Source: Lentimicrobium sp. (GTDB lineage: Bacteria; Bacteroidota; Bacteroidia; Bacteroidales; Lentimicrobiaceae). From it: 64,000 nucleotides of DNA. The position numbers were made by a program, and so were the translations under genes. The DNA is taken from positions 1 through 64,000 of the forward strand of contig JANJXJ010000150.1 of assembly GCA_024709105.1 (NCBI GenBank). Direction: 5' to 3'. The notes beneath the pieces are model-generated. The model ran no database searches. It saw only the letters and a program-made list of their open reading frames with translations, and had not been told where the DNA came from. Of this stretch, positions 1 through 64,000 are shown piece after piece (within the stretch, counting starts at the first letter, position 1; the number at the start of each line of letters is the position of its first letter).

Positions 1-1898
1 TTTGACCGCCCCTGAATCATACCCTGATTGATCAGTTTTTTAAACGGCTCATCTTCAACAGCCAGCCCGATATCGAAAAGGAATTTATTCCAGAAACGGG
101 AATAAATCAAGTGTCCGGTGGCATGTTCGGCACCACCCATATACAGGTCAACATTTTTCCAGTATTGATTGGCTTCGGCTGAAAAATACTCATTTTTATT
201 GGTGGGGTCCATGTAGCGAAGGTAATATCCGCTGGAGCCTGCAAAACCAGGCATAGTATTGGTTTCCAGAGGGTAACCTTCAGCACTTACCCAGTTTTTC
301 GCCCTGGCCAGAGGCGGCTCACCGGTTTCGGTAGGCAGATAAGCGTCTACTTCGGGAAGCTCAAGCGGCAACTCATTCTCGCTCAGGGTATATGGCATTC
401 CATCCTTGTAATAAACCGGGAAAGGTTCTCCCCAGTATCTCTGACGGCTGAAGATGGCATCGCGAAGGCGAAAATTCACTTTACCGAAACCAATTCCCAA
501 CTCTTCCACTTTTCGAATGGTAGTAGTAATGGCTTCCTTTACTTCAAGACCGGTTATAAATCCACTGTTAATCATTACACCTTCTTTGGAGTCATATGAC
601 TCTTCCCATTCAGCAGGATCTAAGGGTGTTTCTCCTTTGCGGATTACCACCTGCCTTACCGGGAGGCCAAAATGCCTGGCAAAGGCAAAATCGCGGCTGT
701 CGTGGCCGGGAACTGCCATGATTGCGCCGGTTCCGTAACCCATCAGCACATAATCGGCCACCCATATGGGTATTTCCTCTCCATTCAGCGGGTTGATGGC
801 ATAAGCACCGGTAAATTCGCCGGTAACTTTTTTAACTTCAGCCATTCGTTCGCGCTCCGAGCGGTTTTTAGCCCAATGAACATAGGCTTCGACCTTTTCG
901 CGGCACTCAGAAGTAGTTATCTCAGAAACATAAGGATGTTCGGGAGCAAGCACCATAAAAGTTACCCCGAACATGGTATCGGCGCGGGTAGTAAAGATTT
1001 CGAGCTTGTTATCATAATCCCTGATGGTAAACTCTGCAGAACAGCCTTCTGAACGACCAATCCAATTGCGCTGTATTTCCTTGAGCGATTCTGACCAGTC
1101 TATATTATCCAGGCCTTCGAGCAACCTGTCAGCATAAGCTGTAATTCGCAGCAGCCACTGTTTCATGGTTTTACGTTCAACCGGATGGCCACCACGCACT
1201 GAGAAACCTTCACTTACTTCATCGTTGGCAAGCACGGTTCCCAATGCCGGGCACCAGTTTACCATAGTATCAGCCAGATATGCCAGCCTATAGTTCATCA
1301 GTATTTCCTGCTGCTGCTTTTCTTCCATCTGCACCCATTCAGCAGCTGAAAAAACTGCAGTTTCGCTGCAGGCAGCCTGAACTTCAGCATTACCCGACTT
1401 CTCAAAATAATCCTCAACAAGAGCTTTTACCGGCTCTGCTTTATTGGTCTTTTTATTGTACCATGAATGGAAAAGCTGAATAAATGTCCACTGAGTCCAT
1501 TTATAATAAGCCGGGTCGCTTGTGCGGACTTCCCTGTCCCAGTCGTAACTGAATCCGATTTTATCTAACTGCTCGCGGTAACGGGCTATATTTTTTTCGG
1601 TAGTTATTGCAGGATGGGTTCCGGTTTGAATGGCATACTGCTCTGCCGGCAACCCGTAAGCATCATAGCCCATGGGATGCAGAACATTAAATCCTTTCAG
1701 CCTTTTATAGCGGGCATAAATATCCGAAGCAATATATCCCAGCGGATGTCCGACATGTAAGCCTGCTCCTGATGGATAAGGAAACATGTCAAGCACATAG
1801 TACTTTGGCTTATTGTGGTCAATATCAGTTTTATAAGTCTTGTTTTCGGCCCAAAGTATCTGCCATTTTTTCTCAATTTCCCTGAAGTTGTAATCCAT
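1..1898 (-). CDS. leuS: Leucyl-tRNA synthetase, C-terminal part cut by window edge
   Basis: Class I aminoacyl-tRNA synthetase that charges tRNA-Leu in the cytoplasm. Translation from the ATG at 1898 opens [13 protein letters not shown] and runs open for about 632 codons to the window edge. The HIGH-type signature appears as HVGHPLG near residue 50, followed by the LeuS-typical [16 protein letters not shown]. The CP1 editing region follows (TTRADTMFG, then [10 protein letters not shown]). The last residues in view, [11 protein letters not shown], lie just before the expected KMSKS loop, so the anticodon-binding part is missing only because the window ends. A TAnnTTTG promoter box lies 23 bases upstream. 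Family assignment is secure from motifs; the completeness of the 3' end cannot be judged here. Confidence 0.97.
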
Positions 1899-1920
1899 TG
1901 CTGTTGTTGATTTTGGGCAG

Positions 1921-1928
1921 CAAAGGTA
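1921..1928 (-). promoter_or_regulatory. Bacteroidota -7 promoter box for leuS
   Basis: Read on the minus strand this is TACCTTTG, an exact match to the Bacteroidota -7 consensus TAnnTTTG, about 23 bases before the leuS ATG. I see no clear -33 TTTG at the expected spacing, so only the -7 element is supported. Confidence 0.55.
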
Positions 1929-2212
1929 GTAAGAATATAGAATTTATCAGGACTGCTGACAGGAAAGGCGGTGGAGTTAACGACATATAGGTAATATGCT
2001 TATTAAAGTCATAAACATCTGCAAGACTTTTTGCTGGTTGAATATACATTTTATGCTGTGCAGATGAATCTCCGTTGTTGTTTAAACCCGTTTGATTCAG
2101 GGAAGAGAATTCAGAATATTTTATACCACCCTGACCATCGGTGTTAATAGATCAGCACCGTTTAATAGTCTGATTAAATGTTGATTAATAAAGATAAAAA
2201 TATTACTGTATT
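1929..2212. other. Intergenic region without visible gene
   Basis: Together with the promoter and terminator on either side, about 390 bases separate leuS from the next gene. No open frame, RNA signature or repeat is apparent. The AT-rich left part probably holds upstream promoter sequence for leuS. Confidence 0.5.
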
Positions 2213-2246
2213 AAAAAAAGGGAGGGCAAAAACAGGCACCTCCCTT
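2213..2246 (-). terminator. Rho-independent terminator after the 2293-2778 gene
   Basis: On the minus strand a perfect 8-bp stem AAGGGAGG / CCTCCCTT (2239-2246 with 2218-2225) closes a 13-base loop and is followed by a run of seven T. It lies about 45 bases past the stop of the minus-strand gene that ends at 2293. Confidence 0.85.
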
Positions 2247-2292
2247 CAAAAACACACAAAAAAGATTGGCTCATTTTTCCGGTAACATTATT

Positions 2293-2778
2293 TTAATCGC
2301 TTAAAACCTTAACATGAAAGTAAGCAAGGGTTTGTTGCTTTTCGACAGGGCAATCCAGCAATCTGAATCCTGAACTGTCTTTTAAATAATACCTGTAATT
2401 GTAGTTAAGCGGAGCTATTTCACCGGTCAAAGGGTCATACTTGTTGCAATTAGTGCAATAGCGATAGAGTTTGCTATCCCTGTTAACGGCGACTAATTCC
2501 ATAAATGCCTGATCAACAGTATCGCCACTACAATTTAGTAAAGGAAGTAACTCATAATGACGGCCATTGCGACTGTATGCTTCGATGTTTCCATTTGGAA
2601 TTTTAATCATAGAGCCGTCAGGAGTAAGGATTTTCGTGTTAAAGAATCCGGTGTGCATTTCGCTGCAGGGAATAATTTTCCCGTCAGCAAGAACATATCC
2701 ATCTCCGGTGGCCTTCGTTTCTGCTGCAAAAAGTGCAGTAAAAAGGAGCGTAAAAAGAAAAAGAATTTTTGTTTTCAT
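2293..2778 (-). CDS. Small secreted protein of unknown function (paralogue of 2828-3307)
   Basis: I do not recognise a named family. The 161-residue product starts with a typical signal peptide (about residues 1-23, Lys-rich start, Leu/Phe-rich core, Ala-rich cleavage site). The mature part has six cysteines, including a YRYCTNC cluster near residue 108, and an LxDGKIIPC element near residue 31. Its layout matches the upstream neighbour: short strand, Cys, TGFFNT, PDGSMIKI, then a tyrosine/cysteine cluster. The two are most likely a diverged tandem duplication. It would act in the periplasm or outside the cell. A terminator follows, and the pair probably forms a two-gene unit driven from 3373-3402. 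Confidence 0.75.
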   Translation of the reverse strand: MKTKILFLFTLLFTALFAAETKATGDGYVLADGKIIPCSEMHTGFFNTKILTPDGSMIKIPNGNIEAYSRNGRHYELLPLLNCSGDTVDQAFMELVAVNRDSKLYRYCTNCNKYDPLTGEIAPLNYNYRYYLKDSSGFRLLDCPVEKQQTLAYFHVKVLSD

Positions 2779-2827
2779 GGCTGTTCCCTTTCACTTTTTT
2801 AAGATCGGATATCCGATTACCTGCCTT

Positions 2828-3307
2828 TTAGGTTAATACGTCAATTCCGAAGAAAGGAAGCACTGTTGCACCATTTTCTCGGTTAACTTCCAGATAAAAT
2901 TCCCCATCTTTATAAACGAAGTATACAGTCTGCAGATGAGGACCTTTGTAATTACAATGAATAAAATCGCCGCATTCTCCATACTCACAGTATTTGTATA
3001 ATCTGAGTCCGTTGCGCGAGGTAACATATTCCATCATTGATGTTTTGCCGGTGGCTTTTCCATTGAGATAAAGAGGCAGGCGCTCAAACAAATGGCCCTT
3101 GCAGCAAAATGCATCAAGTTCCTTATTTTTGATTTTAAGCACAGTTCCATCCTCTTTTTGAATAGTAGTATAAAAAAGCCCGGTCTTGACTTTTTGGCAA
3201 AAACTGGTTTCACCGTTAACAGTGATGTAGTTTTTTGAGGGTTCATTGGTGGCAAAAAGTGTAACTGCCAGCATGACGAGCAGAGTAGTGCAGATGTTTG
3301 TTTTCAT
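2828..3307 (-). CDS. Small secreted protein of unknown function (paralogue of 2293-2778)
   Basis: The frame is open from 3358, but the start is placed at the ATG ending at 3307: it gives a clean signal peptide (MKTNICTTLLVMLAVTLFA) and has a strong GGAGGAACC ribosome site at 3312-3320. The mature protein of about 140 residues shares with its neighbour the order FCQKVKTGLFYT, EDGTVLKIKN, ERLPLYL and LYKYCEYGEC. Cysteines are frequent (CC pair, CEYGEC), consistent with disulfides in an exported protein. No catalytic motif is visible. Function unknown. Gene pair spacing is 49 bases, consistent with co-transcription. Confidence 0.75.
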   Translation of the reverse strand: MKTNICTTLLVMLAVTLFATNEPSKNYITVNGETSFCQKVKTGLFYTTIQKEDGTVLKIKNKELDAFCCKGHLFERLPLYLNGKATGKTSMMEYVTSRNGLRLYKYCEYGECGDFIHCNYKGPHLQTVYFVYKDGEFYLEVNRENGATVLPFFGIDVLT

Positions 3308-3372
3308 GTTTGGTTCCTCCGGTTGGTTTGGTGATTGATGTTGTAAAATTACGTACACGACTGATATACAAT

Positions 3373-3402
3373 CAAATGTAATCTACCAAACCCGAAAACA
3401 AA
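3373..3402 (-). promoter_or_regulatory. Bacteroidota-type promoter for the secreted-protein pair
   Basis: On the minus strand TTTG (3399-3402), an 18-base spacer and TACATTTG (3373-3380) match the Bacteroidota -33/-7 consensus. The box lies about 65 bases before the start at 3307. This is the best complete promoter match I found in the window. Confidence 0.65.
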
Positions 3403-3487
3403 TCGGCAAATGAGCCAGCCACCAGAACTGTTCATTCACCGGATAAAAAAGGCAATTGAGCGATTGAAATAAGGAATAAATGGATTT

Positions 3488-6400
3488 TTATGGGGTTGAG
3501 CTTGTAAGAGGAAAATAAACTCTGAATGTGCTTCCTTTTTTCTCAATACTTTTTACTTCGATTCTTCCTCCATGTTTTTCAGCAAGTTCTTTGCATAAAA
3601 TCAAACCAAGACCTGTACCAGGCTCCTGGTCAGTACCTTTGGTTTTACGCCCTGAATCAATGTTGAAGAGTGAATTCACTTTTTCCGCTGTCATCCCTAT
3701 GCCATTGTCTTTCACTTCCAGAATAAAATTCTCATATTCAGAACTGGTTTCTATATGTATCTTCCCATCGTGCGGAGTAAATTTAATGGCATTGGTGAGG
3801 AGGTTGCGAAGTATGGTATTTACCATGTTTGCATCTCCGATGATGGTTTTCTCAGTATTAAACTGACTGATAATCTGAATGTTTTTGCGTGCAGCCTGAA
3901 CCGATGCCATACCAATATTTTCAACAACCAGCGTATTAATATTTACATCAGCTGGCTTAAACGAAATGGCTCCTGTTTGCGAACGGGCCCATAAAAGCAG
4001 GTTTTCGAGTAACTGATAGGCCTGCTGAGAGGATGTTTTTATACTTTGAAGCGTTTTTTCAAGTTTGGCAGGATCAATATTGTTAAGCGTAATAAGCAAA
4101 ATATCGGTCATCCCAATAATGGTATTAAAAGGATTACGTAAATCGTGGGCAATGATTGAAAAAAACTTATCCTTGGCATTATTCAGGTCGTTGAGGTCAG
4201 CATTTTTTCTGAGAATTTCTGATTTCTGCTTTTCAATAAGTATGGTTCTAAGTTCTACTTTTTCTTCGAGCAGCTTTTTACCCCTTACCAGACTCCTTTC
4301 CCTGATTCTTACAAATATCAAAATGCCAGCAATTGTAAGCAAAGCGTAAGCGATAATTGCGGCATTGCTCCACCACCAGGGAGGATGCACAATTACAGGG
4401 ATTGAAATCGCTTTTTCGCTCCAGTGCCCGTCGTTATTTGAACCTTTTACCCATAAGGTATAGCTGCCCGGGGGCAGATTCGAAAATGTTACAAAGTTGC
4501 GTGTTCCAATATATATCCAGTCTTTATCAGCACCTTCGAGCATATATGCAAAAGAATTTTTCGATGGATTGGTGAATTCCATCGCAGCAAATTCCACTGT
4601 AAAGGTATTTTCGCCATAGTAAACATGAATTTGAGGAATATTTTCAAGATTAAAATACAAGTTGCTTCCTTTTGCGATTTTGTATGCTGAAGTAAAAGCA
4701 ACTACAGGTACAAAAGGATTTTCTTTAATAGAATCGGGGTAAAAGCTGTTTAATCCATTCATTCCACCAAAAAACATTTCACCATCTTCGCTCAGGAAAC
4801 TCGCCCTCAGATTAAACTCCCGCCCCTGCAAGCCATCTTCGGTCTGATACTTAACAAAGTTGTTATTTGCTTCATCAAACCTGCACAAACCATTGCTGGT
4901 GGCGAACCATAATGATTCGTTTTGATCTTTTAATATGCTGTAAACCAGATTCCCCGGAAAACCTTCCTTAATGCCGTAATAAGAAAATTCTTTACGTTTT
5001 TTTGAATAGCGGTTAAGATGAGAGTGGGTTCCAATCCAGAGATCTCCATGCCTGTCTTCGCACAAAGCTGTAATAAAATTGTCGGATAATGTATTCAGGC
5101 CATTTTTCTCTTTGCTGAAGTGAATAATCTCTTCTTTGTCAGGCTTAATGAGGTCCAGTCCATTTATAGTACCTATCCAGATCAGGCCTTCGCTATCTTC
5201 AAGAATGGCATAAACCAGATTGGCACTTATCCGGTATAAAGGCTCTGCATTTGTTTGATAATGAAGTACTTTATTCCGTTTACGATCAAGTTTGTAAACG
5301 CCTTCATTGGTAGCAAACCAATAGGCTCCGTTTCTGTCCTGAATCATCATATTGATTCTAACGCCTTCAAAACCGGGCAATGCTTCACCTTTGAAATATT
5401 GAGATGGCCTCAGGAAATTCTGCAGTTTTTTATTGAAAATAACAATCCCATCGCGTGTTCCAAGCCATATGTCGTGCTTATTGTCTTCAAAAATGGTATG
5501 CACATAATCGTCAGGAATATGATATTTGCCCGATGAAGCTGCTCTGTAAACCTTAAGCTCACCAGTCTTCCTGTTGTATAGATTTAAACCCTGACCCCAG
5601 GTTCCTATCCAGATCAGCTCGCTTGATTCGCGATAAACCGAGGCAATAACATTTCCTGAAAGATTCACTGAATTGGGGGAATCACTTTTTCTGATCAGGT
5701 TAAAACTACGGGGCTTGAGGTCGGTTTTATTCACTCCCGAAAGGGTTCCAATCCAAAGGTTGTTTGAATTATCAATAAAAAGGCTCAAACAAATGTTATG
5801 ATTTAATGCGCTGTTTGAATCATCAAATTTTTCGCTGTTCACCATCTCATTTTGTCTGAATCTGAGCCGGTTAATACCCCCCCCTTCGGTAGCTATCCAT
5901 ATATTGCCTGATTTGTCTTCGGTTATTGCTCTTATAAAATTGTTGCTGAGGGTTTTTGAGGGGGCACTTTCCGCAAAAAAATGTTTAAAAGAATAACTAT
6001 CCAAAGGCATCAAACTCAAACCATTGCGGCTTCCAACCCAGATATTGCCTGATTTATCCTCATAAAGAGCCGAAATATCATGATGAGTTGGTCCGGAACC
6101 TGTTTCGGAATTTGCTAAAAATATTGTAAAATCAGAGGTTGCAGGATTAAAAACTGATAACCCTGTGGATGAACCTACCCAAATTCGGCCATCTTTTGAT
6201 TCCAGTAATGGAATATTAAAGTCTTTAACACTCTCATCTATAGGTAACGTGCTTTTAAAATGTAAAAATGTATTGCTTGCGGGATCACAAACTGATAGTA
6301 CCGGGGGTGTATTGATAAGTATGTGCCCATCGCGGCTGCATTTTACATCGTAAACATAGCGGGTAATCTGCCTGCCAAAAGGTGTCTGATATTCAACACT

Positions 6401-6757
6401 TATAAAACGATCTTCGCTGCGATCGTATTTTACCAGGCCGTTTTTGGTACCAATCCATAAATCAGAGAATTTGTCTTCGGTAATGGAAAATATCCAGTTG
6501 TTAGGGATTGAGTTAAGGTCTGATGGATCGTGGGTATAAACAGTAAAAACATATCCGTTGAACTTATTCAATCCGTTTTGTGTTCCGAGCCATATGTAAC
6601 CCCTCGAATCCTGAAAGATACAATTAACCACACTTTGTGATAGCCCGTCTTCAATGGAGTATGCCGAAAAGTAATACTGCCCGGCATTAACCGGCAATAT
6701 GGCATTAAAAATGAGCCCAATCAACAGTAAGAAACGATTAATCCCGGGTGTTTTCAT
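3488..6757 (-). CDS. Periplasmic beta-propeller sensor histidine kinase (Y_Y_Y type, no receiver or AraC domain)
   Basis: Inner-membrane sensor kinase. The start is set at the ATG ending at 6757 because it begins a signal peptide (MKTPGINRFLLLIGLIF); the upstream extension to 6808 would use GTG. Residues about 30-690 form two seven-bladed propellers marked by repeated DxxGxIWIGT strings (Reg_prop repeats). A Y_Y_Y domain follows (about 700-770), then one membrane segment near 780-805, a coiled region, HisKA with the phospho-acceptor His near residue 871 (AHDLRNP), and HATPase_c (N box NLLTNAIKF, G boxes DNGIGM and GTGLGL). Unlike Bacteroides hybrid two-component systems it stops there, with no receiver and no AraC-type output. 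The LytTR regulator gene ends 72 bases upstream in the same direction and is a plausible partner. The ligand is probably a glycan or other periplasmic small molecule; that is inference. Confidence 0.93.
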   Translation of the reverse strand: MKTPGINRFLLLIGLIFNAILPVNAGQYYFSAYSIEDGLSQSVVNCIFQDSRGYIWLGTQNGLNKFNGYVFTVYTHDPSDLNSIPNNWIFSITEDKFSDLWIGTKNGLVKYDRSEDRFISVEYQTPFGRQITRYVYDVKCSRDGHILINTPPVLSVCDPASNTFLHFKSTLPIDESVKDFNIPLLESKDGRIWVGSSTGLSVFNPATSDFTIFLANSETGSGPTHHDISALYEDKSGNIWVGSRNGLSLMPLDSYSFKHFFAESAPSKTLSNNFIRAITEDKSGNIWIATEGGGINRLRFRQNEMVNSEKFDDSNSALNHNICLSLFIDNSNNLWIGTLSGVNKTDLKPRSFNLIRKSDSPNSVNLSGNVIASVYRESSELIWIGTWGQGLNLYNRKTGELKVYRAASSGKYHIPDDYVHTIFEDNKHDIWLGTRDGIVIFNKKLQNFLRPSQYFKGEALPGFEGVRINMMIQDRNGAYWFATNEGVYKLDRKRNKVLHYQTNAEPLYRISANLVYAILEDSEGLIWIGTINGLDLIKPDKEEIIHFSKEKNGLNTLSDNFITALCEDRHGDLWIGTHSHLNRYSKKRKEFSYYGIKEGFPGNLVYSILKDQNESLWFATSNGLCRFDEANNNFVKYQTEDGLQGREFNLRASFLSEDGEMFFGGMNGLNSFYPDSIKENPFVPVVAFTSAYKIAKGSNLYFNLENIPQIHVYYGENTFTVEFAAMEFTNPSKNSFAYMLEGADKDWIYIGTRNFVTFSNLPPGSYTLWVKGSNNDGHWSEKAISIPVIVHPPWWWSNAAIIAYALLTIAGILIFVRIRERSLVRGKKLLEEKVELRTILIEKQKSEILRKNADLNDLNNAKDKFFSIIAHDLRNPFNTIIGMTDILLITLNNIDPAKLEKTLQSIKTSSQQAYQLLENLLLWARSQTGAISFKPADVNINTLVVENIGMASVQAARKNIQIISQFNTEKTIIGDANMVNTILRNLLTNAIKFTPHDGKIHIETSSEYENFILEVKDNGIGMTAEKVNSLFNIDSGRKTKGTDQEPGTGLGLILCKELAEKHGGRIEVKSIEKKGSTFRVYFPLTSSTP

Positions 6758-6829
6758 TTTTACGTTTTTGGGTAATTTTAAATCAGAAGGAAACAACAAA
6801 TTTAACACCAGATCAAAAAAGCCTGTTTT

Positions 6830-7564
6830 TTAACTCTTTGGCCCGATAAGCTCAAAAAAAGCTTTCTGATAAGAATCGCTGATCGGAATACGTTGATTTG
6901 CAATAACGATGTGCCGGCGCTCAACAAAATCGATTTTGTCTAATGAAACGAACCATGATTTATGCACCCGGCAGAAATGCGGAAAGGGCAAGGCTTCTTC
7001 TATTCCCCGGGCATTCATAAGTGTCATGATGCGTTTTTGAGCAGTAACAATGCGCCAGTAATCTCCCATGCCTTCAACGTATAAAATGTCAGAGGTTTTT
7101 ACTTTTTCAATCCGGGTTTCAGTTTTTATAAATATAAAGTCTTTATCCTTGTTTTCGTTGTTTATTACTTCGCCTGAAAGAGGCAACGGGACATTGGGGC
7201 CAGAATTTTGCATGCGGTCATACACCTTATTCATCGCTTTTACAAATCGTTCAAACGATATGGGTTTAAGAAGATAATCAGTAACATCAAGTTCAAAACC
7301 CTCCAAAGCGTATTCATCATATGCTGTGGTTAGAATTACAAAAGGACGGTGCCTCATTGCTTTTAAAAGCTGAAGACCCGTGAGCCCTTCCATCTGAATA
7401 TCGAGCAGCAAAAGATCAACCTGATTATTTCTCAGATATTCAAGGGTTTCGATAGCATTATCAAAAGTATGCTGCAGGCTTACAAAAGGAAGTCTTTCGC
7501 AGTAATCGCGCATAATATCCAGAGCAAGCGGCTCATCGTCGATGGCAATGCAGTTTATCTTCAT
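6830..7564 (-). CDS. LytTR-family response regulator
   Basis: Cytoplasmic DNA-binding response regulator of the LytR/AlgR type. The start is taken at the ATG ending at 7564, one base after the stop of the kinase gene; an in-frame start at 7582 would overlap that gene. The receiver domain occupies about residues 1-115, with the acidic pair in AIDDEP, the phospho-acceptor Asp near residue 55 (LLLLDIQMEG) and the Lys of LLKPISF. The LytTR domain covers about 145-240 (ETRIEKVKTSDILYVEG, CRVHKSWFVSL). It is translationally coupled to the LytS-type kinase, which is therefore the expected phosphodonor. The large propeller kinase downstream may be a second input. Confidence 0.95.
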   Translation of the reverse strand: MKINCIAIDDEPLALDIMRDYCERLPFVSLQHTFDNAIETLEYLRNNQVDLLLLDIQMEGLTGLQLLKAMRHRPFVILTTAYDEYALEGFELDVTDYLLKPISFERFVKAMNKVYDRMQNSGPNVPLPLSGEVINNENKDKDFIFIKTETRIEKVKTSDILYVEGMGDYWRIVTAQKRIMTLMNARGIEEALPFPHFCRVHKSWFVSLDKIDFVERRHIVIANQRIPISDSYQKAFFELIGPKS

Positions 7565-7565
7565 C

Positions 7566-8597
7566 TTATCCGGCAATTTCAAGGGTTACTTTAAAAGTGG
7601 TTCCATTTTCAGTAATACTCAGTTTGTGTTTACCTGGGTAAATGAGTTCAAGCCGGCTTTTAATAAGCATTATTCCATTTTTTTCAGCTTTTTCATTTTC
7701 GCTCATCAACCCCTGTTTGACGTAGTTTTCAATTTCAAAAAATAAGCCTTCCGGCATTGAATCGAGCAGAATACTTATGCCGGGTGTTTGTTGGGTACTC
7801 CCATGCCTGAAGGCATTTTCAACAAACGAAATGAGTAACATAGGAGCAATTTTTCTGCCAGTGAGGTCTCCTTCAATTCTAAATTTCACAAAGCCCGGGT
7901 TTTTGATCCTCAGCTTTTGTAAATCTATAAAACTTTTCAGATAGTCGGCCTCTTTTTCGAGCAAAACCAGTCCTGCACCGGCATCATAAAGCATATAACG
8001 CAATATTGATGACAATTTAATAAGAGCCGGACCGGCTTCTGGTGACTTTTGATATACCAGAGAATAAATGTTATTTATAGTATTAAACAAAAAATGCGGA
8101 TTTACCTGCGACCTGATGAGTGCCAGTTCCCCTGCCTGTTGCTGCCTGATAAGCGCTTCCTTTTGTTTTTGTGATTCAATACCACTGATTAAAAAACGAA
8201 TCAAAACAGCATAAATGGCTGTAATTATAACCAATCTTAAATTATTCCACACATAAAACCATTCATAAATAAATTCCTTCCCCGGCGTTGAGTGAAACAG
8301 CTTCCAGAAAACATATTCAACCGGAAGCCGCATGATAACAGCAAAAGAAAAAATAATTAAGCCAGAAACGACCATTAAAATCCGGCTTTTCATTTTTTGT
8401 AAAAAAGGAAAAGTTAAATAAACCAGATAAAAAGAAAATACATTGAGCAGAATTGAGATAAATACTTCCTTAAAATACAAATTATTAAGCAGATACGATT
8501 TATCAAACTGACCGGTATACAAAGGGAATAGCCCCTGGTTGATCAGATACAGCCAGAAAAACAGATGAATGAGTAGTATGTTTTTCTTCTTCATCAT
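7566..8597 (-). CDS. LytS-type sensor histidine kinase (His_kinase PF06580 family)
   Basis: Inner-membrane histidine kinase of 343 residues. Four hydrophobic segments occupy about residues 8-25, 45-68, 73-97 and 117-140. They are followed by a short coiled linker and the family motif QVNPHFLFNTINNIYSL with His168 as phospho-acceptor. The ATPase part keeps LLISFVENAFRHG as its N box, but the C-terminal G boxes are short, as is usual in this family. There is no large extracytoplasmic sensor. It forms a coupled pair with the LytTR regulator. The divergent 700-base region to the sigma gene may carry control sites for both directions. Confidence 0.93.
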   Translation of the reverse strand: MMKKKNILLIHLFFWLYLINQGLFPLYTGQFDKSYLLNNLYFKEVFISILLNVFSFYLVYLTFPFLQKMKSRILMVVSGLIIFSFAVIMRLPVEYVFWKLFHSTPGKEFIYEWFYVWNNLRLVIITAIYAVLIRFLISGIESQKQKEALIRQQQAGELALIRSQVNPHFLFNTINNIYSLVYQKSPEAGPALIKLSSILRYMLYDAGAGLVLLEKEADYLKSFIDLQKLRIKNPGFVKFRIEGDLTGRKIAPMLLISFVENAFRHGSTQQTPGISILLDSMPEGLFFEIENYVKQGLMSENEKAEKNGIMLIKSRLELIYPGKHKLSITENGTTFKVTLEIAG

Positions 8598-9273
8598 TGC
8601 GAATTTTCAAATAAATGAATGGTTTGGCATTCACCTCAAAAACCCATCCCGGCGAACAGATTTCATTAGTAAAGTTAAGCAAAATAAGAGCGAAATCAAA
8701 TACTTATAATTATCAAATCTGTGAAACACCTGTAATCCTCGCTGAAGTCTGGTTTTTTTTCTGCAAGTAAACATCTTGGTTGATAAAAATTTTCATTAAC
8801 AGCAGACCTGCAATTAACTTTTAGCATTAACCTTTGGTTTGCTGCATTGCATTTTTCTTTTCTCTCATTAAAAGCAAATTCTCAATAAGTCATATACGCA
8901 TTCAACAGCTTGTATAAAAAAGTAGTAAGTAGTCTGCTCAATCACTCATTATCAGAATTTCTTTTTCAGCATAAGCACCATTATATGATTGGATAAAAAG
9001 TTAGCAGGATAAGTCCGTTTTTACTGGGTATTTCATGCCCGAAATCAATTTGAGTTGCGACAGACCAAAAAATCAATCCAATAAAGATATAGTTTGAACT
9101 CTTTACAGAATTTATCAAAGCCAGTGTTAATAATCAGGAATACCATCTTAAAGATTTGCCTGTTTAATTAAATCAAATAGAATCGATCTGATTACTAAAT
9201 ATGTCAATTTTATTGGTGAGAAAAAAATAATTGATCAGCCTGTCAACTGTGAGTAATAATTGAAATTAAAGAA
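8598..9273. other. Long AT-rich intergenic region between divergent regulators
   Basis: About 700 bases lie between the kinase start and the sigma factor start. I see no open frame of useful length, no tRNA-like fold and no strong hairpin with a T tract. It is the largest non-coding stretch in the window and probably carries promoters for the divergent units. A small RNA cannot be excluded by eye. Confidence 0.5.
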
Positions 9274-9281
9274 TACTTTTG
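9274..9281 (+). promoter_or_regulatory. Candidate -7 box for the ECF sigma gene
   Basis: TACTTTTG fits TAnnTTTG and lies 20 bases before the sigma factor ATG. No matching -33 TTTG is present at normal spacing, so this is a partial match. Confidence 0.4.
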
Positions 9282-9300
9282 TGTAAAAGAAGAGTGATAT

Positions 9301-9888
9301 ATGTCAGAATTCTTGGCCTCGTACGAACGAGTACTTCTCGGGAAGCTAAAAAAAGATGACCAGTCAGCATTTTCTGTTGTTTTTACGCAATACTATTCCG
9401 ATCTGGTTCGGTTTTCCTTCAAATTTACGAACGATTTAAATATATCTGAAGAGATTGTTCAGGATGTATTCCTTAGATTATGGGAAAACCGGTCATCTCT
9501 TGAAATACACACTTCACTAAAATCTTATCTGCTAAAAAATGTACAAAATCGCAGTATAGACAGCCTTCGGCATACAGGCATTACCAATCAGTATGTATCA
9601 ATGGTGCTGAATAATGTGATTGCTACTCAAAATGATACCGAGAATTATGTTTTTTTCTCCGAACTGCAGGCAAATTATAATAATGCCTTAAAAAAGATTC
9701 CGGTTCAATATGCAGATGTTTTTCGCATGAGCCGCATGGAAGGCTTAAAATATCAGGAAATTGCAGATGTGCTAGGAGTGTCAGTGCGAACTGTGGAAGT
9801 TCGTTTAAGTAAAGCTCTCGTAATATTAAGAGAAGAACTGAAAGACTTTCTTTTACTGTATTTAATTATTTTAAAATTGCTTACCTAG
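9301..9888 (+). CDS. ECF RNA polymerase sigma factor (Bacteroidota sigma-70 family)
   Basis: Alternative sigma factor of 195 residues. Region 2 spans about residues 25-95 (FTQYYSDLVRFSFKFTN, then ISEEIVQDVFLRLWENR). Region 4 spans about 125-180, with a helix-turn-helix KYQEIADVLGVSVRTVEVRLSKAL. The hydrophobic C-terminal tail after region 4 is common in Bacteroidota members. The next gene is a FecR anti-sigma factor and the one after is a SusC with an STN domain, so the usual FecI/FecR/transducer logic applies: substrate at the outer membrane releases this sigma to transcribe the locus. The 119-base gap to FecR suggests co-transcription, not tight coupling. Confidence 0.95.
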   Translation: MSEFLASYERVLLGKLKKDDQSAFSVVFTQYYSDLVRFSFKFTNDLNISEEIVQDVFLRLWENRSSLEIHTSLKSYLLKNVQNRSIDSLRHTGITNQYVSMVLNNVIATQNDTENYVFFSELQANYNNALKKIPVQYADVFRMSRMEGLKYQEIADVLGVSVRTVEVRLSKALVILREELKDFLLLYLIILKLLT

Positions 9889-10007
9889 TATTCAATCCGG
9901 ATGAAACAAGATTTGAGAAACACGTGGCAGCTTCAATTCTCAAAAAAAATCATGTAACCGGATGTGGGTTTAAACTTTTGAAACGTCTTTAATTTAATTG
10001 GAGAATT

Positions 10008-11048
10008 ATGGAAAAGTCAAATTCCGGTTGGGTTGATGAATTAATTGTAAGCTACCTTGAGGGTAAAGCTTCCGGAGACGATATCCGCAGGCTGGAATCC
10101 TGGGTTATGGAATCGGAAGAAAACAAGAAATATTTTGCACAGATAAGTAAAGTCTGGAATACTTCAGCCGAATTGTCAATATCAACTGATAAAGCATTGG
10201 CTAAGGTTTTGGGTACAATAAACAGAAGGCGAAAACACCGGGAAATATTGATTATAGCCCAAAAGATAGCAGCCGTTTTATTTATCCCCCTGCTTATCTC
10301 GCTATTTTGGATGTATTCGGTTGGTGAATTTAAAAGTTCAAAATCAACAGCTACACTCCAAAAAGTGGTTGCTGCATTTGGTACTTTCTCAGAGTTAACA
10401 CTTCCTGATGGATCAAAAGTATGGTTAAACGCCGGCAGCACCTTGGTGTATCCTGAAAAATTCAGCAACGAAAATCGTTTGGTTTATCTGACAGGAGAAG
10501 CTTACTTTGAGGTTCAATCCAACGAAAACATTCCATTTTTTGTAAGCACACCCTTTTTTACAGTTAAGGCAACCGGAACCCGGTTTAATATCCGGGCTGA
10601 AAAAGATTATCAAAATCCTTCAGTTACTCTGATTGAAGGAAAAGTTGCCGTTCAAAAGAATTCTCCCGATAACAAGGGCGAGCTGATTACCCGCTTGCAG
10701 CCAAACCATCACATGACTTACAATACCATAAACGGCAGTTTCTCTGTAACAACCGAAGATCCATATAAGTATTTTGCCTGGAAAGATGGTAAACTCGTTT
10801 TCAGGAATGACAACATCAGTGAGGTTGCCAGAAGAATAAGCCTTCAATACAATGTAGATATCGAAATCAGAGGAGACCAAATTAAAAAATATCGTTACAG
10901 GGCAACTTTTGATGGTGAGCCGTTGAGCGAATTATTGAGACTTCTGAAAATTTCTTCCCCTATTGACTATACTGAAGTCAAACCCACTGCATTACCTGAT
11001 GGCACGTTCACCAGAAGAAAAATCATCATATATTCTCTGATTGATTGA
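10008..11048 (+). CDS. FecR-family anti-sigma factor
   Basis: Inner-membrane anti-sigma protein of 346 residues. The N-terminal cytoplasmic part (about 1-80) would bind the sigma factor. A single membrane segment lies near 83-105, then comes the periplasmic FecR domain (about 125-225; FGTFSELTLPDGSKVWLNAG and GEAYFEV are typical) and a DUF4974 C-terminal domain (about 265-335). The ribosome site GGAGAA sits directly before the ATG. Its position between the ECF sigma and the STN-bearing SusC indicates that it relays transporter occupancy to the sigma factor. Length and domain order are normal for Bacteroidota. Confidence 0.95.
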   Translation: MEKSNSGWVDELIVSYLEGKASGDDIRRLESWVMESEENKKYFAQISKVWNTSAELSISTDKALAKVLGTINRRRKHREILIIAQKIAAVLFIPLLISLFWMYSVGEFKSSKSTATLQKVVAAFGTFSELTLPDGSKVWLNAGSTLVYPEKFSNENRLVYLTGEAYFEVQSNENIPFFVSTPFFTVKATGTRFNIRAEKDYQNPSVTLIEGKVAVQKNSPDNKGELITRLQPNHHMTYNTINGSFSVTTEDPYKYFAWKDGKLVFRNDNISEVARRISLQYNVDIEIRGDQIKKYRYRATFDGEPLSELLRLLKISSPIDYTEVKPTALPDGTFTRRKIIIYSLID

Positions 11049-11267
11049 TTATGAAAAATAGAAAGCCTATGAACCGCTGAAGATCAAAATACAATCCAAA
11101 TCAGGGATTTTTATGACATAAGATCATCTGGGTTCGGTTGCAAAAGACCAGGCGTTTTGTAAAACTATTTTTCGTAACTCATTTCTTAAGCACTAAAGAA
11201 TTGGAATTGCAGGCATAAGGCAGTTTCAATGAACCTGATTTATTTTTTACTTTAAACCAACTAAAAA

Positions 11268-14200
11268 ATGAGATCTTTTTTACTAGCGGGGTTTTTCGCC
11301 CTTTTCATGCTGGCACCTTCAAAGCTTGAAGCACAATCAACAAAAATTACATTAAACATGGTTAATGTTTCTTTGAATGATGTGCTGAACGAAATCGAAA
11401 AGAAAAGTGATTTCAGGTTTCTGGTTAATGAAGAAGTGATTGATCTAACAAGAAAAGTGGATGCTGTTTTTGTTAATACATCTGTAAAAGACATACTTGA
11501 CCAACTTTTTAAAGGCGAGAATATTAAATATGTTACAAGTGATAGTCAGATTATCATAACTCCGGCCAAACAAAAAGACAGGGATTTTCAGCCAAAAAAA
11601 GTAAGCGGAAAGGTTACAGATAAAAAAACCGGTGAAACCTTAATAGGAGTGACCGTGCAGATAAAGGGCACATCCCTTGGTACAACAACCTCTGTGGACG
11701 GGATATATTCTATTGATATTTATACTCCTGATGCAGTTCTGCTCTTTTCCTATGTTGGTTATGAGCCAGTGGAAGTTTCCACAAAGGATATTCAGATTAT
11801 CAATATAACCATGCAACAGGTTGCTACCGAGCTCGAAAGTGTTGTTGTAACAGCCCTTGGTATAAAACGTGAGGAAAAGGCACTTGGATATTCTGTTCAG
11901 AAAGTTGATGGTAAAGGGTTGCAAACTGTAAGACCAGTTGATGTAGGAACATCACTCACGGGCAAAGTAGCAGGTTTATCGGTATTAAACAGTACCGATT
12001 TTGGAACAGCTCCGGAACTATACATCCGTGGAGAAAAACCACTTTTAGTAATTGATGGTGTACCTTACGGTAACCTTACTTTACGCGATGTTCCGCCCGA
12101 TGATATTGAAAGTCTTAGCATTCTGAAAGGTGCTACAGCTTCTGCTCTCTATGGCTATCGCGGGGCAAGCGGCGCCATTATGATAACAACAAAAAAAGGA
12201 AGTGCCAGCAAAGGCATTACAGTATCAGTTAACAGCAGCACCATGTTTGCTGCTGGTTACCTTGCCATCCCCGAGTCGCAGTCTACCTATGGCCGTGTTG
12301 TTAACACAGCTACCAACACTGCTGTTACCAACGGTGATGGTGCCTGGGGGCCACCCCTTGAAGGTCAGGAAGTTATTCAGTGGGATCCTTTTAGCAGAAC
12401 TATGAAGCCCATGCCCTGGCTGCCGGTTGGTAAAGATAATTTCCGGAATTTTCTCGAACCCGGATATGTCCTGAATAATAACGTCAATATTATTCAGCAG
12501 AGTGAGTCAGCGAGTTTCCGGGCTTCAGCCAGCTGGGTAAAAAACAAAGGACAATACCCTAATTCTATGTTCGACAAATTTGCTTATAACATCGGGGGTG
12601 ACATAAAACTGCGTAATTTTTCTTTAACATCAAGCATTTCATATAACAAACAAACATCACCAAATTTTGGCTTTAACGGTTATACCGGATATGACCCTAT
12701 GTATTCCATGTTGATCTGGTCATCACCCGACTGGAATGTTCTGGATTACAGAAATTACTGGGTAGTACCCGATGAAGTACAAAATACCGGTTATACCGAC
12801 ACCAATAACAATCCCTATTTTGACAGGTACGAAAGGATTCATAGTTTAAACAAAGACATTTTCAACGGCTCTTTATCCATGAGTTACAGCTTTACTTCCT
12901 GGTTAAAAGCAACACTGCGTTCGGGTTTCGACACCTACAGCAACCGGCAGGTAATACGAATTTCCAAGGGCTCATTGGTTAGTGCAGGCTCGGCTACAAT
13001 TCTTGAAAACGGCAATCAGGTGTGGGGCGAAAGTAAACTGGGATCGTATAACTTAGGATTGGGAAGGGGGTATAGTTTTAATAATGACTTCCTGCTTACT
13101 GCCGAACATTCCTTTAATAAATTCACTATTGACGGATTCGCCGGAGGAACAATTTACTACCGCCAGGACGAAGGCACTGATTCAAGAACACAGGGAGGGC
13201 TTTCTATTCCGGGGTTTTATTCATTAAAGGCATCCGTTTTGCCGGCTTATGTTGTTTCAAATCTTTACAGACAACAAGTTAATAGCTTGTATGGAAGACT
13301 GGCTTTATCATGGAACAGACTTTTTTATTTTGAAGGCACCCTGAGAAACGACTGGAGTTCCACCTTATCAGAAGCAACCCGATCTTATCTGTATCCTTCA
13401 TTATCCGGTAGTTTTATTATTTCTGAACTGTTCACCAAAAGGCAATGGCTGTCTTTGTGGAAGTTACGTGGCTCATGGACATCATCCAAAAAACCAGCCG
13501 GAATATATGATATCAATCAGGTGTTTAATATTACAAACAATGCATGGACTAATCTGACATCTGCTTCATTGCCAGCAACAATTTACAGCAGCAATGTATT
13601 TCCTGAGTCGGCTTCAACATGGGAAGTTGGTACAGCAATTAATATATTTAACAACAGAGCTTCTGCTGATATTTCTTACTATAACAAACGAATGTATGAC
13701 TTTCTGCGCGAGGCTGAAATTTCTCCTGCTACAGGATACTATAACAGCTACATTAATATAGCTGAAGAGATTACTCGCAAAGGAGTTGAAGTAACATTAA
13801 ACGGAACTCCGGTTAAAACAAACAACTGGAGATGGGATATATCAATTAACTGGTCGAAATATGCAAGGTTTTTCACCAAATTAGATTCTGTTTACTCAGA
13901 AGACAAGCCGTGGATTAAAGTAGGCGAAAGAGCTGATCCTTACACACTTTATGATTTTCAACGTGATCCTTATGGTAATATTATCCATAAAAATGGTGTA
14001 CCTCTTTATTCAAACTATGTTTCAAAATTCGGGAACTATGACCCCGATTGGATTTGGGGATTAAGCACCAGCCTCAGATATAAAAACTTGTATTTTAGTA
14101 TCTCGCTCGATGGCAGGGTGGGCGGACTGGCTCAAACCACTACTGAAATGTATATGTGGCGATCAGGCTCTCATCCCAACTCAGTAACACCAGAGCGATA

Positions 14201-14633
14201 TCTGGATGCAACTGTTCCCGGCTCAAAAAACTACATAGGGGAAGGAGTAAAAGTGGTTTCAGGATCAGCTACATATGACACCTATGGCAATATCACAAGC
14301 GATGACCGGGTATATGCCGCCAATGACGATGCTGTTACTTATGAATCATATATAAATACAATACATGCAGGTACAGCCTGGGGAGGATCTCCATCACCGC
14401 TCGAAGCCTACAGTACTACATTTTTTAAAATAAGAGAAATGTCAATTACTTACGATTTACCTGCAAAAATTTGTAACAGGTTTAAATCTCAGGGGGTTTC
14501 GGTTTCAGCAGTTGGGCAGAATATGTTTTTGTGGTCAAAACAATTTAAGTACTCCGACCCTGATGGTGGTTACGAAAATTTCAGCGACCCATCTGTTCGG
14601 TATATTGGTTTTAACTTAAAACTCAATTTCTAA
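11268..14633 (+). CDS. SusC/RagA TonB-linked outer membrane transporter with STN signalling domain
   Basis: Outer membrane TonB-dependent transporter of 1121 residues. Signal peptide about 1-22; STN domain about 31-97, the part that contacts FecR; carboxypeptidase-regulatory-like domain about 111-190 (SGKVTDKKTGETLIGVTV); a TonB-box-like ESVVVTALG near 190; plug about 205-315 (PDDIESLSILKGATASALYG); then a beta-barrel to the C-terminal aromatic end FNLKLNF. STN domains occur only in transporters that signal through FecR, which agrees with the two preceding genes. It pairs with the SusD-like lipoprotein 87 bases downstream. The substrate is unknown; an oligosaccharide or glycoconjugate is likely. 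Confidence 0.97.
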   Translation: MRSFLLAGFFALFMLAPSKLEAQSTKITLNMVNVSLNDVLNEIEKKSDFRFLVNEEVIDLTRKVDAVFVNTSVKDILDQLFKGENIKYVTSDSQIIITPAKQKDRDFQPKKVSGKVTDKKTGETLIGVTVQIKGTSLGTTTSVDGIYSIDIYTPDAVLLFSYVGYEPVEVSTKDIQIINITMQQVATELESVVVTALGIKREEKALGYSVQKVDGKGLQTVRPVDVGTSLTGKVAGLSVLNSTDFGTAPELYIRGEKPLLVIDGVPYGNLTLRDVPPDDIESLSILKGATASALYGYRGASGAIMITTKKGSASKGITVSVNSSTMFAAGYLAIPESQSTYGRVVNTATNTAVTNGDGAWGPPLEGQEVIQWDPFSRTMKPMPWLPVGKDNFRNFLEPGYVLNNNVNIIQQSESASFRASASWVKNKGQYPNSMFDKFAYNIGGDIKLRNFSLTSSISYNKQTSPNFGFNGYTGYDPMYSMLIWSSPDWNVLDYRNYWVVPDEVQNTGYTDTNNNPYFDRYERIHSLNKDIFNGSLSMSYSFTSWLKATLRSGFDTYSNRQVIRISKGSLVSAGSATILENGNQVWGESKLGSYNLGLGRGYSFNNDFLLTAEHSFNKFTIDGFAGGTIYYRQDEGTDSRTQGGLSIPGFYSLKASVLPAYVVSNLYRQQVNSLYGRLALSWNRLFYFEGTLRNDWSSTLSEATRSYLYPSLSGSFIISELFTKRQWLSLWKLRGSWTSSKKPAGIYDINQVFNITNNAWTNLTSASLPATIYSSNVFPESASTWEVGTAINIFNNRASADISYYNKRMYDFLREAEISPATGYYNSYINIAEEITRKGVEVTLNGTPVKTNNWRWDISINWSKYARFFTKLDSVYSEDKPWIKVGERADPYTLYDFQRDPYGNIIHKNGVPLYSNYVSKFGNYDPDWIWGLSTSLRYKNLYFSISLDGRVGGLAQTTTEMYMWRSGSHPNSVTPERYLDATVPGSKNYIGEGVKVVSGSATYDTYGNITSDDRVYAANDDAVTYESYINTIHAGTAWGGSPSPLEAYSTTFFKIREMSITYDLPAKICNRFKSQGVSVSAVGQNMFLWSKQFKYSDPDGGYENFSDPSVRYIGFNLKLNF

Positions 14634-14720
14634 AAAAAATCTGGTTCTGGTATAACCATTACACAGAGAATTAAGGAGTTACTGGTTCACGTTTAAAACG
14701 AGCTTAAAAAACAAAAAACA

Positions 14721-16244
14721 ATGAAAAACAAAAAAAGATATTTTGGTCTGCTTGTGGCCTTAATCATACTTTCACTTGCTGCCTGCAGCAAATTTGATGA
14801 GTTAAATACCAATCCTGATACTACAACCAAAGTTCCCGCTTCGATGGAATGTACAAACATTGTATTGAGGGTTCTGCTGCCTGGCGGCGATGCAATGAGT
14901 GTTATTTCAACAAACGCTTTGCCTAAATATGTAGGTTTTACTGTTTTGGGAAAGAACAGCTATCAATACAACAACACTGGAAGCGGAAGTTTTGGTTCTA
15001 TGACATTATTGCCAAATATCGAGGCCATGAATGAAGCGGCCAAAGGTGGTGTTATGGAAGAATCCTACAAAGGAATCGGCAGCTTTGCAAAAGCATATGC
15101 ATTTTACAAAATGACCATGTGGATGGGTGATATTCCTTACAGCGAAGCTGGCAAAGGTGGCGAGGGACTTCTTGAACCAAGATATGACACACAGGAACAG
15201 GTCTTTATTCAAATTCTTGAAGAACTAAAGGCTGCAGATCAATATTTCTCTGCAGGAAAAAGATTTAGCGGAGATCCTACACCATACAACGGTGATCCGG
15301 TTAAATGGAGAAAAGCAGTCAATGCCTTTACATTAAAAGTACTGATGAGTTTAAGTTCAAAGGAAGATGTGGCATCTCTTGATATTAAAGGCCGCTTTGC
15401 AGAGATAGTGGCTGCAGGAAATCTAATGGACAATTCAACAGGGTATCTGGGACTTGCTTATTCAACCCAAAACAAACATCCTTTAAGTGCAAGTACAATG
15501 TTTGCCCCAAAAACAATCGTAAGCACATTACTCATCAATAATCTTAAATTATTGAATGACAGGAGACTATTCTATTACTGCGAACCTGCAGCTGCACTTA
15601 TTGCCGCTGGTTTAAATGAATCAGACACAGCCGCTTACAATGGAGTGGATGTTTCAATGGATTATGATGTCATGAATCTGGAGTATAAAGCCAATAAATT
15701 TTCGGCAATCAACCTTCGTTACCAAAAGGAGGATGCTTGCGAACCACGTATGGTAATGACCTATGCTGAACAACAACTCATTCTTGCGGAAGCAAGAGTA
15801 AGGGGATGGATTTCTTCAGAATCAGCTCAAACCTATTATGAAGAAGGCGTAAAATCGGCCTTGTCAAACATCAAAGCAACCAAAGATATTTATGCTCATG
15901 GTATGCCCATTGACCAAAGTTACATTGATTCCTATTTTTCGGGTGAAGCAGCTTTTAAAACAACAACTGATGAACAACTAAAACAAATATGGATGCAGAG
16001 TTATATCCTGCGGTTTATGCAAGATGCTGACTTTAGCTACTTTGAATACAGGAGAAATAATTATCCTGAATTCCCGATCAACCCTGCTTCAAGTTTAAAT
16101 GAGAATAATACAGGCGCAATTCCCATGCGTTCCTTATACCCTTCCTCTGAAACAAACTACAACCGGCAAAACCTAACTGAAGCACTGAATCGTCAGTATG
16201 ATGGATACGACGAAATCAATAAAATAATGTGGTTATTAAAATAA
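14721..16244 (+). CDS. SusD/RagB-like outer membrane lipoprotein (SusD-2 type)
   Basis: Surface lipoprotein of 507 residues that caps the SusC barrel and binds substrate. A lipoprotein signal ends in LAAC with lipidated Cys22. The body is alpha-helical, with TPR-like segments around residues 115-200 (GSFAKAYAFYKMTMWMGDIPYSEA is the family hallmark region). The C-terminal region keeps EQQLILAEARVRGW and a late aromatic-rich stretch, closest to the SusD/RagB_2 subgroup. Co-directional with SusC and probably in the same transcript. The fold is clear, but the ligand cannot be read from sequence. Confidence 0.94.
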   Translation: MKNKKRYFGLLVALIILSLAACSKFDELNTNPDTTTKVPASMECTNIVLRVLLPGGDAMSVISTNALPKYVGFTVLGKNSYQYNNTGSGSFGSMTLLPNIEAMNEAAKGGVMEESYKGIGSFAKAYAFYKMTMWMGDIPYSEAGKGGEGLLEPRYDTQEQVFIQILEELKAADQYFSAGKRFSGDPTPYNGDPVKWRKAVNAFTLKVLMSLSSKEDVASLDIKGRFAEIVAAGNLMDNSTGYLGLAYSTQNKHPLSASTMFAPKTIVSTLLINNLKLLNDRRLFYYCEPAAALIAAGLNESDTAAYNGVDVSMDYDVMNLEYKANKFSAINLRYQKEDACEPRMVMTYAEQQLILAEARVRGWISSESAQTYYEEGVKSALSNIKATKDIYAHGMPIDQSYIDSYFSGEAAFKTTTDEQLKQIWMQSYILRFMQDADFSYFEYRRNNYPEFPINPASSLNENNTGAIPMRSLYPSSETNYNRQNLTEALNRQYDGYDEINKIMWLLK

Positions 16245-16416
16245 AGGGCTTCACGATCAGATTAAAAATGAATCAGAAGCAGCTTTTCCGAAGGTCTAAT
16301 CAAAAAACAAATTGACAAAAAACAGCTTGCATTGATAAAAAAAATCAGCCGCAGCTTAGTTTTTCTCAGCCTTTTAAACAAAACAATTTTTATTAACCTT
16401 AACGCCAAATTTAATT

Positions 16417-19188
16417 ATGAAAAAAACTTTATTAAGTTTACTCATAATCCTGGTTTTTACCAGTTTTGTAAGTGCCCAGTTGCCCGCAAGAAAGGGTTGG
16501 TGGAAGTTTGACGACGTTTCCGATATGCTTAAAGCCGATCTCGGCCAACCATTAACATTAACAGGTACCATGTCATCTGTTCCCGGCCCTGTTGACGGTA
16601 ATCTGGCAACTCAGATTTCGCTGGGAAATTATTTATCCATGGCTCATGGAATTGCTCCCAATGGTGGTGGAGATTCCATAAATGAATATTCTGTTCAAAT
16701 TGATTTTTCTGTTCCTGAAATTGGCAAATGGCATGCTTTTATTCAAACCAAGCCCGAAAATAACAATGATGCCGACTTGTTTACCAAAGCTAGCGACAAC
16801 ACAATTGGAACAGCAGCAACAGGATACTCTGTTAATTCAATAATGGCCGACACCTGGTACCGTATGATTATATCGGTGAAAAACGGAGATTTTTTCAATG
16901 TTTATCTGAACGGAGAGCTTTGGCTTGCAGGAACTCCACAGAATGTTGATGGCAGATGGGCATTAGTCAATGAGCTATTAATTTTTGCCGATGATGATGG
17001 TGATGATGCAACCATCAACTGTTCTGAACTCGGAATATGGGATGTGGCACTTTCGGCCGCTCAGGTGCTGGAACTGGGAAATGCCTCATCTGTTCCCTTA
17101 CCGGCTCGCTCAGGCTGGTGGAAATTTGATGATGTTACTGATTTATTAAAAGCTGAAATCGGATCTCCTCTGACCCTCTCAGGATCACAGACCTCTGTTG
17201 CAGGCCCCGAAGAAGGAAATCTGGCAACACAGGTTTCTCTTGGCAACTTTCTTTCTATGAACCACGGCATTTCACCAAACGGAGGTGGAAGTTCTGTTAA
17301 CGAATACTCCTTATTAATAGATTTCTCAGTTCCTGAAATAGGTAAATGGCATGCTTTTATTCAAACAAATCCCGCAAACGGTGATGACGCTGATTTGTTT
17401 ATCAAGTCCAGCGACAATACCATTGGAACAGCAGCAACAGGTTATTCTGCAAATTCAGTGCTCCCGAACACCTGGTATCGCATGATTATTTCGGTGAAAA
17501 ACGGAGATTTCTTCAATGTTTATCTGAATACAGAACTATGGCTGGCCGGAACACCACAGGATATTGATGGAAGGTGGGCACTGTTGAATGACCTTTTGAT
17601 ATTTGCAGATGACGATGGTGATGACGCAACCATGAATTGCGCTGAACTGGCCATATGGAACGTAGCATTGTCATCAGCCGAAGTTTATCAGCTTGGCAGC
17701 TTTGCCGGCAATGTGCTTGTAACCGAAATCAATGTATCAGGAACCGGTAGCGTAAATGTTATCGAAACACAGAGCGGAACTTTGCAAATGATTGCAGAAG
17801 TAATTCCTGAAAATGCAACAAATAAAGAGGTTGCCTGGTCGGTTACCGAAGTTACCGGCGGAGCAACTATAAGTGAAGATGGCTTATTAACTGCAGTTAA
17901 AAACGGCACAGTAATAGTTAATGCAACCTCAACCGACGGAAGTAATATAACCGGAAGCACAGAAATTACCATTTCGAACCAGGCAGTAATACTGGTATCT
18001 TCGATTTCAGTTTCTTCTGCAACTGGAGCAAATACCATCACCAATAAAGGTGGCACTTTACAAATGATAGCAAGTGTGCTTCCCGAAAACGCTACCGATA
18101 AAGAAATTATCTGGTCGGTTGTTAAGGGTACAGGCGATGCTTCAATAACTGAAAATGGATTATTGTCGGCTATTGCTGATGGAACTGTAACCGCTAAAGC
18201 AACTTCAACTGACGGATCAAACGTTTCAGGCAGTATGCTTATAACTATTTCAAACCAGACAACAGTACGCGAAAGAAAAGGCTGGTGGAAATTTGACGAT
18301 GCTTTTGATATGGTAAAAGCCGATATTGGCTCTCCGCTTGTCTTATCTGGTACTCAAACCTCCGTTAATGGTCCAACTGCCGGTAATTTGGCTACCCTTG
18401 TTCCACTGGGAAGCTACCTGGATATGAATCATGGTATTGCTGCCAATGGAGGTGGAACTCTTGTAAATGAATGGTCTCTTCAGATTGATTTTTCTGTTCC
18501 TATGATTGATACATGGTATGCATTTTTTCAGACGTTTGATGGTGATGCAGACTTGTTTGTTGCCAAAACTGAAGCACCGGACATAGGCCGTATTCCCAAT
18601 AGTATCGGTTGCGGGTCAATACTCTACAGTCAGGCAACTATAACAGCAGACACCTGGTACAGAATGATCGTTTCTGTTAAAAATGAATCATTCTTTAATA
18701 TCTATATTGATGGCAATTTATGGCTGGAAGGTTTAGTTCAATCGCTGGACGGAAGATATGGTTTAAGCCCGGTACTTCAGATTTTTCAGGATGATGATGG
18801 CGATGATGGCGAAATCAGGTGTTCAGAGCTGGCAATCTGGGATGTGGCTCTAACCGAAGCTGAAGCGATTGCTTTAGGCGATGCTACCACCTCACCGAAT
18901 GGAATTTTTGATTTGCAATCACAAAGAAATTCTGACCTGGGTCCAAATTTCCCCAATCCTTTCTCGGTTACTACTACTTTTCCTTATGTAATTAAGGAAA
19001 AGGGACTTGTCTCCTTCAGCATCTTTAATCTGGCAGGCATTGAAGTAGTACAAATCAATGAAGGTGTTAAAACCCCGGGAACTTACAAACTGGAATTTAA
19101 CGCCTCCGGTCTTCCTGCTGGAACTTATAGTATACAAATGACAACAGAATATGGCATAAGTTCTCGTAAAATGATAGTCATACGTTAG
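16417..19188 (+). CDS. Secreted multidomain protein: LamG-LamG-Big_2-Big_2-LamG with T9SS sorting domain
   Basis: Surface or extracellular binding protein of 923 residues. Signal peptide about 1-20. Concanavalin-A/LamG-like modules lie at about 22-221, 227-427 and 618-821, each opening with R-x-GWWKFDD and closing with a DDDGDD acidic loop and CSELxIWDVAL. Two bacterial Ig-like (Big_2) domains lie between, at about 433-521 and 527-612. The end (about 842-923) is a type A T9SS sorting domain: PNFPNPF, a repeated beta pattern and a basic KMIVIR tail. Modules 1 and 2 are nearly identical with a 206-residue period. No catalytic motif is visible, so adhesion or glycan binding is the best guess. 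It follows SusD by 172 bases and belongs to the same locus. Confidence 0.9.
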   Translation: MKKTLLSLLIILVFTSFVSAQLPARKGWWKFDDVSDMLKADLGQPLTLTGTMSSVPGPVDGNLATQISLGNYLSMAHGIAPNGGGDSINEYSVQIDFSVPEIGKWHAFIQTKPENNNDADLFTKASDNTIGTAATGYSVNSIMADTWYRMIISVKNGDFFNVYLNGELWLAGTPQNVDGRWALVNELLIFADDDGDDATINCSELGIWDVALSAAQVLELGNASSVPLPARSGWWKFDDVTDLLKAEIGSPLTLSGSQTSVAGPEEGNLATQVSLGNFLSMNHGISPNGGGSSVNEYSLLIDFSVPEIGKWHAFIQTNPANGDDADLFIKSSDNTIGTAATGYSANSVLPNTWYRMIISVKNGDFFNVYLNTELWLAGTPQDIDGRWALLNDLLIFADDDGDDATMNCAELAIWNVALSSAEVYQLGSFAGNVLVTEINVSGTGSVNVIETQSGTLQMIAEVIPENATNKEVAWSVTEVTGGATISEDGLLTAVKNGTVIVNATSTDGSNITGSTEITISNQAVILVSSISVSSATGANTITNKGGTLQMIASVLPENATDKEIIWSVVKGTGDASITENGLLSAIADGTVTAKATSTDGSNVSGSMLITISNQTTVRERKGWWKFDDAFDMVKADIGSPLVLSGTQTSVNGPTAGNLATLVPLGSYLDMNHGIAANGGGTLVNEWSLQIDFSVPMIDTWYAFFQTFDGDADLFVAKTEAPDIGRIPNSIGCGSILYSQATITADTWYRMIVSVKNESFFNIYIDGNLWLEGLVQSLDGRYGLSPVLQIFQDDDGDDGEIRCSELAIWDVALTEAEAIALGDATTSPNGIFDLQSQRNSDLGPNFPNPFSVTTTFPYVIKEKGLVSFSIFNLAGIEVVQINEGVKTPGTYKLEFNASGLPAGTYSIQMTTEYGISSRKMIVIR
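16486..17697 (+). repeat. Tandem duplicated LamG coding module (618-bp period)
   Basis: Two copies at about 16486-17079 and 17104-17697 encode LamG modules 1 and 2. Long DNA stretches match, for example around 16724 and 17342 (aaatggcatgcttttattca in both). A third copy in the same gene (about 18268-18879) and a fourth in the next gene (about 19604-20197) are clearly more diverged. Confidence 0.85.
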
Positions 19189-19214
19189 TGTTTGGTTTTG
19201 GTTGAAGTTGGTAT

Positions 19215-19244
19215 AGGGTGTCTCAATTTTTGGGTCACCCTTTT
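19215..19244 (+). terminator. Probable Rho-independent terminator after the LamG/Big_2 gene
   Basis: Stem AGGGTG / CACCCT around a 15-base loop, followed by TTTT, lies 27 bases past the stop codon at 19188. It suggests partial or complete transcript ending before the phosphoesterase gene. Confidence 0.65.
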
Positions 19245-19325
19245 ACTAAACTATCCTCAAAAATATTAACAACTGACATCAGCTTTGCAAAACACCTGCG
19301 AAATGATCATTATTCTCAAGTCCGG

Positions 19326-19363
19326 TGATGACACCTGAATCCTCAAAATTTCAGGTGTCATCA
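19326..19363. repeat. Perfect 14-bp inverted repeat in the intergenic gap
   Basis: TGATGACACCTGAA at 19326-19339 is the exact reverse complement of 19350-19363, with a 10-base loop. No T tract follows on the plus strand. It could be an operator, a second terminator-like element or an RNA-stabilising stem upstream of the phosphoesterase gene. Confidence 0.8.
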
Positions 19364-19501
19364 TTACTCACCATATTTAGTTTACCTTTCATAATCCTGT
19401 GTTGCCTGTGTGTGCTTTTCCCCATTTCAGCAGCCTGAATTATTTGTCCGAATTTTTAAAATAAGTTTTACGCCTGAATTTCTTTTTTAAAGACCCGAAG
19501 A

Positions 19502-22030
19502 ATGAAAATTAAATATTTGACTGGTGTCAGAAAACAACTGTTTTTCGTTTTAACATTTGTGTTACCGCTAGCCTTGTCTGCTCAGCAGTATTTTGTTCCA
19601 CCCAGGGTCGGATGGTGGAAATTTGACGATGCCAATGATTTGCAAAAAGCCGAAGCCGGATACGGAATTGATCTGAACCTTGTTGGCTTGAATTCTTTTG
19701 CAGAGGGGCCGCAAGCAGGAAATGGAGCCGTTCTGATTGGCCCGGACAGTCATTTTAAGATGCAACATCAAATTGCTGCCAATGGTGGAGGCACCAATGT
19801 TAATGAGTACACCCTGCTATTTGACTTCAAAATCCCGTCGAACGGAGTATGGTATACATTTTTCCAAACAGATCTTTATAATTCAAACGATGGCGAATTT
19901 TTTATAAATCCATCCGGAAACATGGGTGTAGCCGCCATTGGTTACAGTAATTACCAGATCAAACCAGGAGAGTGGTATCGCCTGGTTATTTCAGTAAAAA
20001 ACGGCAGTCAATTTTTATATTACCTTGACGGTCAGCTTATAATGAATGGAATTGTTCAACCCATTGATGATCGGTTCTCCCTTGAAAACGTTTTATTGGT
20101 TTTTGCCGATAATGATGGCGAAGACTCTGAGATATACTGTTCAGAACTGTCAGTCTGGGATCAGGCCCTTTCCGCTGAACAGGCATCACAATTAGGCGGT
20201 TTTGGTCACAACACCGGCCCATATGTGATGACCAGAATTCCATACCTGCAGGCTCAGGGCTCAAATACCATGTCTATTTGCTGGCACGATATTGCAGCAT
20301 CAGGCACGATAGTACAATATGGCATCGACTCCTCTTTAAATCTTGTTACTTCCGGTTCAAATGAATTGATAAGTGAACCCTACCGCTGGCATACCGTCAA
20401 ATTAACAGACCTTCAGCCAGATACCCGCTATTTTTATAAGGTTCAAAGCGGAGGCGACGAATCTGCAATTTATTCTTTCAAAACATTACCCGACTCTGCC
20501 TTCACCGGAAAACTTCGCTTCCTTCTTCTGAGCGATACACACTCATCAGATACAACCATGGCTGGAAAAGTATTGAGGGCGGCTAAAGAAAAAATTACTG
20601 AATTGTATGGTTCAGATATTGAGAATCACCTGAATGGTATTTTTCACTCCGGCGATATTGTGATGAGTGGTGATATTCCCTGGCAATATACCAAGCAATT
20701 TTTTAAGCCTTTATCAGCGTTGTCAACCAGAGTTCCGTCCATAGTTGTTGCCGGCAATCATGAAATTGAAAGTCCTTACTTTTATAAGTACCTCAAACTT
20801 GACGATCTCTCGGCATTTCCTCAAACACATGCATTGCATGAAAAGGTATGGTTTCTTAAAACGGGAAATTCCGTTTTTATTGGCTTAAATACCAATATCA
20901 TTGACTCTTATGGTGCGGCACAGGCTAATTGGCTCAATTCGAAACTTAACCAAATTGAAAACGATTCCACAGTTGACTTTGTTTTTCTGTTTTTTCACCA
21001 TCCGCCATTTTCCGAATTATGGATTCATGGAGGTACTGAATACGTTGTTAATGCCCTATTTCCTGTTATAAAGAAATACACAAAAGTGCAGCAAGTACAT
21101 TATGGACATACCCATGGGTTTGAAAGAGGAACAATCACATCTGGAGATACCGGTACCGATTTCAGGATCATTTGCGGTGGCGGAGGTGGCGGACTCAATG
21201 ATCCATGGCAGGAAGGCGAAAACAAGGATTTTAATGAAATTCACAAAACCTTCAATCACTATTTCTTTCAGATTCTTGAAATAGACATTGAAAATCACTC
21301 CTTCCAAAACTCAATGTACAGCCTGGGAAACAATAATGATCCAAGGAATTCAGAACTTTTGGATACCTGGTACAAATCAATAAATCAAATTGGCCCTCAA
21401 ACTCCCGGATTGGTAAACTTTGAAATAACTGACGATTACATTCAGTTTAATACCACTGATTTTTCAGGTCCCGACTCGCTCATGTCTGTTAACTTTCAGA
21501 TAATTGAAAGTTTGCCCGAATTAAATGTCATAATTGATTCAACGTTACACTGGACCAACATTTATAATGTAGACAAAAATTTCAAACCCGTTGATGTGAA
21601 TCATGGAATCAATTTACTGCAAAGCAGAATTTCGTCTTCCCGGCTTGCTGTTGACAAGAAATACCAATTCAGAGTGCGCTACCGCGATCATAATCTTATC
21701 TGGAGCGAATGGTCAGCTGCATCAGGATTTTCTATAATGGGAACTAATGAAACCGATGGTAAGCCAATGGGATACTTTCTTGAGCAAAACGCTCCGAATC
21801 CCTTTAAAAATCATACCAGATTCGTTTATAAAATACCTGAAAAGTGCGAAGTAGTCTTTCGGATCTATGATAAAAATCAAAGGCTTATCAGTGAAAGCAA
21901 TGAGGGCATGAAGGATATAGGAACACACACATTTGAATTCAATGCCGAAAACCTTAACAGCGATGTTTATATTTATGAATTAAATGCAAACAAAATCGCA
22001 GTTTCGAAAAAAATGATTTTAATTAAGTAA
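19502..22030 (+). CDS. Secreted LamG-metallophosphoesterase with T9SS sorting domain
   Basis: Predicted extracellular phosphatase or phosphodiesterase of 842 residues. Signal peptide about 1-27. One LamG module (about 35-232) has the same GWWKFDD opening as the neighbour. A fibronectin-III/purple-acid-phosphatase N-terminal-like domain lies at about 240-328. The calcineurin-like catalytic domain (about 337-600) has metal-ligand motifs DTH (D345, H347), GD (D385), GNHE (N419, H420), the FFHHPP histidines (499/500) and GHTH (536, 538). A beta-rich region and a T9SS domain ending KKMILIK (about 755-842) follow. The DxH form of the first motif is the general dimetal phosphoesterase type, not the purple-acid DxG form. 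Substrate unknown; a phosphorylated glycan or nucleotide is possible. Confidence 0.93.
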   Translation: MKIKYLTGVRKQLFFVLTFVLPLALSAQQYFVPPRVGWWKFDDANDLQKAEAGYGIDLNLVGLNSFAEGPQAGNGAVLIGPDSHFKMQHQIAANGGGTNVNEYTLLFDFKIPSNGVWYTFFQTDLYNSNDGEFFINPSGNMGVAAIGYSNYQIKPGEWYRLVISVKNGSQFLYYLDGQLIMNGIVQPIDDRFSLENVLLVFADNDGEDSEIYCSELSVWDQALSAEQASQLGGFGHNTGPYVMTRIPYLQAQGSNTMSICWHDIAASGTIVQYGIDSSLNLVTSGSNELISEPYRWHTVKLTDLQPDTRYFYKVQSGGDESAIYSFKTLPDSAFTGKLRFLLLSDTHSSDTTMAGKVLRAAKEKITELYGSDIENHLNGIFHSGDIVMSGDIPWQYTKQFFKPLSALSTRVPSIVVAGNHEIESPYFYKYLKLDDLSAFPQTHALHEKVWFLKTGNSVFIGLNTNIIDSYGAAQANWLNSKLNQIENDSTVDFVFLFFHHPPFSELWIHGGTEYVVNALFPVIKKYTKVQQVHYGHTHGFERGTITSGDTGTDFRIICGGGGGGLNDPWQEGENKDFNEIHKTFNHYFFQILEIDIENHSFQNSMYSLGNNNDPRNSELLDTWYKSINQIGPQTPGLVNFEITDDYIQFNTTDFSGPDSLMSVNFQIIESLPELNVIIDSTLHWTNIYNVDKNFKPVDVNHGINLLQSRISSSRLAVDKKYQFRVRYRDHNLIWSEWSAASGFSIMGTNETDGKPMGYFLEQNAPNPFKNHTRFVYKIPEKCEVVFRIYDKNQRLISESNEGMKDIGTHTFEFNAENLNSDVYIYELNANKIAVSKKMILIK

Positions 22031-22049
22031 AACCCTGGAGATTTAAATT

Positions 22050-22787
22050 ATGAAAATCATTACAGTTCTTCTGCTTGTAATTTCATTTCTGTTTCTCCGG
22101 AATCAGGAAATAAGTGCCCAGAGTGCTTTAAGTGATTATGAAAAAATGATCAACGAAAGAAACAAAGTTGACTGGCCTTACCTGAACTGCTATCGTGAAG
22201 ATAACAAAAAGCTTGGATTGCCCGAACCCGGCGAAAAAAGAGTTGTTTTTATCGGCAATTCCATTACTGAAGGATGGAAATACTTACGTCCGGATTATTT
22301 CGCAAATAAATCTTACATATGCCGGGGCATCAGCGGCCAAACCACCCCTCAGATGCTGATCAGGTTCAGGCCTGATGTTATTGCCTTAAAACCAGAAGTA
22401 GTAATTATTCTTGCCGGTATTAATGATATTGCCGGTAACACAGGCCCGGCTACTCTTGAAATGATACAGGACAACATCACATCCATGGCCGAACTTGCAA
22501 AATTTAATGATATACAGGTGATTTTATGCTCGTTACTGCCAGCGTTTGATTTCCCCTGGAATCCAGGCGTTTTTCCAGCTGAAAAAATAATTTCACTTAA
22601 CCAGTGGATAAAAAATTACTCTGAAACCAATGGCTTTGTATATCTTGATTTCTACTCATCTATGGTGGATGAAAAAAAGGGACTTAAAACAGAATTGTCG
22701 GAAGATGGCGTTCATCCAAACGAAGCCGGATATGATCTGATGGAGCAACTGGCTGAAATTGCAATTATCAGGCTACTTAATCAGTGA
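22050..22787 (+). CDS. Secreted SGNH/GDSL hydrolase (probable carbohydrate esterase)
   Basis: Predicted periplasmic or surface esterase of 245 residues with a signal peptide (about 1-23). All four SGNH blocks are present: GNSIT (block I, nucleophile Ser near 71), GISGQ (block II), AGINDIAG (block III, Asn) and DGVHPNEAGYD (block V, Asp and His). The family removes acyl groups, often acetyl, from glycans. It starts 19 bases after the phosphoesterase stop with a CCTGGAGA ribosome site, so the two are co-transcribed. With the esterase at 23980 it points to an acylated substrate. Exact substrate cannot be read from sequence. Confidence 0.92.
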   Translation: MKIITVLLLVISFLFLRNQEISAQSALSDYEKMINERNKVDWPYLNCYREDNKKLGLPEPGEKRVVFIGNSITEGWKYLRPDYFANKSYICRGISGQTTPQMLIRFRPDVIALKPEVVIILAGINDIAGNTGPATLEMIQDNITSMAELAKFNDIQVILCSLLPAFDFPWNPGVFPAEKIISLNQWIKNYSETNGFVYLDFYSSMVDEKKGLKTELSEDGVHPNEAGYDLMEQLAEIAIIRLLNQ

Positions 22788-22828
22788 ACCATGTTACCAA
22801 TTCAGCTGAAATTAATAATCGCATACCA

Positions 22829-23932
22829 ATGAGTAAAGAAGATAAAAAAATGAACCGGATCACTTCAATAGATGCATTGAGGGGATTTGATATGCTGATT
22901 ATTATTTTTTTAGATCACTTTTTTAAAGCATTAAACGTTGGCATTGGGTCGCCCTTTACAAAATCTTTGGCCAATCAATTTGATCATCCTGAGTGGTTTG
23001 GTTCAACATTTTACGATATTGTAATGCCTCTGTTCCTTTTCATTGTGGGAGCGGCCATTCCTTTTGCATTAACAAAACGAAAACAGCAACACAATAGTTT
23101 ATCTTCAATTTACATAAAGCTGATAAAACGCTTTCTGATTCTTTTTGTGCTTGGATGGATAGTTCAGGGAAATTTACTTGAATTGAATGCTGATACTTTC
23201 AGTGTTTTCAGCAATACTTTGCAAGCTATTGCTGTAGGTTACATTTTTTCAGGCATTGCCTTCATTCATTTTAAACTCCATACACGCATAATTCTTTTCG
23301 GTGTCAGCTTACTTCTTTATTATTTTCTTCTTACTATTCCTGATGTTCCGGGAGTTGGAAATGCTGTTTTGCTGCCCGAAAGCAGTTTTGCATGGTATCT
23401 GGATCAAATAGTCTTGGGCGATTTTCAGGATGGAACCCAATATACCTGGATTTTAAGTGGACTTGGTTTTTTTGCAACAACCTTGTCAGGGGTTTTTGCA
23501 GGCGAATTAATCATATCAGGTCTGCACAGACAAAAAATAGCATTGTACCTCTTTTTAATTGGTATAGCAAGTGTTTCAGCTGGTGTACTGCTTGGGAACT
23601 GGCATCCGATTATAAAAAAGCTCTGGACAAGCACATTCGTTCTTTCATCATCTGGTATCAGTTATATATTGTTATCCATATTTTACTGGATTATTGATGT
23701 AAAAGGAATCTCAAAATGGGCCTTCCCCCTTAAAGTCATAGGGATGAATGCCATTGCAGCCTATGTGCTTTCGCATGTTTTCAATTTTCATCTGATTGCT
23801 GAAATGGTGCTGTTTGGCCTGAAGCAATTCACAGGCAACTTTTATTACCTTTTGCTTACCATTGGCGGTTTCAGCATTCTTTACCTTATCCTCTGGTATT
23901 TGTACAAAAACAAAACTTTTATTAAAGTGTAG
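22829..23932 (+). CDS. HGSNAT-like / DUF5009 membrane acyltransferase
   Basis: Polytopic inner-membrane protein of about 367 residues with roughly ten hydrophobic segments. The N-terminal signature ITSIDALRGFDMLIIIFLDH is that of the heparan-alpha-glucosaminide N-acetyltransferase-like (DUF5009) family, which moves acetyl groups from cytoplasmic acetyl-CoA to sugars on the far side of the membrane. The frame is open from a GTG at 22784 that overlaps the SGNH stop. I chose the ATG at 22829; the ATG at 22850 is also possible. Members often sit in Bacteroidota glycan loci. Its actual substrate is unproven; the presence of both de-acylating and acylating activities in one locus is notable. Confidence 0.85.
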   Translation: MSKEDKKMNRITSIDALRGFDMLIIIFLDHFFKALNVGIGSPFTKSLANQFDHPEWFGSTFYDIVMPLFLFIVGAAIPFALTKRKQQHNSLSSIYIKLIKRFLILFVLGWIVQGNLLELNADTFSVFSNTLQAIAVGYIFSGIAFIHFKLHTRIILFGVSLLLYYFLLTIPDVPGVGNAVLLPESSFAWYLDQIVLGDFQDGTQYTWILSGLGFFATTLSGVFAGELIISGLHRQKIALYLFLIGIASVSAGVLLGNWHPIIKKLWTSTFVLSSSGISYILLSIFYWIIDVKGISKWAFPLKVIGMNAIAAYVLSHVFNFHLIAEMVLFGLKQFTGNFYYLLLTIGGFSILYLILWYLYKNKTFIKV

Positions 23933-23979
23933 CTCTTAACAGCTGTTACATTGGTTCTGATCAACCAAATAAACTCAAT

Positions 23980-24831
23980 ATGAAAAAAATCCTTCTAATC
24001 CTTACGGCAATCACAATAATGGGCTCCCTGAATGCCCAGGAGGAAATAAAATTATATAAAGAGGGCCCATACATAAGCAGCGGAATTACTCAAAAAGAGA
24101 TCAATTATGACAACTCCTGGGTTACGAATGTTACCGAAGCGCGTATGTTTGCATATATTGTACCCGAAGATAAAGCTTCCGGAACAGCTGTTTTGATTTG
24201 CCCCGGAGGTGGCTATGGCGGGTTAGCTGTGGCACACGAAGGAGCTCAGGTTGCTGAATGGTTAAATACCCTCGGTGTTTCGGCTTTCGTTCTTTATTAT
24301 CGTATGCCAAATCATCATTCAGAAATTCCGCTTGCCGACGCTCAGACTGCAATACAATTTATACGTGAAAATGCTGCAAAATGGCATATTGATAAAAACA
24401 AAATCGGTATTGCCGGTTTTTCAGCAGGAGGACATCTGGCTTCTACAGCAGGAACTCATTATATCGAAACTAATCGCCCTGATTTCATGATTCTAATTTA
24501 TCCGGTAATTACCATGACCGGAGATGGTACCTGTCAAAATCTCCTGGGTATTACCCCTTCCGATGATCAACTCTTACGTTTCTCAAATCAACTTCATGTA
24601 ACTGCACAAACTCCTGCGACTTTCATTCTGGCCGCTTCAGATGATGATGTTGTTTCTGTTGAACATAGTTTATTATTCCATAAAGCTTTGCAGGATAATA
24701 ATGTCCCTTCCGAATTTCATAATTTTGAAAAAGGCGGACATGGCTTTGGGATGCGAAAACAAGGTCTGGAGATTGACAACTGGACAGAATTGTTAACAAA
24801 ATGGTTGCAATCAGGTGGATTCATAAAATAA
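23980..24831 (+). CDS. Secreted alpha/beta-hydrolase, BD-FAE/acetylxylan-esterase-like
   Basis: Exported esterase of 283 residues with a signal peptide (about 1-19). The oxyanion element is CPGGGYGG (near 71), the nucleophile elbow is GFSAGGH (Ser near 147), and the acid and His lie in ASDDDVV and GGHGFG. This matches the BD-FAE group, which removes acetyl or feruloyl groups from plant-type polysaccharides. It begins 47 bases after the acyltransferase and is the last gene of the locus; a palindrome AAACACGTGTTT overlaps its stop codon. Without a glycoside hydrolase nearby the polysaccharide target stays open. Confidence 0.92.
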   Translation: MKKILLILTAITIMGSLNAQEEIKLYKEGPYISSGITQKEINYDNSWVTNVTEARMFAYIVPEDKASGTAVLICPGGGYGGLAVAHEGAQVAEWLNTLGVSAFVLYYRMPNHHSEIPLADAQTAIQFIRENAAKWHIDKNKIGIAGFSAGGHLASTAGTHYIETNRPDFMILIYPVITMTGDGTCQNLLGITPSDDQLLRFSNQLHVTAQTPATFILAASDDDVVSVEHSLLFHKALQDNNVPSEFHNFEKGGHGFGMRKQGLEIDNWTELLTKWLQSGGFIK

Positions 24832-25307
24832 AACACGTGTTTATTTCAATTTCCATTTGAGGCTGGCTTTAAGGGCTTATTTATGTTATTTATTCAGTAA
24901 AAAATAGCCGTTCAGAATATGGATACATAATTTAAGTAACTAATGATTAATAATTACTGAGCATAATCTGCTCAATAAAACTGTTTTAAACAGTTAAGGA
25001 TAATCTTCATAAGGACAATCATCAAATCAATCCCGAACTACAATTTTTATCTCTGTAAATTCAAAATCCTGTTATCAATAACCCTATTCCCGCATTGTCA
25101 GTTCAGTCAGCAGTTGTAGGTTCAAAAAACACCCGGTCTCTTAAAAAAGGTAACCTTTGTTGAAAAAACGGTGTTTGCATTTTTTAGCCATCCTCTTTTG
25201 CATGATACTTTTATTTAAGTTGATCTGGTTGAATAACAAATCAAGAGTATTTATGTCCTAGCCAAAGATTCCCAATTTTTTGTACCTTCGCAGTCACATT
25301 TTCAGAT
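24832..25307. other. Intergenic region between the SusCD locus and ftsX
   Basis: About 475 AT-rich bases without an open frame. The AAACACGTGTTT palindrome (24831-24842) sits at the left edge. Near the right edge TACCTTCG (25283-25290) resembles the TAnnTTTG box with one mismatch, 17 bases before the ftsX ATG, and is a plausible ftsX promoter. Nothing else is visible. Confidence 0.45.
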
Positions 25308-26183
25308 ATGTCGCGCAACGAAGACAAAATAAGCAAAAGGCGCCTGCAAACCTCCACCGCCACTACCATCATCAGCATTTCGCTGGTGTTGTTTATGCTC
25401 GGACTACTTGGGCTCATCGTGCTTCATGCTCAAAAATTATCAGATTATGTCAAGGAAAACATCGGTTTTTCTGTTATCATCAAGGAAGATGTTAAAGAAC
25501 CCGGTATTATTGAATTCCAGAAAAAACTTGACATTGAGCCGTTTGTAAAATCAACCGAATACATTACCCGCGAAAGGGCAGCCAAAGAACTAACCGAAGA
25601 ACTTGGCGAAGATTTTGTAGGCTTTCTGGGTTATAATCCTTTGCTTGCTTCCATTGACATCAGGCTTAAAGCCGACTATGCAAACAACGACAGTCTGGCC
25701 ATGCTCGAAAAAAAGTTGCTAGCAAAACCGGTGGTAAAAGAAGTGTTTTATCACAAATCATTGGTGGAACTTGTAAATCAGAACATCAGGCGAATCAGCC
25801 TCGTTATCCTGGCATTTACCGCAGTTCTGCTTTTGATTTCTATAGCCTTAATTAACAACACCATCCGTCTTAGTGTATACAGCAAACGTTTCATTATCCG
25901 AAGCATGCAACTGGTTGGGGCAACTCAGGCATTTATCAGAAAACCCTTCCTGCTCAAAAGTTTGCTGCATGGGTTGATAAGCGCTGTAATTGCTATTTTG
26001 TTGCTTGGAGTTGTACTCTATTTTTCTCGTCAGGCACTTCCCGAACTCGTTGATCTGCAGGATATTGATATGATTCTTTCACTCTTTGGTATAGTAACTG
26101 CGCTCGGACTTATCATTACCGGACTTTCAACCCTTTTTGCCGTAAGGAAGTTCCTGAGAATAAGCCACGACAGGCTATATTAG
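25308..26183 (+). CDS. ftsX: Cell-division ABC transporter permease FtsX
   Basis: Inner-membrane subunit of the FtsEX complex, which couples division-site assembly to peptidoglycan hydrolase activation. The 291-residue product has the standard plan: membrane segment about 22-43, an extracytoplasmic domain about 45-165, then three membrane segments (about 168-190, 220-245, 260-285). The SMQLVGATQAFIRKPFLLK stretch after the second segment is the FtsX hallmark. FtsE is not in the window. It is followed by DUF3098, uppP and truB, an order often seen in Bacteroidota. The start has no strong ribosome site. Confidence 0.95.
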   Translation: MSRNEDKISKRRLQTSTATTIISISLVLFMLGLLGLIVLHAQKLSDYVKENIGFSVIIKEDVKEPGIIEFQKKLDIEPFVKSTEYITRERAAKELTEELGEDFVGFLGYNPLLASIDIRLKADYANNDSLAMLEKKLLAKPVVKEVFYHKSLVELVNQNIRRISLVILAFTAVLLLISIALINNTIRLSVYSKRFIIRSMQLVGATQAFIRKPFLLKSLLHGLISAVIAILLLGVVLYFSRQALPELVDLQDIDMILSLFGIVTALGLIITGLSTLFAVRKFLRISHDRLY

Positions 26184-26264
26184 AAAATTGCTTGTTGCTG
26201 CACCAAAAACCCTGTTTCTTCGTTTATAACAAAGCTATTAAAAATCAACTCAAAAAACTGAGCC

Positions 26265-26546
26265 ATGAATCTTAAAAAAAGTGCCAAATCCCCTGAAAAA
26301 AAACCTGTTGCCATTGGTGACAAAGAACTTCAGTTTGCTTTTGGTAAGGAAAACTATCGCATAATGTTGATTGGTCTGGCCGTTTTAGCCTTAGGGTTTA
26401 TTCTTATGGTTGGCGGAGGCTCAAAAGATCCTTACGTATTTAACGACGGGATGTTCAATTTTCAGCGCCTCACCCTGGCTCCATTACTTATTCTTGCCGG
26501 ATATGTAATTGAGATTTATGCCATTATGAAAAAACCCAACGATTAA
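26265..26546 (+). CDS. DUF3098 small membrane protein
   Basis: A 93-residue protein with two hydrophobic segments (about 39-55 and 70-88) and a charged N-terminal tail. The GLAVLALGFILMVGGGSKDP stretch is characteristic of DUF3098, a Bacteroidota family of unknown function found between ftsX and uppP. It lies 3 bases upstream of uppP and is surely co-transcribed, so a role in envelope biogenesis is plausible but unproven. Confidence 0.88.
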   Translation: MNLKKSAKSPEKKPVAIGDKELQFAFGKENYRIMLIGLAVLALGFILMVGGGSKDPYVFNDGMFNFQRLTLAPLLILAGYVIEIYAIMKKPND

Positions 26547-26549
26547 TCC

Positions 26550-27329
26550 ATGAGCATCATCGAGGCAATAATTATTGCCATAGTCGAAGGAATAACTGAA
26601 TTTCTTCCCGTTTCTTCCACCGGTCATATGATTATTACCCAGGAGTTGCTTGGGATGGAGATTGATGATTTTGTCAAGGCATTTACGGTTAATATTCAGT
26701 TCGGGGCAATCCTGTCGGTAGTTGTGCTTTATTGGAAACGATTCTTCCAGACACTTCATTTTTATTACAAATTGTTTGTGGCTTTTATTCCGGCTGCTGT
26801 CATAGGTTTTCTGGCTGGTGATTTTATCGACAGTATGCTCGAAAATGTAGCTGTTGTAGCTGTAATGTTGGTTCTTGGAGGTGTAGTATTGTTGTTTGTG
26901 GATAAATGGTTCAATAAACCTGCCGCCGACCAGACCATAACTTACCCAACAGCCTTTAAAATAGGGCTTTTTCAGTGCATTGCCATGATTCCGGGCGTAT
27001 CCCGCTCTGCCGCTACCATAATTGGAGGAATGACACAAAAACTCGACAGAAAAACTGCCGCTGAGTTCTCGTTTTTTCTGGCTGTACCCACCATGTTTGC
27101 TGCAGCCGGATATAAACTACTGCAAAACTACCAAACCATTACAGCCGACAATATTGATATTCTAATCATTGGCAATGTTGTTGCATTTGTAGTTGCTATG
27201 ATAGCCATAAAAACCTTTATCAGTTTTCTCACAAAGTACGGATTTAAGGTATTTGGATATTACCGCATTCTGGTAGGCTTAGCCATTTTAATAATGCTGG
27301 CCCTTGGTTACGATCTAAACGTTGCCTGA
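26550..27329 (+). CDS. uppP: Undecaprenyl-diphosphatase UppP (BacA)
   Basis: Inner-membrane phosphatase that converts undecaprenyl pyrophosphate to undecaprenyl phosphate, recycling the lipid carrier for peptidoglycan and other envelope glycans. The 259-residue product holds both family motifs: [15 protein letters not shown] near residue 14 and [10 protein letters not shown] near residue 149, plus about eight membrane segments. Overexpression gives bacitracin tolerance in related systems. It overlaps truB by one base (TGATG), which indicates translational coupling. Confidence 0.97.
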
Positions 27330-28036
27330 TGGATTTCCGGTTCGAAGAAGGTGAAGTCCTGCTTATCAATAAGCCATTAAATTGGTCTTCATTTGATGTA
27401 ATTAACCGCTTTCGTTACTTTCTGCGCAAACAGTGCGGAATTCAGAAAATAAAGGTAGGTCATGCCGGGACCCTCGATCCACTGGCCGATGGCCTGCTGA
27501 TAGTATGTACCGGAAAATTCACCAAACGCATTGAAGAATTTCAGGGACAGGAAAAGGAATATACCGGCACATTCAAACTGGGCGCTACTACACCATCTTT
27601 TGACCTGGAACATGACGTGGATCATACCTATGAAACTGCCCATATTACACCCGGGATGATTCAACAGGCGGCTGAAAGCCTTACCGGCGAAATCATGCAG
27701 TTACCACCGGTATTTTCGGCAATAAAAATAGGTGGAAAAAGAGCTTACAAATTTGCCCGCAAAGACAAAGATCCTGAATTATCTCCTCGTCCGGTGCACA
27801 TACGCGAATTTAAAATTACACGTATTGAAATGCCGGAGGTTGATTTTCGCATCAGTTGCAGCAAAGGCACCTACATTCGTTCAATTGCCCGCGATTTTGG
27901 CACATCGCTGCAAAGCGGGGCTCACCTTGCTTCGCTCAGGCGCACACGCATCGGAGAGTTTTTACTCAGCAATGCCTGGGAACTCGAAGACCTCATGGAG
28001 AAAATAAGACAGGAAAGTAATCAGGATACCATTTAA
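27329..28036 (+). CDS. truB: tRNA pseudouridine-55 synthase TruB
   Basis: Modifies U55 in the T loop of tRNAs. The 235-residue protein has the catalytic motif GHAGTLDPLADGLL with its Asp near residue 50, and the later TruB blocks QLPPVFSAIKIGGKRAYKFAR and CSKGTYIRSIARDFG. Length is typical for the short bacterial form, and it lacks a clear C-terminal PUA domain. Its start codon overlaps the uppP stop. Confidence 0.97.
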   Translation: MDFRFEEGEVLLINKPLNWSSFDVINRFRYFLRKQCGIQKIKVGHAGTLDPLADGLLIVCTGKFTKRIEEFQGQEKEYTGTFKLGATTPSFDLEHDVDHTYETAHITPGMIQQAAESLTGEIMQLPPVFSAIKIGGKRAYKFARKDKDPELSPRPVHIREFKITRIEMPEVDFRISCSKGTYIRSIARDFGTSLQSGAHLASLRRTRIGEFLLSNAWELEDLMEKIRQESNQDTI

Positions 28037-28054
28037 ACCTGTGAAACAGAAACC

Positions 28055-28384
28055 ATGATTAATGAAACCACTCTTTTGCCGGTCTTTAGAAAAATTGACA
28101 ACGCCAGCCGTGAGAACCTGCGCAAACACTTTTATAAACTCGCTGTCCGTTACGCCAATACCCGCGCTGAATGGAACTTTATGACCGTGGAAGAAAAAGC
28201 AGAAGAAGATGCTGCCAGATCCCGGCTTCACAATGCATTGATAGACAGCCTGAATATACTTGCCCGTCAAATGGAAAAAGATGGCGAAGACACTTCCTGG
28301 AGATCAATTATGGGCAACAATCGTAAAATAATCGGAGATTTTGCCTGCTATGTGGCTGCCTGGCTGGGAATACGACAGCGGTAG
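28055..28384 (+). CDS. Small conserved-looking protein of unknown function
   Basis: I do not recognise a family. The 109-residue product has no signal peptide or membrane segment. It is rich in charged residues and predicted helix (KIDNASRENLRKHF, MTVEEKAEEDAARSRLH, MEKDGEDTSWRSIMG). A cytoplasmic helical protein is likely. It starts 18 bases after truB in the same direction, so it is probably the last gene of the ftsX-truB transcript, and it converges on lspA. Confidence 0.65.
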   Translation: MINETTLLPVFRKIDNASRENLRKHFYKLAVRYANTRAEWNFMTVEEKAEEDAARSRLHNALIDSLNILARQMEKDGEDTSWRSIMGNNRKIIGDFACYVAAWLGIRQR

Positions 28385-28406
28385 TTTATCTCTAATCCCG
28401 AAGTTC

Positions 28407-29066
28407 CTATTGTGCAGCCTCTTCAGTAATTTTCTCAGAAACATCTTTTGTTTCTTCAGATTTTAATTCCTCATGATGAAAGAATTTCTTCTGAAAAATA
28501 ATCATGAGTAACACACCTGTTGTTATAGATGAATCAGCAAGGTTAAATACCGGTCTGAAAAACACAAAATCATTTCCGCCAAGCCAGGGAACCCACGAAG
28601 GATAATAGCCCTGGATAATGGGGAAATAAAGCATATCTACCACTTTTCCATGCAGAAAGGTGGCATATCCGCCTTCGTCAGGCAGAAACCTGGCTACTTC
28701 AAAATAATTGCTGCTGCTGAATAACATACCGTAAAAAGCACTATCAATCATGTTGCCCATTGCCCCGGCAAGTATAAGCGAAAGGCTTACCAACAGACCG
28801 GTGTGAACTTTTTTACGTGTGATCAGCCACAGGTAGTAAAATATACCTATAATGGCAATTATCCGGAAAATGCTAAGCGCCAGTTTGCCATATTCACCGG
28901 CAAACTCAAGGCCAAAAGCCATACCCGGATTTTCAGTAAAATGTATGATAAACCAGTCGCCCAGCACCTTAAACTCCTGTCCAAGGCTCATGTTGGTCTT
29001 AATCCAGAACTTCGAAACCTGATCTGCAATCAAAATCAGTGAAACGATAAGCAGTGATTTTTTCAA
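28407..29066 (-). CDS. lspA: Lipoprotein signal peptidase LspA (signal peptidase II)
   Basis: Inner-membrane aspartyl protease that cleaves the signal peptide of prolipoproteins. The 219-residue product has four membrane segments and both catalytic Asp motifs, GNMIDSAFYG and FNLADSSI. Also present are the family's ENPGMAFG and the opening ADQVSKFWI. The start is TTG: an in-frame stop lies 15 bases upstream and the next ATG would remove the first membrane segment. It is somewhat longer than the E. coli enzyme, mainly by an insert near 110-150 and a charged tail. It serves the many lipoproteins of this genome, several of which are in view. Confidence 0.95.
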   Translation of the reverse strand: MKKSLLIVSLILIADQVSKFWIKTNMSLGQEFKVLGDWFIIHFTENPGMAFGLEFAGEYGKLALSIFRIIAIIGIFYYLWLITRKKVHTGLLVSLSLILAGAMGNMIDSAFYGMLFSSSNYFEVARFLPDEGGYATFLHGKVVDMLYFPIIQGYYPSWVPWLGGNDFVFFRPVFNLADSSITTGVLLMIIFQKKFFHHEELKSEETKDVSEKITEEAAQ

Positions 29067-29112
29067 GGGTTGGGATATTTACCGGTAATGTTAAAAAAAA
29101 CGGATTTTAAAG

Positions 29113-29144
29113 GCACAAAAGAAGCCTCCCCGTTTTGGGGGAGG
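29113..29144 (-). terminator. Rho-independent terminator after the DksA-like gene
   Basis: On the minus strand CCTCCCC / GGGGAGG form a 7-bp stem (29138-29144 with 29125-29131) with a short A-rich loop, followed by a CTTCTTTTG tail. It separates the DksA-like gene from lspA. Confidence 0.8.
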
Positions 29145-29204
29145 TAAATCTGCTTTCTGCTGTGAGAGTGTCTATCCATATTGGTTAGTGCAATCTCCTG
29201 CAAA

Positions 29205-29591
29205 CTATTTGGGTTGATTCAGCTTTGCTTCAATGCTCAGGGTAGCATGGGGCACTATACGAAGCCTTTCTTTTGAGATAAGCTTGCCGGTTACCCTGCA
29301 AATACCATAAGTCTTGTTTTCAATACGAATCAGGGCATTTTCAAGGGCTTTGATGAACTTATCCTGTCTGGCGGCAAGCTTACTGTTTTCTTCCTTTGAG
29401 TTTACCTGATATCCTTCTTCAAGCACTTTAAAAGTGGGTGAAGTATCACTTATATCATGCTCATTGCTGTTGGCAAAGGCTTCTGTAAGCATTTTCAGGT
29501 CTTTGCGGGCTTTTTCAAGCTTGGCAAGAATAATTTGCCTGAATTCTTCCAGTTCCTCGTCCGAATAGCGGTTTTTTACATTCTCTTCCAT
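29205..29591 (-). CDS. TraR/DksA-family transcriptional regulator lacking the Cys4 finger
   Basis: Cytoplasmic protein of 128 residues, related to DksA, which binds in the RNA polymerase secondary channel. The N-terminal half is a coiled coil (about 10-75). The C-terminal part keeps the finger framework YGICRVTGKLISKERLRIVPHA, but only one cysteine remains, so no zinc can be held in the usual way. This degenerate form is common in Bacteroidota. The ribosome site AAGGAGG at about 29597-29603 is unusually strong for this window, suggesting high expression. It lies between ileS and lspA in the same direction. Confidence 0.9.
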   Translation of the reverse strand: MEENVKNRYSDEELEEFRQIILAKLEKARKDLKMLTEAFANSNEHDISDTSPTFKVLEEGYQVNSKEENSKLAARQDKFIKALENALIRIENKTYGICRVTGKLISKERLRIVPHATLSIEAKLNQPK

Positions 29592-29659
29592 GGTTTCCTC
29601 CTTTTCAATTGCCTGGTTGGTGGCGTGGTGGTTTAAATTTACTAAACAATGCCAACAGG

Positions 29660-32600
29660 TCAGTTCAGGCGTTCAACGCTGATTACAGCCTGAAGATCAT
29701 CGGCAAGCTCAACTTCGATGGGGTCGCCATGTGTAATCTGGTCAACCTGCTCAAGTTTCTCTGCCAGGGTCTCTGAACAAATATACAAATTATTATTAAT
29801 CAGAGCCTGCTCAAGGTTACTGTTTTTTACAATCTGTAACCTTATTTTGTCGGTAACTTCAAAGTCTTTGTCTTTTCGTATATTCTGAATGCGGTTAACC
29901 AGCTCACGGGCCAGCCCTTCGTCGCGCAGTTCAGGCGAAATGGTCACATCAAGCGCAACTGTAAGGCTGCCATCTGTTGCAACCACCCATCCGGGAATAT
30001 CTTCGGTGAGGATATCGGCATCGCCGGCAACAAGCTCAACAGTTTCCCCTTCTACGTGCAATAATAGTTTCCCGGCTGATTCGTATTCAGCAATCTCTTC
30101 CTGACCAATACCGGCAAGTACAACTGCAATTTGTTTCATCAGTTTGCCATAACGCGGACCCAGTGCTTTAAAATTAGGCTTTACTTTTTTTACAAGTATC
30201 CCCTGTCCGCTGATGTATTCTATGTCCTTGATATTAACTTCTGAAAGGATAAGATTCTTAACTGCATCAATTTGTTGCTGCTGCAGCTGATTGCTCACGG
30301 GCACCATAATGCGGCTGAGCGGCTGCCTTACTCTGATGCGGTGCTGTTTCCTTAAAGAAAGAACCATGCTCGAAATGCGCTGAGCAAGCTGCATGCGCTC
30401 CTCAAGTCCTTTGTCAATCAACCCGGGCATTGCCTTTACAAAATCTGCCAGATGAACAGATTTGGCAGTGCGTTTTCCGGTGATTCCATTCAGGTCAGTA
30501 AACAACCTGTCGCTGAAGAACGGTGCAATAGGTGCCGAAAGTACAGAAATGGCCTCAAGGCAGGTATAAAGGGTTTGATATGCCGAAATTTTATCGGTGG
30601 AATACTCCCCTTTCCAGAACCTGCGCCTTGACAATCTTACATACCAGTTGCTGAGGTGCGCATCAACAAAGTCGGCTATTGCACGACCTGCTTTGGTCGG
30701 CTCATAATCTTCGTAGTAGCTGTCGACAGACTGTATCAGACTGTTCAGTTCTGACAGAATCCAACGGTCAATTTCAGGCCTCTCGTTGTATTGTACCTCA
30801 GGTTCGCTGTAGGTAAATCCGTCAATGTTGGCATATAACGAGAAGAAGCTATAGGTATTGTAGAGTGTTCCGAAGAATTTACGCTGTACCTCTCCTACTC
30901 CTTCCAGGTCAAATTTCAGGTTATCCCAGGGCTGGGCATTGGTTATCATGTACCAGCGGGTCGCATCGGGACCGTATTTTTCAATGGTAGTAAACGGGTC
31001 TATTGCATTGCCAAGACGTTTCGACATCTTGTTCCCATTTTTATCCAGCACCAGTCCGTTGGAAATAACAGTTTTAAACGACACTGAATCAAAAACCATG
31101 GTGGCAATGGCATGCAGGGTAAAAAACCAGCCACGGGTCTGATCAACACCTTCTGCAATAAAGTCGGCAGGGAAATATTTATCTAAAGTTTCCTTGTTCT
31201 CGAATGGGTAATGAAACTGTGCAAAAGGCATGGCACCTGAGTCGAACCAAACATCAATAAGATCTGTTTCGCGATGCATGGGTTTACCCGATGCTGAAAC
31301 AAGAATGATGTCGTCAACATAGGGGCGGTGCAGGTCGAAAGAGCTGTAATTCTCATCTGAGTTATCGCCAGGGACAAATTTTTCCAGCGGATTGGTTTTC
31401 ATAAACCCGGCAGCCAGTGATTTTTCAATCTCTGACTTAAGCTGGGCAACCGACGAAATACAGATTTCTTCAGTTTTATCTTCGCTCATCCATATGGGCA
31501 GAGGAGTTCCCCAGTAACGGGAACGGCTCAGGTTCCAGTCAACCAGATTTTCGAGCCAGTTACCAAAACGGCCGGTTCCGGTGGCTTCGGGCTTCCAGTT
31601 GATGGTTTTATTCAGCCCAAGCATCTTTTCGCGGTAAGCTGTGGTACGGATAAACCAGCTGTCGAGCGGATAATAAAGTATAGGTTTGTCGGTTCTCCAG
31701 CAATGCGGATAGGAGTGCTCGTACTTCTCAGTTTTGAAGGCTTTGTTTTCTTTTTTGAGCTTAACAATAATGTCAATATCCACATTGTCTTCGCGGGCAG
31801 GATCGTAATCGGCTGCATATTCAGCCTTTACATAACGACCGGCAAATTCACCCATTTCTTCAGTAAACCTTCCCTGACGGTCAACCAGGGTAAGCGCTCC
31901 GATTCCGTTTTGTTTTGCAACCTTAAAGTCGTCAGCTCCAAAACTCGGGGCGATGTGCACGATTCCTGTACCATCTTCGGTGGTAACAAAATCGCCTGTT
32001 ACCACTCTGAAAGCATCACCTTCGGCAGGCTGGGCGTAGGGAAGCAACTGTTCATAACGAATACCTTCAAGTTCACTGCCTTTAAAGCTGCCGTCTGTTT
32101 CGAAAGGAATGGCTTTTTGTCCTTGTTCGTATTCACTAAGTTTCAGCTCTGCGTTCTTTTCGGGGAAATATTTACCAAAAAGATCTTTGGCCAGAATAAC
32201 TGTTACCGGCAGACCAGTATAGGGATTAAAGGTTTTAACTTTCAGGTATTCAATGTCTTTGCCCACAGCCAGTGCAGTATTGCTTGGCAAAGTCCATGGG
32301 GTAGTTGTCCAGGCAAGGAAGAACAAATCTCCGTGAAGGTTGCTGAATAATTTCTCAGACAATTCGTTACGAACCACCTTAAACTGAGCCACCACCGTGT
32401 TGTCCTTAACATCGCGGTAACATCCGGGCTGGTTCAGCTCATGTGTGCTTAATCCGGTGCCGGCAGCAGGAGAAAAAGGCTGAATGGTGTAACCTTTATA
32501 AAGCAGGCCTTTTTCGTATAGTTTCGACAACAGAAACCAGATACTTTCCATGTATTTGTTATCGAAAGTAATGTAAGGATGGTCAAGGTCAACCCAATAA

Positions 32601-33019
32601 CCAATCTTGCGGGTAAGGTCATCCCACATATCCTTATACTTCATTACCTCTTTGCGGCAAGCCTTGTTGTATTCGTCAACCGATATTTTTTTCCCTATGT
32701 CTTCTTTGGTTATACCAAGGGTTTTTTCAACTGCAATTTCAATAGGCAAACCATGTGTGTCCCATCCAGCTTTTCGGTTTACCAGAAAACCTTTCATGGT
32801 TTTGTAGCGACAGAAAATGTCCTTGATAGCCCTGGCCATAACATGATGGATACCAGGCGTACCGTTGGCAGAAGGGGGTCCTTCGTAAAAGATATAAGGT
32901 TCACTTGCGCTTCTTATATCGAGGCTTTGCTGAAATACATTTTCCTCTTCCCAGCTTTTGAGCACTTCATTGCCAATAGCTGTGAGGTTAAGTTGCTTAT
33001 ATTCAGGATATTTCTTCAT
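29660..33019 (-). CDS. ileS: Isoleucyl-tRNA synthetase
   Basis: Class I synthetase of about 1119 residues that charges tRNA-Ile, with CP1 editing of valine. The start is placed at the ATG ending at 33019, preceded by ACAGGAGAA; an upstream frame extension to 33091 is not needed. Motifs are PPSANGTPGIHHVMARAIKD (HIGH region), WTTTPWTLPSNTALAVG in the editing domain, GWDTHGLPIE and NKMSKRLGNAIDP (KMSKS loop). The long C-terminal half contains the anticodon-binding domain (about 680-850) and an extended tail. The length and lack of a C-terminal zinc site fit the long, eukaryote-like IleS type that is usual in Bacteroidota. Confidence 0.97.
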   Translation of the reverse strand: MKKYPEYKQLNLTAIGNEVLKSWEEENVFQQSLDIRSASEPYIFYEGPPSANGTPGIHHVMARAIKDIFCRYKTMKGFLVNRKAGWDTHGLPIEIAVEKTLGITKEDIGKKISVDEYNKACRKEVMKYKDMWDDLTRKIGYWVDLDHPYITFDNKYMESIWFLLSKLYEKGLLYKGYTIQPFSPAAGTGLSTHELNQPGCYRDVKDNTVVAQFKVVRNELSEKLFSNLHGDLFFLAWTTTPWTLPSNTALAVGKDIEYLKVKTFNPYTGLPVTVILAKDLFGKYFPEKNAELKLSEYEQGQKAIPFETDGSFKGSELEGIRYEQLLPYAQPAEGDAFRVVTGDFVTTEDGTGIVHIAPSFGADDFKVAKQNGIGALTLVDRQGRFTEEMGEFAGRYVKAEYAADYDPAREDNVDIDIIVKLKKENKAFKTEKYEHSYPHCWRTDKPILYYPLDSWFIRTTAYREKMLGLNKTINWKPEATGTGRFGNWLENLVDWNLSRSRYWGTPLPIWMSEDKTEEICISSVAQLKSEIEKSLAAGFMKTNPLEKFVPGDNSDENYSSFDLHRPYVDDIILVSASGKPMHRETDLIDVWFDSGAMPFAQFHYPFENKETLDKYFPADFIAEGVDQTRGWFFTLHAIATMVFDSVSFKTVISNGLVLDKNGNKMSKRLGNAIDPFTTIEKYGPDATRWYMITNAQPWDNLKFDLEGVGEVQRKFFGTLYNTYSFFSLYANIDGFTYSEPEVQYNERPEIDRWILSELNSLIQSVDSYYEDYEPTKAGRAIADFVDAHLSNWYVRLSRRRFWKGEYSTDKISAYQTLYTCLEAISVLSAPIAPFFSDRLFTDLNGITGKRTAKSVHLADFVKAMPGLIDKGLEERMQLAQRISSMVLSLRKQHRIRVRQPLSRIMVPVSNQLQQQQIDAVKNLILSEVNIKDIEYISGQGILVKKVKPNFKALGPRYGKLMKQIAVVLAGIGQEEIAEYESAGKLLLHVEGETVELVAGDADILTEDIPGWVVATDGSLTVALDVTISPELRDEGLARELVNRIQNIRKDKDFEVTDKIRLQIVKNSNLEQALINNNLYICSETLAEKLEQVDQITHGDPIEVELADDLQAVISVERLN

Positions 33020-33058
33020 TAATTCTCCTGTAGATTTAGGCTGTTTGTAAAAGAGGTG

Positions 33059-33066
33059 CAAAATTA
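33059..33066 (-). promoter_or_regulatory. Candidate -7 box for ileS
   Basis: TAATTTTG on the minus strand matches TAnnTTTG and lies about 40 bases before the ileS start. A weak ATTG (33089-33092, minus strand) lies 22 bases further upstream. Confidence 0.4.
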
Positions 33067-33252
33067 TGAAAAATCCCTGAGTTTTAGGCAATAATAAGGT
33101 TTATGTTTGGCAACAGCCCGAAATAAATACCGGAACAAGGTTGGGTACAAACCTCAACCGTGCTGTTCAAAAACACAAAACACCTGTCAAACCCATTTAC
33201 CTGATATAAATACGGGCTTAACAAGGCTTTTGTAAAAGGCCGGAAAATTTCC

Positions 33253-34428
33253 CTACATCAGTTTCTGGTACATCTGCCACCAGCGGTCGGGGATTTCGTT
33301 ATCGCAGGCTGTCTGGTAATCGTGATAGGTGCAGGGAACAATAAAGTGGCTGGAATACTTTTTCTGATTGTCGGGGCCGCATATTACTTCCATCCACCAG
33401 CGGTCGGTTTTACGGCTTTTCAGAAATACAATTCCATCGGCAAAATCAGCAACTGGAACAATGTATCTGATAAAATTTTCAGGATCACGACCGGGAATGT
33501 CACTTTTGCGTGAATTATACCCTTCAAATACATACCATATCATTTCAGCAAGCAGGTAGGCAGTAATACCCGACCTGTCGAAAGAAGGATTGTATTCAAA
33601 AAAACCAATGGAAGAAAGTTTATCGCTCATGGCTGCATAGCGCACCAGCTGACAAGCCTGATCGCCGGTAAAACCATTGGGTGAAGCATTGGCGTTGCCG
33701 GGAGCATCAGCAGCCCTGATGGCTCCGATATCAAAAGTAACCAGATCAGCATTGCGCAGCAGAGGTTCGGCTTCGCGCAGGTCAGCAGTGAGCATTCCCA
33801 GACGGGTGATGTCAAACAACAACTTTTTCATTAAATCAACCGCCGGCTGATCTACAAAATAAGTTTGATAACCAAGATTTGAATAATTAAACAGGAAATT
33901 GGGCTTTTGCATGATGATCCGGCTGAGATAGGTACCAGAATTGAGTTCCTGCTGAGTTTCACCCAAATCAAACCTCGAATCAACTGAAGCCATGTTAATA
34001 ATCTGTTCAAGTTTTTCATACGCCTTGTACATGGCAAATGTAAGGTCCTGACCACCACCAATAATTACAGGCAATATTCTGTTGGCTGCAAGGTATTCAA
34101 CAGTGGCTGTAAGCGCAAAGTAAGTGTCTTCGATGGTAAACCCGCTTCTGATATTGCCCAGGTCAGCTATTTTACAATTCCATGATCCGGGAAAAAGGCT
34201 GTAGAGGTAACGCCTTACTTCGTCAGGAGCATGGGCACAACCGGCATTGCCTGTGGCCGATCTGTCTTCTTTAACACCGATCAGAGCTATTTCCATCTCA
34301 GATGCATCAGGAAAGCCGGATGCAAGCGTATGAATTACCATATTTTGCCGCATCCGGGGATGTGGTTTACTGTCATTATCAGATAGAAGTTCCTCTGAAA
34401 CAGGATCAAAGTATAAAGCTATTTCCAT
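33253..34428 (-). CDS. Arginase/formimidoylglutamase-fold protein with lost metal ligands (probable pseudoenzyme)
   Basis: A 391-residue cytoplasmic protein with the ureohydrolase fold, usually annotated as formimidoylglutamase in Bacteroidota. The three metal-binding signatures are recognisable but altered. GGGxH is GGGQD (His to Gln, near 122). DAHxD is DSRFD (His to Arg, near 150). SFDIDxxDP is TFDIGAIRA (second Asp to Gly). Half of the usual manganese ligands are therefore gone, and ordinary arginase or formimidoylglutamase chemistry is unlikely. The rest of the fold is intact, including DAPGNANASPNGF after the third motif. It lies after topA, separated by a terminator, and before ileS. 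Regulatory or binding function is inference. Confidence 0.85.
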   Translation of the reverse strand: MEIALYFDPVSEELLSDNDSKPHPRMRQNMVIHTLASGFPDASEMEIALIGVKEDRSATGNAGCAHAPDEVRRYLYSLFPGSWNCKIADLGNIRSGFTIEDTYFALTATVEYLAANRILPVIIGGGQDLTFAMYKAYEKLEQIINMASVDSRFDLGETQQELNSGTYLSRIIMQKPNFLFNYSNLGYQTYFVDQPAVDLMKKLLFDITRLGMLTADLREAEPLLRNADLVTFDIGAIRAADAPGNANASPNGFTGDQACQLVRYAAMSDKLSSIGFFEYNPSFDRSGITAYLLAEMIWYVFEGYNSRKSDIPGRDPENFIRYIVPVADFADGIVFLKSRKTDRWWMEVICGPDNQKKYSSHFIVPCTYHDYQTACDNEIPDRWWQMYQKLM

Positions 34429-34482
34429 GTAAGCATGTTGATTTTTCGGAATTCAAACCTATTGCTTTTTCGCGAGAAATAC

Positions 34483-34512
34483 AAAAAAAAGCGCCAACTC
34501 TGAAGCCGGCGC
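34483..34512 (-). terminator. Rho-independent terminator after topA
   Basis: On the minus strand GCGCC / GGCGC (with extra inner pairs) closes a loop containing CTTCAGAG and is followed by eight T. It begins 21 bases past the topA stop, so the arginase-like gene needs its own promoter. Confidence 0.88.
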
Positions 34513-34533
34513 ATTTTGTAATTAATAAAACAG

Positions 34534-36864
34534 TTACTTCTTTCTGAATTTTGGTTTACCGGCCGGCTTTGGATTAGCATCGGCTTCTTTGGCAATCTGC
34601 ATACATTCTTCGTAGGTGAGTGATGCGGGATCTTTGCCTTTAGGTATTTTATAATTATTTTTACCTATGGCAAAGTATGGGCCATACCGGCCATTGAGCA
34701 CCTGTAAATCAGCATTTTCAGGAAATTCCTTAATAATGCGTTCCGATTCCTTCTTGCGTTTTTCCTCAATCAGTTGTATTGCTCTTTCTGCATCAATGGT
34801 CGCGGGATTGTCAGTTTTGGCAAGTGAGTAAAAAGCTGATTTATGCTTCACGTAAGGACCAAATCTGCCAATGGCTACGGTCAATTCCGAACCTTCATAT
34901 TCTCCGATACTTCTTGGAAAATCAAAAAGTTTCAGGGCTTCCTCCAGCGAAAGGGTTTCAATGCTTTGTCCCTTTTTAAGGCTGGCAAATTTTGGCTTTT
35001 CTTCATCTTCCGATTCACCTATCTGAACCATCGGCCCAAACCTGCCAATTTTTACATAAATATTTTTACCAGATTCGGGGTCGGTTCCCAATAATCTTTC
35101 ACCTTTCACTTTGTCTGACTTCTCGAGGGTTTCCTTCACCTGTTTGGCAAACGGATAATAAAACTCCCTGATCATCTGATTCCAAACCTTCTGTCCCTGT
35201 GCAATTTCGTCGAACTCCTTTTCTACATTGGCTGTAAAATTATAGTCGAGAATATTCATAAAATACTGCATCAGAAAATTAGTAACCAAACTTCCTATAT
35301 CGGTCGGAAACAGTTTACTTTTTTCCTGTCCGGTATTTTCGGTTTTAAGCTGTTCGCTGATTTTATCGGCTTTGAGCTTCAGCTGATGAAATTCGCGTTG
35401 TACCCCGGGCCGGTCTTCTTTCACCACATATTCGCGTTTCTGAATGGTTGAAATGGTGGGTGCGTAAGTTGAAGGACGGCCAATGCCAAGTTCTTCAAGC
35501 TTTTTTACCAGACTGGCTTCAGTGTAACGGGGAGGTTGCTGCGAAAACTTTTGTGTGGCCAGCATTTCAACCAGGTTCAGTTTCTGACCCTTTGCCAGTG
35601 GTGGCAGCATACCTTCGGTTTCGTCCTGATTGTCGTCGTCGGTTGACTCAAGATAAACTTTAAGAAAACCGTCGAACCTGATAACCTCACCTTTGGCAAC
35701 AAATTTTTCATGGTTGGTTGAAATGCCGATAGAAACAGTTGTACGTTCCAGTTCGGCATCGCTCATTTGCGAAGCAATGGTGCGTTTCCAGATAAGATCA
35801 TACAATTTTTGCTGTGAGGCATCTCCGGATATTTCGCGGTTATTCATATAGGTAGGCCTGATGGCTTCGTGAGCCTCCTGTGCACCTTTTGATTTAGTTG
35901 CGTATTGCCTGGTTTTAACATATTTTTCGCCAAAAGTTGATAAAATCTCATCTTTTGCCTGGTTTATTGCAGTTTGCGACAGGTTCACTGAATCTGTACG
36001 CATATAGGTAATTTTTCCGGCTTCGTATAGCTGCTGAGCTACCAGCATGGTTTTGGCAACCGAAAATCCTAATTTACGGCTGGCTTCCTGCTGAAGTGTT
36101 GAGGTGGTAAAAGGAGGTGCGGGTGACTTTTTCGCCGGTTTTGTTTCAATATCGTTTACTGTATATACCGCTCCAAGACAGGATTTCAGGAATTCCATTG
36201 CCCCTGGTTTTTCAGGGAAACGTTTGCTGAGCTCGGCTGCAATTCTGGCTTTCCCGTCATCACCGGGTATGGTAAAGGTTGCAGTTACCCGGTATGCATA
36301 AGTACTTACAAATGACTTGATTTCCTCCTCGCGTTCCACAATCAGGCGCACAGCAACCGACTGAACACGTCCGGCTGACAGTGCAGGCTTAACTTTGCGC
36401 CATAAAACAGGAGATATCTCAAATCCTACCAAACGGTCGAGTACACGGCGGGCCTGTTGTGCATCTACCAGATTCTTGTCAATTCCACGGGGATGATTGA
36501 TGGCATCCTGAATTGCAGATTTGGTAATTTCGTGAAAAACAATGCGTTTCGTTTTCTCCGGACTCAAATTCAGCGTTTCAGACAGATGCCAGGAAATGGC
36601 TTCTCCTTCGCGGTCTTCATCGGAAGCCAGCCAAACCATTTCGGCATCTCCGGCCAGTTTCTTCAACTCTTTGATCACCTTTACCTTATCCGAAGAGATT
36701 TCGTACTGAGGTGCAAAATCCTTCTCAATATCCACCCCAAGTTGCTTTTTGGAAAGATCTCTTACATGTCCGAAACTGGATTTAACCATGTAATCCTTAC
36801 CCAGAAATCCTTCGATAGTTTTGGCTTTGGCCGGTGACTCAACAATAACAAGATTTTTAATCAT
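34534..36864 (-). CDS. topA: DNA topoisomerase I
   Basis: Type IA topoisomerase of 776 residues that relaxes negative supercoils. The start is taken at the ATG ending at 36864; a GTG two codons upstream is also in frame. The Toprim domain opens with KNLVIVESPAKAKTIEGFLG and holds the acidic DEDREGEAISWH motif. The catalytic tyrosine is in GKITYMRTDSVNLS near residue 290. The C-terminal third has no Cys4 zinc fingers. Instead it carries repeated short domains with the motif GRFGP or GRYGP at four places (about 605, 660, 665 and 735) and a basic tail KPAGKPKFRKK. This finger-free layout is common in Bacteroidota. Confidence 0.97.
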   Translation of the reverse strand: MIKNLVIVESPAKAKTIEGFLGKDYMVKSSFGHVRDLSKKQLGVDIEKDFAPQYEISSDKVKVIKELKKLAGDAEMVWLASDEDREGEAISWHLSETLNLSPEKTKRIVFHEITKSAIQDAINHPRGIDKNLVDAQQARRVLDRLVGFEISPVLWRKVKPALSAGRVQSVAVRLIVEREEEIKSFVSTYAYRVTATFTIPGDDGKARIAAELSKRFPEKPGAMEFLKSCLGAVYTVNDIETKPAKKSPAPPFTTSTLQQEASRKLGFSVAKTMLVAQQLYEAGKITYMRTDSVNLSQTAINQAKDEILSTFGEKYVKTRQYATKSKGAQEAHEAIRPTYMNNREISGDASQQKLYDLIWKRTIASQMSDAELERTTVSIGISTNHEKFVAKGEVIRFDGFLKVYLESTDDDNQDETEGMLPPLAKGQKLNLVEMLATQKFSQQPPRYTEASLVKKLEELGIGRPSTYAPTISTIQKREYVVKEDRPGVQREFHQLKLKADKISEQLKTENTGQEKSKLFPTDIGSLVTNFLMQYFMNILDYNFTANVEKEFDEIAQGQKVWNQMIREFYYPFAKQVKETLEKSDKVKGERLLGTDPESGKNIYVKIGRFGPMVQIGESEDEEKPKFASLKKGQSIETLSLEEALKLFDFPRSIGEYEGSELTVAIGRFGPYVKHKSAFYSLAKTDNPATIDAERAIQLIEEKRKKESERIIKEFPENADLQVLNGRYGPYFAIGKNNYKIPKGKDPASLTYEECMQIAKEADANPKPAGKPKFRKK

Positions 36865-37013
36865 ACGCACTGATCGCTTTTCCGAATTATATGTTTATCA
36901 AAGCTTTTGCTTCAAAAATGTCTGCAAAGTAACGCAATAAAAGTTAAACCTCGTCCAAATTTTCTGATTTTTATTTACAACAATTTATAAATGAGGGGGT
37001 TTAAAAAATGCTG

Positions 37014-37021
37014 TATTTTTG
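37014..37021 (+). promoter_or_regulatory. Candidate -7 box for miaB
   Basis: TATTTTTG matches TAnnTTTG and lies about 100 bases before the miaB ATG. No good -33 element is visible. The 260-base gap between the divergent topA and miaB starts holds nothing else that I can identify. Confidence 0.45.
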
Positions 37022-37123
37022 CAAGCCGATTTAAAACTGCAAAAGCAATAAAAGTTCCTGACTTTGTAAACATTGTCTGATTGAACTCTTACTCTGCAAA
37101 ACTGAAAAAATCAATACAGAAAA

Positions 37124-38452
37124 ATGACTGAAAAAAAGAAACTCTATATAGAAACTTACGGTTGCCAGATGAATTTTTCCGACTCTCAGATTGTAGGATC
37201 AATTATGGCCGACCATGAATTTGAAACTACTTCCGAAATAGCGGAAGCCGACCTTATTTTCGTGAATACCTGTTCCATACGCGATCATGCCGAACAGAGG
37301 GTAAGGGCCAGGCTGAAGGAGTTTAACCGCTATAAAAAGAAAAAACCAGGACTTATTATCGGCGTGCTGGGATGTATGGCCGAGCGGCTGAAAGAACAGC
37401 TGATTGAAGAAGAGAAAATGGTGGATGTTATTGTCGGCCCCGATGCTTATCGTGATTTGCCCAGGCTGCTCAACATTGCCGAAGGCGGCCAAAAGGCAAT
37501 CAATGTTATTCTTTCGGCCGACGAAACCTATGCCGACATTGACCCTGTTCGCATGGAAAGCAATGGAATTTCAGCCTTTATTTCCATCATGAGGGGTTGC
37601 GAAAACTTTTGCTCGTATTGCGTTGTGCCTTATACCAGGGGTAAAGAACGCAGCCGTGACCCGGAAACCATTGTTAATGAAGCCCGCAGCTTATTCGAGA
37701 ATGGCTATCGTGAAGTTACCTTGCTCGGGCAAAATGTTAACTCATACAAAAGTGACAAAGGCATTGATTTCCCTGGTTTAATGAATCTGGTTGCTTCCAT
37801 TGACCCGGCACTGAGAGTTCGCTTTGCCACCAGCCATCCCAAAGACCTCTCTGATGAATTGCTGAAAGTTATGGCAGCACACCCCAATATCTGCCGGTCC
37901 ATTCACCTGCCAGTTCAATCGGGCAGCGATGCAGTGCTTAAACGAATGAACCGCAAATATACCCGCGACTGGTACCTTGGGCGCATTGCAGCTATAAAAC
38001 ATTATCTGCCGAATTGCGCCATTTCTACTGATATAATCGCCGGATTTTGCAGCGAAACCGAAGAAGATCACCTGGAAACCATGCAACTGATGGAACAGGT
38101 AGGTTACGATTATGCTTTTATGTTTAAGTACTCCGAACGCCCCGACACACTTGCTGCTAAAAAATACGAAGACAATATTCCGGAAGAAACAAAAGGAAGG
38201 CGTTTGCAGGAAATTATTGCGCTGCAGCAGAAACTGTCGCACAAAAGCAATAAAGCAGATATTGGAAAAACCTTTGAAGTGCTGGCAGAAAGCACATCGC
38301 GCAAATCGGCCAATGAACTTGCCGGGCGAAACAGCCAGAATAAAGTGGTGGTTTTTGAACGGGGAGAGTATAAACCAGGCGATTATGTTCAGGTAAAAAT
38401 AACTTCGTGTACCCCGGCTACTCTCAAGGGTGTTGTGGTTGAAGGTGTCTGA
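37124..38452 (+). CDS. miaB: tRNA-2-methylthio-N6-dimethylallyladenosine synthase MiaB
   Basis: Radical-SAM methylthiotransferase of 442 residues acting on A37 of tRNAs that read codons starting with U. The N-terminal UPF0004 domain holds its three cluster cysteines in TYGCQMN, NTCSIRD and GCMAERL. The radical-SAM motif CxxxCxxC is in GCENFCSYCVVPYTRGKE near residue 155. A C-terminal TRAM domain begins near 375 (KTFEVLAESTSRKS). All key residues are present and length is normal. It stands alone, divergent from topA. Confidence 0.97.
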   Translation: MTEKKKLYIETYGCQMNFSDSQIVGSIMADHEFETTSEIAEADLIFVNTCSIRDHAEQRVRARLKEFNRYKKKKPGLIIGVLGCMAERLKEQLIEEEKMVDVIVGPDAYRDLPRLLNIAEGGQKAINVILSADETYADIDPVRMESNGISAFISIMRGCENFCSYCVVPYTRGKERSRDPETIVNEARSLFENGYREVTLLGQNVNSYKSDKGIDFPGLMNLVASIDPALRVRFATSHPKDLSDELLKVMAAHPNICRSIHLPVQSGSDAVLKRMNRKYTRDWYLGRIAAIKHYLPNCAISTDIIAGFCSETEEDHLETMQLMEQVGYDYAFMFKYSERPDTLAAKKYEDNIPEETKGRRLQEIIALQQKLSHKSNKADIGKTFEVLAESTSRKSANELAGRNSQNKVVVFERGEYKPGDYVQVKITSCTPATLKGVVVEGV

Positions 38453-38552
38453 TTGGAGAAATGACCAAAGGTTTCAAATCTTAACATGGGCATGAAAGAG
38501 CGGTAAGGTAAAACTATGTAATCTCTTCTTTTTTTAACGACAAGTTAAAATA

Positions 38553-38586
38553 ATTGCAGATGTGTTTTAAACAAATTGTATCTTTG
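38553..38586 (+). promoter_or_regulatory. Candidate promoter for the wza-wzc operon
   Basis: ATTG (38553-38556), a 22-base spacer and TATCTTTG (38579-38586) fit the Bacteroidota -33/-7 pattern. It would give a 5' leader of about 115 bases before the ATG at 38707. Confidence 0.5.
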
Positions 38587-38617
38587 CGCCGGTCGGTTCA
38601 GTGCACTCAATCTCAGC

Positions 38618-38665
38618 ATGAAAGAAATTTTACTTTTCATATTTATAGGTCATTTTCATACTTAA
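38618..38665 (+). CDS. Possible short leader ORF (15 codons plus stop)
   Basis: ATG AAA GAA ATT at 38618 opens a 15-residue frame MKEILLFIFIGHFHT that ends at TAA, wholly inside the predicted leader of the wza mRNA. There is no strong ribosome site and a chance frame of this length is common in AT-rich DNA, so it is listed only as a possibility. A translated leader could modulate expression of the export genes. Confidence 0.2.
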   Translation: MKEILLFIFIGHFHT

Positions 38666-38706
38666 TCAGAACTGACAGTCAGTTGTAACTTTTTTAAAGT
38701 TTTCTC

Positions 38707-39474
38707 ATGAAAAAATTAACACTTTACTTCCTCCTTTTGCTGATAACAGGAACATCCTGTGTTTCGCTCAAAAAAATAAAGTATATTCAGGACGCTACTG
38801 TTTCGCAATCAGCCGATTCGGTGGTTTATCAGGCAAAAAGCCCCGATTACCTGATACAGCCTGGCGATCACCTTTATATTGATGTCAAAAACATTGACAC
38901 CAAGAGTATGAATCCCTTTCAAACCAATAACAACATCAATTACCAGACCTCAAACGAAGCAGGTGTTTACCTGAATAGTTATCTGGTAAGTGATTCAGGA
39001 AGTATTGACTTTCCACTGGTTGGAAAAGTTTTTGTTAAAGGCAAAACCATTAACGAAGTACAGAGTACGCTTCAGCAGGTGGTGAACGAATTTTTTCAGT
39101 TGACTACAGTTAGCGTCAAGCTCGTTAATTTCAGAATCAGTATTCTGGGCGAAGTATCCAGACCGGGAACCTACATGATTTATCAAAACGACCTTAACCT
39201 TCTTCAGGCCATCAGCATGGCAGGAGACCTTTCCAACTATGCCAATCGCCGCGAGATCAACATAATAAGGAAGCATGGCAACGGATCTAATGTTTATAAG
39301 GTTAATTTGCTTGATGCCGGAATTCTCAATTCACCTGCATACTACCTGCAGCCGGGCGATGTGGTTTATGTTGAACCTCTCAAAGGAAAGAACTTCACCT
39401 TTACTGCTTTCCCGTATGCCATTCTGTTTTCAACAATATCTACTACACTGTTGATTCTTAACTTCATAAAATAA
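38707..39474 (+). CDS. Wza-type polysaccharide export lipoprotein
   Basis: Outer-membrane lipoprotein of 255 residues for export of capsular or exopolysaccharide. The lipoprotein signal ends in GTSC (Cys18). A poly_export (BexD/Wza) domain follows (about 48-130; SPDYLIQPGDHLYIDV), then an SLBB domain (about 140-210; ISILGEVSRPGTYMI). A C-terminal hydrophobic helix (about 232-253) fits the outer-membrane anchor of Wza proteins. It sits 9 bases ahead of the tyrosine autokinase, the usual partner that forms the trans-envelope channel. Glycosyltransferases for the polymer are not in this window. Confidence 0.94.
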   Translation: MKKLTLYFLLLLITGTSCVSLKKIKYIQDATVSQSADSVVYQAKSPDYLIQPGDHLYIDVKNIDTKSMNPFQTNNNINYQTSNEAGVYLNSYLVSDSGSIDFPLVGKVFVKGKTINEVQSTLQQVVNEFFQLTTVSVKLVNFRISILGEVSRPGTYMIYQNDLNLLQAISMAGDLSNYANRREINIIRKHGNGSNVYKVNLLDAGILNSPAYYLQPGDVVYVEPLKGKNFTFTAFPYAILFSTISTTLLILNFIK

Positions 39475-39483
39475 CCTGTCCCC

Positions 39484-41943
39484 GTGGAAAATTACATCAA
39501 CGAGATAAATCAGGAGGAATCCTTTGATTTTAAACAGCTCTTTTTCAAGTTTTACAGGTACTGGTATCTGTTTATCATCACCATTTTTACTGCACTTACC
39601 ATTGCCTTTCTCTTCAATAAATATACCGAACCCATCTACAAAGTTGGCACAACGGTAATGATTAAGGACGATAAGTCAGGCTTTGACCCGCAGGCTATGC
39701 TTGGTCTGGGTAATCTGAAAGCTGCCCAGAATCTTGAAAATGAAATTGGGGTCTTAAAGTCCAGGTCATTGGTAACAAGGGCAATTAAATCGCTGAATTT
39801 TAATGTTTCTTACTTTATTGAAGACAACTTTGTAACACGCGAACTATACAAACAAAGCCCGTTTACCATAGTTTTTGATACAGCCTTCCCGCAACCGGCA
39901 GGTATGCGCTTCATGCTTACCTTATTGCCCGAAAACAAATTTTCTATTTCGGTAGAGGGAGAATCTGCAACTATTTTCAGTTACTCAACGCATCGCGAAG
40001 TAAATACCATTTCAACACCTTTGAAACTCAGTGGTACTTTTGAATTCAATCAGGAAATAAAAGGCGAGTATCACAACTTTAAAGTATTGCTCAATACCAA
40101 TTTCAAGCCTAAAGAACACCTGAATAAAAAATTTGTATTTGTTTTTAACAAGACACAGGATCTGGTAAGGAATTTCAGTGGTTTTACCATTGAACCCATT
40201 AACCGTGAAGCCTCTATTGTGGAAATTTCGATGAAAAATCCCAGCCCTGAAAAAGCTGCAGATTTCCTCAACATGTTAACCCGGGTTTACATGGAAAGAA
40301 ACCTGGAAAAGAAAAACCAGATTGCTACAAATACCATCAATTTTATTGATGAGCAGCTGCTCGGGATAACCGATTCGCTTCAAATGGCTGAATTTAACCT
40401 TCAGCAGTTCCGCACCACCAACGAGGTGATGAATTTTGATTTCCAGACTCAGCAGGTTTTCACTATGATGAAAGAACTGGAAGGTCAAAAAGCTGAGTTG
40501 ATTCTGAAGAATAAATATTACGAATATTTACGTGATTATATTTCCAATAACCAAAACGATATTGACGGCCTTACTGTACCATCTTCAATGGGAGTAGACG
40601 ACCCCATACTTTCATCACTTATCGGAGAACTTACACGCCTTTATGCCGAAAGAGGAGAAGCTTTGATGACAGCCCGCGAGAAAAATCCAATCATTGCTTC
40701 GTTTGACGACCGGATTCGTATCAACAAAAAATCTCTTCAGGAAAATATAAAGAATATTCTGAGCAATTCTAAAATTGCCATTCGCGACATTGACAACCGC
40801 ATTAATCAGATTTCTTCAAGAATTAACCAACTACCCGGGACTCAACGAGTACTTTTCGGAATGGAAAGGAAGTTTAAACTGAATGATGCCATATATACCT
40901 ATTTGCTCGAGAAACGTTCAGAAGCACAAATTACCCGTGCTTCCAATATGCCCGACAATGAAGTTATAGACGAGGCAGAAATAGATAAACTGCAACCTGT
41001 TTTTCCGAAAAAAACCCTCAATTATACCATTGCCCTGCTCCTGGGATTGGTATTCCCTGTGGTTTATGTGCTGGGAAAAGATTATCTCAACGACAAGATT
41101 ATTGATAAAAAAGAACTTGAATCACTCACCTCCATTCCGGTTATTGGACATATCATCCACAACAACAAGGAAAGCAGTATAGTAGTGGCTGAATATCCCA
41201 AATCGTCCATTGCCGAATCGTTCAGGTCGGTGAGAACTAATCTTGGATATTTCTCTTCAGAAAAAGAAAAACAGGTAATCCTGATTACCTCAACCATGCC
41301 CAGCGAAGGCAAAACCTTTATTTCCATAAATCTCGCATCTATTTTTGCGCTTTATGGCAAAAAAACCCTGCTGGTTGGTTACGATTTGCGCAAACCAAAA
41401 ATTTATCAGGATTTTGGCCTTCAGAATTCCGAAGGTATCACTTCTTATCTGATCAACAAAGCTGACATTTCAGCCATCATACAAAAATCGCCGCTTGATA
41501 ATCTTGATATTCTAATGGCAGGTCCTGTACCGCCAAACCCGGCTGAGCTGATTGCTTCAAAAAGAAATGAAGAACTTATGCTCAAGCTCAAGGAAATGTA
41601 CGATTATATCATCCTTGATACTCCTCCGGTTGGATTGGTTACCGATGCCTTCCTTCTGATGAAATATACCGATATCAACATTTTTGCTGTAAGGCAAAAC
41701 TACACCAACAAAAAGGTGTTCGGGGCTATTATTTCCGACATTGAGAAACGTAAAATTCCCAACATGAGCCTTTTGATCAACGATGTTAAAATGGATAAAG
41801 GTTCTTATGGATACGGGTATGGGTACGGTTATGGGTACGGATACGGGTATGGATACGGTTACGGGTATGGATACGGGTATTATACCGACGATCAGGAGCC
41901 TAAAAAGAAGAACCTGATTGATAACCTTTTCGGGAAGTCATAA
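39484..41943 (+). CDS. Wzc-type polysaccharide copolymerase and tyrosine autokinase with Gly-Tyr tail
   Basis: Inner-membrane chain-length regulator and bacterial tyrosine kinase of 819 residues, starting with GTG at 39484. A Wzz domain with the first membrane segment lies near 30-50. A long periplasmic coiled region covers about 60-500, with the GNVR-type domain near its end. The second membrane segment is near 515-535. The BY-kinase domain (about 560-770) has Walker A STMPSEGKT (603-611), Walker A' VGYDLRKP and Walker B YIILDTPP. The tail holds a tract Y(GY)12Y at about residues 775-800 in place of an ordinary tyrosine cluster. Autophosphorylation of the tail normally controls polymer export. 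A strong terminator follows. Confidence 0.95.
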   Translation: MENYINEINQEESFDFKQLFFKFYRYWYLFIITIFTALTIAFLFNKYTEPIYKVGTTVMIKDDKSGFDPQAMLGLGNLKAAQNLENEIGVLKSRSLVTRAIKSLNFNVSYFIEDNFVTRELYKQSPFTIVFDTAFPQPAGMRFMLTLLPENKFSISVEGESATIFSYSTHREVNTISTPLKLSGTFEFNQEIKGEYHNFKVLLNTNFKPKEHLNKKFVFVFNKTQDLVRNFSGFTIEPINREASIVEISMKNPSPEKAADFLNMLTRVYMERNLEKKNQIATNTINFIDEQLLGITDSLQMAEFNLQQFRTTNEVMNFDFQTQQVFTMMKELEGQKAELILKNKYYEYLRDYISNNQNDIDGLTVPSSMGVDDPILSSLIGELTRLYAERGEALMTAREKNPIIASFDDRIRINKKSLQENIKNILSNSKIAIRDIDNRINQISSRINQLPGTQRVLFGMERKFKLNDAIYTYLLEKRSEAQITRASNMPDNEVIDEAEIDKLQPVFPKKTLNYTIALLLGLVFPVVYVLGKDYLNDKIIDKKELESLTSIPVIGHIIHNNKESSIVVAEYPKSSIAESFRSVRTNLGYFSSEKEKQVILITSTMPSEGKTFISINLASIFALYGKKTLLVGYDLRKPKIYQDFGLQNSEGITSYLINKADISAIIQKSPLDNLDILMAGPVPPNPAELIASKRNEELMLKLKEMYDYIILDTPPVGLVTDAFLLMKYTDINIFAVRQNYTNKKVFGAIISDIEKRKIPNMSLLINDVKMDKGSYGYGYGYGYGYGYGYGYGYGYGYGYYTDDQEPKKKNLIDNLFGKS
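41806..41883 (+). repeat. Gly-Tyr codon array (GGN TAY) in the Wzc tail
   Basis: Twelve consecutive GGN-TAY units (41809-41880) flanked by TAT codons encode alternating Gly and Tyr, giving 14 tyrosines in the tract. Glycine codons vary (GGA, GGG, GGT) and tyrosine codons alternate TAT/TAC, so the DNA is an imperfect 6-bp and 12-bp repeat. It could change length by slippage in frame. Confidence 0.95.
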
Positions 41944-41962
41944 CAAAAGCACATTAATTTTG

Positions 41963-41990
41963 AAAGGCCATCTGAAAGGGTGGCCTTTTT
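41963..41990 (+). terminator. Rho-independent terminator after wzc
   Basis: AAGGCCA / TGGCCTT stem around a TCTGAAAGGG-type loop followed by TTTTT, 20 bases past the kinase stop. It separates the export pair from the sulfate-activation genes. Confidence 0.88.
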
Positions 41991-42024
41991 GGTATTTGAA
42001 AACCCGGCACTGAAAAAAATCACT

Positions 42025-42032
42025 TACATTTG
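42025..42032 (+). promoter_or_regulatory. Candidate -7 box for cysC-cysD-cysN
   Basis: TACATTTG matches TAnnTTTG and lies 33 bases before the cysC start at 42066. A TTTG is present at 41995-41998 but the spacing (26) is too long, so only the -7 element is supported. Confidence 0.5.
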
Positions 42033-42065
42033 CAGCGAAAAAACAGTAAGGAAAGCCGAAAATTA

Positions 42066-42656
42066 ATGAATAATGCGGGTTTTAGAGTTTTAATGGAGCA
42101 AAAACTCAGGCAAAAAGCCAGGGTAATCTGGCTTTCCGGCTTGCCCTGTTCGGGGAAAACAACCATAGGGTCAGGATTGGAAAAAATGCTTTTATCAAAA
42201 GGATTTAGTGCCAGGCTTCTTGACGGAGATATCACCCGGAAAGGATTGTGCAATAATTTGGGTTTCAGCGATTCAGACCGCACTGAAAACATCCGGCGTG
42301 TAGCTGAGGTTTCCAAGCTGCTTGCAGAATCGGGAATAATTACCATAAATGCGTTTATTACACCCACAGAGTCTCTCAGGCAAATGGCCGCTGAAATAAT
42401 CGGCAAAGATCTGATTACTTCTGTTTACGTTAATGCATCTCCTGCTGTGTGCGAATCACGCGATGTTAAAGGCATGTACCGCAAAGCAAGACTAGGCGAG
42501 ATTAAAGATTTTACAGGAGTAAGTGCTCCGTTTTTTGAACCTGAATTTCCCGATTTTGTAATAAATACCGACCAAAGCACTCCTGAGCAAAACATTCAGG
42601 AACTTTTTGAATTTATATTGCCTAAAATTACCTTTACCCATGAGCATGAACTATAA
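42066..42656 (+). CDS. cysC: Adenylyl-sulfate kinase
   Basis: Phosphorylates adenylyl sulfate (APS) to PAPS, the sulfate donor for reduction or sulfotransfer. The 196-residue product has the Walker A motif GLPCSGKTT, the APS-kinase signatures LDGDITRKGLCNNLGFS and DRTENIRRVAEV, and the GVSAPFFEPEFPD region. The start is the ATG at 42066 after an AAGGAA site; the frame extends to a TTG at 42030, and the ATG at 42093 is also possible. It overlaps the chosen cysD start by 17 bases, showing translational coupling. PAPS could feed sulfated surface polymers, given the export genes just upstream, or assimilation. Confidence 0.95.
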   Translation: MNNAGFRVLMEQKLRQKARVIWLSGLPCSGKTTIGSGLEKMLLSKGFSARLLDGDITRKGLCNNLGFSDSDRTENIRRVAEVSKLLAESGIITINAFITPTESLRQMAAEIIGKDLITSVYVNASPAVCESRDVKGMYRKARLGEIKDFTGVSAPFFEPEFPDFVINTDQSTPEQNIQELFEFILPKITFTHEHEL

Positions 42657-43548
42657 ACTTACCCACCTCGAAGAGCTGGAGTATGAGTCAATTTATGTGA
42701 TACGCGAAGTTGCAGCACAGTTTGAAAGACCGGTGCTTCTGTTTTCAGGAGGAAAAGACTCCATCGTAATGACTCATCTTGCCATGAAAGCATTCTGGCC
42801 GGCACCGCTGCCTTTTCCGCTGTTGCATATAGATACCGGTCATAACTTTGAGGAAACCATAGTTTACAGAGATAATCTCGTTAAAAAACTTGGCGCTAAA
42901 CTTATTGTTGGCTCTGTGCAGGAAAGCATTGACAACGGCAGGGTAGTTGAAGAAAAAGGGCCGGCTGCCAGCCGCAACATATTGCAAACCACTACGTTAC
43001 TCGATACCATCGAGAAATACAAGTTTGATGCTGCCATGGGCGGAGGACGCCGCGACGAAGAAAAAGCACGTGCCAAAGAAAGATTCTTCTCTCACAGAGA
43101 CGAATTTGGCCAGTGGGATCCCAAAAATCAGCGCCCCGAACTCTGGAATATCTTCAACGGCAAGAAAAATCAGGGCGAACACTTCAGGGTTTTTCCCATT
43201 AGCAACTGGACAGAAATGGATGTTTGGCAATATATCCTGAAAGAAAAAATTGAATTGCCCGAGATTTACTTCACCCACCAGCGCGAGGTTTTCCTTAGAG
43301 ATGGCGTTTGGCTTGCAAAAGCTCCCTTTATGACACTGAAGGATGGCGAAAAATTTGAAGTCAAAACGGTTCGTTGCCGCACAATCGGTGATATCAGCTG
43401 TACCGGCCTAACACTTTCAACTGCCAATTCTCTCGAAGAAATTATTGAAGAAATTGCAGCTACCAGAGTAACCGAAAGAGGAGGACGAGCCGATGATATG
43501 CGCTCAGAAGCCGCTATGGAAGACCGCAAAAAAGAAGGGTACTTTTAA
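42640..43548 (+). CDS. cysD: Sulfate adenylyltransferase subunit 2
   Basis: Catalytic subunit of ATP sulfurylase, making APS from ATP and sulfate together with the CysN GTPase. The 302-residue protein has the PP-loop LFSGGKDSIVMTHLA near 45, the LLHIDTGHNFEET segment, GGGRRDEEKARAKERFFS, and the C-terminal TVRCRTIGDISCTG and RGGRADDM blocks typical of CysD. The start is at the ATG of MSMNYKLTHLEELE, inside the end of cysC; an upstream TTG is less likely. It is followed after 46 bases by cysN. Confidence 0.97.
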   Translation: MSMNYKLTHLEELEYESIYVIREVAAQFERPVLLFSGGKDSIVMTHLAMKAFWPAPLPFPLLHIDTGHNFEETIVYRDNLVKKLGAKLIVGSVQESIDNGRVVEEKGPAASRNILQTTTLLDTIEKYKFDAAMGGGRRDEEKARAKERFFSHRDEFGQWDPKNQRPELWNIFNGKKNQGEHFRVFPISNWTEMDVWQYILKEKIELPEIYFTHQREVFLRDGVWLAKAPFMTLKDGEKFEVKTVRCRTIGDISCTGLTLSTANSLEEIIEEIAATRVTERGGRADDMRSEAAMEDRKKEGYF

Positions 43549-43594
43549 TACCCGGGCTGTTTGATTGAATAAATTTAAAGAAATCCCTGTTTTT

Positions 43595-44869
43595 ATGAGT
43601 GAATTTTCAACCAAAGGATATCTTGACATGGAACTGCTGCGGTTTACCACTGCCGGCAGCGTGGATGATGGAAAAAGCACATTGATTGGCAGATTGCTTT
43701 ACGATAGCAAGTCCATTTTTGAGGACCAGCTTGAGGCGGTAAAACGTGCAAGCATTCGCCGCGGCAATGAACATATTGATCTGGCTTTGCTCACCGATGG
43801 ACTTAGGGCCGAGCGCGAACAAGGAATTACAATAGACGTAGCCTATCGCTATTTTGCAACTCCAAAAAGAAAATTTATCATCGCCGATACTCCCGGACAT
43901 ATTCAATATACCCGGAATATGGTGACCGGTGCCTCAACGGCAAATGCTGCCATTATTCTTATTGATGCCAGAAACGGTGTTATTGAACAAACCAACAGGC
44001 ACTCATACATTGCTTCATTGCTCAGGATTCCTCATGTGATTGTATGTATTAACAAAATGGACCTGGTTGATTACAGTGAAGAAAGATTCCTGGAAATCAA
44101 GAAAGAATACACCAATTTTGCCGCCAAACTTAATATTCCGGATATAACCTTTGTTCCTATAAGTGCACTCCACGGCGACAATGTTGTAGACATTTCAGAA
44201 AATATGCCCTGGTATACAGAAGGTACACTCATGCACGTACTGGAAACCATTGAAATTGGCAACGACAACAACCTGGTGGATCCACGGTTCCCTGTTCAGT
44301 ATGTGGTCAGGCCATTATCCGACGAATACCATGACTATCGCGGATATGCCGGAAGAGTGGCCGGCGGGGTGTTTAAACCTGGCGATGAAGTTGTTGTGCT
44401 TCCATCTATGCTGAAAACCAAAATAAAAAGTATAGACCGGTATATGGAAAATTGCGAAAAAGCCTGGGCTCCCATGTCGGTTACTTTCACGCTGGAAGAT
44501 GACATTGATATAAGCCGTGGGGATATGATTGCTGTTGAGCACAACCTTCCGCAAGTGACGCAGGAACTGGAAATCATGATATGCTGGATGAATGACAAGC
44601 CCATGCAGCTCAACACAAAATACTCCCTGAAGCACACCACACACGATGTAAAATGTATGATCAGGTCGGTAAATTACAAAGTAAATGTAAACACTCTTGA
44701 GCATTTGCACGATGACCTTGGTGTAGGCCTCAACGATATAGCATGTGTAAGTATTAAAACAACCAAACCACTTTTTACAGATCCGTATTCAAAAAACAGG
44801 CGCACAGGATCACTCATTATTATTGATGAAGCCACCAACAATACTGTTGGTGTTGGCATGGTAATCTAG
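43595..44869 (+). CDS. cysN: Sulfate adenylyltransferase subunit 1 (GTPase)
   Basis: GTPase subunit of ATP sulfurylase, which uses GTP hydrolysis to drive APS synthesis. The 424-residue product shows G1 GSVDDGKST, G3 DTPGH, G4 NKMD and the elongation-factor-like domains 2 and 3. It ends after domain 3 and is not fused to APS kinase, in accord with the separate cysC gene. The ATG at 43595 (MSEFSTKGYLDME) is chosen over the upstream TTG at 43565. No cysH or sulfite reductase gene lies in view, so the fate of the PAPS is undetermined. Confidence 0.96.
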   Translation: MSEFSTKGYLDMELLRFTTAGSVDDGKSTLIGRLLYDSKSIFEDQLEAVKRASIRRGNEHIDLALLTDGLRAEREQGITIDVAYRYFATPKRKFIIADTPGHIQYTRNMVTGASTANAAIILIDARNGVIEQTNRHSYIASLLRIPHVIVCINKMDLVDYSEERFLEIKKEYTNFAAKLNIPDITFVPISALHGDNVVDISENMPWYTEGTLMHVLETIEIGNDNNLVDPRFPVQYVVRPLSDEYHDYRGYAGRVAGGVFKPGDEVVVLPSMLKTKIKSIDRYMENCEKAWAPMSVTFTLEDDIDISRGDMIAVEHNLPQVTQELEIMICWMNDKPMQLNTKYSLKHTTHDVKCMIRSVNYKVNVNTLEHLHDDLGVGLNDIACVSIKTTKPLFTDPYSKNRRTGSLIIIDEATNNTVGVGMVI

Positions 44870-44890
44870 GCTGTTTTTGAATGAAATTTT

Positions 44891-44923
44891 AAAGCAGGAT
44901 CCATTTCGGGATTCTGCTTTTTT
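44891..44923. terminator. Bidirectional terminator between cysN and the convergent membrane-protein gene
   Basis: AAAGCAGGATCC / GGGATTCTGCTTT stem (44891-44902 with 44908-44920) with a short loop and a T run on the plus strand. On the minus strand the stem is followed by TTTAAAATTTC. It can stop transcription from both converging genes. Confidence 0.85.
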
Positions 44924-46634
44924 AATTGTAAAAACCCGTTGAGAAAGAGAACCTTATGGCAAAATACAGGCCATTGATAAGAATTAGCCTGAAAAGCAGA
45001 ACAATTGCAACCCCGGCGGCAAACATAAGTATTCCATTCAATAAGCTTACCCTTTTTCCTTTAACAACCGAAGCTGAACCCCTGGACTTTTTCCTGAAAA
45101 CCATAGGCACTATTGCAAAAACCATGGATATCATGATGATGGCATCATAAACCATAATGTTTTCGTGTTGCGGGGTTTTATCAGGAAACCTGAGTAATAC
45201 CAGCAACGTTGTGCCCAGCAGCCAGGGCAACAGGTAAGTTGAAATGAGAGAAACCGTACGGTGCAGGCTTTTCATCCGGCCATGAGGCAGATTGGCAAGT
45301 GCCGTTGTGGCAGAATAATACCCGGCGAGGCTTAGAACCGATAAAAAGACCAATGAAATTAAAATTTTGAAAAATACATTCAGAAAAAGCCAGTTGGCAA
45401 CGTATCCAAAACCGAGATCTGTTATGATTCCTGCAACAAAGGCTCCCAGGAAATGAGCAGCACCCTGAAAAGCAACCCAAAGAAGTAAAAGCCTGAATAT
45501 ATGATTCTTAATATTACGTAACTGAACCCACCTGAACAACAAAAGCGCGGTAAAGCCGCTTGCAACCGGTCCAATAAGTGTTATGGCTATGATATTGGTT
45601 TTTGTCCAGAGATTGCTTGCATTACCTACAGGGAAATACAATTCATAGAAATAAAGAACAGAATCAATTTTATAAACCGAAGCTACAAGTATAGTTGGAA
45701 GTTGATAAATCAGGTAAATAATCAGGTATGATACAAGAAACAGCCCTGTAGAGTTAAACATGGCCCGTAGATCTATTCTCCTGACATAACTCCTAATTAA
45801 ATTAACGCTGCTTATTTCATTTGATACCGTAGCTGTTTCCCCTTCCTGAGGTTGATTACTGCGAACGCGCCTTAAACGATGCCTGTGGGCAATAGAACGC
45901 CCGTGTTTACGATTTGCATCATCATTTTCAGGATTGAAACCGGGGTTGAGATTACGGTTGACGTAGTTTGCGGCAAGCTCTTTTCCGGTAAATTTTACCC
46001 TCTTCTTTCTTTTTCTGAAAATTTTACGGATTTTGCTCAAGAAAAAACCCTTTGCTGACTTCTTTTTTCTCAGATGAATTTTTGAGCTGTCAAATAGAAT
46101 TTCGGCACCCTCTGATTCAATTTCAGAATCTTTTAAATTCCTGTTCACCAGATTAGCTGCCAATACTCCTGGTTTTGCAGGCACTGGTTTTGATACGGGT
46201 TTTAAAATCTTCTGCAACCTTTTTAGCAAGGAAAGCTTGCGTTTTTTCTTCCGGCGCGGATTGATTAAGTAACTGCGGGGTGATTCCGGATGGCCTGCCT
46301 CAGCAGTTGTTTCATAATAAATGATATTATCTGTTTCTGATGGCTTTGTGTTGACTGAAGAAGCCTTATCAAAGTCCCCGCTCAGATTCCGGTTGTACTT
46401 GTTGGCTGCCAGTTTTTCCGGAATAATCAGCTTTTCTGTTTTAAGCCTTTGACTAATTAGTTTTAATCTTATCCTGCTGAACAGATTACTTTTTCTTCTG
46501 TGCTTGCGTTTTTTAATAACCTGGCCTGTTATTTTATTTTGATCAGAGCCAATTTGAGAAGTACGTTTACTTCTGTATCCAAACAAACTTTGGAAAATTC
46601 TGATCAATGCCGGTGTTTTTTTTCGCTTAGCCAT
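44922..46634 (-). CDS. Membrane protein of unknown function with three LAANxxNRNL motifs
   Basis: I do not recognise this 570-residue protein. The N-terminal half (1-285) is hydrophilic and strongly basic. It has three spaced copies of a ten-residue motif: LAANKYNRNL (75-84), LAANLVNRNL (158-167) and LAANYVNRNL (220-229). Each copy follows a Lys/Arg-rich amphipathic stretch such as KIRKIFRKRKK. The C-terminal half (about 293-565) has roughly six to seven membrane segments, with WVAFQGAAHFLGAFVAG near 386 and GFGYVANW near 408. No catalytic motif is evident (HFLG is not HExxH). It converges on cysN and lies 21 bases after the alcohol dehydrogenase stop, so those two may be co-transcribed. Confidence 0.85.
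   Translation of the reverse strand: MAKRKKTPALIRIFQSLFGYRSKRTSQIGSDQNKITGQVIKKRKHRRKSNLFSRIRLKLISQRLKTEKLIIPEKLAANKYNRNLSGDFDKASSVNTKPSETDNIIYYETTAEAGHPESPRSYLINPRRKKKRKLSLLKRLQKILKPVSKPVPAKPGVLAANLVNRNLKDSEIESEGAEILFDSSKIHLRKKKSAKGFFLSKIRKIFRKRKKRVKFTGKELAANYVNRNLNPGFNPENDDANRKHGRSIAHRHRLRRVRSNQPQEGETATVSNEISSVNLIRSYVRRIDLRAMFNSTGLFLVSYLIIYLIYQLPTILVASVYKIDSVLYFYELYFPVGNASNLWTKTNIIAITLIGPVASGFTALLLFRWVQLRNIKNHIFRLLLLWVAFQGAAHFLGAFVAGIITDLGFGYVANWLFLNVFFKILISLVFLSVLSLAGYYSATTALANLPHGRMKSLHRTVSLISTYLLPWLLGTTLLVLLRFPDKTPQHENIMVYDAIIMISMVFAIVPMVFRKKSRGSASVVKGKRVSLLNGILMFAAGVAIVLLFRLILINGLYFAIRFSFSTGFYN
45948..46412 (-). repeat. Three-copy coding motif LAANxxNRNL
   Basis: Copies at 46383-46412, 46134-46163 and 45948-45977 encode LAAN-K/L/Y-Y/V-NRNL. 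Residue spacing is 83 and 62, so it is a scattered motif and not a tandem domain of fixed length. The surrounding sequence is basic and otherwise dissimilar. Confidence 0.9.
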
Positions 46635-46655
46635 TGGATAATCTACCGGAGAAGT

Positions 46656-47798
46656 TTACATCATTAGTTTGATTATCTCCCTGTAATCATCTTCGTTGAG
46701 TTTATGGACATACGTTGCTGCTTTGCTTTGAACCATAAGTCTGTAGATTTCATCAGCATCGGGTTTTATACCTCCCAAATTGCTTAATCTGACAGGACAA
46801 CCAATATATTTGAAGAAAAGCTCCATTTGCTCGATGGTTTCTTCAGCCGTTGATGAGCCAAACAAATTGTTACCCAACAATTTTATCCGGTCGTTCAACC
46901 TGTTTTTCATAAGTTTCATCCATGCCGGATAAACAATGGTAAGAGATGCTCCATGAGGGACATCGTAAAGCAAAGACAGAATATGCCCGATGCTGTGCAC
47001 TCCCCACTCACCCGAAGCACGACCATGCATGGTAAGCCCATTAAGAGCCATTGTTGCAGCATACATAATCTTTGCTCTTAACTTATAATTTTCCAGGTCG
47101 TTCAGCAATTCAGGGCCGTATTCCATGGCTTCGAGAATAATTGAATAAACGAGCCGGTCGCTGAGGGTGGCTTCTTCGCCTTTTCCAAAAAATGCCTCAA
47201 GCGAATGAGCGATCAGGTCGGCGATGCCATAAGCCGTATAATTTTTTGGAACCGAGGCTGTGTATTGTGGATCAAGAAATGAGTGCTTCGGGTACATCAA
47301 AGGACTGCTGAAACTGCCCTTGGTTTCGGCAGCATGGTTACTTAGCACGGCAAAAGGATTCATTTCTGTTCCGGTAGCGGCCAAAGTAAGCACAGCAACC
47401 AGAGGCACGGCAGTTCTTGGCATAGCGCGCCTTGCAAAATAATTCCAGGCAGGAGTTTCAGAAGGAATCGCAATGGAAATGATTTTTGCTGAATCAATTA
47501 CACTTCCTCCTCCAACTGCAAGCACAACATCCACTTTGTTTTCACGCCCAACTGCTGCTGCAGCATCAACATCTTCAACCACCGGATTAGAACGTATACC
47601 TGAATATTCAAAAACCTCAGCATCCATTGATTTCAAAAGGTTTATGATATGGTTATACAGCCCGTTTCTCTGAATTGATCCTGTACCGTAAACCAGCAAT
47701 ACCTTTTTACCAAACCGGTTAAGTATCTGAGGAAGCCCGTTCAGCACATCTTTCCCAAAATGCAGGCTGGTTGGGTTATATGCAACAAAATTTTCCAT
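46656..47798 (-). CDS. Iron-containing alcohol dehydrogenase (YqhD/butanol-dehydrogenase-like)
   Basis: Cytoplasmic NAD(P)H-dependent aldehyde reductase or alcohol dehydrogenase of 380 residues. The nucleotide-binding motif GGGSVIDSAK lies near 95. The metal site is made by Asp and His of GIADLIAHSLEAFF (near 195) and the two histidines around GVHSIGHILSLLYDVPHG (near 266-280). The family reduces short- and medium-chain aldehydes to alcohols during fermentation or detoxification. The sequence is closest to YqhD-like enzymes, but the substrate is not fixed by sequence alone. It lies between rnr and the membrane-protein gene, same strand. Confidence 0.93.
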   Translation of the reverse strand: MENFVAYNPTSLHFGKDVLNGLPQILNRFGKKVLLVYGTGSIQRNGLYNHIINLLKSMDAEVFEYSGIRSNPVVEDVDAAAAVGRENKVDVVLAVGGGSVIDSAKIISIAIPSETPAWNYFARRAMPRTAVPLVAVLTLAATGTEMNPFAVLSNHAAETKGSFSSPLMYPKHSFLDPQYTASVPKNYTAYGIADLIAHSLEAFFGKGEEATLSDRLVYSIILEAMEYGPELLNDLENYKLRAKIMYAATMALNGLTMHGRASGEWGVHSIGHILSLLYDVPHGASLTIVYPAWMKLMKNRLNDRIKLLGNNLFGSSTAEETIEQMELFFKYIGCPVRLSNLGGIKPDADEIYRLMVQSKAATYVHKLNEDDYREIIKLMM

Positions 47799-47846
47799 TA
47801 TTCAAGATTTTTAACTTTAAGAACAAATAAACAGCCACTTTGCTCA

Positions 47847-50015
47847 TTAATAATTTGGGTCAAGTACAAAATCCATTTGTTTTCTCTGCAAATCTACACG
47901 CTTTACCCTTATTTTAACAGGAGCTCCCAATTTAAATTCCCTGCCATGATGCTGACCAATTACACGATAATTCTCATCATCAAGATAATAAAAGTCATCG
48001 TCCATGTATTTCAGCGAAATCATTCCTTCACATTTGCTGCCATCCAGTTCAACAAAAATGCCGTATTTGCTCACCCCTGATATCAAACCAGTAAACGACT
48101 GCCCGATTTTATCCTGCAGAAATTCTGCCTGTTTGTATTTGATGGAAGCACGCTCTGCCTCAGCTGCTTTTCGCTCCATTTCTGAACTATGCACACAATA
48201 CTCTTCGTATTCATCTTTATTTACAGATTCCTTGCCTTCGAGGTACCACTCCAGCAAGCGGTGCACCATAAGGTCGGGATAACGGCGTATGGGCGAAGTA
48301 AAGTGGGTATAGTGTGTAAATGCCAGTCCATAATGCCCTACGTTCACTGTTGAATATTCAGCTTTCGACATGGTGCGGATGGCAATGGTTTCAATCATGG
48401 TTTTTTCACCTTTTCCGGCAATCTGTTCAAACAGGGTGTTAAATGAATTTGCAACTCCCTTGCGCGATCCGGTGTTGAGTTTATAACCCAGTTTAATAAG
48501 AAATTCTGAAAACTTCTGAAGTTTTTCAGGATTAGGTTCATCGTGAACCCGGTAAACAAAGGTTTTCGGATTTACATTACCCCGTTTCTTTCCTATTTTC
48601 TCAGCAACCCGGCGATTGGCAAGCAACATAAAATCCTCAATCAACATGTTGGATTCTTTTTGCTCTTTAATGTAAGTATCAAGCGGTTTGCCATTTGCAT
48701 CCAGAATAAACTTAACTTCCTGAGTGTGAAAAGCTATGGATCCCTTTTTAAATCTTTCTTCACGCAAATGTGTAGCAAGTTGATTGAGAATTAGAAGCTC
48801 TGATTTAAAATCCCCTTCACCACCTTCAATCATTTGCTGCACTTCTTCGTAATTGTAGCGCCTGTTGCTGTTGATTATGGTCTTTCCGAACCATTCACTG
48901 CTTATTTCGGCTTTATCATTCATGGTAAAAACCGCAGCAAAGCACAATTTATCTTCATGTGGCCTGAGCGAGCAAACCATATTTGATAATTTTTCAGGCA
49001 GCATGGGTATAGTCCTGTCAACCAAATAGATGGAAGTTCCACGGTCGAAAGCCTCTTTATCAAGTGCTGTTTTGGGTCTTACATAATGCGAAACATCTGC
49101 TATATGCACCCCAACTTCCCATTCTCCGTTATCGAGTTTGCGGAGCGACAAGGCATCGTCAAAATCTTTGGCATCGGCCGGGTCAATGGTGCAGGTCCAG
49201 ATATTCCTGAAATCGCGCCTGCGTGCTGCTTCTGATTCAGCAATAATTTCAGGTATTTTTTCTGCTTCTTTTAAAGTATCAGGCCTGAACTGCAGAGGAA
49301 ACTCAAAGGAAGCAAGTATGGAATTCATCTCCACGTTATTGTCGCCCGGTGTTCCCAGTACTTGTGTAATTTCTCCAAAAGGGTTTTTCGAGCGCTCAGG
49401 CCAGTCGGTTATGCGGGCAATGGCTTTTTGGCCATGCCTGGCTTTGTTGAGAGATTCTCCCGGTATAAAAATATCAACCGGAACAGAAACATCATCGGGA
49501 ATAAGAAAAGCAAACTTACCGGTAATTTGAACTGTTCCCACAAACTGGCTTTTGGCTCGTTTCAGAACTTCAACTATTTGCCCTTCAACCTTCCTGCCTC
49601 TGCGCATTGGGAACAAATGAACCCTTACAGTATCGCCATGCAATGCATGTCCGGTTTGCCCGGCACCAATAAAAATATCTTCATCCAGACCCGGCACAGC
49701 AACATAGGCCTTGCCGGTTTGCTTCATATCAACAACTCCTTCAACCGTTGCTGTTAGAATTTTATCGTTAAGTAAATCAGGATTATATTTGTATTTTCCC
49801 CGGTTCAATTCAATAATTATCTCCCTGGCAGTAAGTTTGTCAAGAAGGCTCTTTACAACCTCTTTGCTTACTTTATCCGTTACTCCCAATTGCCGGGCTA
49901 CCTGCCTGAAGTTATAGGACTTAAATGGATTTGACGAAAACAAAGATTCAACAGTGCTTATGAATGCATCGTTTTTCCCGGGTGTTGCCGGTGAGGCTTT
50001 TTTCTTCTTTGCCAT
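47847..50015 (-). CDS. rnr: Ribonuclease R
   Basis: Processive 3'-to-5' exoribonuclease of 722 residues that degrades structured RNA. A winged-helix N-terminal domain (about 15-75), cold-shock domains (about 85-225), the RNB catalytic domain (about 265-595; TIDPADAKDFDDALS holds the acidic metal ligands) and an S1 domain (about 640-720; GLISGVSKYGIFVELDGSKCEG) are present. The lysine-rich tail seen in E. coli is missing, and basic residues are found at the N-terminus instead (MAKKKK). All key acidic residues are visible. Confidence 0.96.
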   Translation of the reverse strand: MAKKKKASPATPGKNDAFISTVESLFSSNPFKSYNFRQVARQLGVTDKVSKEVVKSLLDKLTAREIIIELNRGKYKYNPDLLNDKILTATVEGVVDMKQTGKAYVAVPGLDEDIFIGAGQTGHALHGDTVRVHLFPMRRGRKVEGQIVEVLKRAKSQFVGTVQITGKFAFLIPDDVSVPVDIFIPGESLNKARHGQKAIARITDWPERSKNPFGEITQVLGTPGDNNVEMNSILASFEFPLQFRPDTLKEAEKIPEIIAESEAARRRDFRNIWTCTIDPADAKDFDDALSLRKLDNGEWEVGVHIADVSHYVRPKTALDKEAFDRGTSIYLVDRTIPMLPEKLSNMVCSLRPHEDKLCFAAVFTMNDKAEISSEWFGKTIINSNRRYNYEEVQQMIEGGEGDFKSELLILNQLATHLREERFKKGSIAFHTQEVKFILDANGKPLDTYIKEQKESNMLIEDFMLLANRRVAEKIGKKRGNVNPKTFVYRVHDEPNPEKLQKFSEFLIKLGYKLNTGSRKGVANSFNTLFEQIAGKGEKTMIETIAIRTMSKAEYSTVNVGHYGLAFTHYTHFTSPIRRYPDLMVHRLLEWYLEGKESVNKDEYEEYCVHSSEMERKAAEAERASIKYKQAEFLQDKIGQSFTGLISGVSKYGIFVELDGSKCEGMISLKYMDDDFYYLDDENYRVIGQHHGREFKLGAPVKIRVKRVDLQRKQMDFVLDPNY

Positions 50016-50480
50016 AAATTCTTTCTGTTGCGGTTTGGTAAAAGTACTAATTATCCCGGAAAGAACAGTGGAATACTATCACAATCCATGATTCAAATAT
50101 TGACTTAAATCGGTGATGGATTTTGACAGACACAAATCTCCCGGTCATTTATTCAATAACTTTTTACTGTTTAAAAAAATAAAAGAGCACGGCAATTCCT
50201 TTTTATAATTACACAAATTTAAAGTGGCACATTACAAGAAGGTAAAAATTTTCTTCTTATTGCTGATTATCAATGTTTTATAATATTTCATGCAAGTCTG
50301 ACATCAAAGCCTCTGTTGATAATTGTATAATTATTTTACTAAATATAAAAAAGTGAAAAAAATCAATATTTTCAGGTTACTTTTCCCGAAAAGATTGATA
50401 AAAGAATGATTACTGGCCGAAGCTAATGGCATGGCCGGAATCGCAAAAACACATTGATTCTCCATAACTCACTGAATATC
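50016..50480. other. Intergenic region between divergent rnr and receiver gene
   Basis: About 465 very AT-rich bases, no usable open frame, no convincing TAnnTTTG box or hairpin with a T tract. It must hold both promoters but I cannot place them. Confidence 0.45.
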
Positions 50481-50849
50481 ATGGAAAAGAAAAGGATTTT
50501 AATAGCTGAGGACAATGCAATCAATCAAAAGGTTGCTTTGCTGCTATTGCAGAAATACGAGCAAACCATAGATATTGCTGACAATGGCCGCATTGCCGTG
50601 GAAAAATTCCTGAGCCATGAATACGATCTGGTTTTGATGGATCTGCATATGCCTGAATTGGATGGTTTTGAAGCTACACTGAAAATCAGGGAAATAGAAG
50701 AGAAAGAAAACCGGGAAAAGAAAGTAAAGATTTTTGCCATGACTGCCAGCTCCATATCAGATGAAAGTGAAAGGTGCTATCAGGTAGGAATGAATGGATA
50801 TCTTACTAAACCTTTCAAACCCGAAGAAGTTATGAATGCGCTGTCGTAA
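50481..50849 (+). CDS. Stand-alone receiver (CheY-like) response regulator
   Basis: A 122-residue single-domain receiver with no output domain. The acidic pocket is AEDN (near 9-12), the phospho-acceptor Asp is in LVLMDLHMPELDG (near 54) and the conserved Lys is in LTKPFKPEE. The AEDNAINQKVALLLL opening is of the kind usually found in receivers of hybrid kinases and phosphorelays. The ATG at 50481 is chosen; the frame extends to a TTG at 50454. No kinase is adjacent. Its last 20 bases overlap the convergent ABC ATPase gene. It may act in a phosphorelay or bind a target protein directly. Confidence 0.92.
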   Translation: MEKKRILIAEDNAINQKVALLLLQKYEQTIDIADNGRIAVEKFLSHEYDLVLMDLHMPELDGFEATLKIREIEEKENREKKVKIFAMTASSISDESERCYQVGMNGYLTKPFKPEEVMNALS

Positions 50850-52566
50850 TTAAACGGCCGGGAATTGCCTCAATCAGTTCCCTTGTATAATTTTCCTGAG
50901 GGTTGTAGTATAAAGAGTCCGCTTCGTTGCTTTCAACAATCTTACCACTTTTCATAACCATTATCCTGTCCGACATATATCTCACCACCGAAAGGTCGTG
51001 AGATATAAAAATATAGGTCAGGTTGTATACATTTTTTAATTCATTAAGAAGGTTCAGTACCTGTGCCTGCACCGAAACATCCAAAGCCGAAACTGATTCA
51101 TCGCAGACAATAAACTCAGGATTTACTGCCAAAGCCCTTGCAATACAAATTCTCTGCCTCTGTCCACCCGAAAACTGATGCGGGAAACGATAATAACTGC
51201 TTTTTTCCAGCCCTACCTGATCAAGAAGTTGTATTACCATTTGTTGCATTAAAGACTTATCTTTGTGCAGTCCATGTACCCTGATTGGTTCAAGTATCGC
51301 CTCTCCGGCTGTGATCCTGGGATTTAAAGACGAATACGGATCCTGAAATATAATCTGCATTCTTTGTCTGAGTTTTCTGATTTGGCCTGAACTTAATTTT
51401 TGAACAGGTAAACCATCAAAAATTATCTCGCCCGAAGCAGATTCTGTGAGTTTAAGAATAGCTCTTCCAAGGGTGGTTTTTCCGCAACCCGACTCTCCAA
51501 CCAAGCCAAGGGTTTCGCCTTTGAATACATTAAAACTAACATCATTTACAGCCTTGAAAACTTTTGCTTTACCCATGAAAAAGCCTGGTTGCTGCCTGTA
51601 TTCAACGCTCAGGCTTTTTACTTCCAGCAGAGGCTTCGCCGCATAGAGTATTTGATGTTCTGTTATCCGCTGTAAGGGATCTTTAATGATGCTGATTTCT
51701 GAAGCTTTTCCGGGTTCATCCAGAAAATCAGAAACTACAGGCAATTTCTGAAACCTTTTATCCAATGGCGGGCGACAGGCTATAAGACCCTTGGTGTAAG
51801 GGTTAACCGGGTGAAACATTAAACTTTTTACATCACCCCTTTCAACCAAAGTTCCATGGTTCATAACAACAACATGGTCAGCAATTTCTGAAATCACACC
51901 GAGGTCATGGCTGATAAAGATGAGACTCAATCCATACTTATTCTGCAGTGATTTCAGAAGTAGCAATATGCCTTTCTGTACAGTAACATCCAGGGCTGTG
52001 GTGGGTTCGTCAGCAATCAGAATTTGAGGATGGCAGGCAATGGCCATTGCAATCATCACCCTTTGTTTTTGTCCACCCGACAACTGATGGGGAAATGATC
52101 TGTAGGCCCGTTCAGGATCGGGAAGCCTGACTTCAGCAAGCAATTCTGTAACATACTCGCGGGCTTTTTTACGATTATACTTCAAATGCAGCATCACCGA
52201 TTCTTCAATTTGTTTTCCGCAACGCATTACAGGATTAAGCGATGTCATGGGTTCCTGAAAAATCATGGAGATCTGCTTGCCCCTGATGTGTTTCAGCTCT
52301 TTTTCAGTTTGTGTAATTAAATTAACGGCTGTTTCTCCGGCTTGCTGGAAAATTATTTCTCCTTCATCAATGCGGCTGTAATTGTTGGGTAATAATTTCA
52401 TGATTGCGAGAGAGGTTACAGATTTCCCTGACCCGCTTTCACCAACAATACCAAGCGTTTCGCCTTTGTTTAAATCAAAACTTACTCGCCTTACAGCTGT
52501 ATGCCAGACTTTCTCATTCTGAAATGAAATACTCAGGTTTTTTACAGAAAGTAATGGTTCCGGCAT
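50830..52566 (-). CDS. Fused dual ATP-binding subunit of a peptide-type ABC transporter (OppD-OppF fusion)
   Basis: A 578-residue cytoplasmic protein with two complete ABC ATPase domains. In the first half Walker A is GESGSGKS and the signature is LSGGQKQRV. In the second half Walker A is GESGCGKTT and the signature is FSGGQRQRI. Each half has its Walker B with DEP or DES. The oligopeptide_ABC C-terminal extension (HPVNPYTKGLI) after the first half shows the dipeptide/oligopeptide/nickel family. Permease and binding-protein genes are not adjacent. It follows rodA by 23 bases on the same strand, so it may ride on the mrdA-rodA transcript. Confidence 0.94.
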   Translation of the reverse strand: MPEPLLSVKNLSISFQNEKVWHTAVRRVSFDLNKGETLGIVGESGSGKSVTSLAIMKLLPNNYSRIDEGEIIFQQAGETAVNLITQTEKELKHIRGKQISMIFQEPMTSLNPVMRCGKQIEESVMLHLKYNRKKAREYVTELLAEVRLPDPERAYRSFPHQLSGGQKQRVMIAMAIACHPQILIADEPTTALDVTVQKGILLLLKSLQNKYGLSLIFISHDLGVISEIADHVVVMNHGTLVERGDVKSLMFHPVNPYTKGLIACRPPLDKRFQKLPVVSDFLDEPGKASEISIIKDPLQRITEHQILYAAKPLLEVKSLSVEYRQQPGFFMGKAKVFKAVNDVSFNVFKGETLGLVGESGCGKTTLGRAILKLTESASGEIIFDGLPVQKLSSGQIRKLRQRMQIIFQDPYSSLNPRITAGEAILEPIRVHGLHKDKSLMQQMVIQLLDQVGLEKSSYYRFPHQFSGGQRQRICIARALAVNPEFIVCDESVSALDVSVQAQVLNLLNELKNVYNLTYIFISHDLSVVRYMSDRIMVMKSGKIVESNEADSLYYNPQENYTRELIEAIPGRLITTAHS

Positions 52567-52589
52567 TTTTCGGGTGTAACTTGATTTTC

Positions 52590-53849
52590 CTATAAAAGGG
52601 AAGCCCGCTTGGTGTCAAGCTTAATGAAAATAAACAGCAGTATTGTAAATGCCCACAGTGAAGATCCTCCATAACTGAAAAAGGGCAATGGTATGCCAAT
52701 AACCGGCACCAAACCAATGGTCATTCCAATGTTAATTGTGAAATGGAAAAACAATACGGAAGCAACGCCATAACCATAAACCAAACCAAAAGGAGAGCGC
52801 TGTCGTTCAGCAACATTAATGATTCTGGCAAGTAATAAAATGAACAGGACTATTACAACAGTGGTACCGATAAATCCCCATTCTTCTCCTACTGTGCAGA
52901 AAATAAAATCGGTGCTTTGCTCAGGCACAAAGTTGTATTTGGTTTGAGTTCCCTGTAAAAATCCTTTCCCTAAAAACCCTCCTGAGCCAATGGCTATTTT
53001 AGATTGGTTTACATTATATCCGGCACCTTTAAGGTCAAGTTCTTTACCAAGCAACACATTTATTCTGGTTTTCTGATGATCACCCAGAAAGTGGTCAAAC
53101 GCATATTCAACTGAAAATATAAAGCCCAGCGCCAGTAAAAGCAACCCTGCAAGGTTAAGAATATTGCTTCTGTTTCTTTTTATAAAGAACAGCAGCACAA
53201 TGGCCAGAGCACCAACAAATCCCATAACATAATACTGCCCCACCATTAGGGTTGAGATAGCCAGGACTGCCACAAAAACACCGAAAAGCAGATAATTGCC
53301 TGAAAGACCCATGCGGTAAAGCACCAGAACAAAAGCGGAATAAACCAGCGCTGAACCTGTATCGTTTTGCAGGAGTATTAGTACGGCAGGAACACCAAGA
53401 ATGATTAGCGGTATAAATCTGGTCCTGAACTCTTTAATATTAATATGTTGTGAACTGAAAAACTTTGCCATTGCCAAAGCTGTTGCAAATTTGGCAAATT
53501 CGGCAGGTTGCAGGCCAAAGCTACCTATATGAAACCATGATTTTGAGCCTGAAACCGTATTCCCGAATAAAAGCACTCCCACCAAAAGCAGCAGCGTTGA
53601 TCCATAGATCAGGTAGGCAAAAGTGCTGAAGAAGCGGGCATCTGTAAGAATTATTACCAGGCCGATAAAAAGCGATGTAACAATCCAGATGAGCTGCCTG
53701 CCATAGCTCTGGGATATATCCAGTATACTACTATGGTCTTCGTTGTAAACTGCACCATAGATATTTATCCACCCAATGATTACCAGTGCCAGATACAGAA
53801 AAACCAGCGTCCAGTCAATATTTCCCGATATTTCTTTTCTGTCGCGCAC
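52590..53849 (-). CDS. rodA: Peptidoglycan glycosyltransferase RodA
   Basis: SEDS-family inner-membrane glycosyltransferase of 419 residues for lateral-wall peptidoglycan synthesis with PBP2. Ten membrane segments and typical SEDS strings are present: QPAEFAKFATALAMAKF, NDTGSALVYSAFVLVLY, the essential-loop QSTDFIFCTVGEEWGF, and GIPLPFFSYGGSS near the end. The start is GTG, two bases after the mrdA stop, so the pair is translationally coupled. Length is slightly above E. coli RodA because of a longer loop between segments. Confidence 0.96.
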   Translation of the reverse strand: MRDRKEISGNIDWTLVFLYLALVIIGWINIYGAVYNEDHSSILDISQSYGRQLIWIVTSLFIGLVIILTDARFFSTFAYLIYGSTLLLLVGVLLFGNTVSGSKSWFHIGSFGLQPAEFAKFATALAMAKFFSSQHINIKEFRTRFIPLIILGVPAVLILLQNDTGSALVYSAFVLVLYRMGLSGNYLLFGVFVAVLAISTLMVGQYYVMGFVGALAIVLLFFIKRNRSNILNLAGLLLLALGFIFSVEYAFDHFLGDHQKTRINVLLGKELDLKGAGYNVNQSKIAIGSGGFLGKGFLQGTQTKYNFVPEQSTDFIFCTVGEEWGFIGTTVVIVLFILLLARIINVAERQRSPFGLVYGYGVASVLFFHFTINIGMTIGLVPVIGIPLPFFSYGGSSLWAFTILLFIFIKLDTKRASLL

Positions 53850-53851
53850 AG

Positions 53852-55654
53852 TTAGTAGGTTTTTCCGTTTATCATACGTTCTTCAACATCTTTTCTTTTT
53901 ACTTCACGGTTGATGTATTTTTCAATCATCAACGAAGCTATTGGCAAAGCCCATGTTGAGCCGAAGCCAGAGTTTTCAACCACAACAGCAATGGCAATTA
54001 CCGGTTTTTCTGCCGGAGCAAATGCCATAAAAAGGCTATGGTCATCGCCATGAGGATTTTCTGCGGTTCCTGTTTTACCACACATACTTATGCCTTCGGG
54101 TTGATACCATCTGGCAGTGCCCATAGTAGCAACCTGACGCATACCCTCAACCACTACTTCATAATGTTGCGGTTTTATGGTAGAGGTAACTTTTTCATAG
54201 TTTATGCTCCTTATCAAGCTATCACCAGAGGCCCTCACAACATGCGGCACATAATAAAAGCCCCGATTGGCCATAACAGCAGCTGAATTGGCAATCTGCA
54301 GCGGTGTAGCCAGAATTTCCCCCTGCCCTATTGACAAGGACCTTACTGTCATTGCATTCCATCTGCCCTTTCCATAAATGGCATCATATTTTTCGGCTGA
54401 TGGAATGCTGCCACTTAGTTCATTGCCAAGATCTGTACCCAGTTTCTTGCCAAATCCCATGCTCATAACATGTCTGCGCCAATTATTGTAATTCTCGCGC
54501 AGGCTCCCGTGGCCCGAGCTGCTTAAAATAGAACGGTATACATTCCAGTGAAAAGGATTGCACGATTGCTCAATGGCAACATAAACATCGAGCGGGCTCT
54601 GATGCGAATGAGTGCATCGTATTGGCGATGAGCCAGTTCCCTGACAAGAGTATCTTGTTTTTGTATTCAGGACTCCTTCTTCAAGCCCAACCAGGTCATT
54701 CACCATTTTAAAAGTAGAACCAGGAGGATATTGCCCCATCATTGCCCTGTTAAGCAGAGGCTTTACAGGATCTTCTGACAGAAATTTGAAATTTTTGCCT
54801 CTCACCCTTCCAACCAATAAGTTTGGATCATACCCCGGGCTGGATAAAAATGCCAGAATCTCGCCGGTTGAGGGTTCAATAGCAACTACACTGCCCATTT
54901 TCCCCTGCATCAATAACTCTCCGTACTCCTGAAGTTCTGCATCAATAGTCAGGTAAAGGTCTTTACCCATAACTGCAATAGTATCAAGCAGCCCATCCTG
55001 ATAACTGCCAACTTCACGGTTATGCACATCAACCATTCTGACTTTAATCCCCTTAATTCCACGCAAAAGCTCTTCGTATGACTTTTCAATTCCACTGATT
55101 CCAATATAATCTCCCGACTTGTAATAAGGATTTTTATCAATAATCTGCTGATTTACTTCCCCAACATACCCAAGCAGGTGAGAGGCTATTGGTTTGGGAT
55201 ATTTTCTAAGGGTTCGGGGTTGAACGTAGAAGCCTGGATAACGATATAACTTCTCTTCAAGAAACCCATAAGTTTCCTTGGAAAGTTGTTTTTCGAACAT
55301 ACTGGGCTTAAACCTGCTGTATTCCTTTGCTTTTTTCAACCGCTCCCTGAAGCCTTCAAGAGAAATATCAAGCAACCGGCAAAACTCAGCAGTGTCCATC
55401 TGAGTAACCTGCGATGGCATAACCATCAGGTCGTAAACCGCTTCGTTATATACCAGAAGCTGTCCATTTCTGTCGTATATCAAACCGCGTGCAGGATATT
55501 GGGTAACATACCTAAGCACATTGTTCTGGGCTGAGTTTTTGTAGGATTCATCAATCACCTGAAGATAAAATAACCTGATAATAAAGACAAACCCTACAAC
55601 CAGAAATATGGCAATTAATGATTGACGCCTTGAAGCTAGGGTTTTACTGGCCAT
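53852..55654 (-). CDS. mrdA: Penicillin-binding protein 2
   Basis: Class B PBP of about 600 residues that cross-links peptidoglycan during elongation. One membrane segment near 14-33, the PBP dimer domain (about 50-220), and a transpeptidase domain with the active serine in PPGSTFKMVN, the SxN motif in QSCNPF and KTG in CGKTGTAENP. The start is the ATG ending at 55654; the extension to 55687 would use TTG. It is directly coupled to rodA. The mreBCD genes that often precede this pair are not upstream here; a SanA-like gene is. Confidence 0.96.
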   Translation of the reverse strand: MASKTLASRRQSLIAIFLVVGFVFIIRLFYLQVIDESYKNSAQNNVLRYVTQYPARGLIYDRNGQLLVYNEAVYDLMVMPSQVTQMDTAEFCRLLDISLEGFRERLKKAKEYSRFKPSMFEKQLSKETYGFLEEKLYRYPGFYVQPRTLRKYPKPIASHLLGYVGEVNQQIIDKNPYYKSGDYIGISGIEKSYEELLRGIKGIKVRMVDVHNREVGSYQDGLLDTIAVMGKDLYLTIDAELQEYGELLMQGKMGSVVAIEPSTGEILAFLSSPGYDPNLLVGRVRGKNFKFLSEDPVKPLLNRAMMGQYPPGSTFKMVNDLVGLEEGVLNTKTRYSCQGTGSSPIRCTHSHQSPLDVYVAIEQSCNPFHWNVYRSILSSSGHGSLRENYNNWRRHVMSMGFGKKLGTDLGNELSGSIPSAEKYDAIYGKGRWNAMTVRSLSIGQGEILATPLQIANSAAVMANRGFYYVPHVVRASGDSLIRSINYEKVTSTIKPQHYEVVVEGMRQVATMGTARWYQPEGISMCGKTGTAENPHGDDHSLFMAFAPAEKPVIAIAVVVENSGFGSTWALPIASLMIEKYINREVKRKDVEERMINGKTY

Positions 55655-55831
55655 TCGTTTAATAAAAGCAGGATGATTGGATGGCAAATTTACTCAATAA
55701 CAAAATAGAATCTACAGATCTCCTAGCTTAAATCCAGCTTATATGTTACCTCGCATGTTTCCTGTTCAGAAACCTGAATCATCTATGCATAAAATAAATT
55801 CAACACAACGAATAATTTCAGTTGCTTAAAG

Positions 55832-56566
55832 TTATATCCATCCCTTGATTTTATATACCAGCAGGGCAAAATATTCCCTGATAATAATTATCTCATACTT
55901 AAGATGATTCCAGAATTGATACCTGAACTGCAAATTCTCCCCAATGGGCGGAGCGAAACGATTACCTTTAAGTTCTTTGTCATCAAAACTTAAATCGCCC
56001 GAAAGCGAGTTTTCAAATGCCGGCAATCCGCTCACCCACGAAAAACCTGCACGATTAAATGTTTTAATGGCCCGGGTCATATGCTCGGGAGAACTAACAA
56101 GTATCAAATATGAAGATTTAAAAGCACCTCCCTGCTTCACAGCCAAGTTCATAGCTTGTCCGCGTGTATTTTTACCCTGAGCTTCAAAAAGAATTCTATT
56201 CTCATCTACTCCTCTAAGAATCAATTCTCTGGCAATTTTTTTCGGATCACTTTCTGCCATAGAGGTATCGCCCGGAGCTGCAATGATAACCCAGGCCCCG
56301 GGATGTTTCGAATAAAGTGCGGCAGTATAATACGCCCTGATCAACCCGCTTTCACTCGGGATACCGGCTCCCGAAAGCATTACTATGGCAGTTGGCGGAA
56401 GCTTGCCCGGCAAGGAATAAGTCGCAAGCCTGTGATAAATATGATAAGGAATGGTTGTAAAGGCAATTACACATAGCAGCACAAATATTAATCCGGCTGA
56501 GATAAAACCCCATTTAAGCACCTTCTGGCTGATAATCAATAACCTGCTGATTAGGGGTTTTTTCAT
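55832..56566 (-). CDS. SanA/YdcF-family membrane protein (DUF218)
   Basis: Inner-membrane protein of 244 residues: one membrane segment near 17-38, then a periplasmic DUF218 domain (about 58-200; TAIVMLSGAGIPSESG, GKNTRGQAMNLAV and LVSSPEHMTRAIKTF). In E. coli the SanA/ElyC relatives affect the envelope barrier and peptidoglycan-precursor use; the biochemical activity is not known. It lies between a lipoprotein gene and mrdA on the same strand, consistent with an envelope role. Confidence 0.88.
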   Translation of the reverse strand: MKKPLISRLLIISQKVLKWGFISAGLIFVLLCVIAFTTIPYHIYHRLATYSLPGKLPPTAIVMLSGAGIPSESGLIRAYYTAALYSKHPGAWVIIAAPGDTSMAESDPKKIARELILRGVDENRILFEAQGKNTRGQAMNLAVKQGGAFKSSYLILVSSPEHMTRAIKTFNRAGFSWVSGLPAFENSLSGDLSFDDKELKGNRFAPPIGENLQFRYQFWNHLKYEIIIIREYFALLVYKIKGWI

Positions 56567-56589
56567 GAAGTGAGCTTTTTTGCTTCGTT

Positions 56590-57117
56590 TTAACGCTTTT
56601 TTACAACAATGGGCGGTGTTTGTATAACATTACTTTCATTCAGGTCCCGGTCTCTGATAAATACTTCAAACATAATGGTATCATATGGTGAGAGTGGGTT
56701 ATTTACAAACAGAGTATCTTCAATTTCTCCGCTTATTGATTTATTTTTTCCGGCAGGAGTCAGAATCGGTATCCGTCCATTAAATGTAGCTGTGTCGTAA
56801 ACCAGTGTGGTATCGTTAATGTAGCGGCTACTGATTAAAAAAACTTCTTTAAAACTTCCGTTCTGTTGTTCAAAATACCTGATAAACAAGTTATAGTCAA
56901 AAGGAGGAAGTGAATCAGAATCATACAAACCTATATTTCCGTCGCCATCAGTAAACGAAAACTTCAGTACTCCGCGCTGATCAATCCCCTGAGCATCTCT
57001 GAGCAAGAGAAAATCCATAAACTCTATGCGTGGCTCGGGAGGATATTCCTCGTATTTCTTACAGCCCGGTGCAACAAGAAAGGCCAGGAGTATTATGATT
57101 ACGACAGTCTGTTTCAT
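56590..57117 (-). CDS. Lipoprotein of unknown function
   Basis: About 175 residues from the ATG ending at 57117; the longer frame to 57189 would spoil the signal sequence. A lipoprotein signal ends in LVAPGC with a KK after the Cys. The mature part is rich in beta-type sequence with FSFTDGDGNIG, a calcium-like acidic loop, and IRDRDLNESN near the end. No catalytic motif is visible. Similar lipoproteins occur in many Bacteroidota, but I know no function. It ends 23 bases before the SanA-like gene starts, so they are likely co-transcribed. Confidence 0.8.
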   Translation of the reverse strand: MKQTVVIIILLAFLVAPGCKKYEEYPPEPRIEFMDFLLLRDAQGIDQRGVLKFSFTDGDGNIGLYDSDSLPPFDYNLFIRYFEQQNGSFKEVFLISSRYINDTTLVYDTATFNGRIPILTPAGKNKSISGEIEDTLFVNNPLSPYDTIMFEVFIRDRDLNESNVIQTPPIVVKKR

Positions 57118-57270
57118 TTGTGATGGTAATTTAACTTTTGAGTAGAAGTTTGGCAGAAAAATAAAATGCACATTGATAATAACAATCATTGAGTGCTTTT
57201 GCCATTTTAACGCTCAAATGTTGTGCCGCATTGTGTTAGAACCCGTTTATCAAAGGTACTTTCGGCAAAT

Positions 57271-57945
57271 TTACGAAAAAAGCCCTGTTTCCTGGTAAGG
57301 CCGGATAAGTTCAGGACCTTCATTGCCTGCCTTATTTACCTTGTCAGACACTCTGTACATTTCCATCTTCTCGGAAGGGAAAGGCACAATTATTTCACTT
57401 TTAATTTCTTCCCAGCTATTATTGAGCCATTCTGAATATTTTCCGGGAGAAAGTATCACAGGCATGCGATTATGAATTTGCGACAGGAGTTCGTTTGTCT
57501 CTGTGGTTAATATAGAAAAGGAATGTATATTTTCACCATCAGGGGCAACCCACTTTTCCCAGATTCCTGCCATGGCAAAAAGGCTTCTATCCTTCATCAC
57601 AATCCGGTATGGTACTTTATTCCCGATTCTTGTCCATTCATAAAAACCATCGGCTGGTATCAAACATCTGCGTTGCTGAATGGCCTGCCTGAAAGCCGGC
57701 TTCTGCTCAATTTCTTCGGCACGGGCATTAATAAGTGGCGCAGTGCGCGGCAGTTCTTTTGACCAGAAAGGGATCAATCCCCACCTGAAAAACTGAAGTT
57801 CGTGCTGATTGTTCCCTGTTATAACAGCCAGATTCTGAGTTGGTGCCCCATTATATCTGGGAACATAGGGTGATTTACCCCCTGCCAGATTAAAAAATTC
57901 ATTCAGGCGCTGTTCTTCAGCTGTTAGTGAAAATCGTCCGCACAT
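57271..57945 (-). CDS. SRAP-family protein (YedK/HMCES-like abasic-site cross-linker)
   Basis: Protein of 224 residues that forms a protective covalent link with abasic sites in single-stranded DNA through its N-terminal cysteine. The start is set at the ATG ending at 57945 so that Cys is residue 2 (MCGRFSLT), as catalysis requires after Met removal; the extension to 57951 would use TTG. The other active-site elements are present: NARAEE (Asn), DGFYEW (Glu) and HNRMPVIL (His). It stands between the lipoprotein gene and the divergent elbB. Confidence 0.95.
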   Translation of the reverse strand: MCGRFSLTAEEQRLNEFFNLAGGKSPYVPRYNGAPTQNLAVITGNNQHELQFFRWGLIPFWSKELPRTAPLINARAEEIEQKPAFRQAIQQRRCLIPADGFYEWTRIGNKVPYRIVMKDRSLFAMAGIWEKWVAPDGENIHSFSILTTETNELLSQIHNRMPVILSPGKYSEWLNNSWEEIKSEIIVPFPSEKMEMYRVSDKVNKAGNEGPELIRPYQETGLFS

Positions 57946-58094
57946 ATACAATAGGGTTAAGGCATAAAATTAATTGTTTTCTCTGTAATTGCAAAAATCG
58001 GCATGAATTGATTCAGCTGATGAGCTTCCGCCTCAATTTGTGCCATTTAACAATTATTTGAATTTGCTAAACAGGATTTTTGAATCCAAATAAC

Positions 58095-58102
58095 TATTTT
58101 TG
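58095..58102 (+). promoter_or_regulatory. Candidate -7 box for elbB
   Basis: TATTTTTG matches TAnnTTTG and lies 37 bases before the elbB ATG. The region further upstream contains TTTG at 58063-58066, but at too long a spacing. Confidence 0.45.
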
Positions 58103-58139
58103 CGCATAACATGATTATAAAACCTAACAAAACCCACAT

Positions 58140-58790
58140 ATGAAAAAGTTTGCAGTAGTTTTATCGGGCAACGGAGTTTACGATGGGGCAGAAATACACG
58201 AAGCCACCCTTACCTTATTGGCAATCAAAAAGCTTGGGGCAGATTACAGCATCTTCGCACCTGATATTGCCCAGCATCATGTAGTAAATCATCTTACCGG
58301 CGAAGAAATGCCCGAAACCAGAAATGTGCTTGTTGAATCGGCTCGAATTGCCAGAGGAAAAATAAGCAATCTGAATAGTTTCAACGCAAGGGAATTTGAT
58401 GCCCTCATATTTCCCGGAGGATTCGGAGTTGCCAAAAACCTGAGCACATGGGCTTTTAATGGGCCTGACTGCAAAGTTAATTCTGATGTTGAAAAAGCAA
58501 TCAAGGACATGTCTTCTCTGCAGAAACCAATAGGAGCTTTATGCATTTCACCGGTAGTGATTGCAAAAATTCTCGGCAATGTTGAAGTTACCATTGGGCA
58601 GGACAAAGCAACTGCCGAAGCAGTTGAAAAAACCGGCGCCCGCCATGTTAATACTACGCACGGAGATGTTGTACGCGACTCCCACCGCCCCATATTTACC
58701 ACACCCTGCTATATGCTCGACGCCGATATTGTGCAGATTGCTGATGGTGCTGAGAATATTGTTAAAGCAATCCTGGCAGAGTTGTCGTAA
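58140..58790 (+). CDS. elbB: ElbB-type DJ-1/PfpI-family glyoxalase
   Basis: A 216-residue cytoplasmic protein of the DJ-1/PfpI superfamily, closest to ElbB. Signatures: VVLSGNGVYDGAEIHEATL at the start, FDALIFPGGFGVAKNLSTWA near 85, and the nucleophile elbow GALCISPVVIA with Cys near 136. E. coli ElbB has glyoxalase activity in vitro and was linked to isoprenoid synthesis, so its true role is uncertain. It is a single gene with its own promoter and a 410-base gap downstream. Confidence 0.94.
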   Translation: MKKFAVVLSGNGVYDGAEIHEATLTLLAIKKLGADYSIFAPDIAQHHVVNHLTGEEMPETRNVLVESARIARGKISNLNSFNAREFDALIFPGGFGVAKNLSTWAFNGPDCKVNSDVEKAIKDMSSLQKPIGALCISPVVIAKILGNVEVTIGQDKATAEAVEKTGARHVNTTHGDVVRDSHRPIFTTPCYMLDADIVQIADGAENIVKAILAELS

Positions 58791-59123
58791 TGAACTGGTT
58801 CCCTGATATAAACCAGAATTACCGGTGACATGATTCCTGAAAATGCCGGGAAACAAATTATAAGTTAACCGCTTTTCATAACTTACTGAAACTAAACTAC
58901 TCCTCCCGGATTGGCAGAAACCCTGCAGTACACAGCAAATTCTGTCCTGTTGTGGTGAACAATAATGGTTTTTCGATAAAACAATCATTATTATCGCTCT
59001 ATGATCTTCATAACTGGTATCCGGTTCTTCCAAACAATTGCGGTATATTATTACTTGCTATTGCCACCCTTGTTATCTGAGCGATTTATAACCTAAACAA
59101 ATTTCTGTGATTGGAATTAGTTG
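58791..59123. other. Intergenic region between elbB and asd
   Basis: About 330 bases to the asd promoter box without a credible gene. A minus-strand frame of about 160 codons that covers 58548-59033 runs mostly antisense to elbB and is taken as chance. A weak CTGGTT/AAACCAG hairpin lies just past the elbB stop, without a T tract. Confidence 0.45.
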
Positions 59124-59131
59124 TATTTTTG
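59124..59131 (+). promoter_or_regulatory. Candidate -7 box for asd
   Basis: TATTTTTG matches TAnnTTTG, about 70 bases upstream of the asd ATG, with TTTC (59102-59105) as a weak -33 element at an 18-base spacing. Confidence 0.5.
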
Positions 59132-59200
59132 CGACTCCGTTTGTTTGGAATCAACTGATACTGAAAACCAAAAAAGCAACGCGATTTAAATCAGATTTTT

Positions 59201-60208
59201 ATGAAGATAGCCCTGATTGGAGCAACTGGTCTTGTTGGCAATGTTATGATGCAGGTTATGGAAGAAGGGAAATACGTACCCCTCACCTCGGTTAATGAAT
59301 TTATACCGGCAGCATCAGAAAAATCAGTTGGAAAGGAGATTAGTTTCAACAATCGCAAATACCTGATTCACAGCATCAATGAAGCATTAGAAAAAAAGCC
59401 GGATATTGCTTTATTCTCAGCCGGAGCTGAAGTATCACGCGAATGGGCTCCCCGTTTTGCTGAAAAGGGCTGTTTTGTGATTGACAACTCTTCAGCCTGG
59501 AGAATGAATCCTGAGATTCCACTGGTAGTTCCCGAAGTAAATCCACACGCAATAACCGGCAGCCAGAAAATAATTGCCAACCCAAACTGCTCTACCATAC
59601 AGATGGTGGTGGTATTGGCTCCGTTGCACAGGCGCTATGGCATAAAACGACTGGTAATTTCCACCTATCAAAGCGTAACCGGTACCGGTGCCAGGGCTGT
59701 TCAACAGCTCGACAACGAACGCAAAGGAATAAGCGGCAGCAGAGTATATCCACATCCTATTGACCTGAATATCTTCCCCCACGGCGGAAATTTTCTTCCC
59801 AATGGCTATACTACTGAAGAAATGAAACTTGAAGCCGAAACGCATAAAATCATGCAGGCTCCCGAAATCCGTATTACCAGCACTGTGGTAAGGGTGCCGG
59901 TTTACGGTGGGCACTCCGAATCAGTAAATGTTGAGTTCTCCGGCTCATTTGAAATGGATGAACTTTTAAAAACTGTTTCATCTTCAAAAGGAGTTGTACT
60001 TCAGGATGATACCGACCGGGCAGTTTATCCGATGCCACGCTATGCCGAAGGCCGCGACGAGGTGTTTGTTGGCCGGATAAGAAAAGACCATTCTGTTGAG
60101 CATGGAATCAATATGTGGATTGTTGCTGATAACCTCAGGAAAGGTGCAGCAACCAACGCACTGCAGATTGCAGGATTGCTTATTCAACGCGAACTCATAA
60201 CAGCCTGA
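59201..60208 (+). CDS. asd: Aspartate-semialdehyde dehydrogenase
   Basis: NADPH-dependent enzyme of 335 residues that reduces aspartyl phosphate to aspartate semialdehyde, the branch point to lysine, diaminopimelate, threonine and methionine. The Rossmann motif GATGLVGNVMM opens the protein. The catalytic Cys130 is in IANPNCSTIQ, and the later acid-base His is in YGGHSESVNVEF. Length is normal. It is followed after 8 bases by ribF on the same strand. Confidence 0.97.
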   Translation: MKIALIGATGLVGNVMMQVMEEGKYVPLTSVNEFIPAASEKSVGKEISFNNRKYLIHSINEALEKKPDIALFSAGAEVSREWAPRFAEKGCFVIDNSSAWRMNPEIPLVVPEVNPHAITGSQKIIANPNCSTIQMVVVLAPLHRRYGIKRLVISTYQSVTGTGARAVQQLDNERKGISGSRVYPHPIDLNIFPHGGNFLPNGYTTEEMKLEAETHKIMQAPEIRITSTVVRVPVYGGHSESVNVEFSGSFEMDELLKTVSSSKGVVLQDDTDRAVYPMPRYAEGRDEVFVGRIRKDHSVEHGINMWIVADNLRKGAATNALQIAGLLIQRELITA

Positions 60209-60216
60209 CATAGATT

Positions 60217-61152
60217 GTGGAGATAATCACCGACCTCTCACTTCCCGTTTTGCTCCATAGGCCCGTTATAACCATCGGCACTTTCGACGGAGTACACATT
60301 GGGCATCAGTCCATCCTCAACAGGATGAGACAGATAGCATCCGCAACAGGAGGTGATACTGTGGTATTAACCTTCCATCCTCATCCGCGCTTAGTACTTG
60401 GAAATCATGTTTATTTGTTAAGTACCCGCGACGAAAAACGAGCCTTGGTTCAGGATGCCGGCATAACACATCTGGTTGAAATTCCTTTTACCCGCGAATT
60501 TGCTGCCCAAAGCGCAGCTGAATTTATCGGCTGGCTTGCTGCCGCATTTAAGCCAGAGGTTGTTGTAATTGGTTATGACCATGGTTTTGGAAACAAACGC
60601 AGCGGAAGCATCGAACATCTGTATCGTTACGGGCGGGAACTTGGTTTTACTGTTGAGGAAGTCCAGGAACTTGAGCTTGGCAATCACCATGTAAGCTCTT
60701 CAGTAGTAAGGTGGCTGCTGCAGGAAGGCGATGCATTAATGGCTTCGAGGATTTTGGGACATCCCTACAGAATAAGCGGAAAAGTGGTTAGAGGAAATCA
60801 GATTGGCAAGCTGATTGGCTATCCGACAGCTAACCTTTATCCCGATGATGCCAACAAACTTATTCCGGCTATGGGAGTTTATGCATCACGGGTAATCTAC
60901 AACGGAGTTTTATACAATGGCATGACCAATATTGGAATGAGGCCAACCATAAGCGCGCATAAACTTACCATTGAAACCAATATTTTTGATTTTAATCAGG
61001 ACATTTATTATGAGAGTATTACTGTAGAGCTGATCAAAAGAATCCGGAACGAAAAGAAATTCGGGAACCTCGACATCCTGAAAAATCAATTGGCCGTTGA
61101 CCGTGAAAATGCCCTCAGATATCTGCTGGATAATAATTCGTCCCAACCCTGA
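60217..61152 (+). CDS. ribF: Bifunctional riboflavin kinase / FAD synthetase RibF
   Basis: Makes FMN and FAD from riboflavin and ATP. The 311-residue product starts with GTG. The N-terminal adenylyltransferase domain (about 15-185) carries the HIGH-like GTFDGVHIGHQ and VVIGYDHGFG. The C-terminal kinase domain (about 185-305) carries GNQIGKLIGYPTANL and NGMTNIGMRPT. It is 8 bases after asd and probably co-transcribed with it. It converges on gldH. Confidence 0.97.
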   Translation: MEIITDLSLPVLLHRPVITIGTFDGVHIGHQSILNRMRQIASATGGDTVVLTFHPHPRLVLGNHVYLLSTRDEKRALVQDAGITHLVEIPFTREFAAQSAAEFIGWLAAAFKPEVVVIGYDHGFGNKRSGSIEHLYRYGRELGFTVEEVQELELGNHHVSSSVVRWLLQEGDALMASRILGHPYRISGKVVRGNQIGKLIGYPTANLYPDDANKLIPAMGVYASRVIYNGVLYNGMTNIGMRPTISAHKLTIETNIFDFNQDIYYESITVELIKRIRNEKKFGNLDILKNQLAVDRENALRYLLDNNSSQP

Positions 61153-61162
61153 ATCCGACAGC

Positions 61163-61191
61163 AACCTTTTCATTTATAGTTAAAGGTTTTC
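61163..61191. terminator. Possible terminator between ribF and gldH
   Basis: AACCTTT (61163-61169) and AAAGGTT (61182-61188) form a 7-bp AT-rich stem with a 12-base loop and a short T run. It is weak, but it is placed correctly for two convergent genes. Confidence 0.4.
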
Positions 61192-61239
61192 GTGAAAAAG
61201 GTTCTTCAGGTTACAGTTATCCAACTCTGCTGTAAACAA

Positions 61240-61701
61240 TCATTTCTTCTTTACATACAAACCAACATCCACCAATCCGGGAATGCCCATTTTGGGAATC
61301 AGATTTTCAAATTCAATCTTATAAATCCCCGCTTCGGTAAAATAAAATGAGGGCCAGAGCACTTCTTCCACATCCCAAAGATCGCCTGCCACACTTCCAA
61401 TGAATTTATCATTATAATCTTTCAACCTGATATCCAGTTCAAGGATACGTTCCTCTCCCGAAGGAGTAGTTAAAATTACATTTACAGGCAAATTCGGATA
61501 AGGATACTGCGTTATATGCCTGATGGTAAAAACTATGTCGCCGGTAATTCCTGCCTCTTCTATAGCCACATCAAACTTAACCTTGTCAAATCTTTTCCAG
61601 GTATAGTTATCAAACTTATGAAACTCCTGATAAATTCGGCCGGGCCTGCACGACAACAGCATCGACAAAGCTGCGAGCAGAATCAGAAAACGTTTTCCCA
61701 T
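61240..61701 (-). CDS. gldH: Gliding motility / T9SS-associated lipoprotein GldH
   Basis: Outer-envelope lipoprotein of 153 residues. The signal ends in LLSC (near Cys18). The GldH hallmarks FHKFDNYTWKRFDKVKFDV, FTIRHITQYPYPNLPV and TTPSGEE are present. In Flavobacterium gldH is needed for gliding and for T9SS function; in non-gliding Bacteroidota it is kept with the secretion system. Its presence agrees with the two T9SS-sorted proteins at 16417 and 19502. It stands apart from other gld genes, as in many genomes. Confidence 0.9.
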   Translation of the reverse strand: MGKRFLILLAALSMLLSCRPGRIYQEFHKFDNYTWKRFDKVKFDVAIEEAGITGDIVFTIRHITQYPYPNLPVNVILTTPSGEERILELDIRLKDYNDKFIGSVAGDLWDVEEVLWPSFYFTEAGIYKIEFENLIPKMGIPGLVDVGLYVKKK

Positions 61702-61928
61702 CTTTACTAATCGTTTGAGGTATTTATGTTTACAAATTTATAGATAAAAACGTTGCTTATAACAGAAGAATAAGAACACTAAAGAGAAACATTAACGTTG
61801 TTGTGCTTAAAAAAAATACAATATCAGCAGCCGGGCCATTCATGCAGGCCTGTTTGAATAGTCTGTCAAGAAAATAAGAAGTAAAATACATTTAATGGAT
61901 TGATGAATTTATATTGGCAATCTGTTCG

Positions 61929-61936
61929 TAAATTTG
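61929..61936 (+). promoter_or_regulatory. Candidate -7 box for the RNase HI-pyk unit
   Basis: TAAATTTG matches TAnnTTTG, 25 bases before the RNase H ATG. The remaining gap from gldH (about 230 bases) shows nothing else. Confidence 0.45.
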
Positions 61937-61961
61937 CATAATCAGAACAGCCGGAAACAGA

Positions 61962-62585
61962 ATGGGTCAAAAACAGAAGTTTTATGTAGTTTGGAAAGGC
62001 AGGGAAACCGGCATTTTTCGCAGTTGGAAAGAATGTGAAATTCAGGTGAAGGGATTTGAGGCTGCCCGCTTTAAATCTTTTGACACTGAGGAGGAAGCTG
62101 GTGAAGCCTATAAAAATGGGCCTCAATTTGTTAACAAAGCATCAGCAAAGAAAAAAATGTTGTCCAATCCGGCTCATCGTCCAATTCTGGAAAGCATTTC
62201 GGTTGATGCTGCCTGCTCCGGAAATCCCGGAGTACTTGAATACAGGGGAGTGGAAACTTCCACCGGACGTTTATTGTTTCATCAGGGGCCATTCCCGCAG
62301 GGCACAGTCAATATAGGTGAGTTTCTGGCTATTGTACACGGGCTTGGCTATCTGAAACAACGCAACATTAACCTTCCCATTTACACCGACTCAAAAACCG
62401 CGCTTGCCTGGCTTAAAAAGAAAAAAGCCAATACAAAACTTGAAACCAATGCGCTTAATTCAGATCTGATGCTGCTTCTTTCCCGGGCTGAGTCATGGCT
62501 TGAAAAAAATCAATGGAGCAATCCTGTGCTGAAGTGGGATACAGAAGCCTGGGGCGAAATTCCCGCTGATTTCGGAAGAAAATAG
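61962..62585 (+). CDS. rnhA: Ribonuclease HI with N-terminal viroplasmin domain
   Basis: A 207-residue enzyme that cuts RNA in RNA-DNA hybrids. The N-terminal caulimovirus viroplasmin domain (about 5-50; [14 protein letters not shown]) binds hybrid duplex. The RNase H domain (about 77-200) holds the acidic set: [12 protein letters not shown] (Asp), [10 protein letters not shown] (Glu), [12 protein letters not shown] (Asp) and KWDTEAWGE (last Asp). This two-domain form resembles eukaryotic RNase H1 and is common in Bacteroidota. It is followed after 27 bases by pyk. Confidence 0.95.
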
Positions 62586-62612
62586 TCCTTACAACGAAAA
62601 ACATATAAAACC

Positions 62613-64000
62613 ATGCGTAAAACAAAGATAGTTGCTACTCTGGGGCCTGCCAGTGCCAATGAAACTGCCATAAGAAATCTTATGCTTGCCGGAGTGAATG
62701 TATTCAGGCTGAATTTTTCGCATGGTAGCTATGACATTCATGAATCCTCAGTAAAGTTGATTGATAAACTTAACGAGGAACTTGGACTTCATGTCGCCAC
62801 ACTGGCCGACCTTTCGGGCCCAAAAATAAGGACCCGCGAAGTTTCAGGAGATTCTATGCTGCTCACAGCCGGCGAAGAAATTACAATCACCACCCGGGAT
62901 GAAAATTGCTCTCCAGGCCTCATAAGCGTAAATTACAGCGGTTTTGCCGAAGATGTGAAGGAAGGTGAAGACATTCTCCTGGATGACGGGAAACTGCTTC
63001 TAAAAGCCCTGGGAAGCAACGGGCTTGATGAAGTCAGGGCAAAGGTGGTACAAGGTGGATTGTTATCATCCCGAAAAGGAATAAACCTTCCAAGAACCAT
63101 GCTACGCCTTCCGAGTCTTTCAGACAAAGACCTGCGGGATCTGGATTTTATTATGAACCGCAATGTACAATGGATTGCTTTGTCATTTGTTCGGACTGCG
63201 GAAGATATTGAGTTACTCAGAAAAAAAATAAATTCATATCCGGGGAATCATCCTCCAAGAATTGTTGCCAAAATTGAAAAGCCCGAAGCCATTGACAATG
63301 CTGAGGCTATAATAAAAGCCAGCGACGCCATTATGATTGCCAGGGGAGATCTAGGTGTTGAAATTCCGCAGGAACAGGTTCCGGTTATACAGAAGAAACT
63401 GGTAAAACTTGCCATTGCTTCATCAAAACCGGTAATAGTAGCTACCCAGATGATGGAAGGAATGATTACAGGTATGCGCCCGACTCGCGCCGAGGTAAGT
63501 GATGTGGCTAACTCAGTTCTTGACGGTGCCGATGCACTTATGCTCAGCGGCGAAACATCTGTTGGCTTGTATCCGGTTCAAACTGTTGAAACCATGAGTC
63601 GTATTATCTCTGATATTGAAAACAGCGGAATCCCTTATCAGGAGGTTCAGCACATTGAAAATCAGGATAGAAGAATTTCTGATTCAGTGATCATGGCTGC
63701 TTGTGATCTCGCAAAAAAAGTTAATGCAAGTGCATTGATTGCCATGACCCACACCGGATATTCTGCATTTCGGATTGCCAGTCACCGGCCTGCATCGGGA
63801 ATATTCATTTTTTCCGATAATCCTAAGATGCTGAGAACACTTAGTTTGGTTTGGGGTGTAACCGGCACTTATTTTGGAAAGTTTACGAATACGGATGCTG
63901 CCATGCTTGAAATGCGAAAGTCGCTCGTTTCAAGAGGATATGTTGGTGAGGGAAATTATATAATCTACATTTCAAGCATTCCCATAGGTCAGCCCGGTAA
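62613..64000 (+). CDS. pyk: Pyruvate kinase, last residues cut by window edge
   Basis: Glycolytic enzyme that makes pyruvate and ATP from phosphoenolpyruvate and ADP. Translation from ATG 62613 gives 462 residues and no stop before the edge, close to the full length of about 475. Motifs include KIVATLGPAS, FRLNFSHGSY, the metal/PEP signature IVAKIEKPEAIDN and IARGDLGVEIP, and MLSGETSVGLYP. The C-terminal domain (about 350 onward) is present. Sitting 27 bases behind the RNase H gene, it is likely in the same transcript. Confidence 0.97.
   Translation, partial: MRKTKIVATLGPASANETAIRNLMLAGVNVFRLNFSHGSYDIHESSVKLIDKLNEELGLHVATLADLSGPKIRTREVSGDSMLLTAGEEITITTRDENCSPGLISVNYSGFAEDVKEGEDILLDDGKLLLKALGSNGLDEVRAKVVQGGLLSSRKGINLPRTMLRLPSLSDKDLRDLDFIMNRNVQWIALSFVRTAEDIELLRKKINSYPGNHPPRIVAKIEKPEAIDNAEAIIKASDAIMIARGDLGVEIPQEQVPVIQKKLVKLAIASSKPVIVATQMMEGMITGMRPTRAEVSDVANSVLDGADALMLSGETSVGLYPVQTVETMSRIISDIENSGIPYQEVQHIENQDRRISDSVIMAACDLAKKVNASALIAMTHTGYSAFRIASHRPASGIFIFSDNPKMLRTLSLVWGVTGTYFGKFTNTDAAMLEMRKSLVSRGYVGEGNYIIYISSIPIGQPG

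Follow-up and report, generated by a model that had tools for sequence, protein, structure and literature searches.

A predicted site-2-type pseudoprotease with a basic, motif-bearing tail in Lentimicrobium

Catalytically dead intramembrane proteases have been studied in animals and plants. EGY3, a plant chloroplast S2P pseudoprotease, is reported to be a homologue of S2P that lacks the zinc motif and acts by stabilising other proteins (PMC10978774). EGY3 is eukaryotic and resides in the chloroplast, and its likeness to the protein described here is one of description. The iRhoms are rhomboid pseudoproteases, dead intramembrane proteases that are reported to regulate signalling (PMC3149277), but they are kin of the rhomboid serine proteases and not of M50. 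A literature search found no bacterial site-2 pseudoprotease, and searches for the literal motif discussed below, or for exosortase together with M50 or with Bacteroidota/XrtX, returned nothing relevant.

The window analysed here is a 64,000-nucleotide stretch of DNA from Lentimicrobium sp. (contig JANJXJ010000150.1), and one of its genes encodes a membrane protein that can be set beside several zinc proteases. The site-2 protease of Methanocaldococcus jannaschii (3b4r), an active zinc protease, is the best structural match to it, at a middling score. From other Bacteroidia come four membrane proteins with HExxH (L214, L215, L216 and L217) that resemble it in length, in a colinear domain, in an AGPxxS segment and in the C-terminal third, but they keep HExxH and GDxG, lack a long basic tail and reach the cut-off of no Pfam family. 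The genus also has M50B-type proteins (L176, from the same genome), which are linked to the window protein through these HExxH relatives; they retain HExxH, and a direct comparison with the family of the window protein fails. The XrtX/XrtF exosortases and their associated proteins are comparable in that an exosortase gene adjoins the family gene in part of the related loci.

The gene reads on the minus strand within the limits first proposed for it, which proved correct (Table 1), and the plus frame of the same interval is full of stops. The initial annotation described an unrecognised membrane protein ending in a six- to seven-segment membrane domain; seven membrane helices are predicted, in a model with a mean pLDDT of 81.4 and a pTM of 0.83. 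Pfam and NCBIfam searches with the protein gave no match above cut-off and no M50 match, none of the family proteins matched an NCBIfam model at cut-off, and PDB searches by sequence, with the protein and with a profile, gave no usable match. A PDB sequence match to Huntingtin (0.023) aligned on the basic tail and was taken as composition. Rfam returned none over 39000-52000, and a promoter and terminator scan stayed near shuffle level.

Table 1. Positions of the gene, its putative functional elements and its upstream neighbours in the window
Feature	Position	Strand	Remarks
Whole gene	44922..46634	-	570 aa; ATG start at 46634; 100% self match in own genome at G000:C172
Basic N-terminal tail, residues 1-285	45780..46634	-	predicted cytoplasmic; low model confidence
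Motif copy 1, LAANKYNRNL, residues 75-84	46383..46412	-	
Motif copy 2, LAANLVNRNL, residues 158-167	46134..46163	-	
Motif copy 3, LAANYVNRNL, residues 220-229	45948..45977	-	
Seven-helix membrane domain (predicted), residues 286-570	44925..45779	-	conserved across Bacteroidales (alignments A1-A3)
Y310-Q311-L-P-T314, putative lost HExxH site	45693..45707	-	columns match HExxH of four relatives
G355-P356-V-A-S359, counterpart of AGPxxS in HExxH relatives	45558..45572	-	
Gly408, aligned with lost Asp of GD[ILT]G	45411..45413	-	invariant in A1-A3; hhalign
Iron-type alcohol dehydrogenase-like gene (named from sequence character), directly upstream	46656..47798	-	
RNase R gene, upstream, same strand	47847..50015	-	L050 homologue: Pfam RNB, CSD2, S1

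Searching with the protein identified relatives in 21 of 60 genomes, and 27 loci from named genomes form the set for all related-locus counts given below. Long-form relatives are spread through the Bacteroidales, and the profile of the membrane domain (A3) has matches in 42 of 395 Bacteroidia genomes. The membrane domain contains 22 invariant columns in 28 rows; the tail is unalignable beyond close relatives. One member (L037), in which a masked stretch breaks the end of the protein, was left out of A2, A3 and the structure predictions. Within Lentimicrobium the long gene is present in 14 of 19 genomes, all 14 of which also carry a short, tail-less paralogue. At L119:5427-6227 and at L120-L124 and L126 the short paralogue is convergent to one gene family, whose L120 member is an M14 carboxypeptidase bearing a Por secretion tail.

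The A3 profile recovered four distant relatives that bear an HExxH motif (E-values of 3.1e-18, 1.4e-8, 3.3e-8 and 2.0e-6). In the matches from genomes G320, G426, G408 and G330 the sequences HEVGH, HELGH, HECAH and HEGGH stand exactly at Y310-Q311, followed by AGPxxS at P356 and then by GDIG, GDLG or GDTG near F409. An alignment of these four proteins (A6) matches A3 over 249 columns with an hhalign probability of 99.3 and an E-value of 2.9e-20, a significant similarity along the full length of the domain; a control comparison of an exosortase profile (A4) with A3 gave a probability of 0.2. A6 in turn matches M50B proteins of relatives over the HExxH-AGP region (probability 94.7, E-value 6.1e-8). 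Direct profile comparison of the family with M50B or M50 yielded probabilities of 0.7 and 0.6, and 0.3 and 0.6 when all family members were combined, so the claim of descent from proteases rests on the bridge formed by the four HExxH relatives. These relatives match the Pfam M50 models below cut-off only, and A6 used as a query in the genome of the window recovered the short paralogue but not the window protein; the sister protein at L032 was likewise missed. In both VIA-align runs the best row was site-2 protease 3b4r_A (rmsd 5.2, 125 and 127 residues aligned), with a Z-score of 6.0 that lies in the middling range of the tool's own scale and alone would prove little.

Both the HExxH zinc motif and the Asp ligand of a later helix are absent from the window protein, which has the invariant Gly408 in place of the latter. 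After removal of identical sequences from 105 ORF matches, 79 were retained, and the ligand columns were counted in those with >220 matched residues. His occurs at the second His column in none of the 74 other family rows; these degenerate rows carry mostly Y/F/H/N, Q/E and T/V at the ligand columns and G at the Asp column, and the short paralogue from the same genome reads HQxxT. Because the relatives align along the whole domain with HExxH at Y310-Q311-x-x-T314, homology shows the domain to be a relative of the M50/site-2-type intramembrane metalloproteases that is, to judge from its residues, catalytically dead. This identification of a probable dead site-2-type protease relative is the new result of the analysis: what had been called unrecognised is now placed by four HExxH proteins, and an apparent descent from zinc intramembrane proteases had been missed.

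The topology of the protein can be read from the distribution of charge. In 27 sequences the mean number of Lys and Arg residues in loops 2, 4 and 6 is 2.85, 3.33 and 5.30, and in loops 1, 3 and 5 it is 0.15, 0.00 and 0.41. By the positive-inside rule, this alternation supports a cytoplasmic location of the Lys/Arg-rich N-terminal tail, with the first helix running outward. With the tail inside and the first helix directed outward, the pseudo-active site would lie toward the outer half of the membrane. In canonical site-2 proteases HExxH lies near the cytoplasm, so the orientation of the window protein may be inverted with respect to these enzymes, its pseudo-active-site helix apparently crossing the membrane in the outward direction. 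Neither the HExxH relatives nor the short paralogues show as clear a charge pattern.

The explanation that we favour, and consider fairly probable as a whole, is that the protein is an intramembrane pseudoprotease that holds a membrane client, with a basic tail, docking motifs peculiar to Lentimicrobium and a possible ancestral link to exosortases. On the evidence of homology, the seven-helix domain descends from M50/site-2-type zinc metalloproteases with loss of the entire active site, HExxH having become Y310-Q311-x-x-T314 and the Asp that serves as second zinc ligand aligning with invariant Gly408. By analogy with EGY3 and the iRhoms, the domain most probably binds, without cleaving, a transmembrane segment of its client, which it would hold, stabilise or present. 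The tail would meet anionic surfaces. In Lentimicrobium it would have gained the sequence LAANxxNxNL, which two of three branches retained and whose copies increased to up to three; these copies are most likely docking peptides for one cytoplasmic partner, each additional copy adding avidity.

The gene neighbours of the family give the best lead to the client in early-branching lineages. In 8 of the 27 loci the family gene and an adjacent exosortase gene diverge; all 8 belong to other lineages, on early branches of the midpoint-rooted tree, and since the pairing is found in early-branching lineages, the ancestral client might have been a component of surface protein sorting that depends on exosortase. 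At L118:5318-7065 a distant member of the family, whose tail is rich in Ser and His, is likewise divergent with an exosortase gene, in unrelated surroundings. The paired exosortases share invariant Cys101, Arg142 and His161 (residue numbers from the first A4 row), which we take to be the exosortase catalytic residues. These observations would also suit a protein whose function is to help exosortase-dependent sorting by binding, in the inner membrane, either exosortase itself or the sorting helix at the C-terminus of its substrates. We regard this alternative as unlikely, however: the exosortase gene of Lentimicrobium lies elsewhere in the genome, adjacent to the family gene neither in the window nor in any of nine Lentimicrobium loci; its presence in 12 of 14 genomes with the long gene and in 3 of 5 without it rules out strict co-occurrence; and enrichment across the class is weak (30/42 versus 182/353 genomes, counted manually from listings). 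Four of the paired exosortases were tested (L049, L050, L056 and L057) and differ from XrtX in scoring 86-93 bits against a cut-off of 170; they may constitute an undescribed subfamily.

The second alternative concerns the tail. The window tail has a net charge of +49 with 25% Lys and Arg and a pLDDT mostly between 32 and 67, and tails of at least 60 residues are basic in 38 of 38 members, with net charges from +4 to +49. Outside the motif they cannot be aligned between branches and are nevertheless all basic, as would be expected of a polybasic anchor for membrane or nucleic acid in which charge alone matters and internal duplication produced the LAAN repeats incidentally. The motif itself is the main evidence on this question. 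As initially noted, the ten-residue sequence occurs three times, identical at eight of ten positions and spaced by 83 and 62 residues (Table 1). Among 1000 shuffled versions of the 285-residue tail, the best pair of 10-mers had seven identities and none had eight, which excludes a chance origin. Between copies, the codons differ at 5, 5 and 6 of the 8 shared residues (manual count), and a DNA repeat search found none covering the copies, so the copies are old. A degenerate DNA form of the looser LAANxxNxNL occurs nine times in the 19 genus genomes, every time in this gene; its reversed control occurs in none of them. The repeated sequence is thus genuine, old and peculiar to this gene.

The surroundings of the motif were characterised less accurately by the initial annotation, which took the linkers to be unrelated and each copy to follow a Lys/Arg-rich amphipathic stretch. 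The residues after the motif are at shuffle level, as that description implied, but before it two of three pairs fall in the top 2-3% of shuffles, a partial likeness of the kind that duplication would leave. The stretches before the copies are basic; amphipathic helices there are unsupported, their moments being reached by 89%, 13% and 54% of shuffles. The sole marginal amphipathic moment belongs to an N-terminal helix at residues 9-19 (4% of shuffles).

Motif number varies among homologues. Within Lentimicrobium the motif is found in 9 of 14 orthologues, with three copies in the window, two in L003/L032 and one in seven others, two of which (L013 and L014) keep the LAAN core alone; there are none in L005, L007, L008, L012 and the partial orthologue L018. 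We built a midpoint-rooted tree of the membrane domain from 35 chosen rows, to which L018 does not belong. Motif-bearing rows occupy two of three genus branches, and the motif is missing from 4 of 13 genus rows, which suits the polybasic anchor. Beyond the genus it is missing from every one of 19 long relatives, yet conservation of the membrane domain extends to all rows; the initial annotation had itself named such a pattern as one that would refute its reading. With this distribution, the motif lies outside the core function of the domain and of the family.

Selection on the motif, claimed without limits of scope in the initial annotation, looks real within part of the genus, where the copies share residues and not codons and the motif occurs nowhere else in 19 genomes; it does not extend across the family. 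Between close species (G013, G001) the tail evolves faster than the membrane domain, with dN/dS of ~0.25 versus 0.10, and for 13 codons around the motif dN/dS is ~0.05, from very few sites (dN 0.036 and dS 0.72 in one pair). Another pair, G001/G005, could not be used for dN/dS because a 1.2-kb tract over the membrane domain (L010:1500-2700 against L035) is 97-100% identical, with flanks mostly at 87-96%. This tract, one edge of which lies near the border of tail and domain, appears to be a sign of recent recombination. Preservation of the motif residues despite heavy synonymous change across two deep genus branches, with DNA-level repeats gone, argues against charge alone, and the polybasic anchor seems to us improbable, on a level with the exosortase helper. 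The copies have the attributes of a docking short linear motif, namely conserved residues, a disordered region and a changing copy number. A multivalent docking motif tethered at the membrane, as first suggested, is a reasonable idea for part of one genus, given the conservation there, the varying copy number and a strongly basic tail that probably faces the cytoplasm, but not for the family.

A partnership with RNase R, in which the protein would for example tether RNA decay or ribosomes to the membrane through its basic tail, is suggested by the other recurrent neighbour. In the window, as in 9 of 9 Lentimicrobium loci, rnr shares the strand of the family gene and is found upstream of it; in 6 other loci it is downstream and convergent, making 15 of 27 in two orientations; a homologue of the alcohol dehydrogenase-like gene separates it from the family gene in 7 of the 27. 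We give this explanation little credence: in 12 of 27 loci rnr is absent from the flanks fetched, some of which were short, and the association may reflect synteny passed on by descent, RNase H and phosphoribosyltransferase genes being recurrent neighbours too. Least probable of all is a transporter or channel that merely resembles the protease fold, for although Foldseek returned mostly receptors and transporters, with no match at E <0.1, the HExxH relatives are colinear over the domain and a site-2 protease was twice the best VIA-align row.

Should the pseudoprotease reading be right, the bacterial family would present a graded series from HExxH through HQxxT to YQxxT, beside an exosortase in some lineages and genetically testable, and the Lentimicrobium orthologues, with their 0, 1, 2 and 3 motif copies, would allow the contribution of multivalency to be tested in a natural series. 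A more far-reaching proposal, which we put forward only as a doubtful one, is that dead site-2-type proteases form a widespread, unnamed family in the Bacteroidia that acts as a membrane receptor for transmembrane or sorting helices, originally for exosortase, that fast-evolving basic tails couple it to cytoplasmic partners, and that the Lentimicrobium tail has become a multivalent docking platform with a repeated motif of its own. Elsewhere in the window, a polysaccharide tyrosine kinase-like protein (39484-41943) contains about twelve YG repeats near 41800-41900 on the plus strand, before its last residues.
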